Source: Desulfobacteraceae bacterium (lineage in GTDB: Bacteria > Desulfobacterota > Desulfobacteria > Desulfobacterales > UBA5616). From it: 64,000 bases of DNA. Made by a program: the position numbers and the translations under genes. This document shows positions 1 through 64,000 of this stretch, piece after piece; the first letter of the stretch is position 1; every line of letters starts with the position of its first letter. The stretch spans positions 1 to 64,000 of the forward strand of contig VMSV01000103.1 in NCBI GenBank assembly GCA_013791935.1, in the 5' to 3' direction. A model generated the notes under the pieces. That model was not told the origin of the DNA. It saw nothing but the letters and a program-made list of their open reading frames with translations, and did no database searches.

Positions 1-250
1 ATTCTTTTTTGAAGAAAATAAAGCAGAATAAAATTACATCTTCAAACCGGGAATAAAATTACATTTTAAAGTCGGGCGTGACACCTTAAGGTCTATTATT
101 AGATTTATTTATATTTTTAACGTGTTCATAACCATAAATAGCTTCATTTATTTTTGCCATTTTTTCCTGAATTTTATTTGCCTCTTCCATAGCCGTGACT
201 GTTCTCAGTGAGTGATCGGGGTCTGAGTGATCGGGGTCAAACCTTGATCT

Positions 251-346
251 GTGAATATTGTACATAAATCACAATTCAAGATCTGACACCCATTTCTGGT
301 GAATATTGTACATAAATCACAATTCAAGATCTGACACCCATTTCTG
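251..346. repeat. Perfect 48-bp tandem duplication
   Basis: Two head-to-tail copies of the same 48 bases lie at 251-298 and 299-346 with no mismatch that I can see. Each copy begins GTGAATATTGTACATAAATC, contains the TTCAAGATCTGACACC word found in other intergenic repeats of this block, and ends with CATTTCTG. Perfect identity suggests a recent duplication. Confidence 0.9.
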
Positions 347-413
347 CGGTGGCTGGCCAGCCTTCCGGGGCGGGCGTCTCACCCGCTGGACTACTACGAC
401 CTTGCCCGGCCGC

Positions 414-516
414 ACTCAAGGTTTGACCGCATTTCCCCGTTGATCTGTGAATATTGTTCATAAATCACAAATCAAGGTTTGATCCCGTTTCCTTGTCAAG
501 GTTTGACCCCGTTTCC
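414..516. repeat. Interspersed repeat copies (CAAGGTTTGACCCC type)
   Basis: Three near-copies of CAAGGTTTGACCCCGTTTCC occur at about 416-437, 473-493 and 496-516. A GATCTGTGAATATTGTTCAT core with TAAATCACA lies between the first and second. The same core and arms recur at 3320-3377, so this is a dispersed family. It ends within a few bases of the AIPR stop codon. Confidence 0.75.
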
Positions 517-519
517 TTC

Positions 520-2265
520 TCAAATAAATTTCACTTTTTCAGCGAATTTCTTGAATATGGGTGCGTTAGGATTAGCCGTTGCCTGAACCAGGCTCTGGAA
601 AATGCCAAGTGTCTTTTTAATGCGTTCCTTATTCTTTAAACCATCGGTAAAAGCCTCCTGTAACTGCGGGCAAAATGAAACACATACTTGAAGAACTGGT
701 TCCCACACCCTTTGGGCCTCGCTTGGTGACAAATTGCCAAAAGAAAGTCGTGAAATTCTGCTGATTCTTCTGGATAAAATCGTCTCCAAACAGACTGAAA
801 TTGCAGACACCAACATAAATGTTGAGCCGCGTTCACGGAAATAGTCAAGCTCCTTCGTTTCGGGTTCAGTCAAACCAGTGTTGCCTTTTGATTTAGTGAC
901 TAGAGCGGATTTTCTTGCTTCGATACACCTTAACAGAGAATAAGAATAGACAATGTGCCCTCCGCTAGTCTCCTCATTAAAATATCGCGAATATAGCTTG
1001 TCAGAAGCCCAAATATCTGATTTTTGGTTATAAGCAACCTCTGGATCCCCTTGCATCGCCGCTAAGGCTTGTCCTACGGTGTACGATGGTAGCAGATTAG
1101 GGTTTCGGCGAATTGCGTCTGAAGCTCCACCTCTTCGGCCGCCTTGGTATTCGCACTGAGGAATGGCTGCAATTTCTTCCCTTAGACGCCGCTGAACTCG
1201 ATCACGGCTCCTGAAATCGGAAGCAGTAACTTTGTTCTGGCTATTGTTGAATTGAATAATATCGAAGATGGTTTCTCTATCAGACGTGACAACGAATCGA
1301 ACAGGAACTTGAACGTCCTCCGAAGGGGTATGCCCTAAAGAACTGAGCGCACCTGTCGTTTGCGCACCATTTACAATTGAGAGGCCTGTGATTTTAAGAG
1401 TCTGAACGCCGCGCTTATCCTGCATGATTTCGTATGAGTGCACAAGAACGGTAAGTCCATTGTTGTACACCCAAAAATCCGCTGGCGCCTCTTGAGCCGA
1501 ATGCTTGATAGCGTTATTGATATTGGCATCACTTCTGCGAGAACCTAAGTACTCTCGAACATTTGCTGAAAATATCTTCGTGCGATGCTTGCGATAGGCT
1601 CTATAGAGAAAACGACCTGGAACAGTTGTTACATAAGCCTTCCACTTTTTTCCGACAACCTCAAACCCTGCGGCTATACGGATGCTAAATTGCTCGGATA
1701 CAAGAATTGGTGACTGAGTTTCCCCGTACCATTCGTCAAATGTGGCGGTTCCAACTTCAAGCGTGCTGACACGGATTTTTTTGCCTGGAAAGTGACTTTT
1801 GAGTGCAGCATCAATAGTGTGTTCGACGGTTACAAGTTCTTGCCTTACATTTTCCGATTCGGGCAGATTATGGATGTACCATACATGAAGATCCTGCAAT
1901 ACGCCTTCTAAGATAGCCTGTCGAAGTTCCGTAGCTGCTGGGCGCAAACGTTCCGGTAGTTCCGCGTGTGGGCGCTGTAGGAGCCATCCGACGGCTGTAT
2001 TGAGATCACTAGCCTTGTTAGAAGGAGCACTTTGCCGTGGTTTCTCAGAGTTGTAGCATTGCGCAAGAACGGCATGCCCCTCATCGGGATCAATGTAGAC
2101 GATATCGCATTTTTTATCATCACTCCCGTCTGTAAGGGAATTAGCGGCTACGGTGTCAAGATCTTCAATGCCAAATCGAAGCCCTAAAGCAAAAAGGCCA
2201 AGAGAATTATCTCCATACTTAGTGAGGTCCGTTCGACTTTGAAACGCTTGTTCCCAATTAGACAT
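520..2265 (-). CDS. AIPR-family (abortive infection phage resistance) protein
   Basis: This 581-residue protein matches the AIPR family by motif: FWVYNNGLT at about 264-272 and IVNGAQTT at about 297-304, followed by a long helical C-terminus. The family is named after abortive-infection phage resistance proteins and is common in defence islands. The N-terminal part has an acidic TDGSDDKKCDIVYID stretch followed by a strand with VLAQC. That resembles the PD-(D/E)xK nuclease-like start of some AIPR proteins, although the usual Q-x-K lysine is not at the expected place. The ATG start is preceded by AAGGAG at a good distance. It stands alone between repeat copies. Family call is fairly sure; antiphage activity is inference. 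Confidence 0.85.
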   Translation of the reverse strand: MSNWEQAFQSRTDLTKYGDNSLGLFALGLRFGIEDLDTVAANSLTDGSDDKKCDIVYIDPDEGHAVLAQCYNSEKPRQSAPSNKASDLNTAVGWLLQRPHAELPERLRPAATELRQAILEGVLQDLHVWYIHNLPESENVRQELVTVEHTIDAALKSHFPGKKIRVSTLEVGTATFDEWYGETQSPILVSEQFSIRIAAGFEVVGKKWKAYVTTVPGRFLYRAYRKHRTKIFSANVREYLGSRRSDANINNAIKHSAQEAPADFWVYNNGLTVLVHSYEIMQDKRGVQTLKITGLSIVNGAQTTGALSSLGHTPSEDVQVPVRFVVTSDRETIFDIIQFNNSQNKVTASDFRSRDRVQRRLREEIAAIPQCEYQGGRRGGASDAIRRNPNLLPSYTVGQALAAMQGDPEVAYNQKSDIWASDKLYSRYFNEETSGGHIVYSYSLLRCIEARKSALVTKSKGNTGLTEPETKELDYFRERGSTFMLVSAISVCLETILSRRISRISRLSFGNLSPSEAQRVWEPVLQVCVSFCPQLQEAFTDGLKNKERIKKTLGIFQSLVQATANPNAPIFKKFAEKVKFI

Positions 2266-2318
2266 GAGTTAACTCCTTTTTCACAAAGTTTGTGGTGAAA
2301 GTTTGTGGTGAAGTTTGT

Positions 2319-2377
2319 GGTGTCAGATCTTGAATAGTGAATATTTTACGATTAATCACTATTCAAGATCTGACACC
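2319..2377. repeat. Perfect 22-bp palindrome with 15-nt loop
   Basis: The arm at 2319-2340 (GGTGTCAGATCTTGAATAGTGA) is the exact reverse complement of 2356-2377, separated by 15 AT-rich bases. It would form a long hairpin in either strand. It lies just upstream of the AIPR gene and has no run of T directly after it, so it is more like a mobile palindromic repeat than a terminator. Confidence 0.9.
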
Positions 2378-2437
2378 GTACCTTATCAATTAGACTATTC
2401 AAGATCTGACACCGTACCTTATGACACCGTACCTTAA
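2361..2437. repeat. Direct repeat of ATTCAAGATCTGACACCGTACCTTA type
   Basis: A 25-base word at 2361-2385 recurs at 2397-2421. A third partial copy (TGACACCGTACCTTA) follows at about 2423-2437. The first copy overlaps the right arm of the 2319-2377 palindrome. The arrangement suggests repeated insertion or slippage of a palindromic element between two defence-type genes. Confidence 0.8.
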
Positions 2438-2477
2438 GGCTGTTCGGCGTCCTGTGCAAAAATATGTTGGCCAAATT

Positions 2478-3212
2478 TTACCAAGAATGTCTTTGACCTG
2501 ATGCATCTATGGCGTGTTTTATGACAAAATCATTAAGAGCTTCTGGCTCAGGAAACTGATCACTATTAATAAGTATTTTACATAATAACGATATTGCCCT
2601 TTTACCAACTCCGCGCATCCCATAAATCTCTTCAAGATGCGCCATAGTTATTTGGTCAAAATATCTAATGGAGTTATTTAGCAGCCATTCTCGAATCAGA
2701 TGGGGTAAACTTGAAAAATCACCACCTTTGGTCACCAATTCACGTTTGCTACGACCGATAGAGGTTCTTGTGGCTAACACCTCTTGGAAAGGATTATTTG
2801 TTCTATCTAAGGCCAAAAGAAGTTCATCAATTGCTTTTGATAAGTCCGTTTTAAGCTTCTCACATCCCATAAGATTATGTTCATAAATTATCACTCTATA
2901 ATCTCGAACATCAAAAGGAACATGTTCAATGCCCTGAGCTGTCATTATTGTCTTATTACCAACAGAATGTGCGATGCCAAGCTCATAGAAAACATTGGGA
3001 TTTTTGCGTGTCAGATCAGCAATTATAATATCCGCTGAAAGGATGCCTTCGATTATGTCACGACTTATTGATCCAGGTCTTGATATTTCATCCACACGCC
3101 AACAATGTAGACCTGATTTAGTACAAACCGGCTTATAAATTTCAGTGTATATTTCTTTAAGATCATCTTCAAAAGGCATTAAAACAAAGCATTGTTTGTC
3201 TACGCGATCCAT
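2478..3212 (-). CDS. Nucleoside-deoxyribosyltransferase-like / TIR-like protein with C-terminal HhH-like domain
   Basis: The first ~120 of 244 residues have the pattern FVLMPF (9-14), a DIIIADLT strand-loop (61-68) and NPNVFYELGIAHS (71-83). This is typical of the nucleoside 2-deoxyribosyltransferase-like / TIR-like fold often seen in conflict-system effectors, with D66, N71 and E77 the likely site residues. The last ~75 residues (LEEIYGMRGVGKRAISLL) look like the helix-hairpin-helix of the RNA polymerase alpha C-terminal domain. ATG start with a TGGAGA site. It lies between palindromic repeats, next to AIPR and caspase-like genes. Substrate (a nucleotide or NAD-type molecule) is unknown; a defence role is inferred. 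Confidence 0.7.
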   Translation of the reverse strand: MDRVDKQCFVLMPFEDDLKEIYTEIYKPVCTKSGLHCWRVDEISRPGSISRDIIEGILSADIIIADLTRKNPNVFYELGIAHSVGNKTIMTAQGIEHVPFDVRDYRVIIYEHNLMGCEKLKTDLSKAIDELLLALDRTNNPFQEVLATRTSIGRSKRELVTKGGDFSSLPHLIREWLLNNSIRYFDQITMAHLEEIYGMRGVGKRAISLLCKILINSDQFPEPEALNDFVIKHAIDASGQRHSW

Positions 3213-3319
3213 AATTTCTCCAGGCCAACGAATTTCACCCCAATTTCACCCAAGTTCTGACACCAGTTTGTTCTTCTATTTAAATCTCAATTCCTCTTTT
3301 TTGATTGAGGGAGGTGATC

Positions 3320-3377
3320 GGGGTCAAACCTTGATCTGTGAATATCGTTCATAAATCACAATACAAGGTTTGTCCCC
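3320..3377. repeat. Imperfect palindrome, GGGGTCAAACCTTG type
   Basis: The left arm GGGGTCAAACCTTG...TGTGA and right arm TCACA...CAAGGTTTGTCCCC form an imperfect hairpin around a GAATATCGTTCATAAA core. The core matches the copies at 251-346 and 441-470, so it belongs to the same dispersed family. It sits between the deoxyribosyltransferase-like gene and the zinc-ribbon gene. Confidence 0.85.
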
Positions 3378-3385
3378 GCTTCCAC

Positions 3386-3577
3386 CTATCGATCTTGATT
3401 TATTTCGAACCTATTGCCACAGCTTTTACAATCATAAGTATGGGTATGCTCTGCAACCGATCCGTCCCTACGAGTGTATCCTTTTGATTTCATTTTATTC
3501 CTTGGGATATTTTCAAGGGCGTTCCTGCAGACCGGGCAATATTTAATATCTGGTTGAGGTCCAGGTTTATTTGCCAT
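3386..3577 (-). CDS. Small zinc-ribbon protein
   Basis: This 63-residue protein has two cysteine pairs, CPVC at 14-17 and CKSC at about 50-53, as expected for a zinc ribbon, with a basic linker between (KMKSKGYTRRDG). The ATG start follows an AAAGGG site, 36 bases after the stop of the caspase-like gene in the same direction, so the two probably share a transcript. I do not recognise the family. It could be a nucleic-acid-binding partner or a substrate of the neighbouring protease; both are guesses. Confidence 0.65.
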   Translation of the reverse strand: MANKPGPQPDIKYCPVCRNALENIPRNKMKSKGYTRRDGSVAEHTHTYDCKSCGNRFEINQDR

Positions 3578-3613
3578 TTTATGCCCTTTCTCAATCTTAG
3601 CCGCAGTGACAGG

Positions 3614-4459
3614 TTAGCGTCCTTTGAATGCCTCAGCTTTTTCATATGTAACTGAAAAGCGATCTTGATTTTCAGGATATAGGTCGCACATGAAATAGCA
3701 GTTACGAAACTTGTTAAATGCATCAGGTTCCTCCCTGGCCAGCCTCTTTTTAAGTTCAACTGCTGTGGGCAAAGGGGAGGTTTTTCTGCTTTTTAATGTT
3801 TTACGAATCCTTCTTGCACGCATTTTTAATTTGCCGGGAGTACAAAACTTTTCTTTATAGTTTTGCCATACTCTATAAAAAAATCCTTCAGCAGTAGTTT
3901 TATAATATAAATCTTGTGAAGAAATTGAATTAAGTGCATCCATGGCTGCCTTAGGAGAACCTGTGGAAAATAGCGTTTGATAAAATGTTCTAAAATCCCT
4001 TTCCACCTCACCAACACTAATCTCCTGATGGGGGCCTATTAGTCCCCAAACTGGTGCACGGTCTGAAGGATTAAGCGCTTTTGTCAGGGCTCCACCGAAG
4101 CATGTTGCGAGAACGACTATGAGATTGAGACGCATCGAAACGTTGAGTGGAATCAACCCCCTTTTTAGATGTTCCCACGACACCAATGAACGATCTGCAA
4201 GCTGTAACCCATCCTCGTATCCATGTGATTCAATATGCAAAAGGGGGAGGGCATGATTCTGTTCATTTTGCCTTCGCAACTGCTCCAAATAGTCGAATAG
4301 TTGATATTCATTCTCTACTCTTAGATATGCTATTCCTGGTGTTGGAGAATATGCAGTGGCGCAAATATCTAAATCTTCAAATAACCTCCTGGCAGTGTTC
4401 AATTCGCCTTCGGGTATTGAGTCCAATATCACTACGCAATTGAAGCGATTCTCGCTCAA
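3614..4459 (-). CDS. Caspase-like (CHAT/C14-type) cysteine protease candidate
   Basis: The 281-residue protein has the two hallmarks of the caspase fold: a hydrophobic strand ending in a histidine (LLHIESHG, His79) followed by a short hairpin, and a second strand ending in a cysteine (IVVLATCFGG, Cys120). The spacing of about 40 residues fits CHAT and C14 domains. The C-terminal ~100 residues are basic (RRIRKTLKSRK) and not recognised. The start is TTG with AGGAAA upstream. Proteases of this kind act as effectors in several bacterial defence systems. Target and trigger are not visible here. It probably forms an operon with the zinc-ribbon gene downstream. Confidence 0.65.
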   Translation of the reverse strand: MSENRFNCVVILDSIPEGELNTARRLFEDLDICATAYSPTPGIAYLRVENEYQLFDYLEQLRRQNEQNHALPLLHIESHGYEDGLQLADRSLVSWEHLKRGLIPLNVSMRLNLIVVLATCFGGALTKALNPSDRAPVWGLIGPHQEISVGEVERDFRTFYQTLFSTGSPKAAMDALNSISSQDLYYKTTAEGFFYRVWQNYKEKFCTPGKLKMRARRIRKTLKSRKTSPLPTAVELKKRLAREEPDAFNKFRNCYFMCDLYPENQDRFSVTYEKAEAFKGR

Positions 4460-4872
4460 AATTAACTATTTTCCTATCGCTAACCACTGATTATCATGTC
4501 AAATCGGAACCATATTAGATATTACAGCATTATTTATTTCGATTTGACACATATTAATATCAATAAATTTAATTTGAGATGGTGAAAAATAAAATGATAT
4601 TAGAATATTGCATTAAAGATTGGGATTTTGTTATGACCAAACAAGCTATTATCACAAGCAAATACAAAAATACAGATTTAAAATGATGTGAATTGGGTAT
4701 TTGATTGTGGTTTAAAACCGGGGGTTTATTGACTGGTTCAGACCTTGCGAGATTTCACAGCGATGCAGAATAAAATTAACCCTATCGTACCGATTCAACC
4801 CGGTTTTCTTTGTATTTATTTAAACCCTCTTGAATTTGCTCCAGGCTTAACGGTGCCTCGGGCATGGCAGCC
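4460..4872. other. AT-rich intergenic region between defence block and Mu-like element
   Basis: No gene is supported in these ~410 bases. The part nearest the caspase-like gene carries a 10-bp inverted repeat (next entry). The rest is AT-rich up to about 4720, after which base composition shifts toward the GC-richer Mu-like element. The left end of that element is presumably near here but I could not define it. Confidence 0.5.
4497..4549. promoter_or_regulatory. Inverted repeat upstream of caspase-like gene, possible operator
   Basis: TGTCAAATCG at 4497-4506 and its exact reverse complement CGATTTGACA at 4540-4549 are 33 bases apart, 38-90 bases upstream of the caspase-like start. Each arm contains TTGACA on one strand, so they could also be -35 elements of divergent promoters. 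Operator function is a guess. Confidence 0.4.
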
Positions 4873-5076
4873 TCATAGTTTAAACTCCACCTCATGCACC
4901 TTAAAGCAGCAGGAACACCGGAAACTCAAATTCCCGCTGGTTCCCATATGGGCCACCAGAAAGGCCCTTTTATGCTTTTGGCAGTGGAATCCCGTTCCGC
5001 TATTATTTTTCCGGGCCTCTTTTTGGTGTGCTTGAAACGCCACCATCAATTTCACGGTTTCTCGAATCGTTCCCAT
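4873..5076 (-). CDS. Small Cys/His-rich protein, possible Mu Com-like zinc finger
   Basis: This 67-residue frame overlaps the 3' end of gemA. The second half has FHCQKH and, 22 residues later, FRCSCC, which could bind one zinc ion. Mu-like phages often have a small zinc-finger gene (Com) near their middle region, so the position is suggestive. The true start may be an internal ATG (residue 11). It is the last frame of the Mu-like element before the accessory block. Moderate doubt remains because of the overlap of more than 40 bases. Confidence 0.4.
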   Translation of the reverse strand: MGTIRETVKLMVAFQAHQKEARKNNSGTGFHCQKHKRAFLVAHMGTSGNLSFRCSCCFKVHEVEFKL

Positions 5077-5479
5077 CCCGCTCCCCGATCTTTTTTAAAG
5101 CTTCAATCACGCTGTGTGCTTTTTCAAAGGTTAAAAAATTCTCATGATCCACCCGGAACCGCTTCTGCAAAAAGCCGCGCAGAGCCTTCATTTCCCGGCC
5201 TTTTTCAGCCCACCCGATGCTCCACCACTGGGCATAGATCTTTTTGATCTGGGCATCCGTGGCCATGCCGGGCCGGTTTGGCCGCTTGCCCACCGGATTG
5301 AACCGGCTCACAAACCCGCAGGATTCAAAGTGCTTCACCACTCGCAGAAACCCATCTTCGTTCAATTCCGAGGAGGATTCCACGCCGCCGTGGGCCAGAA
5401 GAGCCGCCCGGTAGGTGTCGGCATCCAGACCCAGTTGTTTTTTAGCAATGTGCAAAACCGCCAGTTTTTTCCGGTCCAT
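5003..5479 (-). CDS. gemA: GemA-like (Gp16/DUF1018) Mu-phage early protein
   Basis: The 158-residue protein opens with MDRKKLAVLHIAKKQLGLD and continues with a YRAALLAHGG segment. This is the usual start of the GemA/Gp16 family, found in the early or semi-early region of Mu-like phages and thought to affect host gene expression or DNA topology. The FxxVxxxFxxxGF helix follows. It comes after the 224-residue early gene with a short gap and is co-directional with the transposase. In intact Mu-like phages the late activator Mor and the structural genes would follow; here they do not. Confidence 0.8.
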   Translation of the reverse strand: MDRKKLAVLHIAKKQLGLDADTYRAALLAHGGVESSSELNEDGFLRVVKHFESCGFVSRFNPVGKRPNRPGMATDAQIKKIYAQWWSIGWAEKGREMKALRGFLQKRFRVDHENFLTFEKAHSVIEALKKIGERDGNDSRNREIDGGVSSTPKRGPEK

Positions 5480-5491
5480 AGGCTTCGCTTT

Positions 5492-6166
5492 TCAGGCAAT
5501 CTGAAGTTTTTCCATTAAAAGAGACAATTCCGCCGTCTTGTTCTTCAACAGGGCGATCTGCTCTTTAGGCAAAAGCACCCCGCCATACTTGGCCCCGATT
5601 TTTCTCAAACCATCTGAAAATTTTTCCGGGTCCCGGGTCATGCGCTCCAAAAAAGCGTCCACCACCTCAATGGGCGTGGGATCATCCACCCGTTGCCGCA
5701 CCCACCCCGTGTTTTCATTCTGGCCGCTCCGGTCTGTCAGTTCATCGAATTCAAAGGAAAGCTGCTGCATCATGTCCACCAGGGCCGCTTTCCGTCCCCG
5801 GCTGGCCTTCACGATCCCGGTCATCCCGCGCTTACGGAATGCGTCGTAAAACTCCACGGCATCGGCGTTGCTTTCGGCGATCCAGTACCCGCCGTGTGTT
5901 CCGGCTGCGGAAAGAATCGGAACCTGGTCGTGATACAGAAGAATATGGTTGTGGAGGATTCGGCAATCCCGCTTGACCGCCTCCAGGGTCTGGACCTCGG
6001 CGAGGTTGTATTCCGCATCAAACCTTGCGGCCAATTCGTTTGCGGACAGCCGGTTATCCCGTCCCACGTGATCCCACAAAATGCCCACAAACACATTCTC
6101 CGCCCGGGTCAGCAAACGGGTGTGATACCCGGTTTTCGTGTTAAACCCCATGTCCTCTGCCTTCAT
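5492..6166 (-). CDS. Mu-like early protein, winged-helix-like, function unknown
   Basis: The 224-residue protein has a pattern of a winged helix-turn-helix in residues ~25-105: NELAARF, a predicted recognition helix around AVKRDCRILHNHI, then a hairpin IPILSAAGTHGGYWIA-like wing. A helical C-terminus ends in a short leucine-rich helix (ELSLLMEKLQ), which might pair with a partner. AAGGGGG precedes the ATG. It is embedded in the early operon between the 91-residue gene and gemA. I do not recognise a named family. Confidence 0.65.
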   Translation of the reverse strand: MKAEDMGFNTKTGYHTRLLTRAENVFVGILWDHVGRDNRLSANELAARFDAEYNLAEVQTLEAVKRDCRILHNHILLYHDQVPILSAAGTHGGYWIAESNADAVEFYDAFRKRGMTGIVKASRGRKAALVDMMQQLSFEFDELTDRSGQNENTGWVRQRVDDPTPIEVVDAFLERMTRDPEKFSDGLRKIGAKYGGVLLPKEQIALLKNKTAELSLLMEKLQIA

Positions 6167-6226
6167 GTTTTCCCCCTTTGCCGTTGTTTACGCAGGGACG
6201 GACCTGTGCAGGCTGGCCCCTGAGGC

Positions 6227-6502
6227 CTATCGTCCGGACCCCGCATAAGGATTGCCCTTTGTGGACTTGCTCATCACCGTCACCACGTTTCCACTGAATT
6301 CATCCACCTTCAGCACCACATCCAAACCCGTGTGCCAGTAAATGGCCAGCACCCGGTGGGGATCGCCGTTGCGCTTCGCATACGTGCTGCAACTCTGCAC
6401 CACCAGGCTTTCCCGGATGATGTGCTGCACCTGTTCCACGGTGGGCACTCCGCCCACCCGTAACGCCCAGTTTTTAATAAAATGATCAGTCAATCGCAGC
6501 AT
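6227..6502 (-). CDS. Mu-like early protein of 91 residues, unknown
   Basis: I chose the ATG at 6502 rather than the upstream one because GAGGTGG lies six bases before it. It overlaps the preceding gene by 17 bases, as expected in a tight phage operon. The protein begins MLRLTDHFIKNWALRVGG and has a predicted four- or five-stranded C-terminal sheet (LAIYWHTGLDVVLKVDE, VVTVMS). No family recognised. Codon use and GC content match the transposase genes. Confidence 0.6.
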   Translation of the reverse strand: MLRLTDHFIKNWALRVGGVPTVEQVQHIIRESLVVQSCSTYAKRNGDPHRVLAIYWHTGLDVVLKVDEFSGNVVTVMSKSTKGNPYAGSGR

Positions 6503-6704
6503 GGGCCACCTCTTTTTTACCGTCCAGCCCATTGACCTTTTCCCGTACAACAACATCCTTGCCCCAAACCCCGGCCATCGTACCCACCCATTTTACAAGG
6601 GGCCAGCCTGCGCAGCTTGCGCAAACCGGGCAGGCGCAATGGATGGTCCCGTCATACACCTCTTCGCAATTCATGCAGCACATGGTTTTATTCAGTTTTG
6701 CCAT
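6486..6704 (-). CDS. Small cysteine-rich protein in Mu-like early operon
   Basis: The 72-residue product has six cysteines in the first 35 residues (CCMNC, HCACPVCASC), as in a small zinc ribbon. AAGGAG lies before the ATG. Its 3' end overlaps the next gene and its 5' end overlaps the 183-residue gene by 17 bases, so the three are probably translationally coupled. Function unknown; nucleic-acid binding is a reasonable guess. Confidence 0.6.
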   Translation of the reverse strand: MAKLNKTMCCMNCEEVYDGTIHCACPVCASCAGWPLVKWVGTMAGVWGKDVVVREKVNGLDGKKEVAHAAID

Positions 6705-7239
6705 GCTGATTTCTCCTTTCTGTTCCTTGTTCGCGGCTCATTTTCTTTTTGCTCCGGAGCTTTCGCAGTTTTGAGCATTTGCCAGTATTGACCGGGGTAT
6801 CCGGTCCCGGATCATTCACCAGGGTCCAGACGTTGAACCGGTTGCCTTTTTGCCGGAGATACCCCAGGTTTTTCAGGCAATTCAAATATTCCAGCACCGT
6901 ATACCTGGCCGCCCCGGACAAACGCTCGATCTCATCCGTGTCAAACTGACGGTGGCTCCGGATCAGGTGCCAGATCACATCCATTTTGGTGCGTTGCCTT
7001 TCCTTCCCGGCATATTCATATTGGCCGGGGTCTGTTTTTTTCACCTCACCGGTTTTCATCATGTCAAACAGTATGGCGCTGATCTGCCGGTACGCCAGAC
7101 AGGGGGCCAGATATTCGATATCCGGGATGCAAAAGGTTTTCAGATACTTTGCAGCATTCCGGACCTTGGCTGTATGGGTGGCACCCTGGCTTACGATTTC
7201 TCGAAGGTTGGCCAGCTCTTTTTTGGATAGCCGTTTCAT
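6688..7239 (-). CDS. Mu-like early protein with winged-helix domain
   Basis: The 183-residue product has a helical N-terminus (KELANLREIVSQGATHT) and a middle segment RQFDTDEIERLSGAARYTVLEYLNCLKNLGYL followed by a wing, read here in parts as a winged helix-turn-helix at about 90-145. The C-terminal tail is basic (KLRKLRSKKKMSREQ). Proteins of this layout are common in Mu-like early regions between MuB and GemA. Specific role unknown. Confidence 0.65.
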   Translation of the reverse strand: MKRLSKKELANLREIVSQGATHTAKVRNAAKYLKTFCIPDIEYLAPCLAYRQISAILFDMMKTGEVKKTDPGQYEYAGKERQRTKMDVIWHLIRSHRQFDTDEIERLSGAARYTVLEYLNCLKNLGYLRQKGNRFNVWTLVNDPGPDTPVNTGKCSKLRKLRSKKKMSREQGTERRNQHGKTE

Positions 7240-7262
7240 TTTTCCACCACCGTTCTTGCCTC

Positions 7263-7961
7263 CTATTTTCCCCTCAACCCCATTTTCACGGCAGTTTTCA
7301 CCATTTCATCCGTGACCCGGTCCGCCTTGTTCACGGCATACAGCTCTTCGATCCGCCGCACATCCCGGGCCACCAGGCGAAAATCCCCCTCGGAGGATTC
7401 CCGGAGCACCTCGGCCTGCTGTGCGGAAAGGGCCAGATCTGCCGCCTGCTTGGCAAAAAACATGATGTCCATCGTGGTGATGGGCTCGAACTCCACCAGC
7501 CGCAGGGTCCGGCTCCAGATCCTTCGCTCTTTCTGCATTTTCCGCACAAGCTGCCGTTCCCCCACCAGGGCGATGGGCACATAGGTGATGTCTGCAAGAT
7601 CCCTCACCCAGTCCAGCAGTACTTCACCCATTTTATCCGCCTCATCCATGACAAGGGTTTGAGGGTTTTTCCGGAGAGCTTTTACAATCGCCTCAAAGGC
7701 CGGTTTCTTCCGGTAAGGAATGGGGTCCAGCTTCAGTTCAAAGCACAGATCCTGAAGCATCCATAACTCCGTCCAGCCGGTGAGCGCCCGGACATAGACC
7801 CACCCGTTCTGGGCTGCAAAAAACTTGGCCGCAGAGGTTTTGCCCCGCCCGGCCTGGCCCACAAAGGCCAATAGAGCCGGATCTTTCCCGGCGTTCTCGC
7901 TTTCCTTCATGGCAGCAATAAAATTCTTCACATTCTGGGTATGCACAAAAATATTCTTCAT
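7263..7961 (-). CDS. MuB-type AAA+ ATPase, transposition target selector
   Basis: The 232-residue protein has a Walker A motif GQAGRGKT at 35-42 and Walker B TLVMDEAD at 102-109. MuB-like ATPases coat target DNA, stimulate the MuA transposase and give target immunity. The length is shorter than phage Mu B (312) but typical of compact MuB relatives. GGAGGGG precedes the ATG. It lies downstream of the transposase, separated only by a 59-residue gene, which is the standard A-B order. Confidence 0.85.
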   Translation of the reverse strand: MKNIFVHTQNVKNFIAAMKESENAGKDPALLAFVGQAGRGKTSAAKFFAAQNGWVYVRALTGWTELWMLQDLCFELKLDPIPYRKKPAFEAIVKALRKNPQTLVMDEADKMGEVLLDWVRDLADITYVPIALVGERQLVRKMQKERRIWSRTLRLVEFEPITTMDIMFFAKQAADLALSAQQAEVLRESSEGDFRLVARDVRRIEELYAVNKADRVTDEMVKTAVKMGLRGK

Positions 7962-7994
7962 TTACCCCTCCGATTCCGCATCAACATGGTTTGC

Positions 7995-8174
7995 CTATTC
8001 AAAAAATATCTTTCTCAACACTTCCGATTCCCCATCATCCGCCCCGGCCTCCATTACATCAAGCACCGCAATCCCTGATTCCTCGATGGTTTCCTTTACC
8101 TGATCCCGGCACTCTCCCATCTTCAGGGCAGCCAAAAACCCCCTTAAAAAACCCTTCTCAAATTCGCTGGCCAT
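7995..8174 (-). CDS. Small acidic protein between transposase and MuB-type ATPase
   Basis: The frame is open upstream to a TTG at 8210, but the ATG at 8174 has GGAGG eight bases before it and is the better start, giving 59 residues. The product is mainly helical and acidic (EFEKGFLRGFLAALKMG; EAGADDGESEVLRK). No family recognised. It begins just after the transposase stop and ends 33 bases before the ATPase gene, so it belongs to the early operon. Confidence 0.5.
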   Translation of the reverse strand: MASEFEKGFLRGFLAALKMGECRDQVKETIEESGIAVLDVMEAGADDGESEVLRKIFFE

Positions 8175-8206
8175 GTCCATATCCTCCACCCTGGCAATCC
8201 CAAATC

Positions 8207-10342
8207 TCAAATTTGAAATTTCAAATGATCTTCCGGCCCCGCAATAAAGACCTCCCGCATGAATTCAAACCGCTCTTTAAATTCAAGGTATTCCGCTGTT
8301 TTTTCGTAGTACCGCATGAACTGCATGGCATCGATGTCCAGCGCCTCCCCCTTGCATTCCCGTTCCAGCAGGGCCTCATATTTGTCGGACTCGATAATAA
8401 AAACCCGTTCAGGCGCCTTTGGCTTGAATTCAATGATTTCCATCCTGGCTGCTTCCGCTTCCAGATGCTCGGCCTCGGCCCGGGTGATTTTTTTGGTTTC
8501 AGGCTTGATCTGAAGGGGCTGGCCCGTGTTTTCCGGAAGGGTTACCAGGGCAGGCGGACTCTCCAGCGCCTTGACCGCCTCTCGGGTTTGCTTTTCCAGG
8601 CGCCGTTTCTTTTTGATTTCGCTTTCCAGCAGGGCCACATCCTCTTTGCCCCCAAGAATCCGAGCCATTGGATGAACGCCTTCAATGGGTCTGGCCGTGC
8701 AGATTTTTTTGGAGCCGGTCCGGTCATACACATGGATGCAACTCACATCTTCCAGGTCATACCGGATCATCACCGGCTGCCGGTATCCGTGCAGGACCTC
8801 ATCATAGTAATCCCGGCCCAGAAACCGGATGCCGCTTCGGCCTACGCTCTTTATTTTCATATCCATCATCAGGTGGGAGAGCCGCTCCGGGTCTACCCCC
8901 GGACCTTTCCCGGCTTCAAAAACTTCTGCAGGGCAAAGCCCCTTGAGGCCCCGGTGGGGCCTTTGGGCATATTCCGCCACCCACCCGGCGATGATATGGC
9001 TGGCCTGGGCAATGGTGGGCACCCATCCGCCGTACATCTTTTCGTGCATTTTCTGGTGAAACACCTCGTTGCGCATGAGCCGGGCCGGTTTATCCGCAAT
9101 GGACGCCCCGGTGAACGTGGGCATGATACGCTCCAGTTCGTCGAATGTTCCGAAAAACCGCTCCACAGGCTTGCTCTGCCCGTGGTAGGCCCAGGCAAAC
9201 ACGGTTTCCATGCCCAGCCTGGCGAACATTCCGAAAAACCCGGCTGCTTCGAAATCGATATTTTTATCGTTGAAAATCCTGCTTTTAAATGCCCGGCCAT
9301 TGTCCAGGTAGGCCACATCCGGCATTTTGCCCAGGGCCTGGATGGCCCGGCGCAGGGCAGAGGCGATGCACTGGGTGTTTTCCGTGGGCATGATTTCCCA
9401 CCCCACCGGGTAACGGCTGGCCCAGTCGTACCAAAGCACCATCGCCATGCGGCCTGGCTTGCCGGTGAAGGGATTGAGAATATCGAAGTTAAGCTGATGT
9501 CCGTCTGCCACCAGAACCTCCCCCACCGAAAGCAGGCCCGCGTCCCGCTGAATGGTATAGGCCACCTTGTCGTTGTAAGCCTTCTGGCCTTCGCGCCGGA
9601 GGACCCAGATGTCGTAATGGTCCCGGCTCCAGGTGTCCAGAAACCGGGTGATGGTGGAGGCGGAGGACGTGGAGGGGATCTGGCGCTTGCTTAGGGCCAG
9701 TTTGGTCATGCGGGCGATTTGAGCCGGTTTGAGCCGGTTGGGGTGCAGGGCAAAGGATAACGCCGCGTTGACCTCTTCCTGGGTGATCTTGCACTCTCCT
9801 CGACGGTTTCCATAGTTGTCCGCAATCACCGTGTAATCGTGGTTGGCCCGCTTGAACGCCAGCGCCCAACGTTCCACGGTTTTCACCGAGGTCTGGCCCA
9901 ATGTCTCAAAAAGGGCCGGAAACATCAGGCCCGTGTTGTACCCGGCGATAAAATCCTCGGCCGCCAGGGTTTTGCTTTTCCGCTCGGCCTTGGCTTTCTT
10001 TTTCTCCATCAGATACAGCCGGACCAGATCCGCACGGGCCAGGGCCACCCGGTTTTGACGCTCGGAAAGCTCTGGGCTTCCCACCGGGATCACTGCGGGC
10101 TCAAAGTGCCGTTGGGCCGATCCGGGCAGATTCCCCTGGACGGCTTTTTCCATACCCACCTTATTGTATAGAAGGCGGATGTCATCGGGCAGGGCCTCCA
10201 GGGCATACAGCCGGACTTTTCCGCCCCGGCAGGTCTCTTCTGCGAACGGCCAGTTTTCCTTTTGCGCCCGTTTCCGGATGGCCCGGGGTCCAACGCCTTT
10301 CAATTCCGCTATTTTCTCACCGGTGAGGGCCGTTTCCTTCAT
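8207..10342 (-). CDS. MuA-type DDE transposase
   Basis: The 711-residue protein shows a Mu-type organisation: an N-terminal helix-turn-helix-like domain (EIAELKGVGPRAIRKRA region), further DNA-binding helices, then an RNase H-like core with acidic triad D280 (VLVADGHQ), D347 (AYLDNGRAF) and E394 (KPVERFFG). Phage Mu A is 663 residues with D269, D336 and E392, so spacing agrees well. A basic coiled C-terminal part follows (KKKRRLEKQTREAV). GGAGGG precedes the ATG and the start overlaps the stop of the 164-residue gene (ATGA). All motifs are intact, so the enzyme could be active. Confidence 0.92.
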   Translation of the reverse strand: MKETALTGEKIAELKGVGPRAIRKRAQKENWPFAEETCRGGKVRLYALEALPDDIRLLYNKVGMEKAVQGNLPGSAQRHFEPAVIPVGSPELSERQNRVALARADLVRLYLMEKKKAKAERKSKTLAAEDFIAGYNTGLMFPALFETLGQTSVKTVERWALAFKRANHDYTVIADNYGNRRGECKITQEEVNAALSFALHPNRLKPAQIARMTKLALSKRQIPSTSSASTITRFLDTWSRDHYDIWVLRREGQKAYNDKVAYTIQRDAGLLSVGEVLVADGHQLNFDILNPFTGKPGRMAMVLWYDWASRYPVGWEIMPTENTQCIASALRRAIQALGKMPDVAYLDNGRAFKSRIFNDKNIDFEAAGFFGMFARLGMETVFAWAYHGQSKPVERFFGTFDELERIMPTFTGASIADKPARLMRNEVFHQKMHEKMYGGWVPTIAQASHIIAGWVAEYAQRPHRGLKGLCPAEVFEAGKGPGVDPERLSHLMMDMKIKSVGRSGIRFLGRDYYDEVLHGYRQPVMIRYDLEDVSCIHVYDRTGSKKICTARPIEGVHPMARILGGKEDVALLESEIKKKRRLEKQTREAVKALESPPALVTLPENTGQPLQIKPETKKITRAEAEHLEAEAARMEIIEFKPKAPERVFIIESDKYEALLERECKGEALDIDAMQFMRYYEKTAEYLEFKERFEFMREVFIAGPEDHLKFQI

Positions 10343-10833
10343 GAATCGCCCTCCATTTCCTTTAAAAACATCATTCGCTTTTTCTTCTGGGCCATGAGTT
10401 TCTTGGATTCCTCATCCAACCGCTGAATTTCTGCCCGCAGCGCCTCGGGACCGGGCAAAACGAATAATCCCACCATTTTTCCCATGATGGCCAGGGGCTC
10501 GTTGCTTCCCGTGACCTGGCACAAGGCGGGCAAATATTCCGCCGGAATATGCCTGCGGGGATGCCCGTTGAGTTCGTCACTTTCACGGGTCCAGGAGTCG
10601 ATCTGCTCCTTGGTGATGGTTTCATCGCAAAGGTGGCTCATTTCGCCTGCGATTTGGTGGCGGGAAAGGTCGCACTGCTTGATGGAGGACCGGATGGCGT
10701 CCCGAAGTTGGCCCGCAACCGAAAAGCGTCCCTTGTTCTCGCAGGCGGGTTTTGATTGGGTTTCGGTGAGCGATTGCAGGAAATCCAAAATACTAATTTG
10801 TTTGGTGTCTATTTTTTTTGAGGACTTTGACAT
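10339..10833 (-). CDS. Mu-like early protein upstream of transposase, unknown
   Basis: The 164-residue product sits between the Ner-like regulator and the transposase. Residues ~45-85 (QLRDAIRSSIKQCDLSRHQI, then ITKEQIDSWTRES) read like a helix-turn-helix. The C-terminus is a charged helix (LRAEIQRLDEESKKLMAQKKK). Proteins with this layout precede the transposase in several Mu-like elements, but I know no assigned role. The stop overlaps the transposase start. Confidence 0.65.
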   Translation of the reverse strand: MSKSSKKIDTKQISILDFLQSLTETQSKPACENKGRFSVAGQLRDAIRSSIKQCDLSRHQIAGEMSHLCDETITKEQIDSWTRESDELNGHPRRHIPAEYLPALCQVTGSNEPLAIMGKMVGLFVLPGPEALRAEIQRLDEESKKLMAQKKKRMMFLKEMEGDS

Positions 10834-10889
10834 TGACGTGTTAACCTGTTTTCAGTTATTGAATAGTCAAACATCAAAATATGAGGGCA

Positions 10890-11123
10890 TTACCTTTGGT
10901 TGCTTCTCAAGCTATTGGCAAAACGCTCCGGGAAAACATATTTCACGTCCCGGCCCAAAGCGGTTGCCACTGCCTCCATGATTCTCTTGGATACAAATTT
11001 CCGGTCGATCACATTGTTGACCGCCACACGAGTCACTGGAGGGATAAGGCTTCTTGCGATTGAGGCCTGAGTCACGTTTCTTCGATTCTTGAATAGTTCC
11101 AGTTTGATTTCTTCAGGAGTCAT
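10890..11123 (-). CDS. ner: Ner-like DNA-binding regulator
   Basis: The long frame reaches upstream, but the ATG at 11123 has AAAGGA seven bases ahead and gives a 77-residue protein beginning MTPEEIKLELFKNRRN. Residues 10-45 form a helix-turn-helix of the Ner/Nlp type (NVTQASIARSLIPPVTRVAVN). In phage Mu, Ner represses early transcription and the repressor gene. Its place here, divergent from a CI-type repressor and first in the early operon, matches that role. Confidence 0.7.
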   Translation of the reverse strand: MTPEEIKLELFKNRRNVTQASIARSLIPPVTRVAVNNVIDRKFVSKRIMEAVATALGRDVKYVFPERFANSLRSNQR

Positions 11124-11171
11124 CTCAGATCCTTTTTTCGACCTTGAGTTAGTTTTTTGTGTAAAGGTATA

Positions 11172-11209
11172 AACCAAGTTAATTTGGTAGTCAACAAATA
11201 AACTTGGTT
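11172..11209. promoter_or_regulatory. Operator-like inverted repeat in the repressor/Ner intergenic region
   Basis: AACCAAGTT at 11172-11180 and AACTTGGTT at 11201-11209 are exact reverse complements, 20 bases apart. Related words (GGAACCAAG near 11332, GCCAAGTTAATTTG at 11359-11372) lie further toward the repressor. The region between the two divergent regulator starts (11124-11354) is where early and repressor promoters of a Mu-like element should be, so these are plausible repressor or Ner sites. Confidence 0.6.
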
Positions 11210-11354
11210 CCAACTTAATAAATATTGGCGTGGATGATAAAATGTATAACACTTTAATAAAATTTAATTTAATAACTGTATCCGCTTTAAGTAGCGGTTC
11301 CAACTTTAGTTCCGGCTTTGAAAATGAAAGTCGGAACCAAGATATGTGTGTACC

Positions 11355-11831
11355 ATGAGCCAAGTTAATTTGTTTATAAGGCTAAAACAGGCGCGGGAAA
11401 AGGTTGGTATTTCACAAAAAGAAATTGCCGATAGGATAGGGGTGAGCACCAACACCATCCAAAGTTGGGAAAAAGACACCTACCCAAAAGGGGATGCATT
11501 AGTTTTATTATCTGAAATTTTGGATTGCTCGACGGATTGGTTGCTAAAAGGCTTGATCCCTGGAAACCCACTAACTGAAAAAAATACAACAAGCGCGCAA
11601 CATAATGATATAATCAACCAATTTAAAAATCAGGCCAAAGCAAAGTCCATAAATGAGGGAATGGTTCATCTTGAGAAGCTCAACCCGGCTGCCCTGGATA
11701 AAATAGAAGTATATGTTAGAGGCATGCTTGATGGGATACAACTCAACTCCGGGATGACCAATGCCAACGCTCTTAACCCTTCCGCGGGGGAACCGATGCT
11801 GGATGCGAATGGAATAAGGAAAATTGTGTAA
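11355..11831 (+). CDS. CI-type phage repressor (XRE helix-turn-helix)
   Basis: A GTG at 11346 also opens the frame, but the ATG at 11355 gives the usual start; no strong ribosome site is seen for either. The 158-residue protein has an XRE helix-turn-helix in residues 5-60 (REKVGISQKEIADRIGVSTN, IQSWEKD). The C-terminal part is not a recognisable LexA-type S24 peptidase domain, so it may not be self-cleaving. It is divergent from the Ner-like gene, as the c repressor is in Mu. Confidence 0.8.
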   Translation: MSQVNLFIRLKQAREKVGISQKEIADRIGVSTNTIQSWEKDTYPKGDALVLLSEILDCSTDWLLKGLIPGNPLTEKNTTSAQHNDIINQFKNQAKAKSINEGMVHLEKLNPAALDKIEVYVRGMLDGIQLNSGMTNANALNPSAGEPMLDANGIRKIV

Positions 11832-11845
11832 TATCATACCTTTCC

Positions 11846-12145
11846 GTGCTGGCGTATAATGGGCAAACCGTCTGCCGGATTGATCGCATAGGACGGTTGA
11901 TTGAGCTGTGGGGCTGTAGGGCGGCAACAATTGATGATGTTTACTGCGAGGACTGCACAAATTTTCTCTGCAATCCACAAGACAACAGGACGTTCAATAG
12001 ACTGTTGGGCCTGACCATAGAAACAAGAGGCCCCTATACCATGCCCATCAAGGTTTGCTACGATGGCGTGGAATACAGATTTTCAGTCAGGTTCCAGAAA
12101 TACGGAGCAGACGTTGTCTTGATCCTTAGCGACTTCAAGAGATGA
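11846..12145 (+). CDS. Small cysteine-containing protein downstream of repressor
   Basis: This 99-residue frame starts at a GTG 15 bases after the repressor stop, with no clear ribosome site, so the start is uncertain. It contains VYCEDCTNFLC and a predicted C-terminal sheet. Its stop overlaps the start of the next gene (ATGA), which argues that both are real and translated together. No family recognised. Position at the repressor end of a Mu-like element fits a lysogenic-conversion cargo gene. Confidence 0.5.
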   Translation: MLAYNGQTVCRIDRIGRLIELWGCRAATIDDVYCEDCTNFLCNPQDNRTFNRLLGLTIETRGPYTMPIKVCYDGVEYRFSVRFQKYGADVVLILSDFKR

Positions 12146-12597
12146 CCATGAAAAAAATAACATGTTTAATGCTTTTATTCCTCGCAATCACAACGGCTTG
12201 CTATGCTGAGAGAAAAGAACTGAAGTATCCTAATGCAGTGAACCCCTTGTTTATTGACACAACACAAATCCCATCTTATGAAAAATTTGCCCAATCAATC
12301 GGTTTTGAAATCGGAGTTCAATACCGTTATGGGGACTATGTTGAAATTAATAGAACCTACCATACAGGAATAGCCGGAAACTACGAATATTTGCTTTTAT
12401 CAACCGGTGGGGATGAAAATAATTTTGAGGCATGGACAAAATTCATCCAACAACCTTGCGGATGGGAGATGACTTATTATAGAAATCATGATTTAACCAT
12501 CATTCATGAGACTTGTCATGACGACACACGATCTTTTTCTTATGTTCGCATATTAAAAATCTGTAAAGGCAAAAATCCAAACCTTCACCTTCAATGA
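12142..12597 (+). CDS. Exported protein, probable cargo of the Mu-like element
   Basis: The 151-residue product begins with a signal peptide: KK, a hydrophobic stretch (ITCLMLLFLAITTA) and a CYA-E cleavage-like site near residue 22. A lipobox reading (TTAC) is weaker. The mature part is tyrosine-rich and has three cysteines (QQPCGW, HETCHDD, LKICKG), which could form disulfides in the periplasm. It is coupled to the preceding gene by a four-base overlap. No family recognised. Confidence 0.6.
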   Translation: MTMKKITCLMLLFLAITTACYAERKELKYPNAVNPLFIDTTQIPSYEKFAQSIGFEIGVQYRYGDYVEINRTYHTGIAGNYEYLLLSTGGDENNFEAWTKFIQQPCGWEMTYYRNHDLTIIHETCHDDTRSFSYVRILKICKGKNPNLHLQ

Positions 12598-12910
12598 GGA
12601 GAATTGCTGAATGGTGGGATTGGCGAGGCTATTGGGAAGTATCACTGGACAATTCAGAAAAGTTAAAAATTCTCATACCATTTGAAATTTATTCCCCAAA
12701 TTTCTCAAACTAAAAAACACTTCGAATCACCTGATTTATTGCCTTAAATGTGCCACACAACCGACCAAATTAATTACCATTAGTGCCACATAGGTTTCAC
12801 ATAAGCTCCACCAAATTCAATAAATCAAATATCTCATACCATCTGCCCCCCTATATCTGGAATCTGGTACATTCCAAGGTCAAAGCTGTTCCATACAAAT
12901 TATTTTTAAG
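12598..12910. other. AT-rich gene-free stretch, possible repressor-side end of the Mu-like element
   Basis: No gene is supported. Two words recur in pairs: GTGCCACA at 12750-12757 and 12783-12790, each followed by ACCAAATT (12764-12771 and 12810-12817). CTCATACCAT also occurs twice. Repeated short sites are expected where MuA binds near an element end, but the spacing differs between the copies and the exact end was not found. Confidence 0.35.
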
Positions 12911-12947
12911 CAAAAAAGGGTTTGCAGCCTACTTGCTGCAAACCCTT
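12911..12947 (-). terminator. Rho-independent terminator of tRNA-Lys
   Basis: A perfect 13-bp stem (12916-12928 with 12935-12947) with a six-base loop is followed on the minus strand by a run of T (the AAAAAA at 12912-12917 on the plus strand). It lies 18 bases beyond the tRNA 3' end. Confidence 0.85.
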
Positions 12948-12965
12948 GATATTATTAATAAAAAT

Positions 12966-13042
12966 TGGTGGGCCGTGTTGGAATCGAACCAACAACCTAC
13001 TGATTAAGAGTCAGGTGCTCTGCCTGGTTGAGCTAACGGCCC
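12966..13042 (-). tRNA. tRNA-Lys (anticodon CTT)
   Basis: Read on the minus strand the molecule starts GGGCCGTTAGCTCAACC and ends with an encoded CCA. The acceptor stem GGGCCGT/ACGGCCC pairs fully, D and T arms are normal (GGTTCGATT in the T loop), and the anticodon loop is CTCTTAA, giving CTT. The outermost anticodon-stem pair is C-T. Its 3' end faces the Mu-like and defence region, so it marks the border of the accessory zone. Confidence 0.93.
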
Positions 13043-13419
13043 GAAGGTCAAACGGGTTATAAAAACGAAACCGTACCTATCAGCTTTGCCGGGGGATGTC
13101 AATTTTAATTCAGGTTTTTTGTCCGTCGAATTAGCTGGTCATCCTGAGAGTGTTCATCCTAAATTGAGCGTTTCAAAAATTCGACCCTAAGAAATGGTTC
13201 ATGATCACAGGGGATTCAACTCTTTTGGAAGCCAAAATTTTGAAACCCTTCGGGATTTCCGATTTCACCGCATTTGCTGTGTCAAATGCCATCCCGCATA
13301 GGCGACTATAGCGAAATGCGATTTTCCTTGCATCTGCGGCAAACTCGAAAATCGCTCAAATTAGGCTCATATTAAAATCCAGACGGCAAACAACGTCTGC
13401 GATTTTTAGCGGTATGTAA
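13043..13419. other. Gene-free stretch between tRNA-Lys and KptA-like gene
   Basis: I see no gene here. The tRNA promoter should lie just to the right of 13042. A GCGATTTT at about 13318 and an AAAATCGC at about 13350 form an imperfect inverted repeat, and further GCGATTTTT occurs at about 13399; no function is evident. Confidence 0.4.
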
Positions 13420-14157
13420 TCAATAACGCTCTTTTTCTTGCCTTACTCTTTTTCGATCCTGTTTCCAGGAAGGGCCTTCATGCTTTCCCTTTTTTTTGAA
13501 GGATTTATCCTTTTCCAGGGCGTTTTCCATATTCAAAAAAAAGCTACCGGCTTGATCTGACGGCTTTTGTGCGGGCTTTTCCTTGGACTTGGCTTTTTCT
13601 CTCTCTTTGGGAATGGGTGGGCCTGTAAAGCAGTCCACCGGGATGAAGTCCGAAAGAAACAGATCACCATATTCCTGGAATGTCATTCCGTTATCCAGGC
13701 AATTCTGGACCATAACGGTTAAAATGATCGGCTCCTGGTCCATGCGCCTGCCCAAACGGAGGGCGAAATCCTTTTCTTTGGTAAGGAGGACAAACGGATG
13801 AGCCGAAGGAATCAGGCCGTTTTGAAAGACGCTGGGGTAAGCTTTTTTTCGAATCCACCCATAGAGGAGCTTCGGAGGGTTTTCGCAGGGTTTATAACCA
13901 GACAGTAAATCCCGGTTCTTGGCCCGGATGAGGCTTTCCGTGATCTCAAAAGGGGGGTCGGGATCTTTGAGGAATACTTCATGGATATGGACCAATCGTA
14001 TGTGCCGCCAGCCGTCTTCTTCATTGATTGCCCGGATCAGATCCTTTGTTTTTAAAAAACCGTCGTGGTCGGGAATGAGGCCGAATTCATCGGGTCTTCG
14101 GCCAACAACATATTCAAGGAATTTGGTAAATTGATTGGCGTGGGTTTTATGGCTCAT
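13420..14157 (-). CDS. Divergent KptA/Tpt1-like RNA 2'-phosphotransferase family protein
   Basis: The first ~165 of 245 residues follow the KptA/Tpt1 order: FLEYVVGRRPDEFGL (14-28), DGFLKTKDL (32-40), FEI...SLIRAKNR (about 74-86), LLYGW (about 100-104), FVLLTKEKDFALRLGRR (about 122-138). The enzyme family moves a 2'-phosphate from RNA to NAD+. The usual GHS motif after RANQ is absent (here RAKNRDLLS) and HGT is changed to GWI, so the conserved histidine of the R-H-R-R set seems lost. The last ~70 residues are a charged KE-rich tail. Family placement good; catalytic activity doubtful. Confidence 0.75.
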   Translation of the reverse strand: MSHKTHANQFTKFLEYVVGRRPDEFGLIPDHDGFLKTKDLIRAINEEDGWRHIRLVHIHEVFLKDPDPPFEITESLIRAKNRDLLSGYKPCENPPKLLYGWIRKKAYPSVFQNGLIPSAHPFVLLTKEKDFALRLGRRMDQEPIILTVMVQNCLDNGMTFQEYGDLFLSDFIPVDCFTGPPIPKEREKAKSKEKPAQKPSDQAGSFFLNMENALEKDKSFKKKGKHEGPSWKQDRKRVRQEKERY

Positions 14158-14404
14158 GGGAATTTCTATAGCATATTTTTATGGAGTTTCAAGAGATAAA
14201 AAATTGGGCAAGATTCCGTGAACAGTTGACCTTGAACGAGGATGAGAGAAAGATCTTGAGTGATGCCTGAGGCAAGGGCAGGGAGCATTAAAATGAGGGT
14301 TTTAAAAAACTTCAGTTCTTGTTATAAGTTGGCCATATTTTTCAGGACTGAAATTAGCCTTTAAGGAAAACGAATGATTTGCAGAATCAGGAGGATATCA
14401 CGCC

Positions 14405-15706
14405 ATGAAGCGAGACAATTCGCAGAAGCTTTTCAGAAAAGCCATCAACTTAATTCCCGGAGGGGTGAACAGCCCGGTTCGAGCTTGCAAATCCGTGGGA
14501 TCCGACCCACTTTTCATCGACCACGCAGAGGGGTCTAAAATTTATGATGCGGATGGGAATGAATTCATTGACTATGTGGGTTCATGGGGTCCCATGATTT
14601 TAGGGCATGGGAATCCCGGAGTAAAAAAGGCAGTCTCAGAAGCTCTGGAAAAAGGCAGTAGTTTCGGAGCTCCCACGGAACTGGAAATCAATCTTGCGGA
14701 GATGATCCTTGATGCGGTGGAATCCATGGAGATGGTACGCATGGTGAACTCCGGAACAGAAGCCACCATGAGCGCCATCAGGCTTGCCCGAGGCGTAACC
14801 GGCAGGGATGCCATTATCAAATTTGACGGTTGCTATCATGGCCATGCGGATTCCCTGCTGGTTGCAGCCGGTTCCGGTGTGGCAACCCTTGCGATACCTG
14901 GAAGTCCCGGGGTTCCGGCGGATTTTATCCAACACACCCTGTCTTTGCCTTACAACGATTCAGCCTCATTTAAAAAAGTCATGGCTGAACAAGGCCGGCG
15001 TATTGCCTGTGTTATTGTTGAACCGGTGGCAGGAAACATGGGGATGGTGGCGCCTGTGCCCGGGTTTTTACAGACTTTGAGGGAAGAGACGGAAAAGGTC
15101 GGCAGCCTGCTGATTTTCGATGAGGTTATGACAGGATTCCGTGTGGCGTTTGGCGGGGCCCAAGCCCTCTACGGTATTGATCCGGACATCACTTGCCTGG
15201 CCAAGGTGATCGGCGGCGGGCTTCCGGTAGGGGCTTACGGGGGCAAAAAAGAGATCCTATCCCATATCGCACCCCAAGGGCCTGTTTACCAGGCAGGAAC
15301 CCTTTCGGGAAATCCCCTGGCCATGGCGGCTGGTATCGCAACCCTCACCCAACTCAAGGCCCGAGGATTTTATGATATTCTGGAACAGAAATCCCTGCGT
15401 CTGGAAAACGGATTGAGGGATGCCGTGGCCAGAGCTTCCATTAAGGCTTTTATTGCCAGAGTTGGCTCCATGATCGGCTTGTTTTTTACGGACCAAACGG
15501 TGAATAATTTTGAGGACGCCAAGACCTCAAATCTGGATCATTTCACATGGTTTTACAAGAGCATGTTGGAACAGGGGATTTATCTTGCTCCTTCGCAATT
15601 TGAAACCTGGTTTGTTTCCATGGCCCATAGTGATGAGGATATTGATCAAACCGTTGAAGCAGCGTATAATGTTTTCAAAAGCATCAAGGAAGGGGTCCAC
15701 CTATAA
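14405..15706 (+). CDS. hemL: Glutamate-1-semialdehyde 2,1-aminomutase
   Basis: The 433-residue PLP enzyme makes 5-aminolevulinate from glutamate-1-semialdehyde in the C5 route to tetrapyrroles (siroheme, heme). Landmarks are [11 protein letters not shown] (17-27), the [13 protein letters not shown] helix (117-129), FDEV (238-241) and the PLP lysine K267 in [16 protein letters not shown] lies nine bases before the ATG. Length equals the family norm. It is followed 15 bases later by the ABM-domain gene in the same direction. Confidence 0.96.
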
Positions 15707-15721
15707 CCAAAGGAGGATAAA

Positions 15722-16009
15722 ATGTCTGTAAAAATACTCATTAAAAGAGAAGTGCCCGAATCCAAACAGAAAGGCCTGAACGAGCTTCTAAAGGAAATGA
15801 GAACTTTTTGCACTCAGCAACCCGGATACATTTCAGGCGAGACCCTGGAAAGGGCGGATCATCCCGGAGAATTCCTGGTGATCAGCACATGGCAATCCGT
15901 TGATGACTGGAGAAAATGGGTGATCAGCCAGGAGCGCCAGGAAGTGCAGGACAAGATTGACGAACTGCTCGGGGTGGAAACCCGGTACGAAATGTATACC
16001 TACCATTGA
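15722..16009 (+). CDS. ABM-domain (antibiotic biosynthesis monooxygenase-like) protein
   Basis: The 95-residue protein has the dimeric alpha/beta barrel pattern of ABM proteins: VKILIKREVPE strand, LNELLKEMRTFC helix, GYISGETLER, FLVISTWQSVDDWRKWVIS and a final ETRYEMYTYH strand. Related small proteins include heme-degrading and quinone monooxygenases, but many have no known substrate. AAAGGAGG precedes the ATG. It closely follows hemL, so a link to heme handling is possible but unproven. Confidence 0.8.
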   Translation: MSVKILIKREVPESKQKGLNELLKEMRTFCTQQPGYISGETLERADHPGEFLVISTWQSVDDWRKWVISQERQEVQDKIDELLGVETRYEMYTYH

Positions 16010-16102
16010 TGAATTTCAATGCGTTGTTTCCTGTTTCACCTTATGGTATGGTGTTGATAAATTTTGCCTGGATTTGCCAAGAAACATTCAAAAGGGGGCG
16101 CT

Positions 16103-16591
16103 TTGAGAAGAATCTACGCATGGGGAAGAATTGGCTTTTTTGTCAGCGCATTATGGATTGCAAACGGCTTTTTTGCTTCCGGTTTGGGAATCAGCCCTGC
16201 ATATGCGGAGGATTCAAGAAAAGGCCCTGGTCTGATTCATGCAGCAGGTTCCTCAGCCTATTGGGCGGATAAGGCGGGGCTTTGCGCTACCTACGGGAAT
16301 GATAAGGCTGCAGTTGGCTATTACCAAAAAGCCATTGATCTGAACCCAAACCAAAGTGATTTATACTACTTCAAAGGCATGTGCCTTGGAGAGCTGGGGG
16401 AGTATGAAAAAGCTATGGAAGCCGTCAATAAGGCCATTTCCATGAATCCGGAAAAAGCCGGGTATCTTTATGGCCGGGGAAGATTGGGCTTAAAAGCAGG
16501 CCATAAGGAATCTGCCATGGCGGATCTTGAATCCGCGGCAAAGGCCGGGGACAGGGATGCCAAAAACCATTTGAATTCATTCATCCGATAG
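16103..16591 (+). CDS. Exported TPR-repeat protein
   Basis: The frame is open from 16064, but a TTG at 16103 has AAGGGGG five bases ahead and starts a signal peptide (MRRIYAWGRIGFFVSALWIA, then AYAED cleavage at about residue 36), giving 162 residues. Two to three tetratricopeptide repeats follow (AAVGYYQKAIDLNPN, YEKAMEAVNKAISMNPE, KESAMADLESAAKAG). Such proteins mediate protein contacts in the periplasm. It is followed 16 bases later by pyrD; no functional tie is apparent. Confidence 0.75.
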   Translation: MRRIYAWGRIGFFVSALWIANGFFASGLGISPAYAEDSRKGPGLIHAAGSSAYWADKAGLCATYGNDKAAVGYYQKAIDLNPNQSDLYYFKGMCLGELGEYEKAMEAVNKAISMNPEKAGYLYGRGRLGLKAGHKESAMADLESAAKAGDRDAKNHLNSFIR

Positions 16592-16607
16592 ATCGGACAA
16601 AAGAGAT

Positions 16608-17537
16608 ATGACCCATTCCGGTTTTGAACCTGATCTCAGTGTGAATATCGGCGGCGTGATTTTCAAAAACCCGGTTTTTACGGCTTCAGGCACCTTCGGG
16701 TACGGTGCTGAATTCAGTTCTTTTCTGGATTTGAATCATCTGGGTGGCATTATTGTGAAGGGGTTGTCCCTGGAACCCTCAAAGGGAAATCCTCCTCCTA
16801 GAATCGTAGAAACATCCGGAGGGATGTTAAATGCCATTGGGCTGGAAAATGTCGGTATTGAATGCTTTGAAAAAGAGAAGCTCCCGTTCTTAAAGTCCTT
16901 GTCAACGCCCGTCATCGTGAATATCTTCGGGAAAACCATTGAAGATTATGCAAAGCTTGCCGCCCGGATTGAAACGATTCCCGGGATCGCCATGATTGAG
17001 GTGAATATCTCCTGCCCCAATGTCAGTGCAGGAGGATTGGCTTTCGGAACAGATCCTCAGATTGCCCATGATGTGGTCCGTTCGGTGAAAGAAAAAACCA
17101 CAAAACCCGTCATGGTCAAGTTGAGTCCCAATGTGACGGATATTACCGTGATTGCAAAAAAAGTTGAAGAGGCAGGGGCCGATGCCCTATCCCTCATCAA
17201 CACCCTCACCGGGATGGCGGTGGACCTGGAAACCCGGCGGCCGAAGCTGGCCAATATCACCGGAGGGCTTTCAGGTCCGGCCATAAAGCCCGTGGCCCTT
17301 CGCATGGTTTGGCAGGTCTGCAGGGCCGTATCCATTCCGGTTGTGGGCATCGGCGGGATCATGACGGCCACGGATGCGCTGGAATTCTTGATCACAGGGG
17401 CTAAAAGCGTTCAGGTGGGAACCGCTAATTTCATCAACCCAAGGGCTACTATGGATATTGTTGAAGGCATTACGGATTACATGAAGAAAAAGGAAATCAA
17501 AAAAATAACGGACATCATCGGCACGCTGGAAGTTTGA
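16608..17537 (+). CDS. pyrD: Dihydroorotate dehydrogenase, class 1B catalytic subunit
   Basis: The 309-residue flavoprotein oxidises dihydroorotate to orotate in pyrimidine synthesis. It has FTASGTFGYG (24-33), the catalytic loop NISCPN with Cys136 (class 1), the FMN-binding GGLSGPAIKP and GVGGI-like VGIGGIMTA segments. Class 1B enzymes work with the iron-sulfur/FAD subunit PyrK, which is not adjacent here. The ATG follows a weak AAAAGAG site. Confidence 0.94.
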   Translation: MTHSGFEPDLSVNIGGVIFKNPVFTASGTFGYGAEFSSFLDLNHLGGIIVKGLSLEPSKGNPPPRIVETSGGMLNAIGLENVGIECFEKEKLPFLKSLSTPVIVNIFGKTIEDYAKLAARIETIPGIAMIEVNISCPNVSAGGLAFGTDPQIAHDVVRSVKEKTTKPVMVKLSPNVTDITVIAKKVEEAGADALSLINTLTGMAVDLETRRPKLANITGGLSGPAIKPVALRMVWQVCRAVSIPVVGIGGIMTATDALEFLITGAKSVQVGTANFINPRATMDIVEGITDYMKKKEIKKITDIIGTLEV

Positions 17538-17592
17538 TCATGGTGGATCAACCCGAGCACATCCGGAGATCAGGGAAAGGAGATTCGAAGAT

Positions 17593-18060
17593 ATGGGTTT
17601 TGAAGATATGAAAGCAATCATTGATTTTGCCATTGAAAAGGAAAAGGAAGCTGCTGATTTTTATGAGGGGGTCAGCAAGGAAGAGTCCATGCTGGGTGCA
17701 AGAGAGATGCTAAGGGAGTTCGCCCAGGAGGAAAGGAAGCATCAGGCCCTGCTTGAAAGGATGTTAACAAAAGGAATTTCGGAAAGCCTTTCCGACTATA
17801 AATTTCAATGGATTAAAGATATAAAGAGAAGCAATTACGTTGCGGACATGGAGTATGAGAAAGGCATGGGCTTCAACGAAATCCTTCTGGTCGCCATGAA
17901 AAGGGAAGAAAAAGCCCTGGAGCTCTATAATACCCTTCAAGTGAAAGCTGAAAACCAGGATCAAAAAGATATTTTCAAGATGCTATGCCAGGAAGAAGCA
18001 AAACACAAACTGGCCCTGGAGACCCTGTTTGATGATTATATGGCGGAGCTGGGGGATTAA
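17593..18060 (+). CDS. Ferritin-like / rubrerythrin-type di-iron protein
   Basis: The 155-residue four-helix protein carries the two ExxH signatures of the rubrerythrin diiron site: EERKH at 46-50 and EEAKH near 135-139, plus glutamates in the other helices (EKEKEAADFYE; KREEKALELY). No C-terminal rubredoxin domain is present. Proteins of this kind reduce peroxide or store iron in anaerobes. GGGAAAGGAG lies before the ATG. It ends at a shared terminator with the leuA operon. Confidence 0.85.
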   Translation: MGFEDMKAIIDFAIEKEKEAADFYEGVSKEESMLGAREMLREFAQEERKHQALLERMLTKGISESLSDYKFQWIKDIKRSNYVADMEYEKGMGFNEILLVAMKREEKALELYNTLQVKAENQDQKDIFKMLCQEEAKHKLALETLFDDYMAELGD

Positions 18061-18091
18061 TCCCCCAGCATTCCCGTCGGACTGAAAAAAA

Positions 18092-18125
18092 CACGGCCAA
18101 GTCGTTTTGCAAATCCTTGGCCGTG
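18092..18125. terminator. Bidirectional terminator between ferritin-like gene and leuA
   Basis: CACGGCCAAG (18092-18101) pairs exactly with CTTGGCCGTG (18116-18125). It is flanked by GAAAAAAA on the left and CTTTTTATGG on the right, so it can stop transcription from both converging operons. Confidence 0.85.
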
Positions 18126-18139
18126 CTTTTTATGGTTTT

Positions 18140-19672
18140 TTACGATGCAATGGATGGCGGGTGCTGCTTTAAGTATTCCAGACGGTTTAAGCCATTGATA
18201 TAAGCCTTTGCGCTGGCTGTGATAATATCCGCGTCTGTCCCTCTTCCCAGGGCAGTGATTCCGTTTTCCCTGAGTCGAACCGTAACCTCGCCCTGGGCAT
18301 CCGTTCCCCCTGTCAGGGCGCTTACTGTAAATCTAAGGAGTTCGGAATCCGTGCCGGTCAGATCTGCAATGGCATTATAGGCCGCATCAATGGGTCCATT
18401 GCCGTATCCTGCGCCCTTGACCGGCCTCTCATTGATGGCTAAAACCACGCTGGCCATGGGCATGACCGTGGTGCCGCTGCTCACATGGAGATATTCCAGT
18501 TTAAACACATCCGTGGTTCTGAGAATTCCTTCCTGAACCAGGGCTTCCAGGTCTTCATCCATCACGTGCTTCTTTTTGTCCGCCAGATCTTTGAATTTCT
18601 TAAAAACATTGTTCAATTCCCCGGGGCTGAGATCGTACCCCATTTCCTTTAAATGGTCATGGAGGGCATGCCTGCCGGAGTGTTTTCCCAGAACCAGCTT
18701 ATTGGCATTCAACCCCACGGTTTCAGGCTTCATGATTTCATAGGTCATGGGATTGACCAGAACGCCGTGCTGATGAATGCCTGCTTCATGGGCAAAGGCG
18801 TTGGCTCCCACAATGGCCTTGTTGGGTTGAACCATGATACCGGTGGTGGTGCTCACCAGGCGGCTGGTGGGGTAAAGCTGCTCTGTGACGATATGGGTGG
18901 AGTAAGGAAAATAATTGGGCCGGGTGTGAATGGCCATGACCACTTCTTCCATGGACGTATTTCCCGCGCGCTCTCCGATGCCGTTGATGGTGACTTCGGC
19001 CTGTCGTGCGCCGGCTTCAATGGCAGCCAGGGTGTTTGCCGTGGCCAGCCCAAGATCATTGTGACAGTGAACGCTGAGAATCGCTTTGTTCATGTTGGGG
19101 GTGTGCTTCATCACATATTTCACCAGCTCCGCAAACTCAAAGGGGATGGAATACCCCACCGTGTCCGGCAGATTGATGGTGTTGGCCCCTGCTGCAATGG
19201 TTGCTTCAAAAACCCTGCAGAGAAAATCACGGTCGCTTCGGGAGCCGTCTTCGGCTGAAAACTCAACATTGGCCGTCAACGTCTTTGCGTATTTCACGGA
19301 CTCCACGGCTGCCGTCAAAACTTGCTCCCGGGTCATTTTCAGTTTTTCTGCCATGTGCAATTCTGAGGTGGCCAGAAAAATATGGATGCGATTGTTGGCG
19401 CTGTGCTTCACCGCATTCCAGGCCAGGTCGATATCGTTTTTGTTCGTACGGCACAAAGCGGCGACCTGAATTTTTTTTAATTTCCCGGCAATTTCAGAAA
19501 CCGCTTCAAAATCCCCTTCGGAAGCTGCCGGAAAACCGGCTTCCAGAACATCCACCCCCAGTTTTTCCATTTGTCCAGCCAGCCTCATTTTTTCCGCAGT
19601 GTTCATGCTGGCACCCGGCGATTGCTCACCATCCCTCAGGGTCGTATCAAATATGATGATCTCTTCACTCAT
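18140..19672 (-). CDS. leuA: 2-Isopropylmalate synthase
   Basis: The 510-residue enzyme joins acetyl-CoA and 2-oxoisovalerate, the first step of leucine synthesis. The N-terminal TIM barrel has FDTTLRDGEQSPGASM (8-23) and the metal-binding SVHCHNDLGLATAN. The C-terminal third is the LeuA regulatory domain (YNAIADLTGTDSELLRFTVSALTGGTDAQ in parts), which normally gives leucine feedback. TGGAGA precedes the ATG. It is the last gene of the ilvD-ilvB-ilvN-cimA-leuA operon, 25 bases after cimA. Confidence 0.96.
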   Translation of the reverse strand: MSEEIIIFDTTLRDGEQSPGASMNTAEKMRLAGQMEKLGVDVLEAGFPAASEGDFEAVSEIAGKLKKIQVAALCRTNKNDIDLAWNAVKHSANNRIHIFLATSELHMAEKLKMTREQVLTAAVESVKYAKTLTANVEFSAEDGSRSDRDFLCRVFEATIAAGANTINLPDTVGYSIPFEFAELVKYVMKHTPNMNKAILSVHCHNDLGLATANTLAAIEAGARQAEVTINGIGERAGNTSMEEVVMAIHTRPNYFPYSTHIVTEQLYPTSRLVSTTTGIMVQPNKAIVGANAFAHEAGIHQHGVLVNPMTYEIMKPETVGLNANKLVLGKHSGRHALHDHLKEMGYDLSPGELNNVFKKFKDLADKKKHVMDEDLEALVQEGILRTTDVFKLEYLHVSSGTTVMPMASVVLAINERPVKGAGYGNGPIDAAYNAIADLTGTDSELLRFTVSALTGGTDAQGEVTVRLRENGITALGRGTDADIITASAKAYINGLNRLEYLKQHPPSIAS

Positions 19673-19697
19673 GTTTTTTCTCCACAGACAAGGGTTT

Positions 19698-21290
19698 TTA
19701 ACTGTTTGACAGCTTAAAATGAAAACTGTCCGCCAGGGCCTGCCAGCTTGCTTCGATGATATCTTCGGATACGCCCACGGTGGTCCAGATATTGTCCAAA
19801 TCTCGGCTTTCGATAAAAACCCGTACTTTTGAAGAGGTTCCCTTCTGACCGTCCATGACCCTCACCTTGAAATCCACCAGGCCCATATCACTTAAATCCG
19901 GGAAGAAATTGGACAGGGCTTTTCGAAGGGCATTGTCCAGGGCACTTACCGGACCATGGCCTTCCGCAGCAGCCATTTCCTGACGGTTTTCCACTGTGAT
20001 CTTAACGATGGCGTGGGATGTGCAGGGCCGGCTTTTATCCTTTTCAACGGTTACTCTAAAAGAATCCAGTTCAAACCTGGGTTTGAAGTTTTCCGTGAAT
20101 TTTTCCATCATGATTTTAAACGACCCGTCGGCCACGTCAAACTGGTAACCATCTTCTTCCATGCGCTTGATTTCAGTGACGATTTTTCGACTGTTAAAAC
20201 CGTTTGCGGTTAAATCGATTCCAAGCTCTTTGGCCTTGTACTCGATATTGCTCTTTCCGGAAAGGTCGGAAATCAGCACCCGGCGTTTATTTCCCACCAG
20301 TTCCGGGTCAATGTGTTCATAGGCTGCCGGGTTTTTCATAATGGCGCTCACATGAATGCCTCCCTTGTGGGCAAAGGCGCTTTTACCCACAAAGGGCCTT
20401 GAATTCACAGGCATCATATTGGCCGTTTCGGCAACAAAGCGAGAAAGCTTTCTGATTTTCTGCAAATTTTCGCTGCTCATGCACTCCCGTTTCATTTTGA
20501 TCCCCAGGATGGGGATCATGGAAGTGAGATCGGCATTGCCGCATCGTTCACCGTAACCGTTGATGGTTCCCTGGACCATGGTTGCACCGGCGTTGACGGC
20601 GATCATGGCGTTTGCCACAGCCATTCCGCAATCATTGTGGGTGTGAATGCCGATTTTGGATTTCGCCTTGCGAGGCAATCGGGATTGGTGGGTTTTCAGG
20701 GCTTTTCCCACATCCTTGACGATGGTTTCAATGTCAAAGGGTAGGGTCCCTCCGTTGGTATCACAGAGGACCAGAATCTCAGCACCACCATCGGCCGCAG
20801 CCAGAAGGGTTTTCATGGCGAAAAGGCGGTCGGCTTTATACGCATCAAAGAAATGTTCCGCATCATAAAATACTCTGCGTCCTCGCTCTTTTAAAAACTC
20901 CACCGATTCCCGGATCATGGCAAGGTTTTCCTCTTCGGAGTTTTCCATGACATCCAGAACATGAAGGTCCCAGCTTTTCCCTACGATGGTGACCACTTCC
21001 GTATCGCTTTTAATCAGGGCTTTTAAATTGCCATCCTCTTTGGCCCGGATGCCTGGTTTTCGTGTGGAACCGAAGGAAGTCATGATCGCATGATGGAAGG
21101 TTTCCGCTTTGACGAGTTCGAAAAATCGTTTGTCCCGGGGATTGGAGCCCGGCCAGCCCCCTTCGATATAATGAATACCGATATCATCCAGGCGTTTTGC
21201 AATCTTGATTTTTTCTTCCGGTGTAAAATTGATGTTCTCGCCCTGGGTTCCATCTCGAAGGGTAGTGTCGTATAAAACTACGGGTTCCAT
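19698..21290 (-). CDS. cimA: (R)-Citramalate synthase
   Basis: The frame opens further upstream, but the ATG at 21290 has AAGGAGAT five bases ahead and starts at the conserved MEPVVLYDTTLRDGTQGENI, giving 530 residues. The enzyme condenses pyruvate with acetyl-CoA to citramalate, the threonine-independent route to isoleucine. The barrel has IGIHTHNDCGMAVAN, and a C-terminal LeuA-type allosteric domain follows (DALRKAL-like ALDNALRKALSNFFP). It differs from leuA by GTQGENINF instead of GEQSPGASM, which is the usual CimA sign. Confidence 0.93.
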   Translation of the reverse strand: MEPVVLYDTTLRDGTQGENINFTPEEKIKIAKRLDDIGIHYIEGGWPGSNPRDKRFFELVKAETFHHAIMTSFGSTRKPGIRAKEDGNLKALIKSDTEVVTIVGKSWDLHVLDVMENSEEENLAMIRESVEFLKERGRRVFYDAEHFFDAYKADRLFAMKTLLAAADGGAEILVLCDTNGGTLPFDIETIVKDVGKALKTHQSRLPRKAKSKIGIHTHNDCGMAVANAMIAVNAGATMVQGTINGYGERCGNADLTSMIPILGIKMKRECMSSENLQKIRKLSRFVAETANMMPVNSRPFVGKSAFAHKGGIHVSAIMKNPAAYEHIDPELVGNKRRVLISDLSGKSNIEYKAKELGIDLTANGFNSRKIVTEIKRMEEDGYQFDVADGSFKIMMEKFTENFKPRFELDSFRVTVEKDKSRPCTSHAIVKITVENRQEMAAAEGHGPVSALDNALRKALSNFFPDLSDMGLVDFKVRVMDGQKGTSSKVRVFIESRDLDNIWTTVGVSEDIIEASWQALADSFHFKLSNS

Positions 21291-21360
21291 GGTTATCTCC
21301 TTGTATTCAAATAAAAAGGCCCGCCAAAAAACGGATACCGTCCACCGTCCGCCCGAAGGA

Positions 21361-21849
21361 TTATTTAGGTTCTCTAAGCAGGGCAACGGTTCCGGTTTTT
21401 ACGATTTCCTTGATGCCGATGGGTTTTAACATGTTTAAAAGGGCATTGAGTTTATCCTCGGTTCCCGTGACTTCTATGGTGTAGTGCTTAAGGCTCACGT
21501 CCACGACCTTGCATCTGAAAATGTCTGTTATGCGCAGAACTTCAGCCCGATGTTCAGGCTTTGCATTTACCTTGATCAGGGCCATTTGCCTCTCCACATA
21601 GCTGTTGCCGGCAAACTCAAAAACCTTGATGACGTTGATCAATTTGTTCAATTGTTTTTTAATCTGTTCTACAACCGTATCGTCCGCCTTGGTGACAATG
21701 GTGATTCTTGAAACACCGGGCTCTGTGGTTTCCGCAACACAAAGGCTGTCGATATTGTAACCACGACCGCTGAATAAACCCGAAATTCTGGACAGAACTC
21801 CGGGTTCATTGTCCACAAGAATTGAAAGCACATGTTTATTGTTTTCCAT
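21361..21849 (-). CDS. ilvN: Acetolactate synthase small regulatory subunit
   Basis: The 162-residue protein begins with an ACT domain (HVLSILVDNEPGVLSRISGLFSGRGYNI) and a second C-terminal half that binds the catalytic subunit, as in IlvN/IlvH. It gives valine feedback on acetolactate synthase. It lies between ilvB and cimA. In many bacteria ilvC would follow here; instead cimA begins 70 bases later. Confidence 0.95.
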   Translation of the reverse strand: MENNKHVLSILVDNEPGVLSRISGLFSGRGYNIDSLCVAETTEPGVSRITIVTKADDTVVEQIKKQLNKLINVIKVFEFAGNSYVERQMALIKVNAKPEHRAEVLRITDIFRCKVVDVSLKHYTIEVTGTEDKLNALLNMLKPIGIKEIVKTGTVALLREPK

Positions 21850-21910
21850 AGGGCCATCCCATATTAATTCAAACGGTTAATCGTTCAATGTCTGCATTCA
21901 TAGCCGAGTT

Positions 21911-23596
21911 TCATACCAGAAGCATTTCCGTGATGGCGGCTCCGGCCGGCACCATGGGATAGACACATTCTTCTTTGTCCACCACAAAATCCATGATCAC
22001 CGTTTTGGGGGAAGCAAGTCCTTCTCTTAAAACCGCTTCAACTTCCTCCGGCTTTGTTGCCCTTAATCCAAGAGCGCTGTAAGCCTCCGCAAGTTTGACA
22101 AAGTCCGGCGCATAATCCATGCAGGTAAAGGCATAACGCTTGTCGTAGAAAAGCTCCTGCCATTGCCTCACCATGCCCAGAAATCCGTTATTCAGAATCA
22201 CAATTTTAACCGGAAGGCTGAATTGCAGGGCTGTGGCCATTTCCTGAATATTCATCTGGATGCTTCCATCACCCGCAATATCCACAACCAGTCTGTCCGG
22301 ACATGCCACCTGGGCGCCTATGGCCGCAGGTAAGCCGAATCCCATAACGCCCAATCCTCCAGAAGTAATGAAGTTGTTGGGTCGATCGAAATGATAATAC
22401 TGGGCCGCCCACATCTGGTTCTGCCCAACTTCAGTGGTGATGATGGCATTGCCTTTTGTGAGCTCGAACAACTTTTCTATTACATATTGAGGCTTGATTT
22501 TATCCGATTGCTTATAGGTAAGGGGCGTCGTGCTCTTCCATTCCTCGATCTGATCCAGCCATGGTTTTCTTTCCTTTATTATTCCGGATAAATTTTCTTT
22601 TTCCAGCAGATTGTTCAATATCGTTACGGCAGCTTTGCAATCCCCCACCACAGGAATGGAAACATGAATATTTTTGTGAATGGATGTGGGGTCGATGTCC
22701 ACATGGACGATTTGCGCCTGGGAAGCAAATTTATCCGTTCTTCCCGTGACCCGGTCATCGAAGCGAACACCAATGGCAATCATCAAGTCGCAATGGGCCG
22801 TCACCATATTCGCCCTGTAAGTGCCATGCATTCCCAGCATGCCAAGCCACAATGGGTCTGAACCCGGAAATGCCCCCAACCCCATGAGGGAGCCCATAAC
22901 CGGAATCCGGGCGCTGCGTGCGAATTTCGTCAGCTCCTCGGCAGCGTTGGACAGAACCACGCCGCCGCCGATGAAAATGGCCGGCCTTTCCGATTTCATC
23001 ACCAGCTCGACCACTTTTTGAAGCTGCTTGGCATTGGGGTTGTAAGTCGGGTTGTAGGAACGCATTTTCGGGGTTTCCGGTTCCTTATACGTCGTGATGG
23101 CCCTGACCACATCCTTGGGTAAATCCACAAGCACCGGACCCGGACGGCCGGATCTTGCGATAAAGAAAGCTTCCTTGATGATTTTCGCCAGGTCATCCAC
23201 GTGTTTCACCAGGTAATTATGCTTGGTGCAGGGTCTGGTAATGCCCACGATATCCACTTCCTGAAAGGCGTCATTGCCGATCAAGGGTGTAGGGACCTGG
23301 CCGGTAAAAATCACGACAGGTATGGAATCACAGTATGCAGAGGCAATCCCCGTCACCGTGTTGGTGGCCCCGGGCCCTGAAGTCACAAGGCAAACCCCCA
23401 CCTTACCGCAGGCCCTGGCATACCCGTCTGCAGCATGGACAGCCGCCTGCTCATGCCGGACCAGAATATGTTTGATGTCCGTCTGGGCCAGTTCATCGTA
23501 GATATCAATGACCGCTCCTCCGGGATATCCGAAAATGGTGTCCACGCCCTCGTCTTTTAACACTTTCATCAGGATTTTTGCGCCGCTCAGTTTCAT
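21911..23596 (-). CDS. ilvB: Acetolactate synthase large subunit
   Basis: The 561-residue ThDP enzyme makes acetolactate (valine, leucine) or acetohydroxybutyrate (isoleucine). It has the N-terminal [15 protein letters not shown] and active glutamate segment ([19 protein letters not shown] in part), the FAD-linked middle domain, and the C-terminal ThDP motif [15 protein letters not shown]...ILNN. AGGGCAT precedes the ATG. It is second in the operon, 46 bases after ilvD. Confidence 0.97.
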
Positions 23597-23642
23597 AATA
23601 TGCCCTCTAAACGATAAAATAGATTTAATTCTGTCAAAACCC

Positions 23643-25313
23643 TTATTCGATAATAGCTCCCTGATCCGCAGAGGATACCATCTTGGCGTATCGGGCCATA
23701 TACCCCTTTTTAATCTTCATTTCCGGCTGTACCCATTTATCAAGCCTTTTGCTGATTTCAGCTTCGTCCACTTTCAACGTGATGGTTTTAGCGGGAATAT
23801 CGATTGCGATGATATCCCCTTCATTCACTGCGGCGATGGGGCCTTTTTGCATGGCTTCGGGGGACACATGCCCTATGGCAGCTCCCCGGGTGCCTCCTGA
23901 AAAGCGGCCGTCGGTAATCAATGCAACATGGGCATCCATCTCCATACCGGCGATGGCTGAGGTGGGCGTAAGCATTTCTCTCATGCCGGGTCCGCCCATG
24001 GGTCCTTCGTACCGGATGACGATGACATCACCTTTCCTTATTTTTCCAGTCATAATGGCTTGGGACGCTTTTTCTTCAGAATCAAAAACTCTTGCCGGGC
24101 CTTCATGTTTCATCATTTCTTCCACAACGGCGGATTGTTTCACCACACAACCCTTGGGGGCGAGATTTCCGAAAAGAACCGCAAGTCCTCCCTGCTCATG
24201 GTAGGGTTTGTTCATGGGGCGAATGACTTCCGGGTCCAGGACGCGGCAATTCGCAATATTTTCACCAATGGATTTTCCGGTTACGGTCAGGCAATCCATA
24301 TGGATCAATCCGGCAAGGGAAAGCTCTTTCATGACTGCGGGAATACCCCCTGCCATATTCAAGTCTTCGATGTGATGGGTGCCCCCCGGACTCAATGAAC
24401 ATAAATGAGGCGTTTTTCGGCTGATTTCATTAATTTTATTCAAATCAATAGAAATCCCGGCTTCTTTTGCAATGGCCGGCAGGTGGAGCACAGTGTTGGT
24501 GGAGCACCCCAATGCCATATCCACCGTCAAGGCGTTGGTAAAGGCTTTTTCCGTCATGATCTTTCGAGGGGTGATGTTTTTCTCAAGCAAATCCATGACC
24601 CTCATTCCGGCCTGTTTTGCCAGACGAATCCGGGCAGACATCACCGCCGGTATGGTTCCGTTTCCCGGAAGCCCCATGCCGATCACCTCGGTGAGGCAGT
24701 TCATGGAATTGGCCGTGAACATGCCCGCGCATGATCCGCAAGTGGGGCATGCGGAATCTTCTATTGCGCCAAGCTCTTCCTCCGTCATTTTGCCTGAATG
24801 AACGGCTCCCACTGCTTCAAATACGGAGATCAGGTCGATTTTCATGTTTTTTTGTCTGTCCGGGTGCCTTCCCGCCAGCATGGGGCCCCCGCTGATTACC
24901 ACCGTGGGTAAATCCAACCTTGCTGCCGCCATGAGCATTCCCGGAACGATTTTATCGCAATTGGTTACCATCACCATGGCGTCAAAAGCATGGGCTGTGG
25001 CCATGATTTCAATGGAATCGGCGATGATCTCCCGGCTTCCCAAAGAGTACTTCATGCCCGTATGGTTCATGGCTATACCGTCACAAACACCGATGGTCCC
25101 GAATTCCACAGGGGTTCCCCCGGCCATAAGGATGCCCGTTTTAACCGCTTCAGTAATTTTCCCAAGGTGGATGTGCCCGGGAATAATACTGTTGGCTGAG
25201 TTGGCTATGCCGATGAGGGGACGATTGATTTCCTCATCCGTGTAGCCCATGGATTTAAACAATGCGCGGTGCGGCGCCCTTTCAATCCCTTTTTTGGCGA
25301 TGTCACTTTTCAT
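23643..25313 (-). CDS. ilvD: Dihydroxy-acid dehydratase
   Basis: The 556-residue iron-sulfur enzyme forms the 2-oxo acids of valine and isoleucine. Cysteines for the cluster are seen in [10 protein letters not shown] and [19 protein letters not shown]-type motifs (in parts). The C-terminal [19 protein letters not shown] is also standard. GGGGAG lies before the ATG. It is the first structural gene after the attenuator, so the whole operon is probably under the leader's control. Confidence 0.97.
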
Positions 25314-25365
25314 GGCGGCGGTTCTCCCCGTTGATGGTTGAAATATTAAAATTTGTGATGGTTTT

Positions 25366-25449
25366 AAATAAAAAAACCGTTATCAGTTTTAGGCTGATAA
25401 CGGTCTTTGATTTTAAATCCGGGTTCTTACATTTTGGCCATTATCAACC
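25366..25449 (-). promoter_or_regulatory. ilv operon transcription attenuator (terminator and antiterminator)
   Basis: On the minus strand ACCGTTATCAG pairs exactly with CTGATAACGGT (25394-25404 with 25376-25386), followed by seven T and an AT-rich run: a strong intrinsic terminator 52 bases before ilvD. Upstream, GGTTGATAATGG (25438-25449), which includes the leader stop codon, can pair over 12 bases with CCGTTATCAGCC of the terminator 5' arm, using two G-U pairs. The two structures exclude each other. A ribosome at the leader stop would mask the upstream strand and favour termination; stalling earlier would free it. This is the classical amino-acid attenuation arrangement, here read from sequence only. 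Confidence 0.85.
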
Positions 25450-25533
25450 CTGTTCCTCGATGAAGGCAAGGACGCCTACGACGAGGACTATAATAATAGT
25501 GATAAGGTTTCTAAAAGCCATTGATTTATTCAT
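25444..25533 (-). CDS. ilv leader peptide (29 residues, Ile/Val/Leu-rich)
   Basis: The frame starts at ATG 25533 with MNKSMAFRN and then reads LITIIIVLVVGVLAFI before EEQG and a TGA. Twelve of those 16 residues are Ile, Val or Leu, using several codons for each. The stop codon lies inside the antiterminator strand, and the terminator hairpin starts about 40 bases later, just ahead of ilvD. A promoter-like pair sits about 30 bases upstream. No strong Shine-Dalgarno is visible (only GGAAA at some distance). A small membrane peptide is an alternative reading, but the pairing geometry makes attenuation more likely. Confidence 0.8.
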   Translation of the reverse strand: MNKSMAFRNLITIIIVLVVGVLAFIEEQG

Positions 25534-25564
25534 CAGAAGCAGATTTCCGTAAAATTTGGTGCAA

Positions 25565-25593
25565 TTTTTAACAACCTCGTATATTAAAGTCAA
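25565..25593 (-). promoter_or_regulatory. Candidate promoter of the ilv operon
   Basis: On the minus strand TTGACT (25588-25593) and TAAAAA (25565-25570) are separated by 17 bases. The predicted start near 25558 would leave about 25 bases before the leader ATG. The -35 matches five of six consensus positions, the -10 four of six. Confidence 0.55.
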
Positions 25594-25794
25594 GCTTTTT
25601 ATTTATTCTATTGCAAATTTATGATATGTGATCGGATGTTCAAGATTTGGCTATTTAATAATAAAATCATTGCTTGACTTTTGCGGGATAGGTATTGTAC
25701 CAATTCGATTTATCATAAATTACATATTCAATAAAAACAAATAGTTAGAAGTATTCGTTATGAAATATGATACCCTAAAGAAGGATGGCAGGTT

Positions 25795-26382
25795 ATGACG
25801 AGGATCTCATCTGAAAATCGAAAAACCAGGGAGACCACCGTGGATGTAGCTTTATCCTTGGATGGAGGGAGTGAACCCCAAATTTCAACAGGGATTCCTT
25901 TTTTTGATCATATGTTGACCCTGTTTGCCGTGCATGGATTTTTTGATCTAAAGATAGAAGCCAAAGGGGATATTGAAGTGGATTTCCATCATACGGTGGA
26001 AGATGTTGGAATCGTCCTTGGAAATGCGTTTAATGCGGCATTGGGAGATAGAAAAGGGATCAACCGGTTTGGCTTTGCCGTAACACCTATGGATGATGCG
26101 CTGGCCCAGGTCGCCCTGGATCTATCCAAAAGGCCGTTTCTTGTCTACAACCTTCCGATTCTGACCGGCTCGTCTGGAAGTTTCGGTGTGTCCCTTGCAA
26201 AAGAATTCTTCAGGGCCTTTTCCGTTTCCGCCGGAATGAATCTGCACATCCATGTGCCCTATGGTGAAAATGAACACCATGTCATAGAAGCTGTTTTTAA
26301 ATCTCTGGGGCGTGCCATGGATCAGGCCTGTATCGTTGAACCCCGTGTAAAGCAAATCCGTTCTTCCAAGGGCCTTTTGTAA
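25795..26382 (+). CDS. hisB: Imidazoleglycerol-phosphate dehydratase
   Basis: The 195-residue manganese enzyme catalyses the sixth step of histidine synthesis. It has FFDHMLTLFAVHG, DFHHTVEDVGIVLG and the C-terminal NEHHVIEAVFKSLGRA motifs, all with the metal-binding histidines. Length is that of the single-domain form without the phosphatase. GAAGGA lies before the ATG. It is divergent from the ilv operon and followed by a lipoprotein gene; no other his gene is in the window. Confidence 0.96.
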   Translation: MTRISSENRKTRETTVDVALSLDGGSEPQISTGIPFFDHMLTLFAVHGFFDLKIEAKGDIEVDFHHTVEDVGIVLGNAFNAALGDRKGINRFGFAVTPMDDALAQVALDLSKRPFLVYNLPILTGSSGSFGVSLAKEFFRAFSVSAGMNLHIHVPYGENEHHVIEAVFKSLGRAMDQACIVEPRVKQIRSSKGLL

Positions 26383-26408
26383 CCCCCTCGAAAAATGAGA
26401 GCCTTATC

Positions 26409-27116
26409 ATGAAGACATTTAAACCCCCTATCGGAATATTATATGGATCTGCTTTATGCATGATTCTCTTTTTCATGCAAGCTTGCTCCACAACCCCTGA
26501 AAGAGCTGTTTCCCGGGAACAAAATCCCCGGATAGCTACGGATACAATGCTGGTTCTGCCGTTTCAGAATATGACGGAAATATACGGTGAGGGAGAGCAT
26601 GTGAAAAGCCCTTTGAGCAATCGATTTTACCTGGCCGGAAAAATTGAAGCTGACGGGGAGGATTATCTCAATGGGAAACTCAGAGACCTACTTGAAAAGC
26701 GCAAAGATTTCAGAGTCATTAGCCCTGAGGATCAAGGTGATGCATTGATAAAAGAATCGAGCGGTCATTTTGAGAACTCCGTATCGATTCAACAATTGGT
26801 TGAAATGGCAGGTAAAGCAGGGGCGGATTGTGTCCTGGTTGGCTACGTTTACAAATATTCAGATAGAGTTGGCAATACCATGTCTGTGAGTTCCGCGGCA
26901 TCTGTGGCTTTTGAGTTGTTCCTCATCAGTACAAAAAATAATTCCGTGATTTGGTCTGCATGTTTTTCGGAAACCCAGAAGTCCCTGAGTGAAGATCTGA
27001 CAAAGATAAATAAGGTGATTCAAAGGGGCGTTAAGTGGATTACGGTTCAAGAGATGGCCGGGGCCGCCTTGACCCAACTGATCGGTGAAATTCCGGAAAA
27101 CAATGCAAACTATTAA
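26409..27116 (+). CDS. Lipoprotein, CsgG/LpoB-like fold candidate
   Basis: The 235-residue product has a lipoprotein signal peptide with Cys26 (FFMQACSTT). The mature part reads DTMLVLPFQNMTE, LRDLLEKRKDFRVISPED, AGKAGADCVLVGYVYKYSDRVG and FELFLISTKNNSVIWSACFSE in parts. This order of strands and helices resembles the CsgG/LpoB/GNA1162 superfamily of outer-membrane-linked lipoproteins. It would be anchored in the outer or inner membrane on the periplasmic side. It lies 26 bases after hisB. Function not assigned. Confidence 0.75.
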   Translation: MKTFKPPIGILYGSALCMILFFMQACSTTPERAVSREQNPRIATDTMLVLPFQNMTEIYGEGEHVKSPLSNRFYLAGKIEADGEDYLNGKLRDLLEKRKDFRVISPEDQGDALIKESSGHFENSVSIQQLVEMAGKAGADCVLVGYVYKYSDRVGNTMSVSSAASVAFELFLISTKNNSVIWSACFSETQKSLSEDLTKINKVIQRGVKWITVQEMAGAALTQLIGEIPENNANY

Positions 27117-27184
27117 CCGGGTGAAGGTGGAAATTCTTCTGTCCGGTTTCATCCAATTCCTTATGCGGCGGAGGTAGCTTTTTC

Positions 27185-29014
27185 TTGGCATATCCAATTT
27201 CAGAGGAAAAGATATCAGAGATAAGGAACACGGCAAATATCGTAAATGTTGTTTCCGAAGTGGTTCAACTTCGAAAAACCGGAAAGAACTTCGTTGGTCT
27301 TTGCCCCTTTCATTCAGAAAAAACACCTTCCTTTACGGTGAATCCGGACAAGCAGATATTCCATTGTTTTGGTTGCCATGAAGGGGGAAATGTTGTTTCT
27401 TTTGTGATGAAGCACGACCGTCTTTCCTTTCCGGAAGCGTTGCGTTCCCTTGCGAAAAAACACGGCATAGACATTCCTGAGCCGCTCTTGTCAGAAAAAG
27501 AAAAAAAACAATATTCTGAAAAGGAAACCCTCTACAAAATAAACAGACTGGCCGCTGACTTTTACCACAGGACCCTTCTGAACAATGAAATGGGCAGAGC
27601 AACCAGGGACTATCTATCACAAAGAAACATAAAATCTTCCACCATAAATCAGTTCAATCTGGGATTCGCCCCCGAGGGATGGCAGGATCTCTTACGTTTT
27701 CTTCAGAAAAAGGGTAATCCTGAAGGTCTGGTGGAAAAAGCCGGCCTGATTATTCCCAAAAAAACCAATGACGGCCATTATGACAGGTTCAGAAATCGTC
27801 TCATTTTCCCTATATACACCATCGCAGGGCAGGTTGCGGCCTTCGGGGGAAGGGCGATTGATGATGGCATACCGAAATATCTTAATTCACCGGAAACCCC
27901 TTTGTTTAACAAACGGCAAATACTTTTCGGCCTGGATAAGGCGAAGAACGAATGCCGGGAAACAGACACCGTTTTTGTGGTTGAAGGGTACATGGATTGC
28001 ATCATGCTCTTCCAGGAAGGGCTTACAAACACGGTGGCAACTCTTGGTACGGCTATGACCCCGGAACATATCAGAATCCTTCGTGGGTTTGCCCAAAAGG
28101 TCATCCTGGTTTATGACTCCGATGAAGCGGGCATTAAAGCCGCAAATCGCAGCATTGGTCTGTTTATGGAATATGGTGTGGATGCCCGCATCCTGGCGCT
28201 GCCTGAAGGTCATGATCCGGATTCTTTTGTTCGTGAATACGGCATGGTGCCCTTTAAACAGCTTGCCTTAGAAGCGTTCAGCATGGTGGAATTTCTTATC
28301 CAGATGGCTATAAAAAAACACGGTCTGACCGTTTCCGGAAAAATTGAGATGGTGAATGATTTGCTGGCCCCCATGGCTGCTACGGTAGATCCTGTGGCCA
28401 GGGCGCTTTATTTAAAAAAAATAGCCGAAAGGGTTGGCATTGACGAATCAGCCATTGCCGCCAAGCTAAAGGCGTTTATGAATAATCGGGAAAATATTCT
28501 CCCCGGGTTTTATGAGAAAATGCCGGAGGATCATCTATCAGATTTTTCGGGGAAATCACAGGGATCGGATTCGCCGACACACCGTCTGGAACGCCAGCTG
28601 TTATCCGTGATGCTGCAGTATCCAAAGGTAATTTCTGATATAAAGAAACATAACCTGATAAAATATTTTAATGATCCGCTTTTAAAATCCATTGGAATGA
28701 TTATTATAAACTCTGCTGCTGTGTCCAGCGAACTTCTTACCGATCTTATCCAAAAAATGGAAGATGCCGAAAAAAGAAGGATTGTTACCGAATTGGCCAT
28801 TCAAAACGAAGGATGGGACGAGACAAGCTGCAGAAGACTTGTGGACCGATTTATCTTGAGTATACAAGGCAAGAAAGAAATAAAAGATCTTAATGAAGAG
28901 ATAAAATTCGCGGAAAAAAATAATGATACGGAACGCCTTTTATATCTGCTTGGGGAAAAGCAGAAAAATGCGGTTTTTACGGAACAGAAAAAAATGAAAA
29001 TCATGCGCAGATAA
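27185..29014 (+). CDS. dnaG: DNA primase
   Basis: The 609-residue protein makes RNA primers for replication. The N-terminal CHC2 zinc finger has C40, H43, C61 and C64. The TOPRIM core shows VVEGYMDCIMLFQEG and VYDSDEAGIKAA, and a C-terminal helicase-binding domain follows. The start is TTG, with GCGGAGG about nine bases before. It is followed by rpoD after about 100 bases, the usual dnaG-rpoD pairing; rpsU is not in front of it. Confidence 0.96.
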   Translation: MAYPISEEKISEIRNTANIVNVVSEVVQLRKTGKNFVGLCPFHSEKTPSFTVNPDKQIFHCFGCHEGGNVVSFVMKHDRLSFPEALRSLAKKHGIDIPEPLLSEKEKKQYSEKETLYKINRLAADFYHRTLLNNEMGRATRDYLSQRNIKSSTINQFNLGFAPEGWQDLLRFLQKKGNPEGLVEKAGLIIPKKTNDGHYDRFRNRLIFPIYTIAGQVAAFGGRAIDDGIPKYLNSPETPLFNKRQILFGLDKAKNECRETDTVFVVEGYMDCIMLFQEGLTNTVATLGTAMTPEHIRILRGFAQKVILVYDSDEAGIKAANRSIGLFMEYGVDARILALPEGHDPDSFVREYGMVPFKQLALEAFSMVEFLIQMAIKKHGLTVSGKIEMVNDLLAPMAATVDPVARALYLKKIAERVGIDESAIAAKLKAFMNNRENILPGFYEKMPEDHLSDFSGKSQGSDSPTHRLERQLLSVMLQYPKVISDIKKHNLIKYFNDPLLKSIGMIIINSAAVSSELLTDLIQKMEDAEKRRIVTELAIQNEGWDETSCRRLVDRFILSIQGKKEIKDLNEEIKFAEKNNDTERLLYLLGEKQKNAVFTEQKKMKIMRR

Positions 29015-29119
29015 CAGGGCTGAAAACCAGAAACCAGTTCTTTCTGTCCTGATTGGAATGACTTTATCAATGATGTGATACCCTTAACGATTCCAGGCAC
29101 ATCCCGGAGGCAAATTTTT

Positions 29120-30958
29120 ATGGCGAAAAAATCCGATAAAAAGGAAACAGATGTTAAACCAAAATCCCAGAAGAAGGCAAAGAATACGGTAAAGGAAATA
29201 AAAGCGAAACCTGTAAAAGCCGGCGAAGAAAAAGAAGAGAGTCCAAAAATTTCTTTTAAAGAATTGATAGAAAAAGGTCAGTCCCAGGGATACCTGACCT
29301 ATAACGATATCAATAAATCCCTCCCCAAGGAGATGATGGGGCCGGATCAGTTAGATGACACCCTGATGGTGTTTGATGATTATGATATAGAAATTCTGGA
29401 TGAAAATAAGGCTGATGCAGATGCCGGTGATAAAAAAAATGAAGAACTTAAAGTTGATGAAGCTTCTGGTTCTGACTACGGCAGCGTTACGGATCCTGTA
29501 AAAATGTACTTGAGGGAAATGGGTCTGGTGACTCTTCTCAGCCGGGAAGGTGAAGTGAGAATCGCCAAACGCATTGAAGTGGGGGAGCAGAAAATCTTAA
29601 GGGCTCTTATCGACACCACCACCGGCGTAAAGTGTATTCTCGATCTTGGGGAGCACATGAAAAACAGAGCGCTTCGTCCCAAACATGTTTTAAGAGACAT
29701 TGATGAGGGCGACACCCTCGTCGATGAATCCGTACAGATAGAAAACTTCATCAATACCATTACTGCTATTCAGGAAATCCATACTGAAAATGAAATGCTG
29801 CGGGAAGGGCTTTTTGCTCGAAGACCCGAACTGGAAGAGCAAAGACGGGTCAGGAGGTCCATAGGGCGTAAAAACAATAAGATTTTCGATTTGCTTAAGG
29901 ACTGGAGATTTGAAGGCGGGGTCATTGATAAGATAGAAAAAATTATTCGGGAGCAGATCGAATGGTTTGACTCCATGAACAAGATGATCTCCCTGTTTGC
30001 CGAAGCCTTGGATGTCACTTCGGCGGACCTGAAAAGAAATTTGAAGTCCAAGACCGGATTTGTGAAATGGGCCAAACCCATGTTGGACATCAGCAAGGAT
30101 GATATTGCCCTTGTGTATGATGAATTAAAAGAATTCATCAATGAGGTGGAATCAAAAGAAAATCTCATCAAAGCCAAAAGCAGGGCCCTCAAGAGAATCA
30201 TTTCGGACGTGGATGAGGGCCGACAGATTGCAAAGGAGGCGAAAAGCGAATTGACCAAAGCCAATTTAAGACTCGTGGTCAGTATCGCAAAAAAATACAC
30301 CAACCGGGGCCTGCAATTTCTGGATCTGATCCAGGAAGGGAATATCGGCTTGATGAAGGCGGTGGACAAATTTGAATATCGCCGGGGGTATAAGTTCAGT
30401 ACCTATGCTACGTGGTGGATACGACAGGCCATCACACGGGCCATTGCGGATCAGGCCAGGACCATTCGAATTCCCGTTCACATGATCGAAACCATCAACA
30501 AGCTGATCCGGACATCTCGATACCTGGTTCAGGAATTGGGACGCGAACCTTCCCCGGAGGAAATTGCCGAGAAAATGGAAATCCCTCTGGACAAGGTGCG
30601 GAAAGTTCTGAAGATTGCCAGAGAGCCTATTTCCCTTGAAACGCCCATTGGCGAGGAGGAAGATAGCCATCTCGGGGATTTTATCGAGGATAAAAAGTTT
30701 GTTTTACCGTCTGATGCCGCCGTGAACCTTAACCTGGCGGAACAGACCCGGAAAGTCCTTGCCACCCTGACACCCAGGGAGGAAAAAGTGCTGAGGATGC
30801 GTTTCGGTATCGGTGAAAAAGCAGACCACACCCTTGAGGAAGTGGGGCAGGACTTCACGGTGACCCGGGAACGGATCAGGCAGATCGAGGCAAAGGCCCT
30901 TCGAAAACTGCGGCATCCCACGCGAAGCCGAAAATTAAAGAGCTTTATTGAAACCTAG
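29120..30958 (+). CDS. rpoD: Primary RNA polymerase sigma factor (sigma-70)
   Basis: The frame begins at 29075, but the ATG at 29120 has CGGAGG nine bases ahead and starts [11 protein letters not shown], giving 612 residues. A lysine-rich N-terminal extension (29-60) precedes region 1.1. Region 2 reads [25 protein letters not shown] and [15 protein letters not shown] in parts. Regions 3 and 4 end with [20 protein letters not shown]. It directs housekeeping transcription. It follows dnaG and precedes a tRNA gene. Confidence 0.97.
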
Positions 30959-31014
30959 GGCTTGACAAAAAATGTTCCTGAAGCTAATAAAACCTTACGC
31001 CAAACAAGGATGGA

Positions 31015-31087
31015 GGGCCTATAGCTCAATTGGCAGAGCCTCCGGCTCATAACCGGGCGGTTCCTGGTTCGATTCCAGGTGGGCCCA
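31015..31087 (+). tRNA. tRNA with CAT anticodon (tRNA-Met, or tRNA-Ile2)
   Basis: The gene starts GGGCCTATAGCTCAATTGGC and ends TGGGCCCA without an encoded CCA. Acceptor, D, anticodon (TCCGG/CCGGG around CTCATAA) and T arms (CCTGG/CCAGG) all fold. The 1-72 pair is a normal G-C, so it is not the initiator. It is either elongator Met or the lysidine-modified Ile tRNA; sequence alone does not settle this. Confidence 0.9.
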
Positions 31088-31179
31088 CTCCCGAAATTCT
31101 TTGCCAACCATAAGGGGCATAAGGAAATGATCAAATGAAATTAAGGCCTGAAAAGTTTACTTTATGACGCATTGACAAA

Positions 31180-31211
31180 GCGTGGTTACCAACAGTAACC
31201 ACGCTTTTTTT
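31180..31211 (+). terminator. Rho-independent terminator after tRNA(CAT)
   Basis: GCGTGGTTAC (31180-31189) pairs exactly with GTAACCACGC (31195-31204), with a five-base loop and a following run of seven T. It separates the tRNA unit from the NIF3-like gene. Confidence 0.9.
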
Positions 31212-31256
31212 ATGATGGAAAAGGGTTTTAAACTTGGAGGATTATAAGGCAAAGCC

Positions 31257-32081
31257 GTGAAAGCCACAGTGAAAGATGTCATCAGAGCCATGGACGTTCT
31301 TGCGCCGTTATCCCTTTCAAAAGACTGGGACAATTCAGGCCTTCAGGTCGGTCATCCGGATTGGCCGGTTGGAAAAATACTGGTGGCTCTGGACCCTGTT
31401 CTTGAGGTGGTTGAATTTGCCTGTGAGAATCATGTGGATATGCTGGTGACTCACCATCCGCTGTTTTTCACACCCCTGCGATCCATCCGCACCGATACCC
31501 CTGAAGGAAAAATGATCCAGGCAGCGCTCTCCCATCCACTTGCCGTATTTTCAGCCCACACCAACCTTGACATGGCGCAAAACGGGGTCAATGATATTCT
31601 GGCCCAAAAAATTGGATTAAAAGAAATCGCTCCTTTATTCCCAAAGGAACAAGCTGTATTCGACGGCAATTCGAAAGGCCGGTATTCTTTTGGTCGAATC
31701 GGGTTTTTGGGTGAAGAAATAAACCTTTCCGGGTTTGCTGAAATAGTAAAACAGAGGTTGAGTCTTGAAAGCATAAGGGTAGCCGGAAACCCGAGATTGA
31801 AAGTCACCAAGGCCGCCACCTGCTGCGGCAGTGGTTCAGGCATGATGGAATTGTTTTTTTCCTCGGGCGCCCAGGTTTTCATCAGCGGTGACCTTAAATA
31901 CCATGATGCAAGGGATGCCGAGGCCATGGGGCTGGGTTTGATGGACATTGGTCACTTTGCGTCGGAACACATAATGATTGATGCCTTGGTGAGCTCGTTG
32001 AGTGAGCAACTGGATGGGCAGGGTTTTGAGGTTGAGGTTTTTGCTTGTGATGTTGAAAAGGAGCCGTTTCGTGTATGTTAA
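31257..32081 (+). CDS. NIF3-like dinuclear metal-centre protein
   Basis: The 274-residue product belongs to the NIF3/YbgI family: DNSGLQVGHPDWPVGKILVALD in parts, the metal-binding LVTHHPLFF, FSAHTNLDMAQNGVND, GSGSGMMELF and the C-terminal DIGHFASEH. The family forms hexamers with two metals per subunit; suggested roles include GTP cyclohydrolase-type or amidohydrolase chemistry, not settled. Start GTG with AAGG eight bases upstream. It is followed by a coiled-coil zinc-ribbon gene, a common neighbour in delta-proteobacterial genomes. Confidence 0.9.
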   Translation: MKATVKDVIRAMDVLAPLSLSKDWDNSGLQVGHPDWPVGKILVALDPVLEVVEFACENHVDMLVTHHPLFFTPLRSIRTDTPEGKMIQAALSHPLAVFSAHTNLDMAQNGVNDILAQKIGLKEIAPLFPKEQAVFDGNSKGRYSFGRIGFLGEEINLSGFAEIVKQRLSLESIRVAGNPRLKVTKAATCCGSGSGMMELFFSSGAQVFISGDLKYHDARDAEAMGLGLMDIGHFASEHIMIDALVSSLSEQLDGQGFEVEVFACDVEKEPFRVC

Positions 32082-32129
32082 TCAGCGCAGACGGAAGAAT
32101 TCCCATAAAACAAAAATTCGGAACTGAAA

Positions 32130-32864
32130 ATGGCAAACATACTAAAACAGCAAATTGATAAGCTGGCGAATCTCCAAAAAATCGAGATGGAATGTATTAA
32201 AATCGGGAAACTGGTTAAGGACGTTCCGGAAAAGGTGGCGGAGCTTGAAAACAGCCTGAAAATATTTGAACAGGAGATGGATAATATACAGAAACAGGCA
32301 GATGAAATCAAGAAAGAGTACCGTAAGAATGAGTTGGATGTGAAGGAGAACCTTGAAAAGGTCAAAAAGAGTAAAGGAAGGTTGGGAGAGGTTAAAAACA
32401 ACAAGGAATACCAATCCATTTTAAAAGAAATAGACGAATTTACCAAAAAGAATGAAGCGATTGAAGAAAAAATGCTTGGATGCCTTGAATCGGCGGACCA
32501 AACAGAAGCAATTATGAAGGCCAAGAAGATAGAGTTCGAATCCGCTAAAGTTCAGGTTGAAATGGATAAAAAAGAAATTCTGGCAGACAATGCAATAAGT
32601 TTAAAAAGGCTTGAAGAATTGGAAGAAGAAAAAGCGGATCTATTGAAAGGTATTCAAGCCGACATGATGGATCGATATGAACGGGTGAAAAACGTGGTGG
32701 GAAAACTTCCCATGGCTCGTGCGAAAAATTCCATCTGTCTGGGATGCAACATGAACATGCCTCCCCAGAGGTATAATGAGCTTTTGAAATGTGAAGAAAT
32801 CATTTTATGTCCCCATTGCCACAGGATTCTACACTGGGTCAATGAGAACGAACGGTCGGAGTAA
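32130..32864 (+). CDS. Coiled-coil protein with C4-type zinc ribbon
   Basis: Of 244 residues the first ~190 form a long charged coiled coil with heptads (ENSLKIFEQEMDNIQKQADE and following). The C-terminus has a zinc ribbon with cysteines in CLGCNM and CPHCHR, as in the zf-RING_7 family related to chlamydial CT398 and HP0958, which act in secretion or RNA metabolism. Its last three codons and stop overlap the 5' strand of RNase P RNA helix P1. Function here unknown. Confidence 0.85.
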   Translation: MANILKQQIDKLANLQKIEMECIKIGKLVKDVPEKVAELENSLKIFEQEMDNIQKQADEIKKEYRKNELDVKENLEKVKKSKGRLGEVKNNKEYQSILKEIDEFTKKNEAIEEKMLGCLESADQTEAIMKAKKIEFESAKVQVEMDKKEILADNAISLKRLEELEEEKADLLKGIQADMMDRYERVKNVVGKLPMARAKNSICLGCNMNMPPQRYNELLKCEEIILCPHCHRILHWVNENERSE

Positions 32865-33227
32865 ACCAAACGATCGCTGGGCCGGGAAATCGGCCTGGAG
32901 GAAAGTCCGAACACCATAGGGCAGGGTGCTCCATAACGTGGAGTCGCGGTGACGCGAAGGAAAGTGCAACAGAAAGGATACCGCCCCGCGCAAGCAGGGT
33001 AAGGGTGAAATGGTGCGGTAAGAGCGCACCAGCTCCCCGGGTGACCGGGGAGCTCGGCAAACCCCACCCGGTGCAAGACCAAATAGGGAAACGCTTGAGG
33101 GCTGCCCGCCCGAGTTTCCGGGTAGGTCGCTTGAAGTGATGAGCAATCATCATTCCAGAGGAATGATCGTTGCCTGGTTTTAGGGCAACCTGAATCAGGA
33201 ACAGAATTCGGCTTACGGGTTACTCCG
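32857..33227 (+). ncRNA. rnpB: RNase P RNA, type A
   Basis: Conserved RNase P words occur in order: GAGGAAAGTCCGAAC (near 32898), ACAGAAAGGATACCGCC (near 32970), GGTAAGGGTGAAA (near 33000) and GGCTTACGG at the 3' end (33210). The ends CGGAGTAA (32857) and TTACTCCG (to 33227) pair as helix P1. This is the ribozyme that cuts the 5' leader off pre-tRNAs. The 5' end overlaps the stop codon of the preceding gene by eight bases. Mature ends could differ by several bases. Confidence 0.93.
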
Positions 33228-33281
33228 GCCGTTATCTTTATTTAATACCCCTATGCAATAGGGCCGCTTAAGGTTTAAATC

Positions 33282-34601
33282 ATGACTTTCAATGCCGATG
33301 AAGCTGGTTTCTGCGAAATTTCTTTCAAGCAGAAAATTGATATTTTTTCAAACGATTATCTGAAATGCTGCCTGTTTCTCATGAATAACAGCAATGGCAG
33401 TAATTTTTTCACCAAAAAAATGTATTCCAGAATGAATGCCTCTTCCCAGCTATTGGAAGATTTTTTGGATTACCACGGGGCAAAAAACAACAAAGCCTGG
33501 TATCTGTATCGAGAGCTTGCTGCAACAGTGAGGCATTTATGCCTTGCCTGCTATTCCCAGAAACATATATCCAATCGGTTGTCTTTTTATGACCTTGCCG
33601 ATATCGATGCGTTTCAGAAGGAAGGCCAGAAAACCCTCCTTTTTCTAACCAGCAGCCTTAAAGCCATTGCTCCTGTCATTGTGGAGGAGGCCAGAGTGTT
33701 GGGCGTCTCCATTCCCCCATGCGGGTATGATCATGAGGAATTTCCGGGGATCACTACCAGCGAGATTCTGGATTATGACATTGACGATGAAAATTATCAT
33801 CAGCAGAAGAGAAATATCGTCAAGATCGCCAGTGAGTTTTTGAACATTGCTGATACTTTTGACCAGTACAGTTTCCTTGAGCCCTATGGTTTTGAGGAGA
33901 TCTTAAAAATCGTTCCGGAAAAAGTCAATGAGGTTGAGATCAGGCGCTTTGAAATGGTGGTTCACAACCTCCAGTCCTCCTTTGACACCTATGTGATTCA
34001 CGGGGGATATCGGTTCGGGAACCGCAAATTGAAGCAGCTTCGGGGTTACTTTTCCTGCGTTTTCCATCTGCTTCAAATAATGGGAAGACTTCTACATTTC
34101 TATGAAAGGCATTTGCTGAATGCGGGATATAAAAATACCTATAAAAAGGTTCAGCAGCAGTTGGCCGAATTGATAAACCCGGAAATGCTTCTGGACCGAA
34201 CCATCAACTACGGATTTTACTATGTATGCTATTATCTCTCTTCCGGGAGGGATTTGGCCCGTGAAATTCTCAATGAAAACATCGAACGTTCCTCCATCAA
34301 AGTCGGGATTCCCGTAAAACTCGGGTTTCACAGCCGGCCCAGTCTTTTGGTGGCCAAAATCGTCCAGCACTACGGTGGCCAGGTTGAACTTTGCGTGGGG
34401 GATGCCCGGTTTGATGCCAGCAGTGTCTTGGATATTCAATGGGCTGGCGGAAAGATCAGCAAGGAAGGGCAGAAGGAAGTATTTTTTGAAGGGGATTCCA
34501 GAGCTCTGGCCGATATCAAGATTCTGGCCGGTGTGAATTACGGCGAAGATACCATGGGGAAAGGAGTTCCCCTGCCCAAGGAATTGGGGTATTTGAAATA
34601 G
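33282..34601 (+). CDS. HPr-domain protein with long helical N-terminus
   Basis: The last ~90 of 439 residues look like the PTS phosphocarrier HPr: KLGFHSRPSLLVAKI with His350 at the phosphorylation place, and DASSVLDI where HPr has its regulatory serine. The first ~335 residues are mostly helical and unlike enzyme I or other PTS parts known to me. No PTS gene is near. It follows rnpB and precedes ispD. It may sense or carry phosphate in a regulatory role; this is inference. Confidence 0.75.
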   Translation: MTFNADEAGFCEISFKQKIDIFSNDYLKCCLFLMNNSNGSNFFTKKMYSRMNASSQLLEDFLDYHGAKNNKAWYLYRELAATVRHLCLACYSQKHISNRLSFYDLADIDAFQKEGQKTLLFLTSSLKAIAPVIVEEARVLGVSIPPCGYDHEEFPGITTSEILDYDIDDENYHQQKRNIVKIASEFLNIADTFDQYSFLEPYGFEEILKIVPEKVNEVEIRRFEMVVHNLQSSFDTYVIHGGYRFGNRKLKQLRGYFSCVFHLLQIMGRLLHFYERHLLNAGYKNTYKKVQQQLAELINPEMLLDRTINYGFYYVCYYLSSGRDLAREILNENIERSSIKVGIPVKLGFHSRPSLLVAKIVQHYGGQVELCVGDARFDASSVLDIQWAGGKISKEGQKEVFFEGDSRALADIKILAGVNYGEDTMGKGVPLPKELGYLK

Positions 34602-34655
34602 TAATGAGTGAAGAGTGACGGATGATGCGTGAATGGTCTGGAGCGGGATAATCCT

Positions 34656-35402
34656 ATGAAGATTGCCATCATCGTGGCTGGCGGAGCCGGTCTGAGAATG
34701 AAAACTCCCCTGCGCAAGCAATACCTTCTTCTGAACGGCGTTCCCATTCTGGCCATGACCCTACAGGCCTTTGCCGAGTCCGGGCTTTTTTCCCGCATCC
34801 ATGTGGTGGTTCCTTCCGAAGACATTGAATTCTGCAAAACAAAGATTTTGCCCCTTTCTATTTCCGGTCATGAGGAAAAGAAAATTCCTGTTCAATTTGT
34901 TTCCGGAGGAAAAAATCGCCAGGATTCGGTTTGCAACGGAATTATGTCCATAGAAAACCGGGATTCCTTGGTGGTGGTCCATGACGGAGTCAGACCTTTC
35001 ATCACTCAAAGCAAAATATCAGACTGCATCAAAGCCGCTGAGAAACACGGGGCAGCTTGTCTGGGCCTGCCGATTCAGGATACCCTTAAAAAGGTGGACT
35101 CAAACGGATGTATTCTTGAAACCCTGGAGAGACACAGCACCTGGTACACCCAGACCCCCCAGACCTTTACATATTCCCTCTTGCGAAAGGCCCATGAAAA
35201 AGCAAGAAAGGAGGGGTTTTTAGGAACCGATGACGCCTGCCTTGTGGAAAGGATGGGGGTTCGGGTCATCATGGTGGAGGGAGATAAATTGAATATTAAA
35301 ATCACCACCCGGGAGGATATGATTCTGGCCGAAATGATTTCAGCAAATTTAGGTGGATCGAATTTGTTGAAAAATCTCCTGTCAAGGCAGGAGAAGAGCT
35401 GA
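34656..35402 (+). CDS. ispD: 2-C-methyl-D-erythritol 4-phosphate cytidylyltransferase
   Basis: The frame opens at a GTG at 34629, but the ATG at 34656 starts with the conserved MKIAIIVAGGAGLRM, giving 248 residues. The enzyme activates MEP with CTP in the non-mevalonate isoprenoid route. Other motifs: RKQYLLLNG, GGKNRQDSVCNGI, VVVHDGVRPF and TDDACLVERMG. The 3' end overlaps the convergent DUF2786 gene by about 20 bases. ispF is not next to it. Confidence 0.95.
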   Translation: MKIAIIVAGGAGLRMKTPLRKQYLLLNGVPILAMTLQAFAESGLFSRIHVVVPSEDIEFCKTKILPLSISGHEEKKIPVQFVSGGKNRQDSVCNGIMSIENRDSLVVVHDGVRPFITQSKISDCIKAAEKHGAACLGLPIQDTLKKVDSNGCILETLERHSTWYTQTPQTFTYSLLRKAHEKARKEGFLGTDDACLVERMGVRVIMVEGDKLNIKITTREDMILAEMISANLGGSNLLKNLLSRQEKS

Positions 35403-36500
35403 CTTTTCCGTTTTGGAAATTCCCTTGGCGATCACCAGTTCTTTTCCAGCAGCCATGCCGTCATTCACCACATCCATATCCTGAAATCTGCCTTGTCTGG
35501 ATATCCGTCTTGTATGGGGATATTTGTAAGCCATATGAGCCTTAAGCAGGGGGTCTTCCATCCGGATGATTTCCCCCGCAGGAATTTTATTTTCGCGGAT
35601 TCGAGGCTTGTTGGGCTCTTCAAGCCTTGACCTGAACCCTTTGAGAATGCCTTGGGAGAAATCCACTTTTTTTCCGGCATCCAGTTTTTTCCCCTTGCTG
35701 TAGGTTTCCCACCGGGAGGCAATAAACCGCTTTACGTAATCATAAACATAGGAAGCTGTTTGGATGTTGGGCAGAGTACCTGTAATTTCAAGGACCCGGC
35801 CCATTTTGTTTTTTCCCAGAACAAAAGCCGACACCCAAATGCATTCCACAAAATAAAAATGCTGAAGAAGAAGGGCCAGCCGGTAATCATCCCGGCCATG
35901 ACGCAATGCGGGTTTTCCAAGGAAAATGCTCAAAAAATCTCTATCTTCATTGAGCTCAATCAAATCAATATTGTATTTTTTAATCAACTGATGGGCTTTC
36001 ACCATGGCGGCCCGGGCCTCATTCAGGTTTTGGCTTGTGGCAAGGGCCATGAGCTTTTTGATTCTCCTGAGCTGGGCGTTTGAAGATGGTTCCAAAGAAT
36101 TGCCCACGATATCATCCAGGGTTTTAAAATTCCCGGATGCTTTAGGGTTGGCCCTCAAAAGATAACAGGCTTTTTGAAAACACGGCCCATGGGGGGGCTC
36201 ATGGCGAGGGTTCAGTACCTGATCCGCAAGCTGATGGGCCATTTCATGGAAAAGAACCTCCAGAACAGCATCCCAGGAATGATCCATAACAAGATGCCTG
36301 CTTAAACAGATTTCTTCCTTGTCCACATTCCAGGTTCCCAGCCTGGAATGCATCTCCCGGATGGAAAACAGCGGGAGCCTCATTTTATTCCGAATCGCAT
36401 GGTTTAAAAACAAAACAGCATTTTTCCATTCACAGGCAAGGCCGTGAAGAATTCTTTGTTCAAGCATTTGTTCCAGGGACGTCCCATTTTCCGCTTTCAT
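35382..36500 (-). CDS. SprT-like zinc-metallopeptidase-like protein with DUF2786
   Basis: The 372-residue protein has an N-terminal SprT-like part with LFHEMAHQLADQ (HExxH at about 85-89) and a later histidine in HEPPHGPCFQKAC. The middle holds a DUF2786 segment (IKKLMALATSQNLNEARAAMVKAHQLIKKYNI in parts). The C-terminal ~150 residues are not recognised. Such fusions occur in many proteobacteria; substrates are unknown. It runs against ispD and overlaps its end slightly. Confidence 0.75.
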   Translation of the reverse strand: MKAENGTSLEQMLEQRILHGLACEWKNAVLFLNHAIRNKMRLPLFSIREMHSRLGTWNVDKEEICLSRHLVMDHSWDAVLEVLFHEMAHQLADQVLNPRHEPPHGPCFQKACYLLRANPKASGNFKTLDDIVGNSLEPSSNAQLRRIKKLMALATSQNLNEARAAMVKAHQLIKKYNIDLIELNEDRDFLSIFLGKPALRHGRDDYRLALLLQHFYFVECIWVSAFVLGKNKMGRVLEITGTLPNIQTASYVYDYVKRFIASRWETYSKGKKLDAGKKVDFSQGILKGFRSRLEEPNKPRIRENKIPAGEIIRMEDPLLKAHMAYKYPHTRRISRQGRFQDMDVVNDGMAAGKELVIAKGISKTEKSALLLP

Positions 36501-36695
36501 GGCATGGCTGTTTATCAGGAAAATCTATATTGAAAAAGAAAATAATGAACTGAACAGATATGGGCAAGCGCCATAATTAATGGGATTTGAGGCTTGTGTC
36601 TTTGAAGAAAATCATTTAATTTATAGGTGATTTCAGCTTTCTTTCCATGGGAAGGGAATGGCCTTTTGCTGAAATGAAGGAAAGGGATACATCAA

Positions 36696-37856
36696 ATGGT
36701 TGAAAAAGCAGATAAAACAAAACTCCTTATCCTGGTGGCGGGAGCCAAAGGGGCCATCGGTACAACCCTGGCTGCGGCTGTTTCGACAATAAAGTTTGAT
36801 CCGGAAAAAATATTTCGGAGCCTTACCACGGAAAGCGAAGCCCTTCGGCCTTTTATGGCAAGGGATTTTGGAATGGCCGGATGGGACAAGTCCGAGAAAA
36901 CCCTGACCCAAGCCCTTGCCAAGCATGGGGTTCTACCTGAATCCGCCTGGCAAACCCTATCCAATGAACTGGAAAGCATCCTGATTGAAAAATCGCCAAG
37001 GGAAGATCTTCCGGTTCAGAAACAGGTTGAGAAAATCATGAGGGACATTAAAGCCTTCAGGGGCCATGATCCGAATGCAATGCCTGTTTTGGTGAATCTT
37101 CTTCCTGCTTGTGCACAAACCAATCTTGACGCAGTAAATTCCTTAGAGCAGCTCTACGCCTTGAAGCCTGAACAGGTTTCTCCTGATCTGGTTTATGTGC
37201 TCGGTGCAGTTCTTTCAGGGGTTCCTGTGGTCAATTTTACGCCCAATATGGTTGAAGTCCCTGTGGTGATTCAAGCGGCCTTTAAGCAAAAAACTCCCAT
37301 TTCAGGCCGGGATGGTAAAACCGGTCAGACCTACCTGAAAATGGTCCTGGCCTCGGCGTTGAAAGCGAGAAAACTCCAAGTCAATGGATGGTACAGCCTG
37401 AATATTCTGGGCAATGCCGATGGAAGGAACCTCATGAACCCTGAGAATGCCGCGGGAAAGCTGGTGAACAAAACCGACCTGCTGGATGAGATTCTGGGTT
37501 ATTCTGTGGGGGCCCAGTATGACGGCCCATCCCATAAGGTCCACATTGACTACTACCCCCCGCGGGGAGATGCAAAGGAGGCCTGGGATGTGATTGATTT
37601 TGAAGGCTTCATGGGGATGACCATGACCCTTCGGATGAATCTTCAGGGCAGGGACTCCATTCTGGCGGCTCCGCTGGTTCTGGACCTTTGTCGCTGGATG
37701 GCGGCTCTGAAGCAGATCGGGCGAAGGGGTTTGGTTCCGGAGTTGGCCTTTTATTATAAGAAAGCCGTGGGGGCAAACCACTTGTTTACCTTCCAGGATC
37801 AGATTCTTGCTCTGGAAAATTTGGAAAAAGAAATTTGTGGTACGAACCTGAAATAA
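36696..37856 (+). CDS. ino1: Inositol-3-phosphate synthase
   Basis: The 386-residue NAD enzyme converts glucose 6-phosphate to inositol 3-phosphate. It has the Rossmann start LILVAGAKGAIGTTLAAAV, NLLPACAQTNLDAV, NGWYSLNILGNADGRNL and DYYPPRGDAKEAWDVIDFEG in parts, as in archaeal and delta-proteobacterial synthases. The product may feed inositol lipids or di-inositol-phosphate osmolytes. It is followed nine bases later by a TIM-barrel isomerase-like gene. Confidence 0.92.
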   Translation: MVEKADKTKLLILVAGAKGAIGTTLAAAVSTIKFDPEKIFRSLTTESEALRPFMARDFGMAGWDKSEKTLTQALAKHGVLPESAWQTLSNELESILIEKSPREDLPVQKQVEKIMRDIKAFRGHDPNAMPVLVNLLPACAQTNLDAVNSLEQLYALKPEQVSPDLVYVLGAVLSGVPVVNFTPNMVEVPVVIQAAFKQKTPISGRDGKTGQTYLKMVLASALKARKLQVNGWYSLNILGNADGRNLMNPENAAGKLVNKTDLLDEILGYSVGAQYDGPSHKVHIDYYPPRGDAKEAWDVIDFEGFMGMTMTLRMNLQGRDSILAAPLVLDLCRWMAALKQIGRRGLVPELAFYYKKAVGANHLFTFQDQILALENLEKEICGTNLK

Positions 37857-37865
37857 GGATGGGAT

Positions 37866-38711
37866 ATGACGCTCGGTTACAGCACCAATGCATTTGTTCA
37901 TTTTTCTTTGGAAGAATCCGTTAATAAAATTGCAGGTCTGGGGTTTAAAGGCATTGAAATCATGTGCGACCAGCCCCACCTTTATCCTCCGGAATATGGT
38001 GTTGAGGATTTAAAGAGTCTTTCGTCTTTGTTGAAAATAAAGGGATTGCATGTGACCAACCTGAATTCCTTTACCCTGTTTGCGGTTGGGGACACCTACC
38101 TGCCTTCCTGGATTGAAACGGAAAAGAGTCGAAGAGACATTCGAATACGGCATACCCTGGAATGCCTTCATGTTGCATCCTTCCTGGATTGCGCTAACAT
38201 ATCCGTTCCTCCCGGAGGCCCCCTGGAGCCGGGGATGTCTGCTTCAAAGGCCATGGCTCTCTTTTATAAGGGCCTGGAGGAGGTGATTCCGGTTGCAGAA
38301 CAATTGGGGGTGAAGATCCTCGTGGAGCCGGAACCGGACCTTTTGCTTGAAAGAACGGGTGAGTTCAAGAATTTCATCAAGGACATTCGTAGCCCAAATG
38401 TAGGGATCAATTTCGACATCGGGCATTTTTTCTGTGCCGGGGAGGATCCCGCAAGGTCTTTTGAAATTCTGAGGGAATGGGTGGGGCATGTACACATCGA
38501 GGACATCGGCAAAAGCCGGCTCCACCAGCACCTGGTCCCGGGAGATGGGGCCATTGACCTTGGTGAAACCCTGGAAACCATGGCTTCCCTGGAGTACAAC
38601 GGACATATCAGCCTGGAACTTTATCCGTATATCAATGGCCCTGAAAAAGCCGGGCAGAAAAGTCTTGAGTACCTGATCCCCCTGTTTCAGAAATCGGGGT
38701 TGGCATTATGA
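37866..38711 (+). CDS. Sugar phosphate isomerase/epimerase-like TIM-barrel protein
   Basis: The 281-residue product is of the AP endonuclease 2/xylose isomerase-like superfamily: LGYSTNAFVHFSLEESVNKI, VKILVEPEPDLLLERTGE, NVGINFDIGHFFCAGEDP and VGHVHIEDIGKSRLHQHLVPG in parts, with the metal-binding Glu, Asp and His residues present. It is in an operon with inositol-phosphate synthase, so it may act on an inositol or sugar phosphate. Its stop overlaps the next gene (ATGA). Confidence 0.85.
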   Translation: MTLGYSTNAFVHFSLEESVNKIAGLGFKGIEIMCDQPHLYPPEYGVEDLKSLSSLLKIKGLHVTNLNSFTLFAVGDTYLPSWIETEKSRRDIRIRHTLECLHVASFLDCANISVPPGGPLEPGMSASKAMALFYKGLEEVIPVAEQLGVKILVEPEPDLLLERTGEFKNFIKDIRSPNVGINFDIGHFFCAGEDPARSFEILREWVGHVHIEDIGKSRLHQHLVPGDGAIDLGETLETMASLEYNGHISLELYPYINGPEKAGQKSLEYLIPLFQKSGLAL

Positions 38712-39424
38712 CCCTCATGCGTCTTCAAAAATTTTTATCGACTGCAGGGTTCTGCTCCCGGCGGAAAGGTGAAACCCTGATTGTTTCAGGAAAAGTTTCA
38801 GTGAATGGAATCGTTATTACCGAACTCGGTACAAAAGTGGATACGGAAAAAGACAGAGTCCATGTGGATGGGGTGGAGGTTGCAGTCAAAGAAAACTTAA
38901 TTTATATCGCCCTGAACAAACCCAGGGGGGTGGTGACCAGTTGCAGTCAAGAGAACGATAAAATCGTCATGGATCTAATTGATATTCCTCAGAGGGTCTA
39001 CCCCGTGGGAAGGCTGGACAAGGATTCCACAGGTCTGCTTCTACTCACCAATGACGGCAGGCTTCATCATCGGCTGTCCCACCCCTCTTTTGATCATGAA
39101 AAAGAGTACGAGGTTGAAGTCAAGGACCCCATATCGGACAAGGCCCTGGAAAAAATGGCCAAAGGTATGCCGATTATGGGCGCCAAAACCCGCCCGGCCG
39201 AAGTGTTTCGAAAATCTTCCCGCAAATTTCGCATGGTGCTAAAGGAAGGGAAAAACAGGCAGATTCGCCGAATGGTGGAGCATGTGGGTAATGAAGTGAT
39301 CCTTCTGAAAAGGCTACGCATATCCGGTGTTACCCTGGGGAGGCTGAAGGAAGGGCAATGGCGGTATCTGAGCGGGGATGAACAGCACGAACTTTTGTCC
39401 AAAGTCCTCTTAACCAATACCTGA
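38708..39424 (+). CDS. RsuA/RluB-family pseudouridine synthase
   Basis: The 238-residue enzyme starts with an S4 RNA-binding domain (MRLQKFLSTAGFCSRRKGE) and has the active segment YPVGRLDKDSTGLLLLTNDG with the catalytic aspartate, and KEGKNRQIRRMVEHVGNEV near the end. It isomerises uridine in ribosomal RNA; which site is uncertain (RluB type is likely). Translation is coupled to the preceding gene by a four-base overlap. Confidence 0.92.
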   Translation: MTLMRLQKFLSTAGFCSRRKGETLIVSGKVSVNGIVITELGTKVDTEKDRVHVDGVEVAVKENLIYIALNKPRGVVTSCSQENDKIVMDLIDIPQRVYPVGRLDKDSTGLLLLTNDGRLHHRLSHPSFDHEKEYEVEVKDPISDKALEKMAKGMPIMGAKTRPAEVFRKSSRKFRMVLKEGKNRQIRRMVEHVGNEVILLKRLRISGVTLGRLKEGQWRYLSGDEQHELLSKVLLTNT

Positions 39425-39441
39425 GGATATTTAATTCAACA

Positions 39442-40836
39442 TCATGAATTAATAAGCTCTTTTAAAGATAGCGGAAGGGTATCACGCTTCTTTTTCAAAT
39501 CCACCAGGATATTATTTCTTGTGATGTCTTCCAGAGAAAGGTCCTTTAACTTCAGAAGGTTCCTGTATTCATCGAAGTACAGCAGGGGTAGATCCTGATC
39601 TGGAACTCCTTTCAATTTATCGTAGCAAATCCTGGATATGTACAGAATGGCCACTGATTGAAGAACGTCCTCCGGAATTTCAGAGGGTTCTGAGAATTCC
39701 GGGAAATTCTGATATTTCACTGTTTTGGATATGATGGCTGGGAAATTCCATCCGTCCAGGAGAAATGCACCCAGGCTTGGTCTGTCCAGAGCGTCGATGA
39801 ACACCATGAGATTGGGATTTCGCTGTTTCAGGAGGGAAACTACGCTTTCCCCGAGGTTGTGAAGCAGGCCGATGGTGGAAATCTGAACGGGAACGCCGAC
39901 TTTTGCCGTCATGGACAGTGAAAAGGAAATATAGGACAGGGCCAGGGCCTGGGCGTGAATTTCTCTGAAATCAGCGGTGTCCGGCATGGTGCGGCGGATT
40001 CCCTCGGATACCACCAACTGGTAAAGGGATTGAAACCCCAGCAACAAAACAGCGCTGTTCATATCCGAGACCTTCTGTTCAAGGCCGTAATAAGAGGAGT
40101 TTACAGATTTCAAAACATCCGCCACCAGGGCCGGGTCCTGTTTGATCAAGTCCACGACTTCCTTGGATGAAACGTTTTCATCCAGGAGTCTGGAAGAAAG
40201 GGTGTGGGTGTAAGCAGGAAGCTTGGGGATTTTTTTGATGATGTTTAAAATAAGATCGGATTCGCTGTAATTAAAAACTCCTGCGGTTTTTGCAGAATAA
40301 AGAGACTTCGCAAGGGAAGATACCTTATTTTCGAAAACCCTGCTTTTTGTTTTCAACCTTATCATTTCCGCAGCGTTATTTCGAATGATCTTTTCATAAA
40401 TGAAGGCTCTGATCGGATCTTCCAGAATCGCCATGGCGGTTTTGGAAAGGATCATGATCACCGAAGGCTCCATGGCCTTTGCGGATTCTGTATAGGTGGA
40501 CTCATGGAAAAAATCGTTCAGCCCTGCCACCGAACCCGCGTGAACCCGGGATGGGGTCCCTTTGGATTCGTCCATCATTTCAAGCCGGCCTTCCATGATG
40601 ATATAAAGATTATCTGGCTTGTCCCCTTTTTGAAATAGGAATTCTTCGCGGTTTATTTTTTTAATGATGGCTGTGGAATATAGCTGATTGATCTGCTTTT
40701 CGGAAAGCCCGGAGAAAAGGGCGGGGAGCTTTTTGGAGGGAAGGTGGACCGATGTGGATTCGATTGGTTCGTTTTTCTTTTCCTCAATATCATTAACTAT
40801 CTTATCTTTGTGCTTTTTACGACCGAATCCTATCAT
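39442..40836 (-). CDS. Cyclic-nucleotide-binding plus HDOD signalling protein
   Basis: The 464-residue protein joins a cNMP-binding-type domain (residues ~40-150: FLFQKGDKPDNLYIIMEGRLEMM) to an HDOD domain (about 200-390: IIKKIPKLPAYTHTLSSRLLDE, SVNSSYYGLEQKVSDMNSAVLLLG, IGLLHNLGESVVSLL in parts). The arginine usual for cAMP contact in the pocket (RSA/RTA) is not obvious here. HDOD proteins take part in regulatory networks of unknown detail. Monocistronic as far as seen. Confidence 0.85.
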   Translation of the reverse strand: MIGFGRKKHKDKIVNDIEEKKNEPIESTSVHLPSKKLPALFSGLSEKQINQLYSTAIIKKINREEFLFQKGDKPDNLYIIMEGRLEMMDESKGTPSRVHAGSVAGLNDFFHESTYTESAKAMEPSVIMILSKTAMAILEDPIRAFIYEKIIRNNAAEMIRLKTKSRVFENKVSSLAKSLYSAKTAGVFNYSESDLILNIIKKIPKLPAYTHTLSSRLLDENVSSKEVVDLIKQDPALVADVLKSVNSSYYGLEQKVSDMNSAVLLLGFQSLYQLVVSEGIRRTMPDTADFREIHAQALALSYISFSLSMTAKVGVPVQISTIGLLHNLGESVVSLLKQRNPNLMVFIDALDRPSLGAFLLDGWNFPAIISKTVKYQNFPEFSEPSEIPEDVLQSVAILYISRICYDKLKGVPDQDLPLLYFDEYRNLLKLKDLSLEDITRNNILVDLKKKRDTLPLSLKELINS

Positions 40837-41059
40837 TTTTGAAGACCCTTTCCAATTATTTCTCGATATTAAAAGACGTTCATGTTAATAGGAAACTACG
40901 ATCCAAAGGGATCAAATATGGGCGGTGGATGATTAAAGAAATCCATGAAATTGCCGATTCCCTCTATTTCCACATTATTTACTATAACTCAGAATAATTT
41001 TCCACATCTAATAACTTTAATTCGTTTGCGCAAGATAACATGGAAAAGGAGAGCACAGG

Positions 41060-42370
41060 ATGGTCACGTTTGAGTCTCTGAAAAAAGGAAAGGACAAAAT
41101 CGGCGTTGTGGGTTTGGGGTATGTGGGGCTTCCCCTTGCGGTATATATGTCAAAAGAGTTCAAGGTGGTGGGCTACGACATGAATAAAAAGCGAATCCAC
41201 GAACTAAAAGCAGGCATAGACAAAACCCGGGAGGTCACTCCCGAAGAACTTAAAGCCGCTTCCATGGAATACACGGATGATCCCCAAATGCTTGCCTCGT
41301 GCAGGCTGATTATCGTTGCCGTTCCCACGCCCATTGATGAATTCAGAAACCCTGATTTCAGGCCCTTGATCGGTGCTTCCCAAGCCGTTGGGAAAGCCAT
41401 GAAAAAGGGAACTTGTGTGACCTTTGAATCCACGGTCTACCCCGGCGCCACCGAAGAAGTCTGCGTTCCGTTTCTGGAAGCAGCATCGGGGTTGAAAATG
41501 GGCAAGGATTTCAGTATTGGCTATTCTCCCGAAAGAATTAATCCAGGGGACAAGGAACATACCTTCACCAATATCACCAAAATTGTTTCAGGGTCCGACG
41601 AAAAAACCCTTGAACTGCTCAAAGCCGTTTATGGGAAAGTGGTGAAAAAAGGCATTCATCCGGCTTCCTCCATCAAAGTAGCCGAAGCGGCCAAGGTGAT
41701 TGAAAACACCCAGCGGGATCTGAACATCGCTCTGATGAACGAGCTGGCCATGATTTTCGATAAAATGGGAATCGATACCCTGGAAGTGTTAAAGGCTGCG
41801 GGTACCAAGTGGAACTTTCTTCCTTTTACGCCGGGTCTTGTGGGCGGCCACTGCATCGGTGTGGACCCCTATTACCTCACCTTCAAGGCCGAGGCCATGA
41901 ACTATCATCCGGAAATGATTCTTGCGGGCAGAAGGATCAACGATAATATGGGAAAGTATGTGGCCGAGAGGGCGGTGAAAATGCTTATCCATGCCGGGAA
42001 GAAGGTCATGGGATCAAAAATAGGCGTTTTAGGCCTCACTTTTAAAGAAGACGTTCCGGACCTTCGGAACACCAGGGTTGTGGACATCATCAACGAGTTA
42101 AAGGATTACGGCGTTGAAGTCATCGTGCATGATCCCATGGCGGACAATGAAGAAGCCAAGAAGTACTACGGTATTGAGCTCACGCCCATGGAAAAGCTAA
42201 AAGGTCTGGATGCCTTGATCATCGCGGTAATTCATAAAGATTATAAAGAAAAGGGTTTTTCTTCCATTGCAAAATGTTGTAAGGGACCCAAACCCATTGT
42301 CCTAGATATCAAAGGCGGCTTCGAGTTGACTGACAAAGAAAAAGAAAAAATGAATTATTGGAGGCTTTAA
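41060..42370 (+). CDS. Nucleotide-sugar (UDP-HexNAc) 6-dehydrogenase
   Basis: The 436-residue enzyme has IGVVGLGYVGLPLAVYMS at the start, the hinge region NTQRDLNIALMNELAMI and the catalytic cysteine in GLVGGHCIGVDPYYLT. GGHCIGVDPYYL is typical of UDP-N-acetyl-galactosamine/mannosamine dehydrogenases (TviB/WbpO/WecC type) rather than UDP-glucose dehydrogenase. The product is used for surface polysaccharide. AAAGGAG lies before the ATG. No other polysaccharide gene is adjacent. Confidence 0.9.
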   Translation: MVTFESLKKGKDKIGVVGLGYVGLPLAVYMSKEFKVVGYDMNKKRIHELKAGIDKTREVTPEELKAASMEYTDDPQMLASCRLIIVAVPTPIDEFRNPDFRPLIGASQAVGKAMKKGTCVTFESTVYPGATEEVCVPFLEAASGLKMGKDFSIGYSPERINPGDKEHTFTNITKIVSGSDEKTLELLKAVYGKVVKKGIHPASSIKVAEAAKVIENTQRDLNIALMNELAMIFDKMGIDTLEVLKAAGTKWNFLPFTPGLVGGHCIGVDPYYLTFKAEAMNYHPEMILAGRRINDNMGKYVAERAVKMLIHAGKKVMGSKIGVLGLTFKEDVPDLRNTRVVDIINELKDYGVEVIVHDPMADNEEAKKYYGIELTPMEKLKGLDALIIAVIHKDYKEKGFSSIAKCCKGPKPIVLDIKGGFELTDKEKEKMNYWRL

Positions 42371-42394
42371 TACCCTTTTCAAGGAGGAACTTTC

Positions 42395-44065
42395 ATGGAG
42401 AACCAACGCCCCTGGACGAGACATTATGATTACAACGTCCCCCTTTCCATCCGTTACCCCCGCTGGACGACGTTGGATCTTATTCAGCTCTCGGCCAATA
42501 AAAATCCCGATCTGACCGCTACCCATTTTTTAGGCGCTGAAATGACCTTCTGGGAATTGCGCATCAGGATTCTCAAAATGGCTAACGCATTAACTGAATT
42601 GGGTGTCAAAAAAGGAGACCGTGTGGGCGTTCATCTTCCCACCAGCCCCCAGCATATCATTTCTTTTTTTTCTGTGACCAGCCTGGGAGCCATTGTGGTG
42701 AACCTCAACCCCATGTATACGGTGGAAGAACTCAAGTCCCTGGCCCGGGATACGGGAATGACCTCTCTCATCACCTCAGAAAGCACTCTGGAGAATGTGC
42801 GAAAACTTTGTCGTGAGGTTGATCTTGCCAGGGTCATTGTCACCTGTGTAACGGATTTTGCCTCCGGTATGGAGGTGTCTTCAGCCAAAAGTCTGGATTT
42901 GGAAAAAGGGTGGCATCATTTTTCCACCCTCATGGATCAGTGCACCAACACCAAGCTCCCCAGGGTCGAGCTTTCATTCAACGACCCTGCGGTGATTCAG
43001 TTCACCGGGGGAACCACCGGAATCCCCAAGGGTGCTGTCCTGAATCATTCCAATATTGTGGCCGCCACCTTTCAATGCGCCCTATGGGGCAATGCCACCA
43101 TTCGGGACATACCCATTCCCAGGCGGTCCGTGCTCGGGGTCCTTCCGTTTTTTCATGTGTACGGCATGATTGTGGTGATGTGCAGCTCCATTTTCAATTG
43201 CGCAACACAGATTCTGGTTCCCAAGTTTGACCTGGAGGAAATGATGGAATTTTTGAGAAACTTTAAGGAAATTTCCTTTTTTCCATCGGTTCCCACCATG
43301 ATCAATGCCATTATCAGTCACCCCAAGGCCGAAGCCCTGGAGTTGGGGAAAAAATTCGGAGTTTTGAATTCCGGGGCTGCGCCCATTGCAAGAGAAGTCA
43401 TAGAAAAAATAAAAGATGCAGGTATTTTCTTTTCCGAAGGCTGGGGCATGTCTGAAACCACGGCTCTGGGTATATCCAATCCTCAGCTGGGTCTTAAAAA
43501 AGCCGGTAGTATAGGAGTCCCTTTTCCGGATACAGATATTCGTCTAGTGGATGTGGAGGACGGTATTCATGAGGTTAAAAAAGGCGATCCCGGGGAAATC
43601 TTGATCAGAAGTCCCTTGCTCATGAAAGGTTATTGGAACAGGCCGGAAGAAACCGCCCTGGAATTAAAAGACGGGTGGCTTCATACCGGGGATGTGGCCG
43701 TGCAGGATGAGGATGATTATTTTTTTATCGTGGATCGGAAAAAAGACCTGATCATCGCCGGAGGTTATAATATCTATCCCAGGGAGGTGGATGAAGTCTT
43801 GTATCAGCATCCCAAGATCGCCGATGCAGTGACCGTTGGGATTCCGGATGCCTATCGGGGAGAAACCATCAAATCGTATATCGTGTTAAAGCCCGGCGAA
43901 AGCCTTGATGCCGAGGATATTGTTAAATTCAGCCGGGAAAAGCTGGCCGCCTATAAAGTTCCAAGGGTCATCGAATTCAGGGAAACCCTTCCCAAATCTG
44001 CGGTGGGTAAAATTCTGAGAAAAGAGCTTCGCCGGGAAGAAGAACAGAAATTGAAGAACCAGTAA
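42395..44065 (+). CDS. AMP-forming acyl-CoA ligase (long-chain type)
   Basis: The 556-residue enzyme has the AMP-binding P-loop FTGGTTGIPKGA, the core EGWGMSETTAL and the hinge DRKKDLIIAGGYNIYP, with the C-terminal lysine motif PKSAVGKILRKELR. It activates a fatty or aromatic acid for CoA linkage. It is 25 bases after the dehydrogenase gene, AAGGAGG before the ATG. A second, different ligase lies at 46,723. Substrate not predictable. Confidence 0.9.
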   Translation: MENQRPWTRHYDYNVPLSIRYPRWTTLDLIQLSANKNPDLTATHFLGAEMTFWELRIRILKMANALTELGVKKGDRVGVHLPTSPQHIISFFSVTSLGAIVVNLNPMYTVEELKSLARDTGMTSLITSESTLENVRKLCREVDLARVIVTCVTDFASGMEVSSAKSLDLEKGWHHFSTLMDQCTNTKLPRVELSFNDPAVIQFTGGTTGIPKGAVLNHSNIVAATFQCALWGNATIRDIPIPRRSVLGVLPFFHVYGMIVVMCSSIFNCATQILVPKFDLEEMMEFLRNFKEISFFPSVPTMINAIISHPKAEALELGKKFGVLNSGAAPIAREVIEKIKDAGIFFSEGWGMSETTALGISNPQLGLKKAGSIGVPFPDTDIRLVDVEDGIHEVKKGDPGEILIRSPLLMKGYWNRPEETALELKDGWLHTGDVAVQDEDDYFFIVDRKKDLIIAGGYNIYPREVDEVLYQHPKIADAVTVGIPDAYRGETIKSYIVLKPGESLDAEDIVKFSREKLAAYKVPRVIEFRETLPKSAVGKILRKELRREEEQKLKNQ

Positions 44066-44088
44066 TCAGGGTTTACTACTGGTTCTTC
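44053..44088. terminator. Inverted repeat between convergent genes, candidate terminator
   Basis: GAAGAACCAGTA (44053-44064) pairs exactly with TACTGGTTCTTC (44077-44088). The left arm includes the stop of the acyl-CoA ligase. No clear T run follows, so termination strength is uncertain; it lies between converging genes. Confidence 0.5.
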
Positions 44089-44126
44089 AGTCTATGAATT
44101 CAGCAATTGCGCTGTTGTTCTTCTTT

Positions 44127-46184
44127 TTACACCTTGCTTCGAACATGAATATCCCTTTGGGGGAAAGGAATTTCAATGCCCTTTTTCTTGAATTCTTCGA
44201 AGATGGCGAAGTAAAGTTCGCTTTTGACTTGTTGGTGAGCCACTTTTCGAACATCAATGGATATCCAGAGGATAAAATTAATGGAGTTGTCCGCATATTC
44301 GATGAAGCGAACTGCGGGCGGCGTTTTTTTTGATACCAGGGGTTCTTTTTTAGCCGCCCCAAGCAATATCCGCTCAATTTCCCTTGGATCTGAGTTGTAG
44401 GAAACCCCCACGGGCAAATCAATCCGAATGAACGGCGAGGAAAGCGTGTAATTCACGAGGGTGGAAGAAATCAACTCGGAATTTGGGATCAGATATTCAA
44501 TGTCAGCTCGTGAGTTGACCTTGGTATAGGTCAGGTGAACGTCGGTGACCACTCCCATTGTATTGCTGACCTCGATCCAATCGCCTTTTCTGATTTTCCC
44601 ACCGAATATGATGATAAAACCGCTCACAATGTTGGCTGCAAGGTTTTGCAGCCCGAAACCGATTCCAATTCCGGCGGCCCCTGCAAAAACCATCAGAAAC
44701 CTTAAATCAATGCCGACAAAATTCAGGGAAATCAGGACCCCGATGCCGATGGACAGGTATTTAAACAGGGTGTTCAGGGCATACGCCAGGCCCGAATCAA
44801 TACCCAGGAATGGAAATATCTTATAATCAAAATAGGTTTGAAGAAGACGGGAGGCATAGATAAAGGCCAGAAGAATGAGCGTTGCCTTGATCAGGATCCA
44901 CAGGGTTACGGTATTGTCTCCCAGCTTAAAAATGGGAAAAGACATAATGCGCTCAATGGGGTCAAGAAGTCCCAGCAAACTCAGGATGATCAATCCGGAA
45001 GCCACAATCGCCATGTATTTTATAAGGGATTTGGTGGCGCCGACCAACATTTTTGCCGTTTCATCATCAGGGTTTGTTTTTCCCGCCCAAAGGTCAACTT
45101 GTTTTCTAACACCATAATAGAGAAGCAGAAGTCCCCAAAACGCAGCAATAGTGAACCATATTTTTGAAAGCACCATCACCCCCAGGTTGTGATAACCAAG
45201 ACACCAGAGCAGGGCAACAGCCATGGAAATTATCATAAGGGGGTGGTAGGTCTTTTTCAGAAGGCTCAGAAACCGGGTGTAAATCGAAAACGGAACCACC
45301 GGAAGCAGAGACAGGATGGCTTCCTTTTTCATGAAAAATAAAAAACAGACCACGGCAATGGATACGGCGATGGCGAATTTTATTAGAGCAAGAATCTCCG
45401 TGCGCACTTTAAATACTTCAACAACCCAGAAGACGGCGATTCCGGAAAAAATATAAAAAACCAGGAGCCTGGCGTAAAGGAACAGTGTTTTCCCGTGTTG
45501 GTTTGTTTCTTTGATCAAATGACCTGTGAAGATCTCCTTCAGAAAGGCCAAGATCAGGGAACCAATGGCCCAGAGTTTCAGCATACGGCCAACAAGTTGA
45601 AACCAGGATGCCTCATATTGAATGATTTTGCTGATCAATGAAAACAGGGACAATAGGACAATGGGAATGAGGGCTGAGACAAGAATGTTCAAACAGGCGA
45701 TATACAAAGCCTTGAATCTTTCAGGGATATGCTTGCCGAAGGGTTCGAGCTTGTGCATGGCCCAGTCCAGCATTCGTGATCTTCCGATAATGCTGTAAAG
45801 CAATGCGGAAAAAAACAGCAGAATCAGGGCTGAACCCAGAAAACCCAAAAGCCTGCTGCTTTCGATGGTTTTTTTTGTCAAGCCGGGCAACTCTTTGGGC
45901 AGGGTCAGAGCTGAGGTGTAGAGATATTTTATGCTACCGAAATCCCAACCCAGCCTATCCCGATGAAACAGGGATTTGGTCTGTTCCCTTAGATCACTTT
46001 TGATTTTTCCCGCCTCTCGTTTTACAACTCCGCCCATGTCCTGTGCAGCAGTAATGCGGGGAGCCTCTTCGGCTTTTTCGGATTCCAGGGCTCCTGCGGA
46101 AAAAGTCGTTAAAATGCCGATAAGAAGGGCGATTAAGAAAATCGCCTTAAAATTAATGGCTTTGCCATACCGATGGATGGACAT
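44127..46184 (-). CDS. MscS-family mechanosensitive channel, large type
   Basis: The frame extends to 46292, but the ATG at 46184 has GAGGAG eight bases ahead, giving 685 residues starting MSIHRYGK and a signal-like hydrophobic stretch ending ...FSAGALES. At least eight further membrane segments follow. The C-terminal third is the MscS core (AGAAGIGIGFGLQNLAANIVSGF, then FGGKIRKGDWIEVSNTMGVV in part) with the cytoplasmic domain. It relieves osmotic shock at the inner membrane. Large relatives are MscK/MscM-like, but the N-terminal domain differs. Confidence 0.88.
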   Translation of the reverse strand: MSIHRYGKAINFKAIFLIALLIGILTTFSAGALESEKAEEAPRITAAQDMGGVVKREAGKIKSDLREQTKSLFHRDRLGWDFGSIKYLYTSALTLPKELPGLTKKTIESSRLLGFLGSALILLFFSALLYSIIGRSRMLDWAMHKLEPFGKHIPERFKALYIACLNILVSALIPIVLLSLFSLISKIIQYEASWFQLVGRMLKLWAIGSLILAFLKEIFTGHLIKETNQHGKTLFLYARLLVFYIFSGIAVFWVVEVFKVRTEILALIKFAIAVSIAVVCFLFFMKKEAILSLLPVVPFSIYTRFLSLLKKTYHPLMIISMAVALLWCLGYHNLGVMVLSKIWFTIAAFWGLLLLYYGVRKQVDLWAGKTNPDDETAKMLVGATKSLIKYMAIVASGLIILSLLGLLDPIERIMSFPIFKLGDNTVTLWILIKATLILLAFIYASRLLQTYFDYKIFPFLGIDSGLAYALNTLFKYLSIGIGVLISLNFVGIDLRFLMVFAGAAGIGIGFGLQNLAANIVSGFIIIFGGKIRKGDWIEVSNTMGVVTDVHLTYTKVNSRADIEYLIPNSELISSTLVNYTLSSPFIRIDLPVGVSYNSDPREIERILLGAAKKEPLVSKKTPPAVRFIEYADNSINFILWISIDVRKVAHQQVKSELYFAIFEEFKKKGIEIPFPQRDIHVRSKV

Positions 46185-46722
46185 TTGCTGGCTCCTCATT
46201 CGATTCTTCGGGTTGTTAAATACAATGTTCAACGGATCTGGATTGCCAATTATGGCAATCATCATTTTGTTCATAACCTTGTTGGATGTCATAGTTTTTT
46301 AATTTAAAATCCGAGTTATTGGAGGCTGTAAATAAAATAAACAGATTATTTACAATTTGTAAAAAAATTGATACGATATAGCCAAAAATACCGAGTTGAC
46401 AGATTTCCTTCCGGTTTGATTCAAGATAAATATTTGAAATATTCAGGTTTCCATGTAAATGATTTTTATTTTGCTTTACCCCGGGGGTTCAAAATGCACC
46501 CGGAAAAATACCTTGATTCTCCTTGAATTCAAACGTTTCATCAAGCTTTATACGAAATGCTGACATTTTTCAAAGATTCCGAATTTGCCATCCTGAGCAT
46601 TCTTTCCCTTGTCTATATTCGATTTGGGAAAAAATATAAATTCAAATTGTTTCAGATCCATTGATAAATATTATTTTTTCATCGTCAACGAAGCCCTAAA
46701 TGAAATCAACAAGGAGGAAACC
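46185..46722. other. Divergent intergenic region
   Basis: About 540 bases separate the MscS gene and the second acyl-CoA ligase, which point away from each other. I see no gene. A TTGACA at 46396-46401 could be a -35 element toward the ligase, but no well-spaced -10 follows. The region is AT-rich, and promoters in both directions are expected. Confidence 0.4.
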
Positions 46723-48474
46723 ATGGGAAAAAATTCACCGAATATAATCGCCAATTCTCTTGTCTCCATTGCAAAATACAATCCTTCCGGGGAGCACATG
46801 ATCTGCGGAGACCGGCGCATCACCTGGGGAGAAGATATCCTTCGAACCTTCAAGATGGCCCAGGCTCTGAAGAAAGCCGGAATAGGCAAGGGGGACAAGG
46901 TGACTTTCATGTTCCACAATTCTCCGGCCTTTGTTGAAACCAATGCCGCCATCCAGGTGGCCGGTGCCATTCCCGTACCCATGAACTATCGTTTTATTCC
47001 CGGAGAAGTGGAATATCAGGGCACGCACTGTGATGCAAAAGCCATGATTTACGATAACATTTGGGCCGAAAGCGTTGAACCGGCTCTTGAAAACATTCCC
47101 AACATTAAACACGTGATCTGTCGTGGTAAAAGCGGGATATCCCGGGCTGTGGATTATGAAGAATTCATTGATTCAGGAACAGCTGAAGACCCTGCCGTGG
47201 AAACCACACTGGAAGATGTCGCTGTGATGATTTACACCGGTGGAACCACGGGAAGGCCCAAGGGGGTCTTGCTGACTTATGGAGCCCATGTGGAAATGTT
47301 CTCCACCATGTTTGCTTCAGCTACCACTCGAACCCTGTCTCTGGACATCCCCCTTGAGCGTCACAAGCTGATGGTGGAAAAAATGGAAATTCCCGGCAAA
47401 TGGTTCATCGGCCCATTGCTGAGATCAAAAACCTTTAAAAAAATCATGTCCAGGCCCGGTATTTATGACTTTTTGAAAGAATCATCACATAACACCTATC
47501 TGGATCCTGAACGCGCAAAAGGCCGGTACGATAGAACCACTAAATCCATGTCCCCGTCCATGCCCTATTTTCATGTGGCAGCCTATCAGGGCCTGATTGC
47601 AAATTCCTTAAATGGAAGGGGATGCGCTGTTCTGCTTGAAAGTCCAAAGTTCGACCCCGAGCTGATTCTGCAACTGGTGGAAAAAGAGGAGGTCCAGGGC
47701 ATGGCCAATGTCCCAACCGGATGGAAGAAACTGGTTTCATTGCCTGACCGCGCTAAATACAATGTAAGCTCCATTCGAGCAGTAACTACCGGGGGTGGGG
47801 TGTGCAGCAAGGAATTAAAGAAGCAGATCCTGGAAATGTTTCCCGGAGCCATGCTGGTTGATGCTTTGGGTCAAACGGAAATGACCCCCGTGACTTCCTT
47901 CCGGGTGGATGGTGATCCTGACAACATCAAGGACCGCTCCGTGGGTAAAACCATTGTGGAATGCAAAATTGCAGACGATCAAGGCAATGAATTGCCCAAG
48001 GGGGAAACCGGTGAAGTCTATTATCGGTCCAACTCCGTGATGAAGGGGTATTACAAGGACGAGGAAAAAACCAAGGAAGTTCTTGAAAAAGGCTGGTTCA
48101 AAAGCGGGGACCTGGGATTTCTTGATGAAAACGACGAACTCATTACCGTGGACCGGAAAAATGAATGCATCAATACCGGTGGTGAAAAAGTTTTTCCCCT
48201 TGAAGTGGAGGAAATCATCCAAACCCATCCCAAGGTGGATAGCGTGTGCGTTATCGGTGTGCCCGATGAGGAGTGGGGCAGCTCGGTGCGTGCCGTGGTT
48301 CAGGCAAAGCCCGGGGAGAAACTGGAAGTCCAGGAAATTATGGATTTTTGCCGGGGCAAAATGGCAGGATATAAAATTCCCCGCTCCATCAAGATTGTGG
48401 AAGAAATCCCTGTTTCACCTGTGGGAAAGGTTCTTCGGCAGAAGGTCCGGGATTCTTTTGGAGCAAGAGTTTGA
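46723..48474 (+). CDS. AMP-forming acyl-CoA ligase (fatty-acyl-CoA synthetase type)
   Basis: The ATG at 46723 has AAGGAGG six bases ahead and gives 583 residues; the upstream extension is not protein-like. Motifs are YTGGTTGRPKGV, LVDALGQTEMTPV and DRKNECINTGGEKVFPLEVEE in part, ending with SPVGKVLRQKVRD. An insertion of about 80 residues after the P-loop (from RTLSLDIPLERHKL) is longer than in standard ligases. It likely activates a fatty or aromatic acid. Monocistronic. Confidence 0.9.
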   Translation: MGKNSPNIIANSLVSIAKYNPSGEHMICGDRRITWGEDILRTFKMAQALKKAGIGKGDKVTFMFHNSPAFVETNAAIQVAGAIPVPMNYRFIPGEVEYQGTHCDAKAMIYDNIWAESVEPALENIPNIKHVICRGKSGISRAVDYEEFIDSGTAEDPAVETTLEDVAVMIYTGGTTGRPKGVLLTYGAHVEMFSTMFASATTRTLSLDIPLERHKLMVEKMEIPGKWFIGPLLRSKTFKKIMSRPGIYDFLKESSHNTYLDPERAKGRYDRTTKSMSPSMPYFHVAAYQGLIANSLNGRGCAVLLESPKFDPELILQLVEKEEVQGMANVPTGWKKLVSLPDRAKYNVSSIRAVTTGGGVCSKELKKQILEMFPGAMLVDALGQTEMTPVTSFRVDGDPDNIKDRSVGKTIVECKIADDQGNELPKGETGEVYYRSNSVMKGYYKDEEKTKEVLEKGWFKSGDLGFLDENDELITVDRKNECINTGGEKVFPLEVEEIIQTHPKVDSVCVIGVPDEEWGSSVRAVVQAKPGEKLEVQEIMDFCRGKMAGYKIPRSIKIVEEIPVSPVGKVLRQKVRDSFGARV

Positions 48475-48716
48475 TTCGAATGGATCTAAACTTAGGAGAG
48501 CTGATGATTTCAATCAACGGAAAGTTCTTTTTATTTGAATTTTTATGAAAAGAATGGCATAAATCATATCAATTAAAAGTTAAACGCGTAAACTTTGTAT
48601 TAAATACACAATACAAACATAATGTTTTTGTCCTTGTTCAGGGCATGATAAATATGGCTGTTTAACTTCTATTAATGTTCCTTTTGATCATGTTGAACCC
48701 ATACAAGGAGATGTTC

Positions 48717-48947
48717 ATGAAAGAAATTGTAAAAGTGATCGCGAAGGCTTTGGTCGATAAACCGGAAGACGTTTCCGTATCAGAGGTCAATGGCGCGAGC
48801 ACGACCATCGTAAAACTCAAAGTGGCACCTTCCGACATCGGAAAGATCATCGGCAAGCAAGGCAAAACTGTGGATGCCATCCGAACTATCGTGACCGCCG
48901 TGTCCGCAAGAACCAACAAGAGAACAGTCATTGAGGTCATCGAATGA
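48717..48947 (+). CDS. khpA: KhpA-like KH-domain RNA-binding protein
   Basis: Of the open frame from 48675 only the ATG at 48717 has a good site (AAGGAG), giving 76 residues. It is a single KH domain with the GKIIGKQGKT loop. KhpA proteins bind RNA and affect division and translation; in most bacteria khpA follows rpsP, which is not here. Confidence 0.9.
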   Translation: MKEIVKVIAKALVDKPEDVSVSEVNGASTTIVKLKVAPSDIGKIIGKQGKTVDAIRTIVTAVSARTNKRTVIEVIE

Positions 48948-49014
48948 AAAAGGGATGAGGAAAAAATGCGGCCCGTTGTCCAATAGGCGCAATGGATGCC
49001 TTTCATATTCCAAG

Positions 49015-49056
49015 ACCTTTGCAGAGATGGGCGTTTTGCAAAGGTTTTGTTCTTTT
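49015..49056 (+). terminator. Rho-independent terminator after khpA
   Basis: ACCTTTGCA (49015-49023) pairs with TGCAAAGGT (49037-49045), followed by TTTGTTCTTTT. It ends the khpA unit before the permease gene. Confidence 0.75.
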
Positions 49057-49128
49057 AAGCCTGCCTAAAGACCCCAAAAAGCAATGATTAACTGGCCTGT
49101 TTTTCAAGCAAATCCAAAAGAGGTGCCT

Positions 49129-50244
49129 ATGCAGCGTCATACCATCAATAACCTTGTCCTTCTCGTTCTGATTTTTCTGATTTCCGCCCTGTTTCTTTCC
49201 ATGATTCGCAGCTTCCTCATGGCCCTTTTTCTGGCGGGAATCTTTTCCGCCCTGGCCCAGCCCGTTTATCGAAAGATCAAGGAGGTTTTAAAAGACCGAC
49301 CCAGGTCCTCTTCCCTGATCACACTGCTGTTGTTCGTCCTGGTGGTTCTCATCCCATTGTCAGGATTGGTGAGCATCATAACAGCCCAGGCCGTGAAGGT
49401 CGGCCAATCCATCACTCCATGGGTTCAGAGACAGATCGCAGATCCATCGGCTTTCTCAGAGATCTTAAAAGAAATTCCCTTCTATGATGAAATGCTGCCC
49501 TATCAAAGTCAGATTCTCAGCAAAGCCGGTGAGCTGGCAAGTAAAACCAGTGTTTTTCTGGTCAACAGCCTGTCTGCTGGGGCCCTTGGAACGGTCCATT
49601 TTATCTTCATGTTCTTTGTCTTTCTCTATGTTAGTTATTTTTTTATCATGGACGGTAAAAGCCTCATCGATCGTATTCTTTACTACCTGCCTCTGGAGGA
49701 TGAGAATGAAAAACGGCTTCTGGGCAGGTTCACGTCCGTTGCCAGGGCCACCCTAAAGGGAACCGCCCTCATCGGCACATTGCAAGGAGTCCTGGCGGGC
49801 ATCGCTTTTGCCGTGGTAGGCATTGAGGCTGCTGTTTTCTGGGGAACGGTCATGACGGCGCTATCCATTATCCCTGCCTTGGGCTCTGCCTTGGTGTGGG
49901 TGCCGGCCTCCATAATCCTTGCTGCCGGAGGAAGTTATGGGAAAGCGGCAGGACTGGCTGTTTTTTGCGGCCTGGTGGTGGGCAGTCTGGACAATGTACT
50001 GCGTCCAAGGCTGGTGGGAAAAGACACCCAGATGCATGATTTGATGATTTTCCTCGGGACCATGGGGGGCATCGCGCTTTTCGGTGTCATCGGTTTTATT
50101 ATCGGCCCCATCATTGCCGCCCTGTTCGTGACCATTTGGGATATCTATGGCGAGGTTTTCCGGAATTTTCTGCCGTCGCTGTCCAAGGAAGAAGACATCC
50201 AAAAAGAGAGCATTGTGGAGGATGCAGCCGATATTAGCCCCTGA
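49129..50244 (+). CDS. AI-2E-family (PerM-type) membrane permease
   Basis: The ATG at 49129 has GAGGTG five bases ahead, giving 371 residues. Seven or eight hydrophobic segments are visible (NLVLLVLIFLISALFLSMI, LLLFVLVVLIPLSGLVSII in parts). The family motif P-S-L-V-type loop appears as SLDNVLRPRLVGKDTQMHDLMIF in parts. Members export signalling molecules or ions; the substrate is unknown. It ends near the convergent flavoprotein gene. Confidence 0.85.
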   Translation: MQRHTINNLVLLVLIFLISALFLSMIRSFLMALFLAGIFSALAQPVYRKIKEVLKDRPRSSSLITLLLFVLVVLIPLSGLVSIITAQAVKVGQSITPWVQRQIADPSAFSEILKEIPFYDEMLPYQSQILSKAGELASKTSVFLVNSLSAGALGTVHFIFMFFVFLYVSYFFIMDGKSLIDRILYYLPLEDENEKRLLGRFTSVARATLKGTALIGTLQGVLAGIAFAVVGIEAAVFWGTVMTALSIIPALGSALVWVPASIILAAGGSYGKAAGLAVFCGLVVGSLDNVLRPRLVGKDTQMHDLMIFLGTMGGIALFGVIGFIIGPIIAALFVTIWDIYGEVFRNFLPSLSKEEDIQKESIVEDAADISP

Positions 50245-50284
50245 AAATGCAAGCCCTTCCCTATCCGATCTATGGCCGCTGAAG

Positions 50285-51427
50285 TTACCAGAGATAGGGT
50301 TTGGCTGCCTGCCAGATCCGGGTGAATTCGAATATTTCTTTTTGGCGGGCCGCAAGAACAGACGAGGCCGAAAAAGCCTGTTGCCCTTTCGGGGTGGAAA
50401 GAAAAGAAGTGCTTCGGCCATCCATGACATTTCCCAGTGCATTCAGGGCTGCATCATCCAGGCTATAAAAAAGATCCCTGGCTTTAACGAGATCTTTTGC
50501 CGAAAACGGAAGGGCTGAAATGGCATTTTTAAATATCATAGGGTCGTTTTCATTGATGCTTTCAGCCGCCAGACGACCGGTAAAAAGGGCCATATTCATG
50601 CCCCCTTCAAAAACAGGATCTGTAAATCCACCGGCATCCCCGATCAAATATGCCTTATTCAAAGGGTTGTTCGATACGAACCCGCCCACCGGAATCACCC
50701 CGGACTTGTTGATGGACAGCCGGTAATTCCCGAATTGGGGTTTAACCTCGGTTTCCAGAAACCAGGAAAAGGATACTTTGAGTTTCCCTTTGGTTTTATG
50801 GGTGATTCCAACATTGGCCGATGTTCTTGAAGTGGGAAATATCCATGCGTAGCCTGCTTTTGAAATGCGGCTGCCGAAAAACATTTGTAGGGTGTGCGGC
50901 GGTATTTCCTTTTCAAAATCAATGACATGATTCATTCCCGGAACCAGCTTATGCCGGATGCCTAATACGGCTTTGGCTGTAACGGAATTGGGTCCGTCCG
51001 AACCAATGATGTATTTTGCTTTCAGTGCCCCTCCAGGGATCGTATCGATGATCCAGTACCTGCCGTTTCGAGTGATATTTGAAACCTGCGTGTTCATGCG
51101 GATTTCCCAGGGAACTTTTTCCGCCAGGCTTTTTTCAAAACCCGGTCGATCGATCACCAGGGAATGGGAGGAGGCGTTTTTTGCGCCGATCCACTTTCCA
51201 TTGGGCATGATCCTTTTGATGTGATTGATGGAGGCTTGAATCCAATGGGGTTCAATGGGAATATTTTCCCTTTCCAGGGCCGCCACGCTGATACCCTCGC
51301 CGCATTGCACCGGAAACCCGATCTGTTCCTTTTTCTCTAAGATCAAGGTGTCGTCTTTGAGAACACGACCGGCATTCAGGCCTGCAATACCGGCCCCGAT
51401 GATAATGGTGTCATAGGATTGTTGCAT
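50285..51427 (-). CDS. Geranylgeranyl-reductase-family FAD oxidoreductase
   Basis: The 380-residue protein has the FAD fold GAGIAGLNAGRVL at the N-terminus, a second nucleotide motif YIIGSDGPNSVTAKAVLG and the GDAGGFTDPVFEGGMNMAL segment, which is typical of geranylgeranyl reductases and related halogenase-like flavoproteins. It may saturate isoprenoid chains of lipids or quinones. It forms a pair with prepilin peptidase (23 bases apart), without an obvious link. Confidence 0.82.
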   Translation of the reverse strand: MQQSYDTIIIGAGIAGLNAGRVLKDDTLILEKKEQIGFPVQCGEGISVAALERENIPIEPHWIQASINHIKRIMPNGKWIGAKNASSHSLVIDRPGFEKSLAEKVPWEIRMNTQVSNITRNGRYWIIDTIPGGALKAKYIIGSDGPNSVTAKAVLGIRHKLVPGMNHVIDFEKEIPPHTLQMFFGSRISKAGYAWIFPTSRTSANVGITHKTKGKLKVSFSWFLETEVKPQFGNYRLSINKSGVIPVGGFVSNNPLNKAYLIGDAGGFTDPVFEGGMNMALFTGRLAAESINENDPMIFKNAISALPFSAKDLVKARDLFYSLDDAALNALGNVMDGRSTSFLSTPKGQQAFSASSVLAARQKEIFEFTRIWQAAKPYLW

Positions 51428-51449
51428 GTTGAAGGAATACCGCTTGTAA

Positions 51450-52232
51450 TTACAGAATGTTAAGATACCATGAAATCAATTTCTGCCCGAAAAAAATATA
51501 GGTCATTGCGCCAATGGATAAAAAAGGTCCGAAGGGGATGGCAAGCTTCATGTCTTTTTTCATTCGAAGCATCAGAACAATGCCGATTATGGACCCCACG
51601 GCTGAAGAAATGAAAATGGTAAACAAAATGCCTTTCCACCCGATCAATCCGCCCATCATGGCCAGAAGTTTGATGTCGCCTCCTCCCATGCCTTCTTTTT
51701 TAGTCAGAAGCGTGTAAAGAAGTCCCACCGTCAGAAGGCTTCCACCGCCGATGAGGATTCCCAGGCCGGAATTGACCAGTGTATCCATCAGGCTTGCCGA
51801 GGGAAGGGCAAAAGAGGCGATGAAAAATATAGGGATTCCAGGGAGGGAAATCACATCCGGAATGATCTGATGATCCATGTCTATAAAGGTGATCACCAGA
51901 AGGCAGCAGATGAACACGAAATATACCAGGCTTTCTGGAGAAAGACCGTATTTCAGGAATAGGCTCACCGCCATCAATCCGGTGATGGCTTCCACCATGG
52001 GGTAACGAAAGGAAAAGGGGATTCCGCAATTCCGGCATTTTCCCCTTAAAAGGATATAGCTTAAAACCGGAATATTATCGTAAAACTTAACGGGTGTTCC
52101 ACATCTTGAGCACATGGAGCCGGGAAAAAGAATGGATTTTGAAATAGGTAACCTGTAAATACAAACATTTAAAAAGCTGCCGATGCACAGACCGAAAATA
52201 AAGACGGGAATAAGAAAGATAAGGGGCGTCAT
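51450..52232 (-). CDS. pilD: Prepilin peptidase (A24)
   Basis: The 260-residue membrane protein has a cytoplasmic zinc site with CSRCG and CRNCG, the aspartates of the active site in FIDMDHQIIPD and GGGDIKLLAM, and about eight membrane segments. It cleaves the leader of type IV pilins and pseudopilins and may N-methylate them. No other pilus gene is in the window. Confidence 0.93.
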   Translation of the reverse strand: MTPLIFLIPVFIFGLCIGSFLNVCIYRLPISKSILFPGSMCSRCGTPVKFYDNIPVLSYILLRGKCRNCGIPFSFRYPMVEAITGLMAVSLFLKYGLSPESLVYFVFICCLLVITFIDMDHQIIPDVISLPGIPIFFIASFALPSASLMDTLVNSGLGILIGGGSLLTVGLLYTLLTKKEGMGGGDIKLLAMMGGLIGWKGILFTIFISSAVGSIIGIVLMLRMKKDMKLAIPFGPFLSIGAMTYIFFGQKLISWYLNIL

Positions 52233-52461
52233 TAATTAATGCCATTCATGATGATAAGTGTTATAGGATGAATCATAACTTTATGAAGTTTTCCATAAAA
52301 AATCAAGATTGATATTGCCAAAAGGCCATGGGCTCTTATAATGATAGGCAAAAAAAGAAAAACAACAGAACCGGCAGAGAAAATTCAGTAAAAACTTAAT
52401 CATATGCCCCCCCACGGGCCTGAAGGCATTTCCGGGTGGGTTTGAAAATACAGGAGTAGCG

Positions 52462-54903
52462 ATGGCTGAAACGGATAAAGATGACCTCATCAGCATTCTT
52501 GAAGAGGAAAATAATTATGATAACCTTCCAACCAAATTACCGCTGATGCCGGTGCGGGATGTGGTTATTTTTACAGACATGCTCCTGCCGCTTTTCATCG
52601 GAAGGGAAAAATCGGTTCTTGCCGTGGAAGAGGCCGTATCCCAGGATGGTTATGTGTTTTTGGCCACCCAGAAAGACCAGGATATGGAAAACCCCGGGGT
52701 GGAAGATATTTATGCCATAGGGACCATCGGTAAGATTCTAAGGATGCTGAAGCTTCCGGATGGGCGGGTCAAAACCTTGGTCCAGGGAGTGGCCAAGGCC
52801 AGGGTTTTGAAATACGTTCGGAAAAAGCCATTTTATCGGGTCCATGTGGAAATTATTACTGATGGGCCCCTGGAAAAACTCTCCGTTGAAGTTGAAGCCT
52901 TGATGAGGAATGTTCGGGAAAATTCCGAACGGATTCTTACCCTGAGGGGGGAATACACCGGTGAGGTAAGCAGCATTTTAGACAGTATCGATGACCCCGG
53001 AAAACTTGCCGATCTTGTTTCGTCCAATTTAAAACTCAAGATAGAAGATTCCCAGCAGCTCCTTGAATTAATTGATCCTGTGGAAAGGCTTAAAAAGGTC
53101 AATGATATGCTCACGCGGGAAGTGGAGCTTTCCTCCATGCAGGCCAAGATTCAATCCGAGGTGAGGGATGAGATCTCCAAAACCCAGAGGGATTATTTTT
53201 TAAGAGAACAGGTCCGTGCGATTCACAAGGAACTGGGGGAAAACGACGACAGGCTCACCGAGCTCGAAGAGTATAGGAAGGGGATCCAAAAAGCAAAGAT
53301 GCCGCCTGTCGCAAAGGAGGAGGCTTTAAGACAACTCAAAAGGCTTGAGCTGATGCACCCGGATTCTGCTGAAAGTTCGGTGATCCGGACCTACCTGGAT
53401 GCCCTTGTGGATCTACCCTGGAGCAAATCCACCAAGGATGTCATCGACATCACGAAAGCCAAAAAATCCCTGGACAAATATCACCTGGGCCTTGAGAAGA
53501 TTAAAGACAGGATTCTGGAATACCTCAGTGTTCGAAAGCTCAACCCCAAGATGAAGGGACCGATTCTTTGTTTTGTGGGACCTCCGGGAGTGGGCAAGAC
53601 TTCCTTAGGCCAAGCCATCGCAAAGTCCATCAAACGGAAATTCATTCGAATTTCCCTGGGTGGCATACGGGATGAAGCGGAGATCAGGGGACACCGCAGA
53701 ACCTATATTGGCGCCATGCCCGGCAGAATCTTGCAGGGATTGGTTCAATGTGGATCCAATAATCCTGTTTTCATGATGGATGAAATTGATAAGCTGGGTT
53801 CGGACTACCGGGGTGATCCTTCATCGGCCTTGTTGGAGGCCCTGGACCCGGAACAGAATTCGAGCTTCAGCGATCATTATATCAATCTGCCTTTTGATCT
53901 CTCCAATGTGATGTTTATTCTGACCGCCAATTTTACAGACACTATCCCATCGGCTTTGCTGGACCGCATGGAAGTGATCATGCTTTCCGGTTATTCCGAG
54001 GAAGAAAAAACCCATATCACCGACAAGCATCTTTTGCCCAGGCAGTTAAAGGAAAACGGGCTGGGAGCCAAGGATTTATCCATCAGCAAAGGCGCGCTTG
54101 AAAAAATCATCAATGAATATACCTCGGAATCCGGGCTTCGAAATTTGGAGCGGGAACTGGGATCCATCTGCCGCAAGGTGGCCCGGAAAATTGCAGAAAA
54201 CCAGAAAGGCCCCTTCCCGGTTAACGGCAACAATCTCCATACCTATCTCGGACCACCCAAATTCATTCCTGAGCTGGATCTTGAGAAAAGCCAGGTAGGT
54301 CTGGCCAACGGGCTGGCTTGGACCAATGTGGGGGGAGAACTCCTCTTTATTGAAGTTTCTCTTCTTGATGGAAAAGGAGAACTCATCATCACCGGTCAGA
54401 TTGGAGAAGTGATGCAAGAATCGGCCAGGGCAGCGGTGAGTTATGCCAGGGCATACTTGAAGGGAATCGGCATCACCGGAAAGAAATTCGAGCGTGTGGA
54501 TATTCATATCCATGTGCCTGCAGGAGCCATTCCAAAAGACGGCCCTTCAGCCGGGATTGCCATCTGCACGTCCCTTATTTCTGCGGTAACCAACCGTGCG
54601 GTGAATAAGGATATTGCCATGACCGGTGAAATCAGCCTCCGGGGAAGGGTGCTCCCCATCGGTGGCCTGAAGGAGAAATCCCTTGGAGCCTTAAGGGCCG
54701 GCATCAAGACCATCATCATTCCCAAGAAAAACATTCGTGATCTGGAGGAAGTGCCAGAGAACGTAAAGAAAAAGATTAAATTTTTGACTGTGGAAAATAT
54801 GGATGAGGTTCTGGATATAGCCCTTGAGAAGAAAGAACAAAAGCCCGGGAAAAAACCTTCCCGGACCCCGGGAAAAAGGGTTGGTAAACGGACTGGAAAA
54901 TAG
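52462..54903 (+). CDS. lon: ATP-dependent protease Lon
   Basis: The 813-residue protease has an N-terminal LON substrate domain (LPLMPVRDVVIF), Walker A GPPGVGKTS at about 373, Walker B FMMDEIDKLG and the Ser-Lys dyad S696 (KDGPSAG) and K739 (GGLKEK). A basic tail follows (KPGKKPSRTPGKRVGKRTGK). It degrades misfolded and regulatory proteins in the cytoplasm. AGGAG is before the ATG. tsaB starts one base after its stop. Confidence 0.97.
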   Translation: MAETDKDDLISILEEENNYDNLPTKLPLMPVRDVVIFTDMLLPLFIGREKSVLAVEEAVSQDGYVFLATQKDQDMENPGVEDIYAIGTIGKILRMLKLPDGRVKTLVQGVAKARVLKYVRKKPFYRVHVEIITDGPLEKLSVEVEALMRNVRENSERILTLRGEYTGEVSSILDSIDDPGKLADLVSSNLKLKIEDSQQLLELIDPVERLKKVNDMLTREVELSSMQAKIQSEVRDEISKTQRDYFLREQVRAIHKELGENDDRLTELEEYRKGIQKAKMPPVAKEEALRQLKRLELMHPDSAESSVIRTYLDALVDLPWSKSTKDVIDITKAKKSLDKYHLGLEKIKDRILEYLSVRKLNPKMKGPILCFVGPPGVGKTSLGQAIAKSIKRKFIRISLGGIRDEAEIRGHRRTYIGAMPGRILQGLVQCGSNNPVFMMDEIDKLGSDYRGDPSSALLEALDPEQNSSFSDHYINLPFDLSNVMFILTANFTDTIPSALLDRMEVIMLSGYSEEEKTHITDKHLLPRQLKENGLGAKDLSISKGALEKIINEYTSESGLRNLERELGSICRKVARKIAENQKGPFPVNGNNLHTYLGPPKFIPELDLEKSQVGLANGLAWTNVGGELLFIEVSLLDGKGELIITGQIGEVMQESARAAVSYARAYLKGIGITGKKFERVDIHIHVPAGAIPKDGPSAGIAICTSLISAVTNRAVNKDIAMTGEISLRGRVLPIGGLKEKSLGALRAGIKTIIIPKKNIRDLEEVPENVKKKIKFLTVENMDEVLDIALEKKEQKPGKKPSRTPGKRVGKRTGK

Positions 54904-54904
54904 A

Positions 54905-55606
54905 GTGGCGGATTCGTTGAAGATTCTGGCGGTGGATACGGCTTCCCAAAGCTGTGGCGTGGCCATTGTCCATGGGGACACCCTCCTCTGTGAAATATGC
55001 GTTAACACAGGGGATACCCATTCAAAACAAGTTCTCAGTCTCATGGACACTGCCTTGGGCTTTTCAGAACTCAAGCTGACAAATATCGACGCTTATGCCG
55101 TTACCACAGGGCCGGGTTCTTTTACAGGCTTAAGGATAGGAATGAGCGTTTTAAAGGGAATCGTCCTGGCGGACAAAAAACCCATTGTGGGGATTTCCAG
55201 CCTGGATGCACTTGCCTGGCAGTGCAATCCTTATCATGGTGCGGTTTGCGTTCTCATGGATGCCAGAAGAAAAGAAGTGTATTGCGCTCAATACACTTTG
55301 AAAGCAGGGTTGCTCAAAAAGACCGTGGAAGGGGCTGTCGTCAATCCGGGAAAGGCGATTTCAGCCATACATGAAGAATGCGCTTTTATTGGCAGCGGGG
55401 CTGTTTTATACCGAAATCTTATCTTGGAAAAACTTGGGGAAAAAGCCTTTTTCCCGCCTGCTTCATCCCATCTCATCAAGGCTTCAAGCGCAGCTTTTCT
55501 AGGGCTTGAACAATTACAAAACAGACAGAGCATGGAACCGGGACATCTCGTGCCTGATTATTTGAGGGCCTCGGATGCTGAAATAAAAAGAATCGGGAAA
55601 GGGTAA
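54905..55606 (+). CDS. tsaB: tRNA threonylcarbamoyladenosine protein TsaB
   Basis: The start is probably GTG at 54905, one base after the lon stop; TTG at 54917 is an alternative. The ~233-residue protein has LKILAVDTASQSCGVAI, GDTHSKQVLSLMDTAL and AVTTGPGSFTGLRIGMS. It is the pseudo-ATPase-fold partner of TsaD/TsaE in making t6A37 on ANN-decoding tRNAs. Translation is likely coupled to lon. Confidence 0.92.
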   Translation: MADSLKILAVDTASQSCGVAIVHGDTLLCEICVNTGDTHSKQVLSLMDTALGFSELKLTNIDAYAVTTGPGSFTGLRIGMSVLKGIVLADKKPIVGISSLDALAWQCNPYHGAVCVLMDARRKEVYCAQYTLKAGLLKKTVEGAVVNPGKAISAIHEECAFIGSGAVLYRNLILEKLGEKAFFPPASSHLIKASSAAFLGLEQLQNRQSMEPGHLVPDYLRASDAEIKRIGKG

Positions 55607-55699
55607 TTCTGGTTATTATTGACAATAAAGCCCGTGTTTGATAGTAAGCCTTACTCTTTTAAATATATTTTATCTAAAAATTAAGGATTGTTAGAGCGG

Positions 55700-56371
55700 A
55701 TGAACCCATATGAAGGCCCGGATAGGCCCAGTGTGACGGCCTTTCCCATCGCAAAAGCAGGGTTTCCATTTATTTATGCCTCGGCATTTGCTTCGGCCAT
55801 TTTTGCTCTGCTCGGGCTTAAAATTCCAGCGATTTTATTGCTTGGAGCCACCCTTTTCATCTGCTTTTTCTTCAGGGATCCCGATCGCGTTATTCCCGCT
55901 TCCCCGGGCGCTGTAATATCGCCTGCGGATGGTCGAATTATTGTCGCGGAAAAGATAGGACTGTCGGCATTTTATAAAGGCCCGTGTTTTAAGATCAGCA
56001 TTTTTATGAATATTTTTAACGTACATGTGAACCGAATCGTTCAAGAGGGAGAGGTCGTAAAGATCGACTACAGACCTGGAAAATTCTATTCCGCAGACCA
56101 GGACAAGGCGGGTCTTGAAAATGAACACAACGCTGTTTTCATAAAGACGGAATCCGGCAGGGAGCTTTGCATCGTTCAAGTGGCCGGATTGATTGCAAGG
56201 CGGATCATTTGTACGGTTCAGAAGGGAGAGGTTGTCAAAAGGGGACAGAAATTCGGTCTGATCTGTTTTGGGTCAAGACTGGACGTGTATCTCCCGGAAG
56301 ATTTTAAAGTTGAAGTAGCCCCTGGAGACAAGGTTAAAGCAGGGGAAACCCTATTGGGGGAAATCATATGA
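55700..56371 (+). CDS. psd: Phosphatidylserine decarboxylase
   Basis: I chose the ATG at 55700 over the TTG at 55688. The 223-residue proenzyme has DGRIIVAEK-type ISPADGRII, NIFNVHVNR, NEHNAVF and the self-cleavage motif FGSRLDVYLP at the C-terminal end, where the serine yields the pyruvoyl group. It makes phosphatidylethanolamine at the membrane; two hydrophobic segments sit near the N-terminus. Overlaps pssA by four bases. Confidence 0.94.
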   Translation: MNPYEGPDRPSVTAFPIAKAGFPFIYASAFASAIFALLGLKIPAILLLGATLFICFFFRDPDRVIPASPGAVISPADGRIIVAEKIGLSAFYKGPCFKISIFMNIFNVHVNRIVQEGEVVKIDYRPGKFYSADQDKAGLENEHNAVFIKTESGRELCIVQVAGLIARRIICTVQKGEVVKRGQKFGLICFGSRLDVYLPEDFKVEVAPGDKVKAGETLLGEII

Positions 56372-57120
56372 ACAATCCAAAAAAATTTCCAAAGGAAAAA
56401 TTCCGTCGGGGGATTTTCATTCTACCCAATATATTCACTACTTTAAACATGTTTTTCGGGTTTTTTGGAATCATCAACACCCTGAACGGAAAATATACCA
56501 TGGCGGCCTACGCCATCATCATTGCGGGGGTTTTTGATCTGCTGGACGGCAAGATCGCACGGGCCACGAACACCACCAGCAAATTCGGCATTGAATACGA
56601 TTCTTTGGCCGACCTTTTGTCTTTTGGTCTTGCACCGGCCCTCCTGATGTATTCTTGGTCTCTGATGTCTTTAGGGAGAATCGGCTGGCTTGCTGCTTTT
56701 CTTTTCGTGGTTTGCGGGGCCTTAAGGCTGGCAAGATTCAACACCCAGGTGGGAACCATTGATAGTGGACTGTTCATGGGGCTTCCCATTCCGGGCGGCG
56801 CAGGAATGTGCGCAACGACCGTCCTCTTTTGTCACAGAATCGGTGTAGGGGAAACCGTCAACCCGTTTATTATTCTGGTTTTGCTCTATGGACTTTCCTT
56901 TCTCATGGTGAGCACCGTCCGGTTTAATAGCTTCAAGCAACCTGAATTATTTAATAAAATAAAATTTAATGTGTTTGTTCTGACGGTATTGATTCTGATT
57001 TTTATTGCAGCAGAACCCGCCATCACCCTTTTTCTAATGGGATCGGTGTATACGATTTCGGGTCCTTTCAATTATTTAAGAAGCATTCGAAAGGAAAGGC
57101 CCGTGGATGTTGATTCATAA
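56368..57120 (+). CDS. pssA: CDP-diacylglycerol-serine O-phosphatidyltransferase
   Basis: The 250-residue membrane enzyme has the CDP-alcohol phosphotransferase signature DGKIARATNTTSKFGIEYDS in part, ending SLADLLSFG, with all the DG-AR-G-D-D residues. It joins serine to CDP-diacylglycerol. It follows psd with an ATGA overlap, giving the two consecutive steps to phosphatidylethanolamine. Confidence 0.95.
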   Translation: MNNPKKFPKEKFRRGIFILPNIFTTLNMFFGFFGIINTLNGKYTMAAYAIIIAGVFDLLDGKIARATNTTSKFGIEYDSLADLLSFGLAPALLMYSWSLMSLGRIGWLAAFLFVVCGALRLARFNTQVGTIDSGLFMGLPIPGGAGMCATTVLFCHRIGVGETVNPFIILVLLYGLSFLMVSTVRFNSFKQPELFNKIKFNVFVLTVLILIFIAAEPAITLFLMGSVYTISGPFNYLRSIRKERPVDVDS

Positions 57121-57231
57121 AAGGCACAATGAGTTTTAAAGGAAATGAACCCCTGTTAATTAATATTGCATTTTTGAAAACATTTATTTTTAGAATCATT
57201 CATAAAAGAATGGAAAGAGGAATTTAATGTT

Positions 57232-58302
57232 ATGACCAAGTCCTATGAAATTGCAGTGGTGCCCGGAGATGGAACCGGGCCGGAAGTCGTGGCGGAAGGA
57301 ATTAAAGTGCTGAATGCAGTCAGCGCAAAATGCGGATTCAAACTGAATTATGTCGATTACAAGATCGGTGGAGAACATTATCTGAAGACAGGTGAAATCC
57401 TGACGGACGAGACGATTCAATCCATTCAAAAACATGACGCCATCTTTTTAGGGGCCATCGGGCACCCTGATGTAAAACCCGGTATTCTGGAAAAAGGAAT
57501 CCTCTTGAGGCTCCGGTTCGACCTGGATCAATACATCAACCTTCGTCCGGTGAAGCTTTATGAAGGTGTCCAGACCCCGCTGAAAGATAAAGGTCCGGCG
57601 GATATCGATTTTGTGGTGGTGAGGGAAAACACCGAAGGCCTTTATACCGGTGCCGGAGGGGTCCTCAAAAAAGGAACGCCAGATGAGGTCGCAGTGCAAG
57701 AGTCCATCAACACACGAAAGGGTGTGGAACGATGTATCCGTTACGCTTTTGAATACTGTAAAAAGAGGAACAAGGGGAATAAAGTCACCCTTTGCGGAAA
57801 AACAAACGTTTTAACCTTTGCCTTTGACCTTTGGGAAAGAACCTTCTATGAAGTGGCCAAATCCTATCCAGGCATCAAAACGGATTACGCCCATGTGGAT
57901 GCCACCTGCATGTGGATGGTTAAAAATCCCGAATGGTTTGATGTTATTGTAACGGACAATATGTTTGGCGATATTATCACGGACCTGGGAGCCATGATCC
58001 AGGGAGGAATGGGAATCGCAGCAGGGGCCAACATCAACCCGGAGGGGATCTCCATGTTTGAACCCATGGGTGGGTCCGCCCCCAAGTACACGGGAATGGG
58101 CGTCATTAATCCCATTGCCACCATTTCGGCAGCCCAGATCATGCTGGAAACCCTTGGAGAGCAGAGGGGAGGCTCTATGATCGAGGCAGCGGTGATGAAA
58201 ATATTAAAGAGCGATATTAAAGACCTGGCTGCCGGTAAAATGGGGTATTCAACCAGTGAAGTCGGTGATCTTATTGTTGACCATATCAATAAAAACAATT
58301 AA
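57232..58302 (+). CDS. leuB: 3-Isopropylmalate dehydrogenase family enzyme
   Basis: The 356-residue protein has AVVPGDGTGPEVVAEGIKVL, the substrate arginines in LLRLRFDLDQYINLRPVKLYEG, RENTEGLYTGAGG, and DNMFGDIITDLGAMIQGG in parts, ending in the NAD-binding HGSAPKYTG-like MGGSAPKYTGMG. It oxidises 3-isopropylmalate in leucine synthesis; related isocitrate/homoisocitrate enzymes share these motifs, so the specificity is likely but not certain. leuA is 38 kb away. Confidence 0.85.
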   Translation: MTKSYEIAVVPGDGTGPEVVAEGIKVLNAVSAKCGFKLNYVDYKIGGEHYLKTGEILTDETIQSIQKHDAIFLGAIGHPDVKPGILEKGILLRLRFDLDQYINLRPVKLYEGVQTPLKDKGPADIDFVVVRENTEGLYTGAGGVLKKGTPDEVAVQESINTRKGVERCIRYAFEYCKKRNKGNKVTLCGKTNVLTFAFDLWERTFYEVAKSYPGIKTDYAHVDATCMWMVKNPEWFDVIVTDNMFGDIITDLGAMIQGGMGIAAGANINPEGISMFEPMGGSAPKYTGMGVINPIATISAAQIMLETLGEQRGGSMIEAAVMKILKSDIKDLAAGKMGYSTSEVGDLIVDHINKNN

Positions 58303-58342
58303 CCGAACCATAGATTTTTTACGGAACCCATAAACATAAAAT

Positions 58343-58370
58343 GCCCATATTTTTTTCGTATGGGCTATTT
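58343..58370 (+). terminator. Rho-independent terminator after leuB
   Basis: GCCCATA (58343-58349) pairs with TATGGGC (58359-58365) around a T-rich loop and is followed by TATTTTTATT. It separates leuB from greA. Confidence 0.75.
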
Positions 58371-58414
58371 TTATTCATTAACGGCATTAATCGCCTTAAT
58401 CAGGAGAATACGAA

Positions 58415-58882
58415 TTGGATAGGATCCCGATGACCCCCCAGGGATATGAAATGCTTAAGAATGAGCTGGCTCATATCAAATCCGTTGAACGGCCCAGAAA
58501 CATCCAGGCCATTGAGGAAGCAAGAGCCCATGGAGATCTTTCCGAAAACGCTGAATTCGATGCGGCCAAGGACCGTCAGGGCTTTATAGAAGCAAAGATC
58601 CATGAACTCAGCTACAAACTGGGTCATGCGGATATCATCGATCCCAGGAATCTGCCCAAGGACAAAGCGGTTTTCGGCACCAAAGTGGTTCTTGAAAATG
58701 TTGAAACAGGCGACGTCTTCGAATATCAGCTTGTGGGACCGGATGAATCCAACATAGAACAGGGTCGGATATCCGTATCCTCACCCCTGGGTAAGAGTCT
58801 TCTTGGAAGAAAACCGGGGGAGGAAGTTCAGTTGAACGCTCCTGGCGGAGAAAGACGTTATGAAATTATTGAAATTCTATAA
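58415..58882 (+). CDS. greA: Transcription elongation factor GreA
   Basis: The 155-residue protein starts at TTG (CAGGAG eight bases before). It has the coiled coil MTPQGYEMLKNELAHIKS...RAHGDLSENAEFDAAKDRQ in part with the acidic tip, and the C-terminal FKBP-like domain ending SPLGKSLLGRKPGEEV. It rescues backtracked RNA polymerase. rpoZ follows after 21 bases. Confidence 0.95.
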   Translation: MDRIPMTPQGYEMLKNELAHIKSVERPRNIQAIEEARAHGDLSENAEFDAAKDRQGFIEAKIHELSYKLGHADIIDPRNLPKDKAVFGTKVVLENVETGDVFEYQLVGPDESNIEQGRISVSSPLGKSLLGRKPGEEVQLNAPGGERRYEIIEIL

Positions 58883-58903
58883 TTTTTTAGGAGGGCATTG
58901 ATA

Positions 58904-59167
58904 TTGGCAAGAATTACTGTTGAAGACTGTTTGAAAAAGGTTAGCAACCGGTTCGTTCTGGTGAATATAGCTTCAAGCCGGGTGCGTCAGATACGGGAGG
59001 GCGCTGAATACCTCATCAATTCACCCAAGAACGAGGACATCGTCATGGCACTAAGGGAAATAGCTGCAGGCAAGGTCAGGATGAAAGAACCCGTGCCCGT
59101 TAAAAAAACAACAAAGCCTGAAAAACAACCTGTTGAGAAGATGGAAGAAGATATGAATGATGAGTAG
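58904..59167 (+). CDS. rpoZ: RNA polymerase omega subunit
   Basis: TTG at 58904 has AGGAGG eight bases ahead and starts [19 protein letters not shown], giving 87 residues. The first ~60 form the omega core ([14 protein letters not shown]...[16 protein letters not shown] in part). It helps assembly of RNA polymerase. greA and rpoZ are neighbours and likely co-transcribed; the C-terminal tail is lysine- and proline-rich. Confidence 0.93.
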
Positions 59168-59203
59168 GCTGGGTTTCATGTCCGGGAATTTGATTGCTGT
59201 CTG

Positions 59204-59932
59204 GTGAAAAAGAACAAAATCTACAAGTTGATCAACCGGTCCATGGGTCGGGCCATTCACCATTATGATATGATCTCCCATGGGGATCGAATTCTCGTGG
59301 CCCTTTCCGGTGGCAAAGACAGCATGACTTTGCTTTGGATGCTCCATGAGCGATTAAGCAGGATACAGGTTCGGTATGAGCTTTTTCCCGTTCATGTGAA
59401 CCCCGGGTTTGATGACCAGGCTCATTTTCCCCTGAAGGAATATTGCGAAGAGAGAGGCATTCCCCTCAGGGTTGAAAAAACGAATTTCGGCCTTTTGGCC
59501 CATGGCGATGAAAACCGCAAAAACCCTTGTTTTCTATGTTCATGGCTGAGAAGAAAAAGACTCTTTGAAATTGCGGATGAGATGAAGTGCAATAAAATCG
59601 CCCTTGGGCACAACAAGGATGACATCATTGAAACCTTGTTCATCAATATCTTTTATTCGGGGGAAATCAGTACCATGCTGCCATCCCAGGTCTTTTTCAA
59701 GGGCTTGTTCACCCTGATTCGGCCTCTGGCCTATGTGGATGAATGGCTTACAAGGAAATTTACATTAGAGCAGGGTTTCCCGGAAATTATTAACATCTGT
59801 CCATCAGCCTCGTTTTCTAAGCGTGGAGAAATCAAAGAGATGCTGAACGGGCTCTATCAAACCAACACAAAGATCAAAGGCAATATTTTCAGAGCCATGA
59901 GGCATGTGAACACGGCATACCTGCTGAAGTGA
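59204..59932 (+). CDS. ttcA: TtcA-like PP-loop tRNA thiolase (adenine nucleotide alpha hydrolase)
   Basis: The 242-residue protein has the PP-loop LSGGKDSM (about 44-51), CFLCSWLRRKRLFEIA with the CxxC for an Fe-S cluster, and ALGHNKDDIIETLFIN. This places it in the TtcA/TtuA group that makes 2-thio bases in tRNA; TtcA (2-thiocytidine-32) is the likely one. Start GTG, weak site. It lies between rpoZ and folE2. Confidence 0.82.
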   Translation: MKKNKIYKLINRSMGRAIHHYDMISHGDRILVALSGGKDSMTLLWMLHERLSRIQVRYELFPVHVNPGFDDQAHFPLKEYCEERGIPLRVEKTNFGLLAHGDENRKNPCFLCSWLRRKRLFEIADEMKCNKIALGHNKDDIIETLFINIFYSGEISTMLPSQVFFKGLFTLIRPLAYVDEWLTRKFTLEQGFPEIINICPSASFSKRGEIKEMLNGLYQTNTKIKGNIFRAMRHVNTAYLLK

Positions 59933-59984
59933 CGAAAAGCCTTTACGGTTTGATTGAAATTATTCAAAGAAACCGATTGTTATC

Positions 59985-60788
59985 ATGAAAGATATCCAAA
60001 ACGAAAGAGATTACAGGAATATTCCCATTGATAAAGTGGGGATCAAGAATTTAAGGTATCCCATTAAAGTATTGGATCGAAGGAACACCTATCAAAATAC
60101 CGTGGCCACCATCAATATGTACGTGGACCTGCCCCACAAGGCCAAGGGTACCCACATGAGCCGGTTTGTTGAGATCCTAAATGTTTTCAGGCCGGAAGTC
60201 TCCCTTCAACGCATTTCCGTGGTTCTGGATCAGATGAAAAACGATTTGAATGCGGAATCCGCCCACATTGAACTGGCTTTTCCCTATTTTATCGAAAAAG
60301 CGGCACCGGAAAGTAATTCCCTGGGATTGATGGATTATTCATGCCGATGGCTGGGGTTCAGCAATCCCCAGGGTAAGCTGGATTTGGTTTGTGAAGTGAT
60401 GGTTCCAATTTCATCGGTTTGCCCCTGCTCAAAAGAAATCAGTGATATGGGGGCTCACAACCAGAGGGGCCAGGTGAAGCTCGCCACAAGGTTTACAAAA
60501 TTCATCTGGATGGAAGACATGATTGAGCTGGTGGAATCCAAAGCCTCCTGTGAAGTCTATTCCGTGTTGAAGCGGGTGGATGAAAAATTTGTTACGGAAA
60601 AGGCGTTTTCAAACCCCAAGTTTGTGGAGGATATTGTAAGGGACATCGCGGTGGAATTGAACGAAGATGAAAACATCACCTGGTTTTCCGTGAGTGCTGA
60701 AAATTTCGAATCCATTCACAACCACAGCGCCTACGCCCAGATCGTTAGCTCCCGTCAGGAAATATTCAAAATTTCAGCGGATTCCTGA
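59985..60788 (+). CDS. folE2: GTP cyclohydrolase FolE2
   Basis: The 267-residue enzyme has the type IB signatures NTVATINMYVDLPHKAKGTHMSRFVE in part, VMVPISSVCPCSKEIS with the metal Cys, and SAENFESIHNHSAYAQ. FolE2 makes dihydroneopterin triphosphate for folate and other pterins with a flexible metal, unlike the zinc enzyme FolE. The dacB gene converges and ends one base after it. Confidence 0.95.
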   Translation: MKDIQNERDYRNIPIDKVGIKNLRYPIKVLDRRNTYQNTVATINMYVDLPHKAKGTHMSRFVEILNVFRPEVSLQRISVVLDQMKNDLNAESAHIELAFPYFIEKAAPESNSLGLMDYSCRWLGFSNPQGKLDLVCEVMVPISSVCPCSKEISDMGAHNQRGQVKLATRFTKFIWMEDMIELVESKASCEVYSVLKRVDEKFVTEKAFSNPKFVEDIVRDIAVELNEDENITWFSVSAENFESIHNHSAYAQIVSSRQEIFKISADS

Positions 60789-62078
60789 TCATTGCACGAT
60801 TTCAAGCAATTGGTTTAAAACAGCTTTATCGGATTTGCCGGGGGTGTTCAGGATGATGACGAATCGGAAAAACTCCCCTTTTTCATTTTCAATGTAGCCT
60901 TCCCTAGATCGCACACCGGTGAGGGTGCCGGTTTTGTAATAGACATTTCCCTCCCTTCTCATAAGGCCCCTGTATGGATAAAAACGGTTCAAAACCTTCA
61001 ACATGAAGGCTGTCGAAATTTTATTGTCCCTGGATATGCCCGAGCCCTCCCTGAGAAAAATGTTCTTTTCACCCAATTCCTTCAACGCATAGTTTTTTAA
61101 AAGGCTCACCCCCTTGTCCAAATTTGCCGGTTCGGACAAGGCTTTTGCAGAAGTCGCCAAAAGAAGCTGATTGGCGATGAAATTGCTGGAATATTCGAGT
61201 AACTGTTGAAGGATAAAGGTCAGAGGGTATTGAGAAGTGTGGGTCAGAATCAGCCGGTCAACAGACGGGTCCACTTTGCCGGTCCGGATCGAGCCCGTGG
61301 ATGAAATATGATTTTGATTCATATAATATAGGAAAAGGTGTCCTGCATAATTCAAGCACTCATCATTTTCACTGGAAAGAAGGATTCTTCCTTCATTGAG
61401 TCCCGATCGCTTGATTCCGGGAAGAATTATGGGTAGAAGAGGGGTCTGTGACTCGGCGCTGATGAAGCGGCCTTTCTCCTTCTTGAAATAAACGGTGTTG
61501 AAATTGGCGCAAAGGGCACCGTTGGGAGAGTCATAGGGTTCCAGGGAAGAGGTGATCCCTGGTATCACAAGGGGTTCTCCGAAATAAAGCGGGTCCAGAA
61601 TCAAATCATTGAAAGCCTGTAGGTGTTGTGACAGTGTTTTGGAAATGCCCGAGATTACCTCGGAAATCAGTAGCGGATCACCGTAGCCCTTGATTTTCAA
61701 GTTCCCTTGTTTGTCCATGAAGAATTCCGTTTTAAATCGAAAATCTTCCCCCAAAGAGTCAATGGCCACAAGGGATGTCAGGAGTTTTAAAATGGAGGCA
61801 GGCACCAGGAGCGCGTGTTCATTTTCGGCAAAAAGAATGTGACCGGATGCATCAGCCAGGAGCACCGCATCCTGTGGGCCCACCAAGGCTTTTATCTTTT
61901 CAAGGGCGGCCCTTTTCTTATTGTCTGATGGGCGGTCGGTTTTTTCCCCGGCCAAGGACAGGGGGACCTCCCCGGCCAGGGAAAAGAACAAAACGAACGG
62001 AAAAAGCCACAGGAAAATCAATAGGGCGGCCCTGTATTGAAACCGTAAAATATCAAACGCCTTTGAGGGTCTGCTCAT
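60789..62078 (-). CDS. dacB: D-Ala-D-Ala carboxypeptidase/endopeptidase, PBP4 type
   Basis: The 429-residue protein has a signal/membrane segment (residues 16-36), then the penicillin-binding motifs PASILK (S95, K98), SSN ([11 protein letters not shown]) and KTG (YYKTGTLTG). It trims or cuts peptidoglycan cross-links in the periplasm. Its ATG overlaps the dtd stop by four bases. It is shorter than E. coli DacB (477). Confidence 0.9.
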
Positions 62079-62518
62079 GATTTGCTGTCCAGAATAAAAG
62101 TAACGGGACCGTCATTCACCAAAAAGACCTCCATCATGGCCTGGAAAACACCAGTTTGTACGGTGATTCCCTTGGATCTCAATACGGAAACAAAATATTC
62201 ATATAGCCGGTTGGCCAATTCCGGTTTTGCAGCTGCAACAAATGAAGGGCGTCTGCCCTTACGGCAATCCCCGAATAGCGTGAACTGGGATACCACAAGG
62301 ATTTCTCCGCCTGTATCCAGAATGGATAGATTCATTTTACCGCCATCGTCTTCAAATATTCTCAGGTTGACGATTTTATCCGCGAGATAATCCGCATCTA
62401 TTGTGGCATCATCCTGGCCGACTCCAAGCAGTATCATCAAGCCTGGACCGATTCGGGAGACTGTATTCCGGGCGATAGAAACAGAACTTTGTGAAACTCT
62501 TTGAATAACGATTCGCAT
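62075..62518 (-). CDS. dtd: D-aminoacyl-tRNA deacylase
   Basis: The ATG at 62518 starts with the family's usual [15 protein letters not shown], giving 147 residues; a TTG upstream extends it without support. Conserved elements are [25 protein letters not shown] in part, [17 protein letters not shown] and the C-terminal [11 protein letters not shown]. It hydrolyses D-amino acids from tRNA. It is the first gene of the dtd-dacB pair. Confidence 0.93.
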
Positions 62519-62600
62519 GAAAAATGAAATAGCAAAAAGCAAGAGCGTGTTCAAGGGATAACCGCAATAGCAAGGAAGTTGTAATGCATGATGGTTGGAT

Positions 62601-62670
62601 TTGAAAAAAAAGGGTGATGCCGGTATTTAAATTCCGGGGAAGAGGAATTCCATTCAACCCGGCATCACCC
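62601..62670 (-). terminator. Large hairpin with T run, terminator of the 66-residue gene
   Basis: GGGTGATGCCGG (62612-62623) pairs exactly with CCGGCATCACCC (62659-62670). A smaller inner stem (AATTCC with GGAATT) lies inside. On the minus strand the outer stem is followed by eight T, as an intrinsic terminator should. Confidence 0.8.
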
Positions 62671-62793
62671 CCAAGCAGGACTTGGCAATCCGCTTTATCG
62701 GGATACCCCGTTCAGGGATATGTTAAGAAGGAAAATGCTTAGAAATTCATGCACGTAAAAAACTGCTTCATAACGAAAATTTGAATTCAGATT

Positions 62794-62994
62794 CTACTGA
62801 CATTGATTCAGTAGAAGGTTTTCAGAATCCAGAATCAGATTTTTGGCTTTTTCAATAATATTTTCAAGTTCGGATTTAATGCTTTCATCCACATCAGACC
62901 ATTTCAGGAACGTCTGGCCTTTTTTTAAGGACCCAAGATAAATCTCTCCGCCTTTTGATATTTCAAGCTCAAATCCATCGGTTTTGATAAGCAT
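62794..62994 (-). CDS. Small conserved-looking protein of 66 residues, unknown
   Basis: The long frame upstream to 63219 is not protein-like; the ATG at 62994 has AAGGAGAT eight bases ahead. The product has a short beta part (MLIKTDGFELEISKGGEIYLG) in parts and an acidic helix (SIKSELENIIEKAKNLILDS), ending in an amphipathic tail. No family recognised. The strong ribosome site and the matching terminator downstream support a real gene. Confidence 0.6.
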   Translation of the reverse strand: MLIKTDGFELEISKGGEIYLGSLKKGQTFLKWSDVDESIKSELENIIEKAKNLILDSENLLLNQCQ

Positions 62995-63356
62995 CTTTTT
63001 GATCTCCTTTTTGTATTGAAAATTCGTATGAAAGATTTCGTTTCTTAGGAAAATATCGAGAATAAGAACAAGCTTGATTCTACTTATATCAAGAAGCATG
63101 CCAACCTTGTAAATAGATAAAATATCAAAATATAACAAGTTGTTAAACAATATATCCCGGAAGGTTGCTTGGGAAATAAATTGCCTAATCATCCAAGGGA
63201 AGCAGGTAAAAACCAGCACTTTATGAAAACGATTACATAATTTTGCACAGGCGGTCGGAGCATTGAAAAAAAAGGACGGATTTGGTAATAGTCTTTTTTA
63301 AAAGTAAATTGGATGAAACCTAAAAATGAAAACCATCTGAAACCAGGAGGACCGGA
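62995..63356. other. Gene-free AT-rich stretch before the sulfite-reductase-like gene
   Basis: No gene is supported. The part near 63,000-63,180 is AT-rich and likely holds the promoter of the 66-residue gene; the right part should hold that of the sulfite-reductase-like gene. No clear -35/-10 pair was found. Confidence 0.4.
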
Positions 63357-64000
63357 ATGCTGAAACTTGGAGAAAAAGGTGCAATAATTCAAAGAGACAA
63401 AGAAACCTACGCGGTAGCTCCCCATATTCCCTGTGGTGTGGTGACACCGGAACTATTGAGAAAGCTTGCGGATGTGGCTGAAAAATACCATGCAAAAGCG
63501 CTTAAAATCACAGGAGCCGCCCGAATTGCCGTTGTGGGGGTCCGTGAGGAAGATATCGATAATATATGGAAAGACCTTGAACTTGTACCGGGTGCTGCAG
63601 TGGGATTGTGCGTTCGAAGCATTCGGGCATGTCCGGGAGATACCTTTTGTAAAATGGGGCAACAGGATGCCCTTGGCATGGGGATGAAACTGGACGCTAT
63701 CTATCACGGCATGGAACTTCCCGGAAAATTTAAAATGGCTGTTTCAGGGTGCAATCTGAATTGTTCCGAATCCTGGGTCAGGGATGTGGGACTTATTGGA
63801 AAACCCAAAGGATGGACAATGGTCATAGGGGGCAATGTGGGAGCAAGTCCGAGAATCGCCTTGGAGCTGGCAGGGGATCTAAGTGATGAGCAAACAATTT
63901 TCGCCATTGAATCGGTTATGAATTCATACAGGGAAAACGCAAAGAAGGGAGAAAGGCTTGGCAAAATGATCGAAAGAATGGGTTTTGATACGGTTAAAGA
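63357..64000 (+). CDS. Small siroheme/Fe4S4 sulfite-reductase-like protein, truncated by window end
   Basis: About 214 residues are visible and no stop is reached. The protein has a ferredoxin-like nitrite/sulfite reductase half-domain start (YAVAPHIPCGVVTPELLRKLADV in part), then the siroheme/Fe4S4 cysteines in CPGDTFC (C-x5-C) and SGCNLNCSES (C-x3-C). This is the build of the low-molecular-weight assimilatory-type sulfite reductase (about 220 residues) of sulfate reducers. The electron donor is not visible. AGGAGG lies seven bases before the ATG. Sulfite or nitrite as substrate is inferred. Confidence 0.82.
   Translation, partial: MLKLGEKGAIIQRDKETYAVAPHIPCGVVTPELLRKLADVAEKYHAKALKITGAARIAVVGVREEDIDNIWKDLELVPGAAVGLCVRSIRACPGDTFCKMGQQDALGMGMKLDAIYHGMELPGKFKMAVSGCNLNCSESWVRDVGLIGKPKGWTMVIGGNVGASPRIALELAGDLSDEQTIFAIESVMNSYRENAKKGERLGKMIERMGFDTVK

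Follow-up and report, generated by a model that had tools for sequence, protein, structure and literature searches.

A leader element upstream of ilvD

The window, i.e. the whole stretch of 64,000 nucleotides analysed here, carries on its minus strand five genes that each match their protein model above its cut-off: ilvD (dihydroxy-acid dehydratase, 23643-25313, TIGR00110), ilvB (acetolactate synthase large subunit, 21911-23596, TIGR00118), ilvN/ilvH (acetolactate synthase small subunit, 21361-21849, TIGR00119), cimA (citramalate synthase, 19698-21290, TIGR00977) and leuA (2-isopropylmalate synthase, 18140-19672, TIGR00973). ilvD is the first gene of this operon, which serves the synthesis of isoleucine, valine and leucine. 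The same amino acids dominate a short upstream frame on the same strand, MNKSMAFRNLITIIIVLVVGVLAFIEEQG (25444-25533), which runs over 29 codons from an ATG at 25533 to a TGA stop ending at 25444. Its regulatory codon cluster, from Leu10 to Ile25 (25459-25506), has 12 codons for Ile, Val or Leu out of 16.

The frame is followed by the strands of two competing helices, all on the minus strand. Strand 2 (GGTTGATAATGG, 25438-25449), the antiterminator strand, contains the leader stop codon. It can pair with strand 3 (CCGTTATCAGCC, 25392-25403) over 12 bp including two G-U pairs (13 bp are possible according to a scan), and strand 3 can instead pair with strand 4 (CTGATAACGG, 25377-25386), the 3' arm of an intrinsic terminator spanning 25404-25370, about 57 nt upstream of ilvD. 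This terminator has an 11-bp core, extended to 15 bp by flanking A-U pairs, a 7-nt loop and a run of seven T (25370-25376). Its fold has an energy of -18.9 kcal/mol (z = -8.4); for the entire leader RNA the folding z is -5.7. The initial annotation of this DNA had listed the frame, the codon cluster, the 12-bp antiterminator, the 11-bp terminator and the T run, and we found all of them where it had placed them. It had overlooked strand 1 (about 25504-25517), which lies within the leader frame, was located by duplex computation as a partner of strand 2, weak in this copy, and would complete the classical set. The 1:2 structure includes an inner hairpin (25454-25487) in which 25487-25482 pair with 25459-25454. 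The classical order of the parts, also claimed initially, was borne out: a search of both strands for a short frame rich in Ile, Leu and Val, followed in the correct order by an antiterminator strand and a terminator, gave one such combination in the window, the present one, and none in 20 Markov-randomised windows.

Promoter and leader start

The leader is preceded by a -35 element, TTGACT (25588-25593, minus strand), and, 14 nt 3' of it, by an extended -10 element, TGT-TAAAAA (25565-25573). Since a consensus scan rated the hexamers of the window no better than chance, we used conservation in its place. Of 75 nonredundant relatives (less than 80% identical in DNA), 66 have TTGAC ahead of the leader, where 6.8 were expected, and in 45 it is followed by TG[TCA]TA, 38 with a spacing of 14. 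The promoter-like pair of the initial annotation is present and its TTGAC kept in relatives, although the hexamers by themselves would not have singled it out. The spacing TTGACA-N14-TGTTA is strongly kept, in the window (25588-25573) as in relatives, while the remainder of the -10 hexamer is poor; an extended -10 type is possibly in use across the order.

The start codon of the leader is ATG in 72 of 76 cases. Its Shine-Dalgarno sequence, identified from the outset as the weak point of the element, is indeed poor: the anti-Shine-Dalgarno pairing energy is -3.5 kcal/mol at the leader start of the window, and the means are -3.0 kcal/mol for leaders and -7.2 kcal/mol for ilvD starts (p = 1e-11). 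As this weakness is common to the family, it is not evidence against attenuation. It does imply that efficient translation of the leader is an assumption.

Distribution of the element

For 30 genomes, almost every one representing a different family of the window's order, we compared the sequence preceding ilvD. In 28 of these 30 loci, leader frame, competing helices and terminator are all kept. In the other two (L014 and L015) the element is absent directly before ilvD: one genome (G020, L015) has two copies elsewhere, before ilvB and before cimA, and the other (G034, L014) has a weak match only. A covariance model built on the strand 2/3/4 core matches 135 of the 155 genomes of the order, and 95 of the 101 of good quality. 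These copies almost always directly precede ilvD, ilvB, cimA or leuA. Conservation among related genomes, which the initial annotation had named as a check of its proposal, extends across the order. The exact core pattern was also scanned for in 257 Gb of named genomes; its 83 matches come almost entirely from records with Desulfobacterales, Desulfobacteraceae or Deltaproteobacteria in the title, which supports the initial suggestion of a Desulfobacterota genome.

The first gene downstream, among the loci examined, is ilvD in 83, ilvB in 23 and cimA in one; of six other loci, three end too early to tell which gene comes first. Several genomes have the element before ilvB or cimA and not before ilvD. 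Hence, the switch sits before whichever gene opens the branched-chain operon. The order consists mostly of uncultured anaerobes of the sulfate-reducer type, in which attenuation seems to be the usual way of controlling the synthesis of branched-chain amino acids.

Some matches were set aside. Two core matches (L066, L141) have neither leader nor pathway gene and were considered chance, as were weak model matches in the window's own genome (E > 0.05). A plus-strand model match at 25332-25408 is the hairpin read backwards. One locus (L137, G008:C1165) has a complete leader and terminator, but the 2.5 kb that were read after them contain no branched-chain gene; it is possibly a moved or orphan attenuator. 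The ilvC gene of the window's own genome, on another contig (L242, G000:C22), shows no Ile/Val/Leu leader with terminator in the stretch read upstream.

Covariation of the competing helices

Both stems covary, a point that the initial annotation had proposed to check. Among 86 distinct elements, 90.7% of the cells keep a pair between strands 2 and 3 (the shuffles average 87.2% and reach at most 88.6%), and 35 cells show a double change, against a maximum of 25 in 1000 shuffles; the 2:3 pairing was no part of the search model. Strands 3 and 4 are paired in 98.5% of cells, with 63 double changes against a shuffle maximum of 33; because the sampled genomes are related, the pair counts for either helix are not independent events. 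Shifting either helix along the sequence destroys the pairing. One locus (L022) offers a clear single case in which strands 2, 3 and 4 have changed together.

Strand 1 is written into the codons of the leader. In relatives it reads ATTATCAACC, the reverse complement of strand 2 (GGTTGATAAT). Over 75 leaders the 1:2 helix has an energy of -16.3 kcal/mol against -13.2 kcal/mol for synonymous codons (mean z of -1.2). The window's own 1:2 helix, at -10.8 kcal/mol, is weak and does not exceed what synonymous shuffles give. Another segment of the leader, CTTATTAGCC, was considered as strand 1 and rejected when the duplex computation placed this strand a few codons earlier.

Leader codons match the downstream gene

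The leader peptides vary widely in sequence, yet about 50% of their residues are Ile, Leu or Val, and this in one frame only. Over the 75 nonredundant leaders, the best 12-codon stretch has on average 9.8 such codons in the leader frame, compared with 4.7 and 1.3 in the other two; as the leaders were selected with 7 as the threshold and each finishes at its own stop, the frames can be compared but the absolute values cannot. Only the leader frame is stop-free, and its stop lies in or beside strand 2 in nearly all 75. The regulatory codons are thus kept amid changing sequence, the first pattern that the initial annotation had proposed to look for.

The codons also follow the gene that comes next. 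Citramalate synthase serves isoleucine only. Outside the order but within the phylum, the model matches relatives of the element before a lone cimA, with leaders such as MHTTAQAIISIIIISLTIGGLAVV and MKKDIRAIIIINIIISFCIGGRGAV; four of these leaders, from other families (L184, L185, L172, L183), are made almost only of Ile. Six cimA-first leaders have I:L:V codon counts of 55:9:6 against 467:384:262 for the leaders of the order, and Ile accounts for 79% of the branched-chain codons in the lone-cimA copies. Where a cimA-first operon runs on into leuA, as in two cases, the leader is mixed and Leu-rich, in agreement with the same rule. Two genomes (G069 and G073) have two copies of the element each, with I:L:V codon counts of 5:12:6 for the leuA copies and 15:4:10 for the ilvD copies: the leader of the leuA-like gene (MINFTSRLLVLLLIEEVVLNTSGRRGS) is Leu-rich, that of ilvD (MIKMNIINSLVVLIIIVEVIIVTSWRRGD) is rich in Ile and Val. 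The leuA-like protein is nearest to the 2-isopropylmalate synthase models, at scores below their cut-offs.

This match would be difficult to account for if the codons did not serve as signals. It is the strongest functional evidence for attenuation that sequence comparison offers here. Copies that have moved between ilvD, ilvB, cimA and leuA, with their codons retuned, amount to a natural experiment on the choice of regulatory codons, and the leader may help to annotate cimA versus leuA function.

Proposed mechanism

We conclude that the element is very probably a ribosome-mediated transcription attenuator that senses charged Ile, Val and Leu tRNAs and controls ilvD-ilvB-ilvN-cimA-leuA. The parts, their conservation, the covariation of 2:3 and 3:4, the family-level 1:2 signal and the match between codons and genes are observed; from this comparative evidence we infer ribosome stalling, the switch between helices and a response in vivo. 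Transcription would start near 25558 and a ribosome would begin the 29-codon leader. If any one of the three charged tRNAs were short, the ribosome would stall at the Ile/Val/Leu codons, on or just past strand 1, leaving strand 2 free to pair with strand 3; no terminator would form and the operon would be transcribed. If all three were plentiful, the ribosome would reach the stop codon within strand 2 and cover this strand, strands 3 and 4 would pair, and RNA polymerase would stop at the T run near 25370. Transcription would also stop if the leader were left untranslated, through formation of the 1:2 helix.

Alternative readings

Two accounts dispense with the reading of codons. The short frame might encode a real small membrane protein, with a terminator that ends its own small mRNA and another promoter for the ilv operon. 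The peptide does resemble a single transmembrane helix, and one is found at the same place in nearly every relative. We nevertheless regard this as highly improbable: the peptide is free to change in sequence as long as it stays within the Ile/Leu/Val class, its composition tracks the next gene (Ile alone in front of cimA, a Leu-rich leader in front of leuA), its stop codon shares nucleotides with a strand in covariation with a terminator arm, and its start is poorly equipped for translation. We give equally little credence to a leader RNA acting as a riboswitch or a protein-binding antiterminator, the frame being incidental. The near invariance of strands 2 and 3 over about 100 genera resembles that of a binding site, but it is expected in an attenuator as well, because strand 2 must pair with strands 1 and 3, and strand 3 with strands 2 and 4; conservation of this kind was noted for proteobacterial attenuators (PMC1262725). 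Upstream of strand 2 there is only the frame and no conserved aptamer-like fold, and the codon content of an incidental frame would not track the downstream gene. Nor does the window contain any cis-regulatory Rfam match at the gathering threshold, and relaxed thresholds yielded only two sub-threshold chance matches over 25300-25700. A T-box or another Rfam riboswitch was accordingly rejected.

The remaining alternative keeps attenuation and changes its default state, e.g. through a second initiation, at an AUG in strand 2, that would set basal termination. Conservation extends through GGYTGRTAATGGCNTRA and then ends abruptly, and within and just past strand 2 (block 25449-25433 in the window) relatives keep an AUG-GCN-stop in a second frame, with Shine-Dalgarno-like purines upstream. 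Among 54 leaders that end at the block's TGA or TAA, in the other frame, AUG-NNN-stop (mostly AUG-GCN-stop) is intact in 42, and the frequency of stops in the AUG frame is 78% at codon 3 against 0-19% at the codons around it. The U of this AUG forms a G-U wobble where a C would pair better, and is still U in 74 of 75. Shine-Dalgarno pairing is stronger there than at the leader start (-6.3 versus -3.0 kcal/mol). On the IlvD tree (50 rows) a minimum of 12 changes is needed for the leader frame, and only seven for the presence of the AUG-frame stop. These features would fit a working AUG-Ala-stop signal that holds or releases a ribosome and adds a control of the default state; we consider such a signal unlikely, and the reading in which initiation there sets basal termination somewhat more doubtful still. 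The block can also be explained as a two-frame stop used while the leader frame flips, which is the plainer reading, such a stop being useful because leaders often shift frame. The upstream purines also serve the inner hairpin. Moreover, AUG-GCN-stop has been lost in family f58 and in the window's own family, where the copy of the window, AUG GCC AAA AUG UAA, no longer has the short form. Attenuation by ribosome stalling at the leader codons thus remains our preferred reading.

Other attenuator-like leaders

Further leaders of this kind were met along the way. The window's own genome has, at 1042-1134 of another locus (L240, G000:C88), the leader MTYGQQKQSDSRKFWWWWPLHTSGVPSDRP with four consecutive Trp codons ahead of trpE, a TTGACA upstream and a terminator after it; hence, this organism seems to rely on leader-peptide attenuation for a second operon as well. 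In another genome (L181 / L167, G302:C86) the leader MGYQLIMFTYQSVQDYYFFYYTWRGTGLPMD and a terminator precede a shikimate kinase-like gene. The next open reading frames begin, on reading their sequence, like chorismate synthase, DAHP synthase and 3-dehydroquinate synthase, and one further downstream matches prephenate dehydratase. This is a predicted Tyr/Phe attenuator of an aromatic operon. In a third case (L180 / L170, G310:C264) the leader MGKKRLTFWGWWWNRRGGEVCP and a terminator lie before iorA (indolepyruvate ferredoxin oxidoreductase alpha, above cut-off), which is followed by an iorB-like frame and by frames resembling branched-chain-type ABC transporter genes. It is a putative Trp-reading attenuator on a gene not usually so regulated.

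Comparison with known systems

The known examples of leader-peptide attenuation come mainly from gamma-proteobacteria, besides a few other groups. In E. coli, ilvGMEDA and ilvBN (ivbL) have Ile/Val/Leu-rich leaders of about 30 codons and are under multivalent control by the three amino acids. The present element shares with them the length and codons of the leader, a stop near strand 2, mutually exclusive 2:3 and 3:4 pairings, and an intrinsic terminator; the 1:2 pairing of the E. coli leaders has its counterpart at family level and a weak one in the window. It differs in its phylum, in having no Rfam match, in an operon that starts with ilvD and includes cimA and leuA, in a weak leader Shine-Dalgarno, in an order-wide core (GGYTGRTAATGGCNTRA / CCGTTATCAGCC), and in the existence of several single-gene versions with matching codons.

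Runs of Ile/Val/Leu codons and a terminator also precede branched-chain operons in Actinobacteria, as candidate ilvB leaders (Seliverstov et al. 2005, PMC1262725; Corynebacterium ilvB-II/uORF, PMC10272879). There the codon runs are reported to overlap the terminator, with an unclear mode of regulation (PMC1262725), whereas the present element has all four strands, with covariation of 2:3 and 3:4. A similar-looking ilvB leader of Streptomyces coelicolor reportedly did not respond to changed regulatory codons (PMC1262725), which shows that anatomy alone does not prove mechanism. A conserved RNA before ilvD, sometimes with a terminator, was described as the WRC-18-2 motif; it was reported for Veillonella alone and considered a weak riboswitch candidate with little covariation, not a leader-peptide attenuator (PMC8632094). 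The literature that we searched holds no description of such an element for this phylum, and an earlier mention in Vitreschak et al. 2004 (FEMS Microbiol Lett) is possible. The novelty of the element, which is ready to become a new Rfam family, is in its lineage, its breadth and the retuning of its codons, while the mechanism proposed for it is classical.
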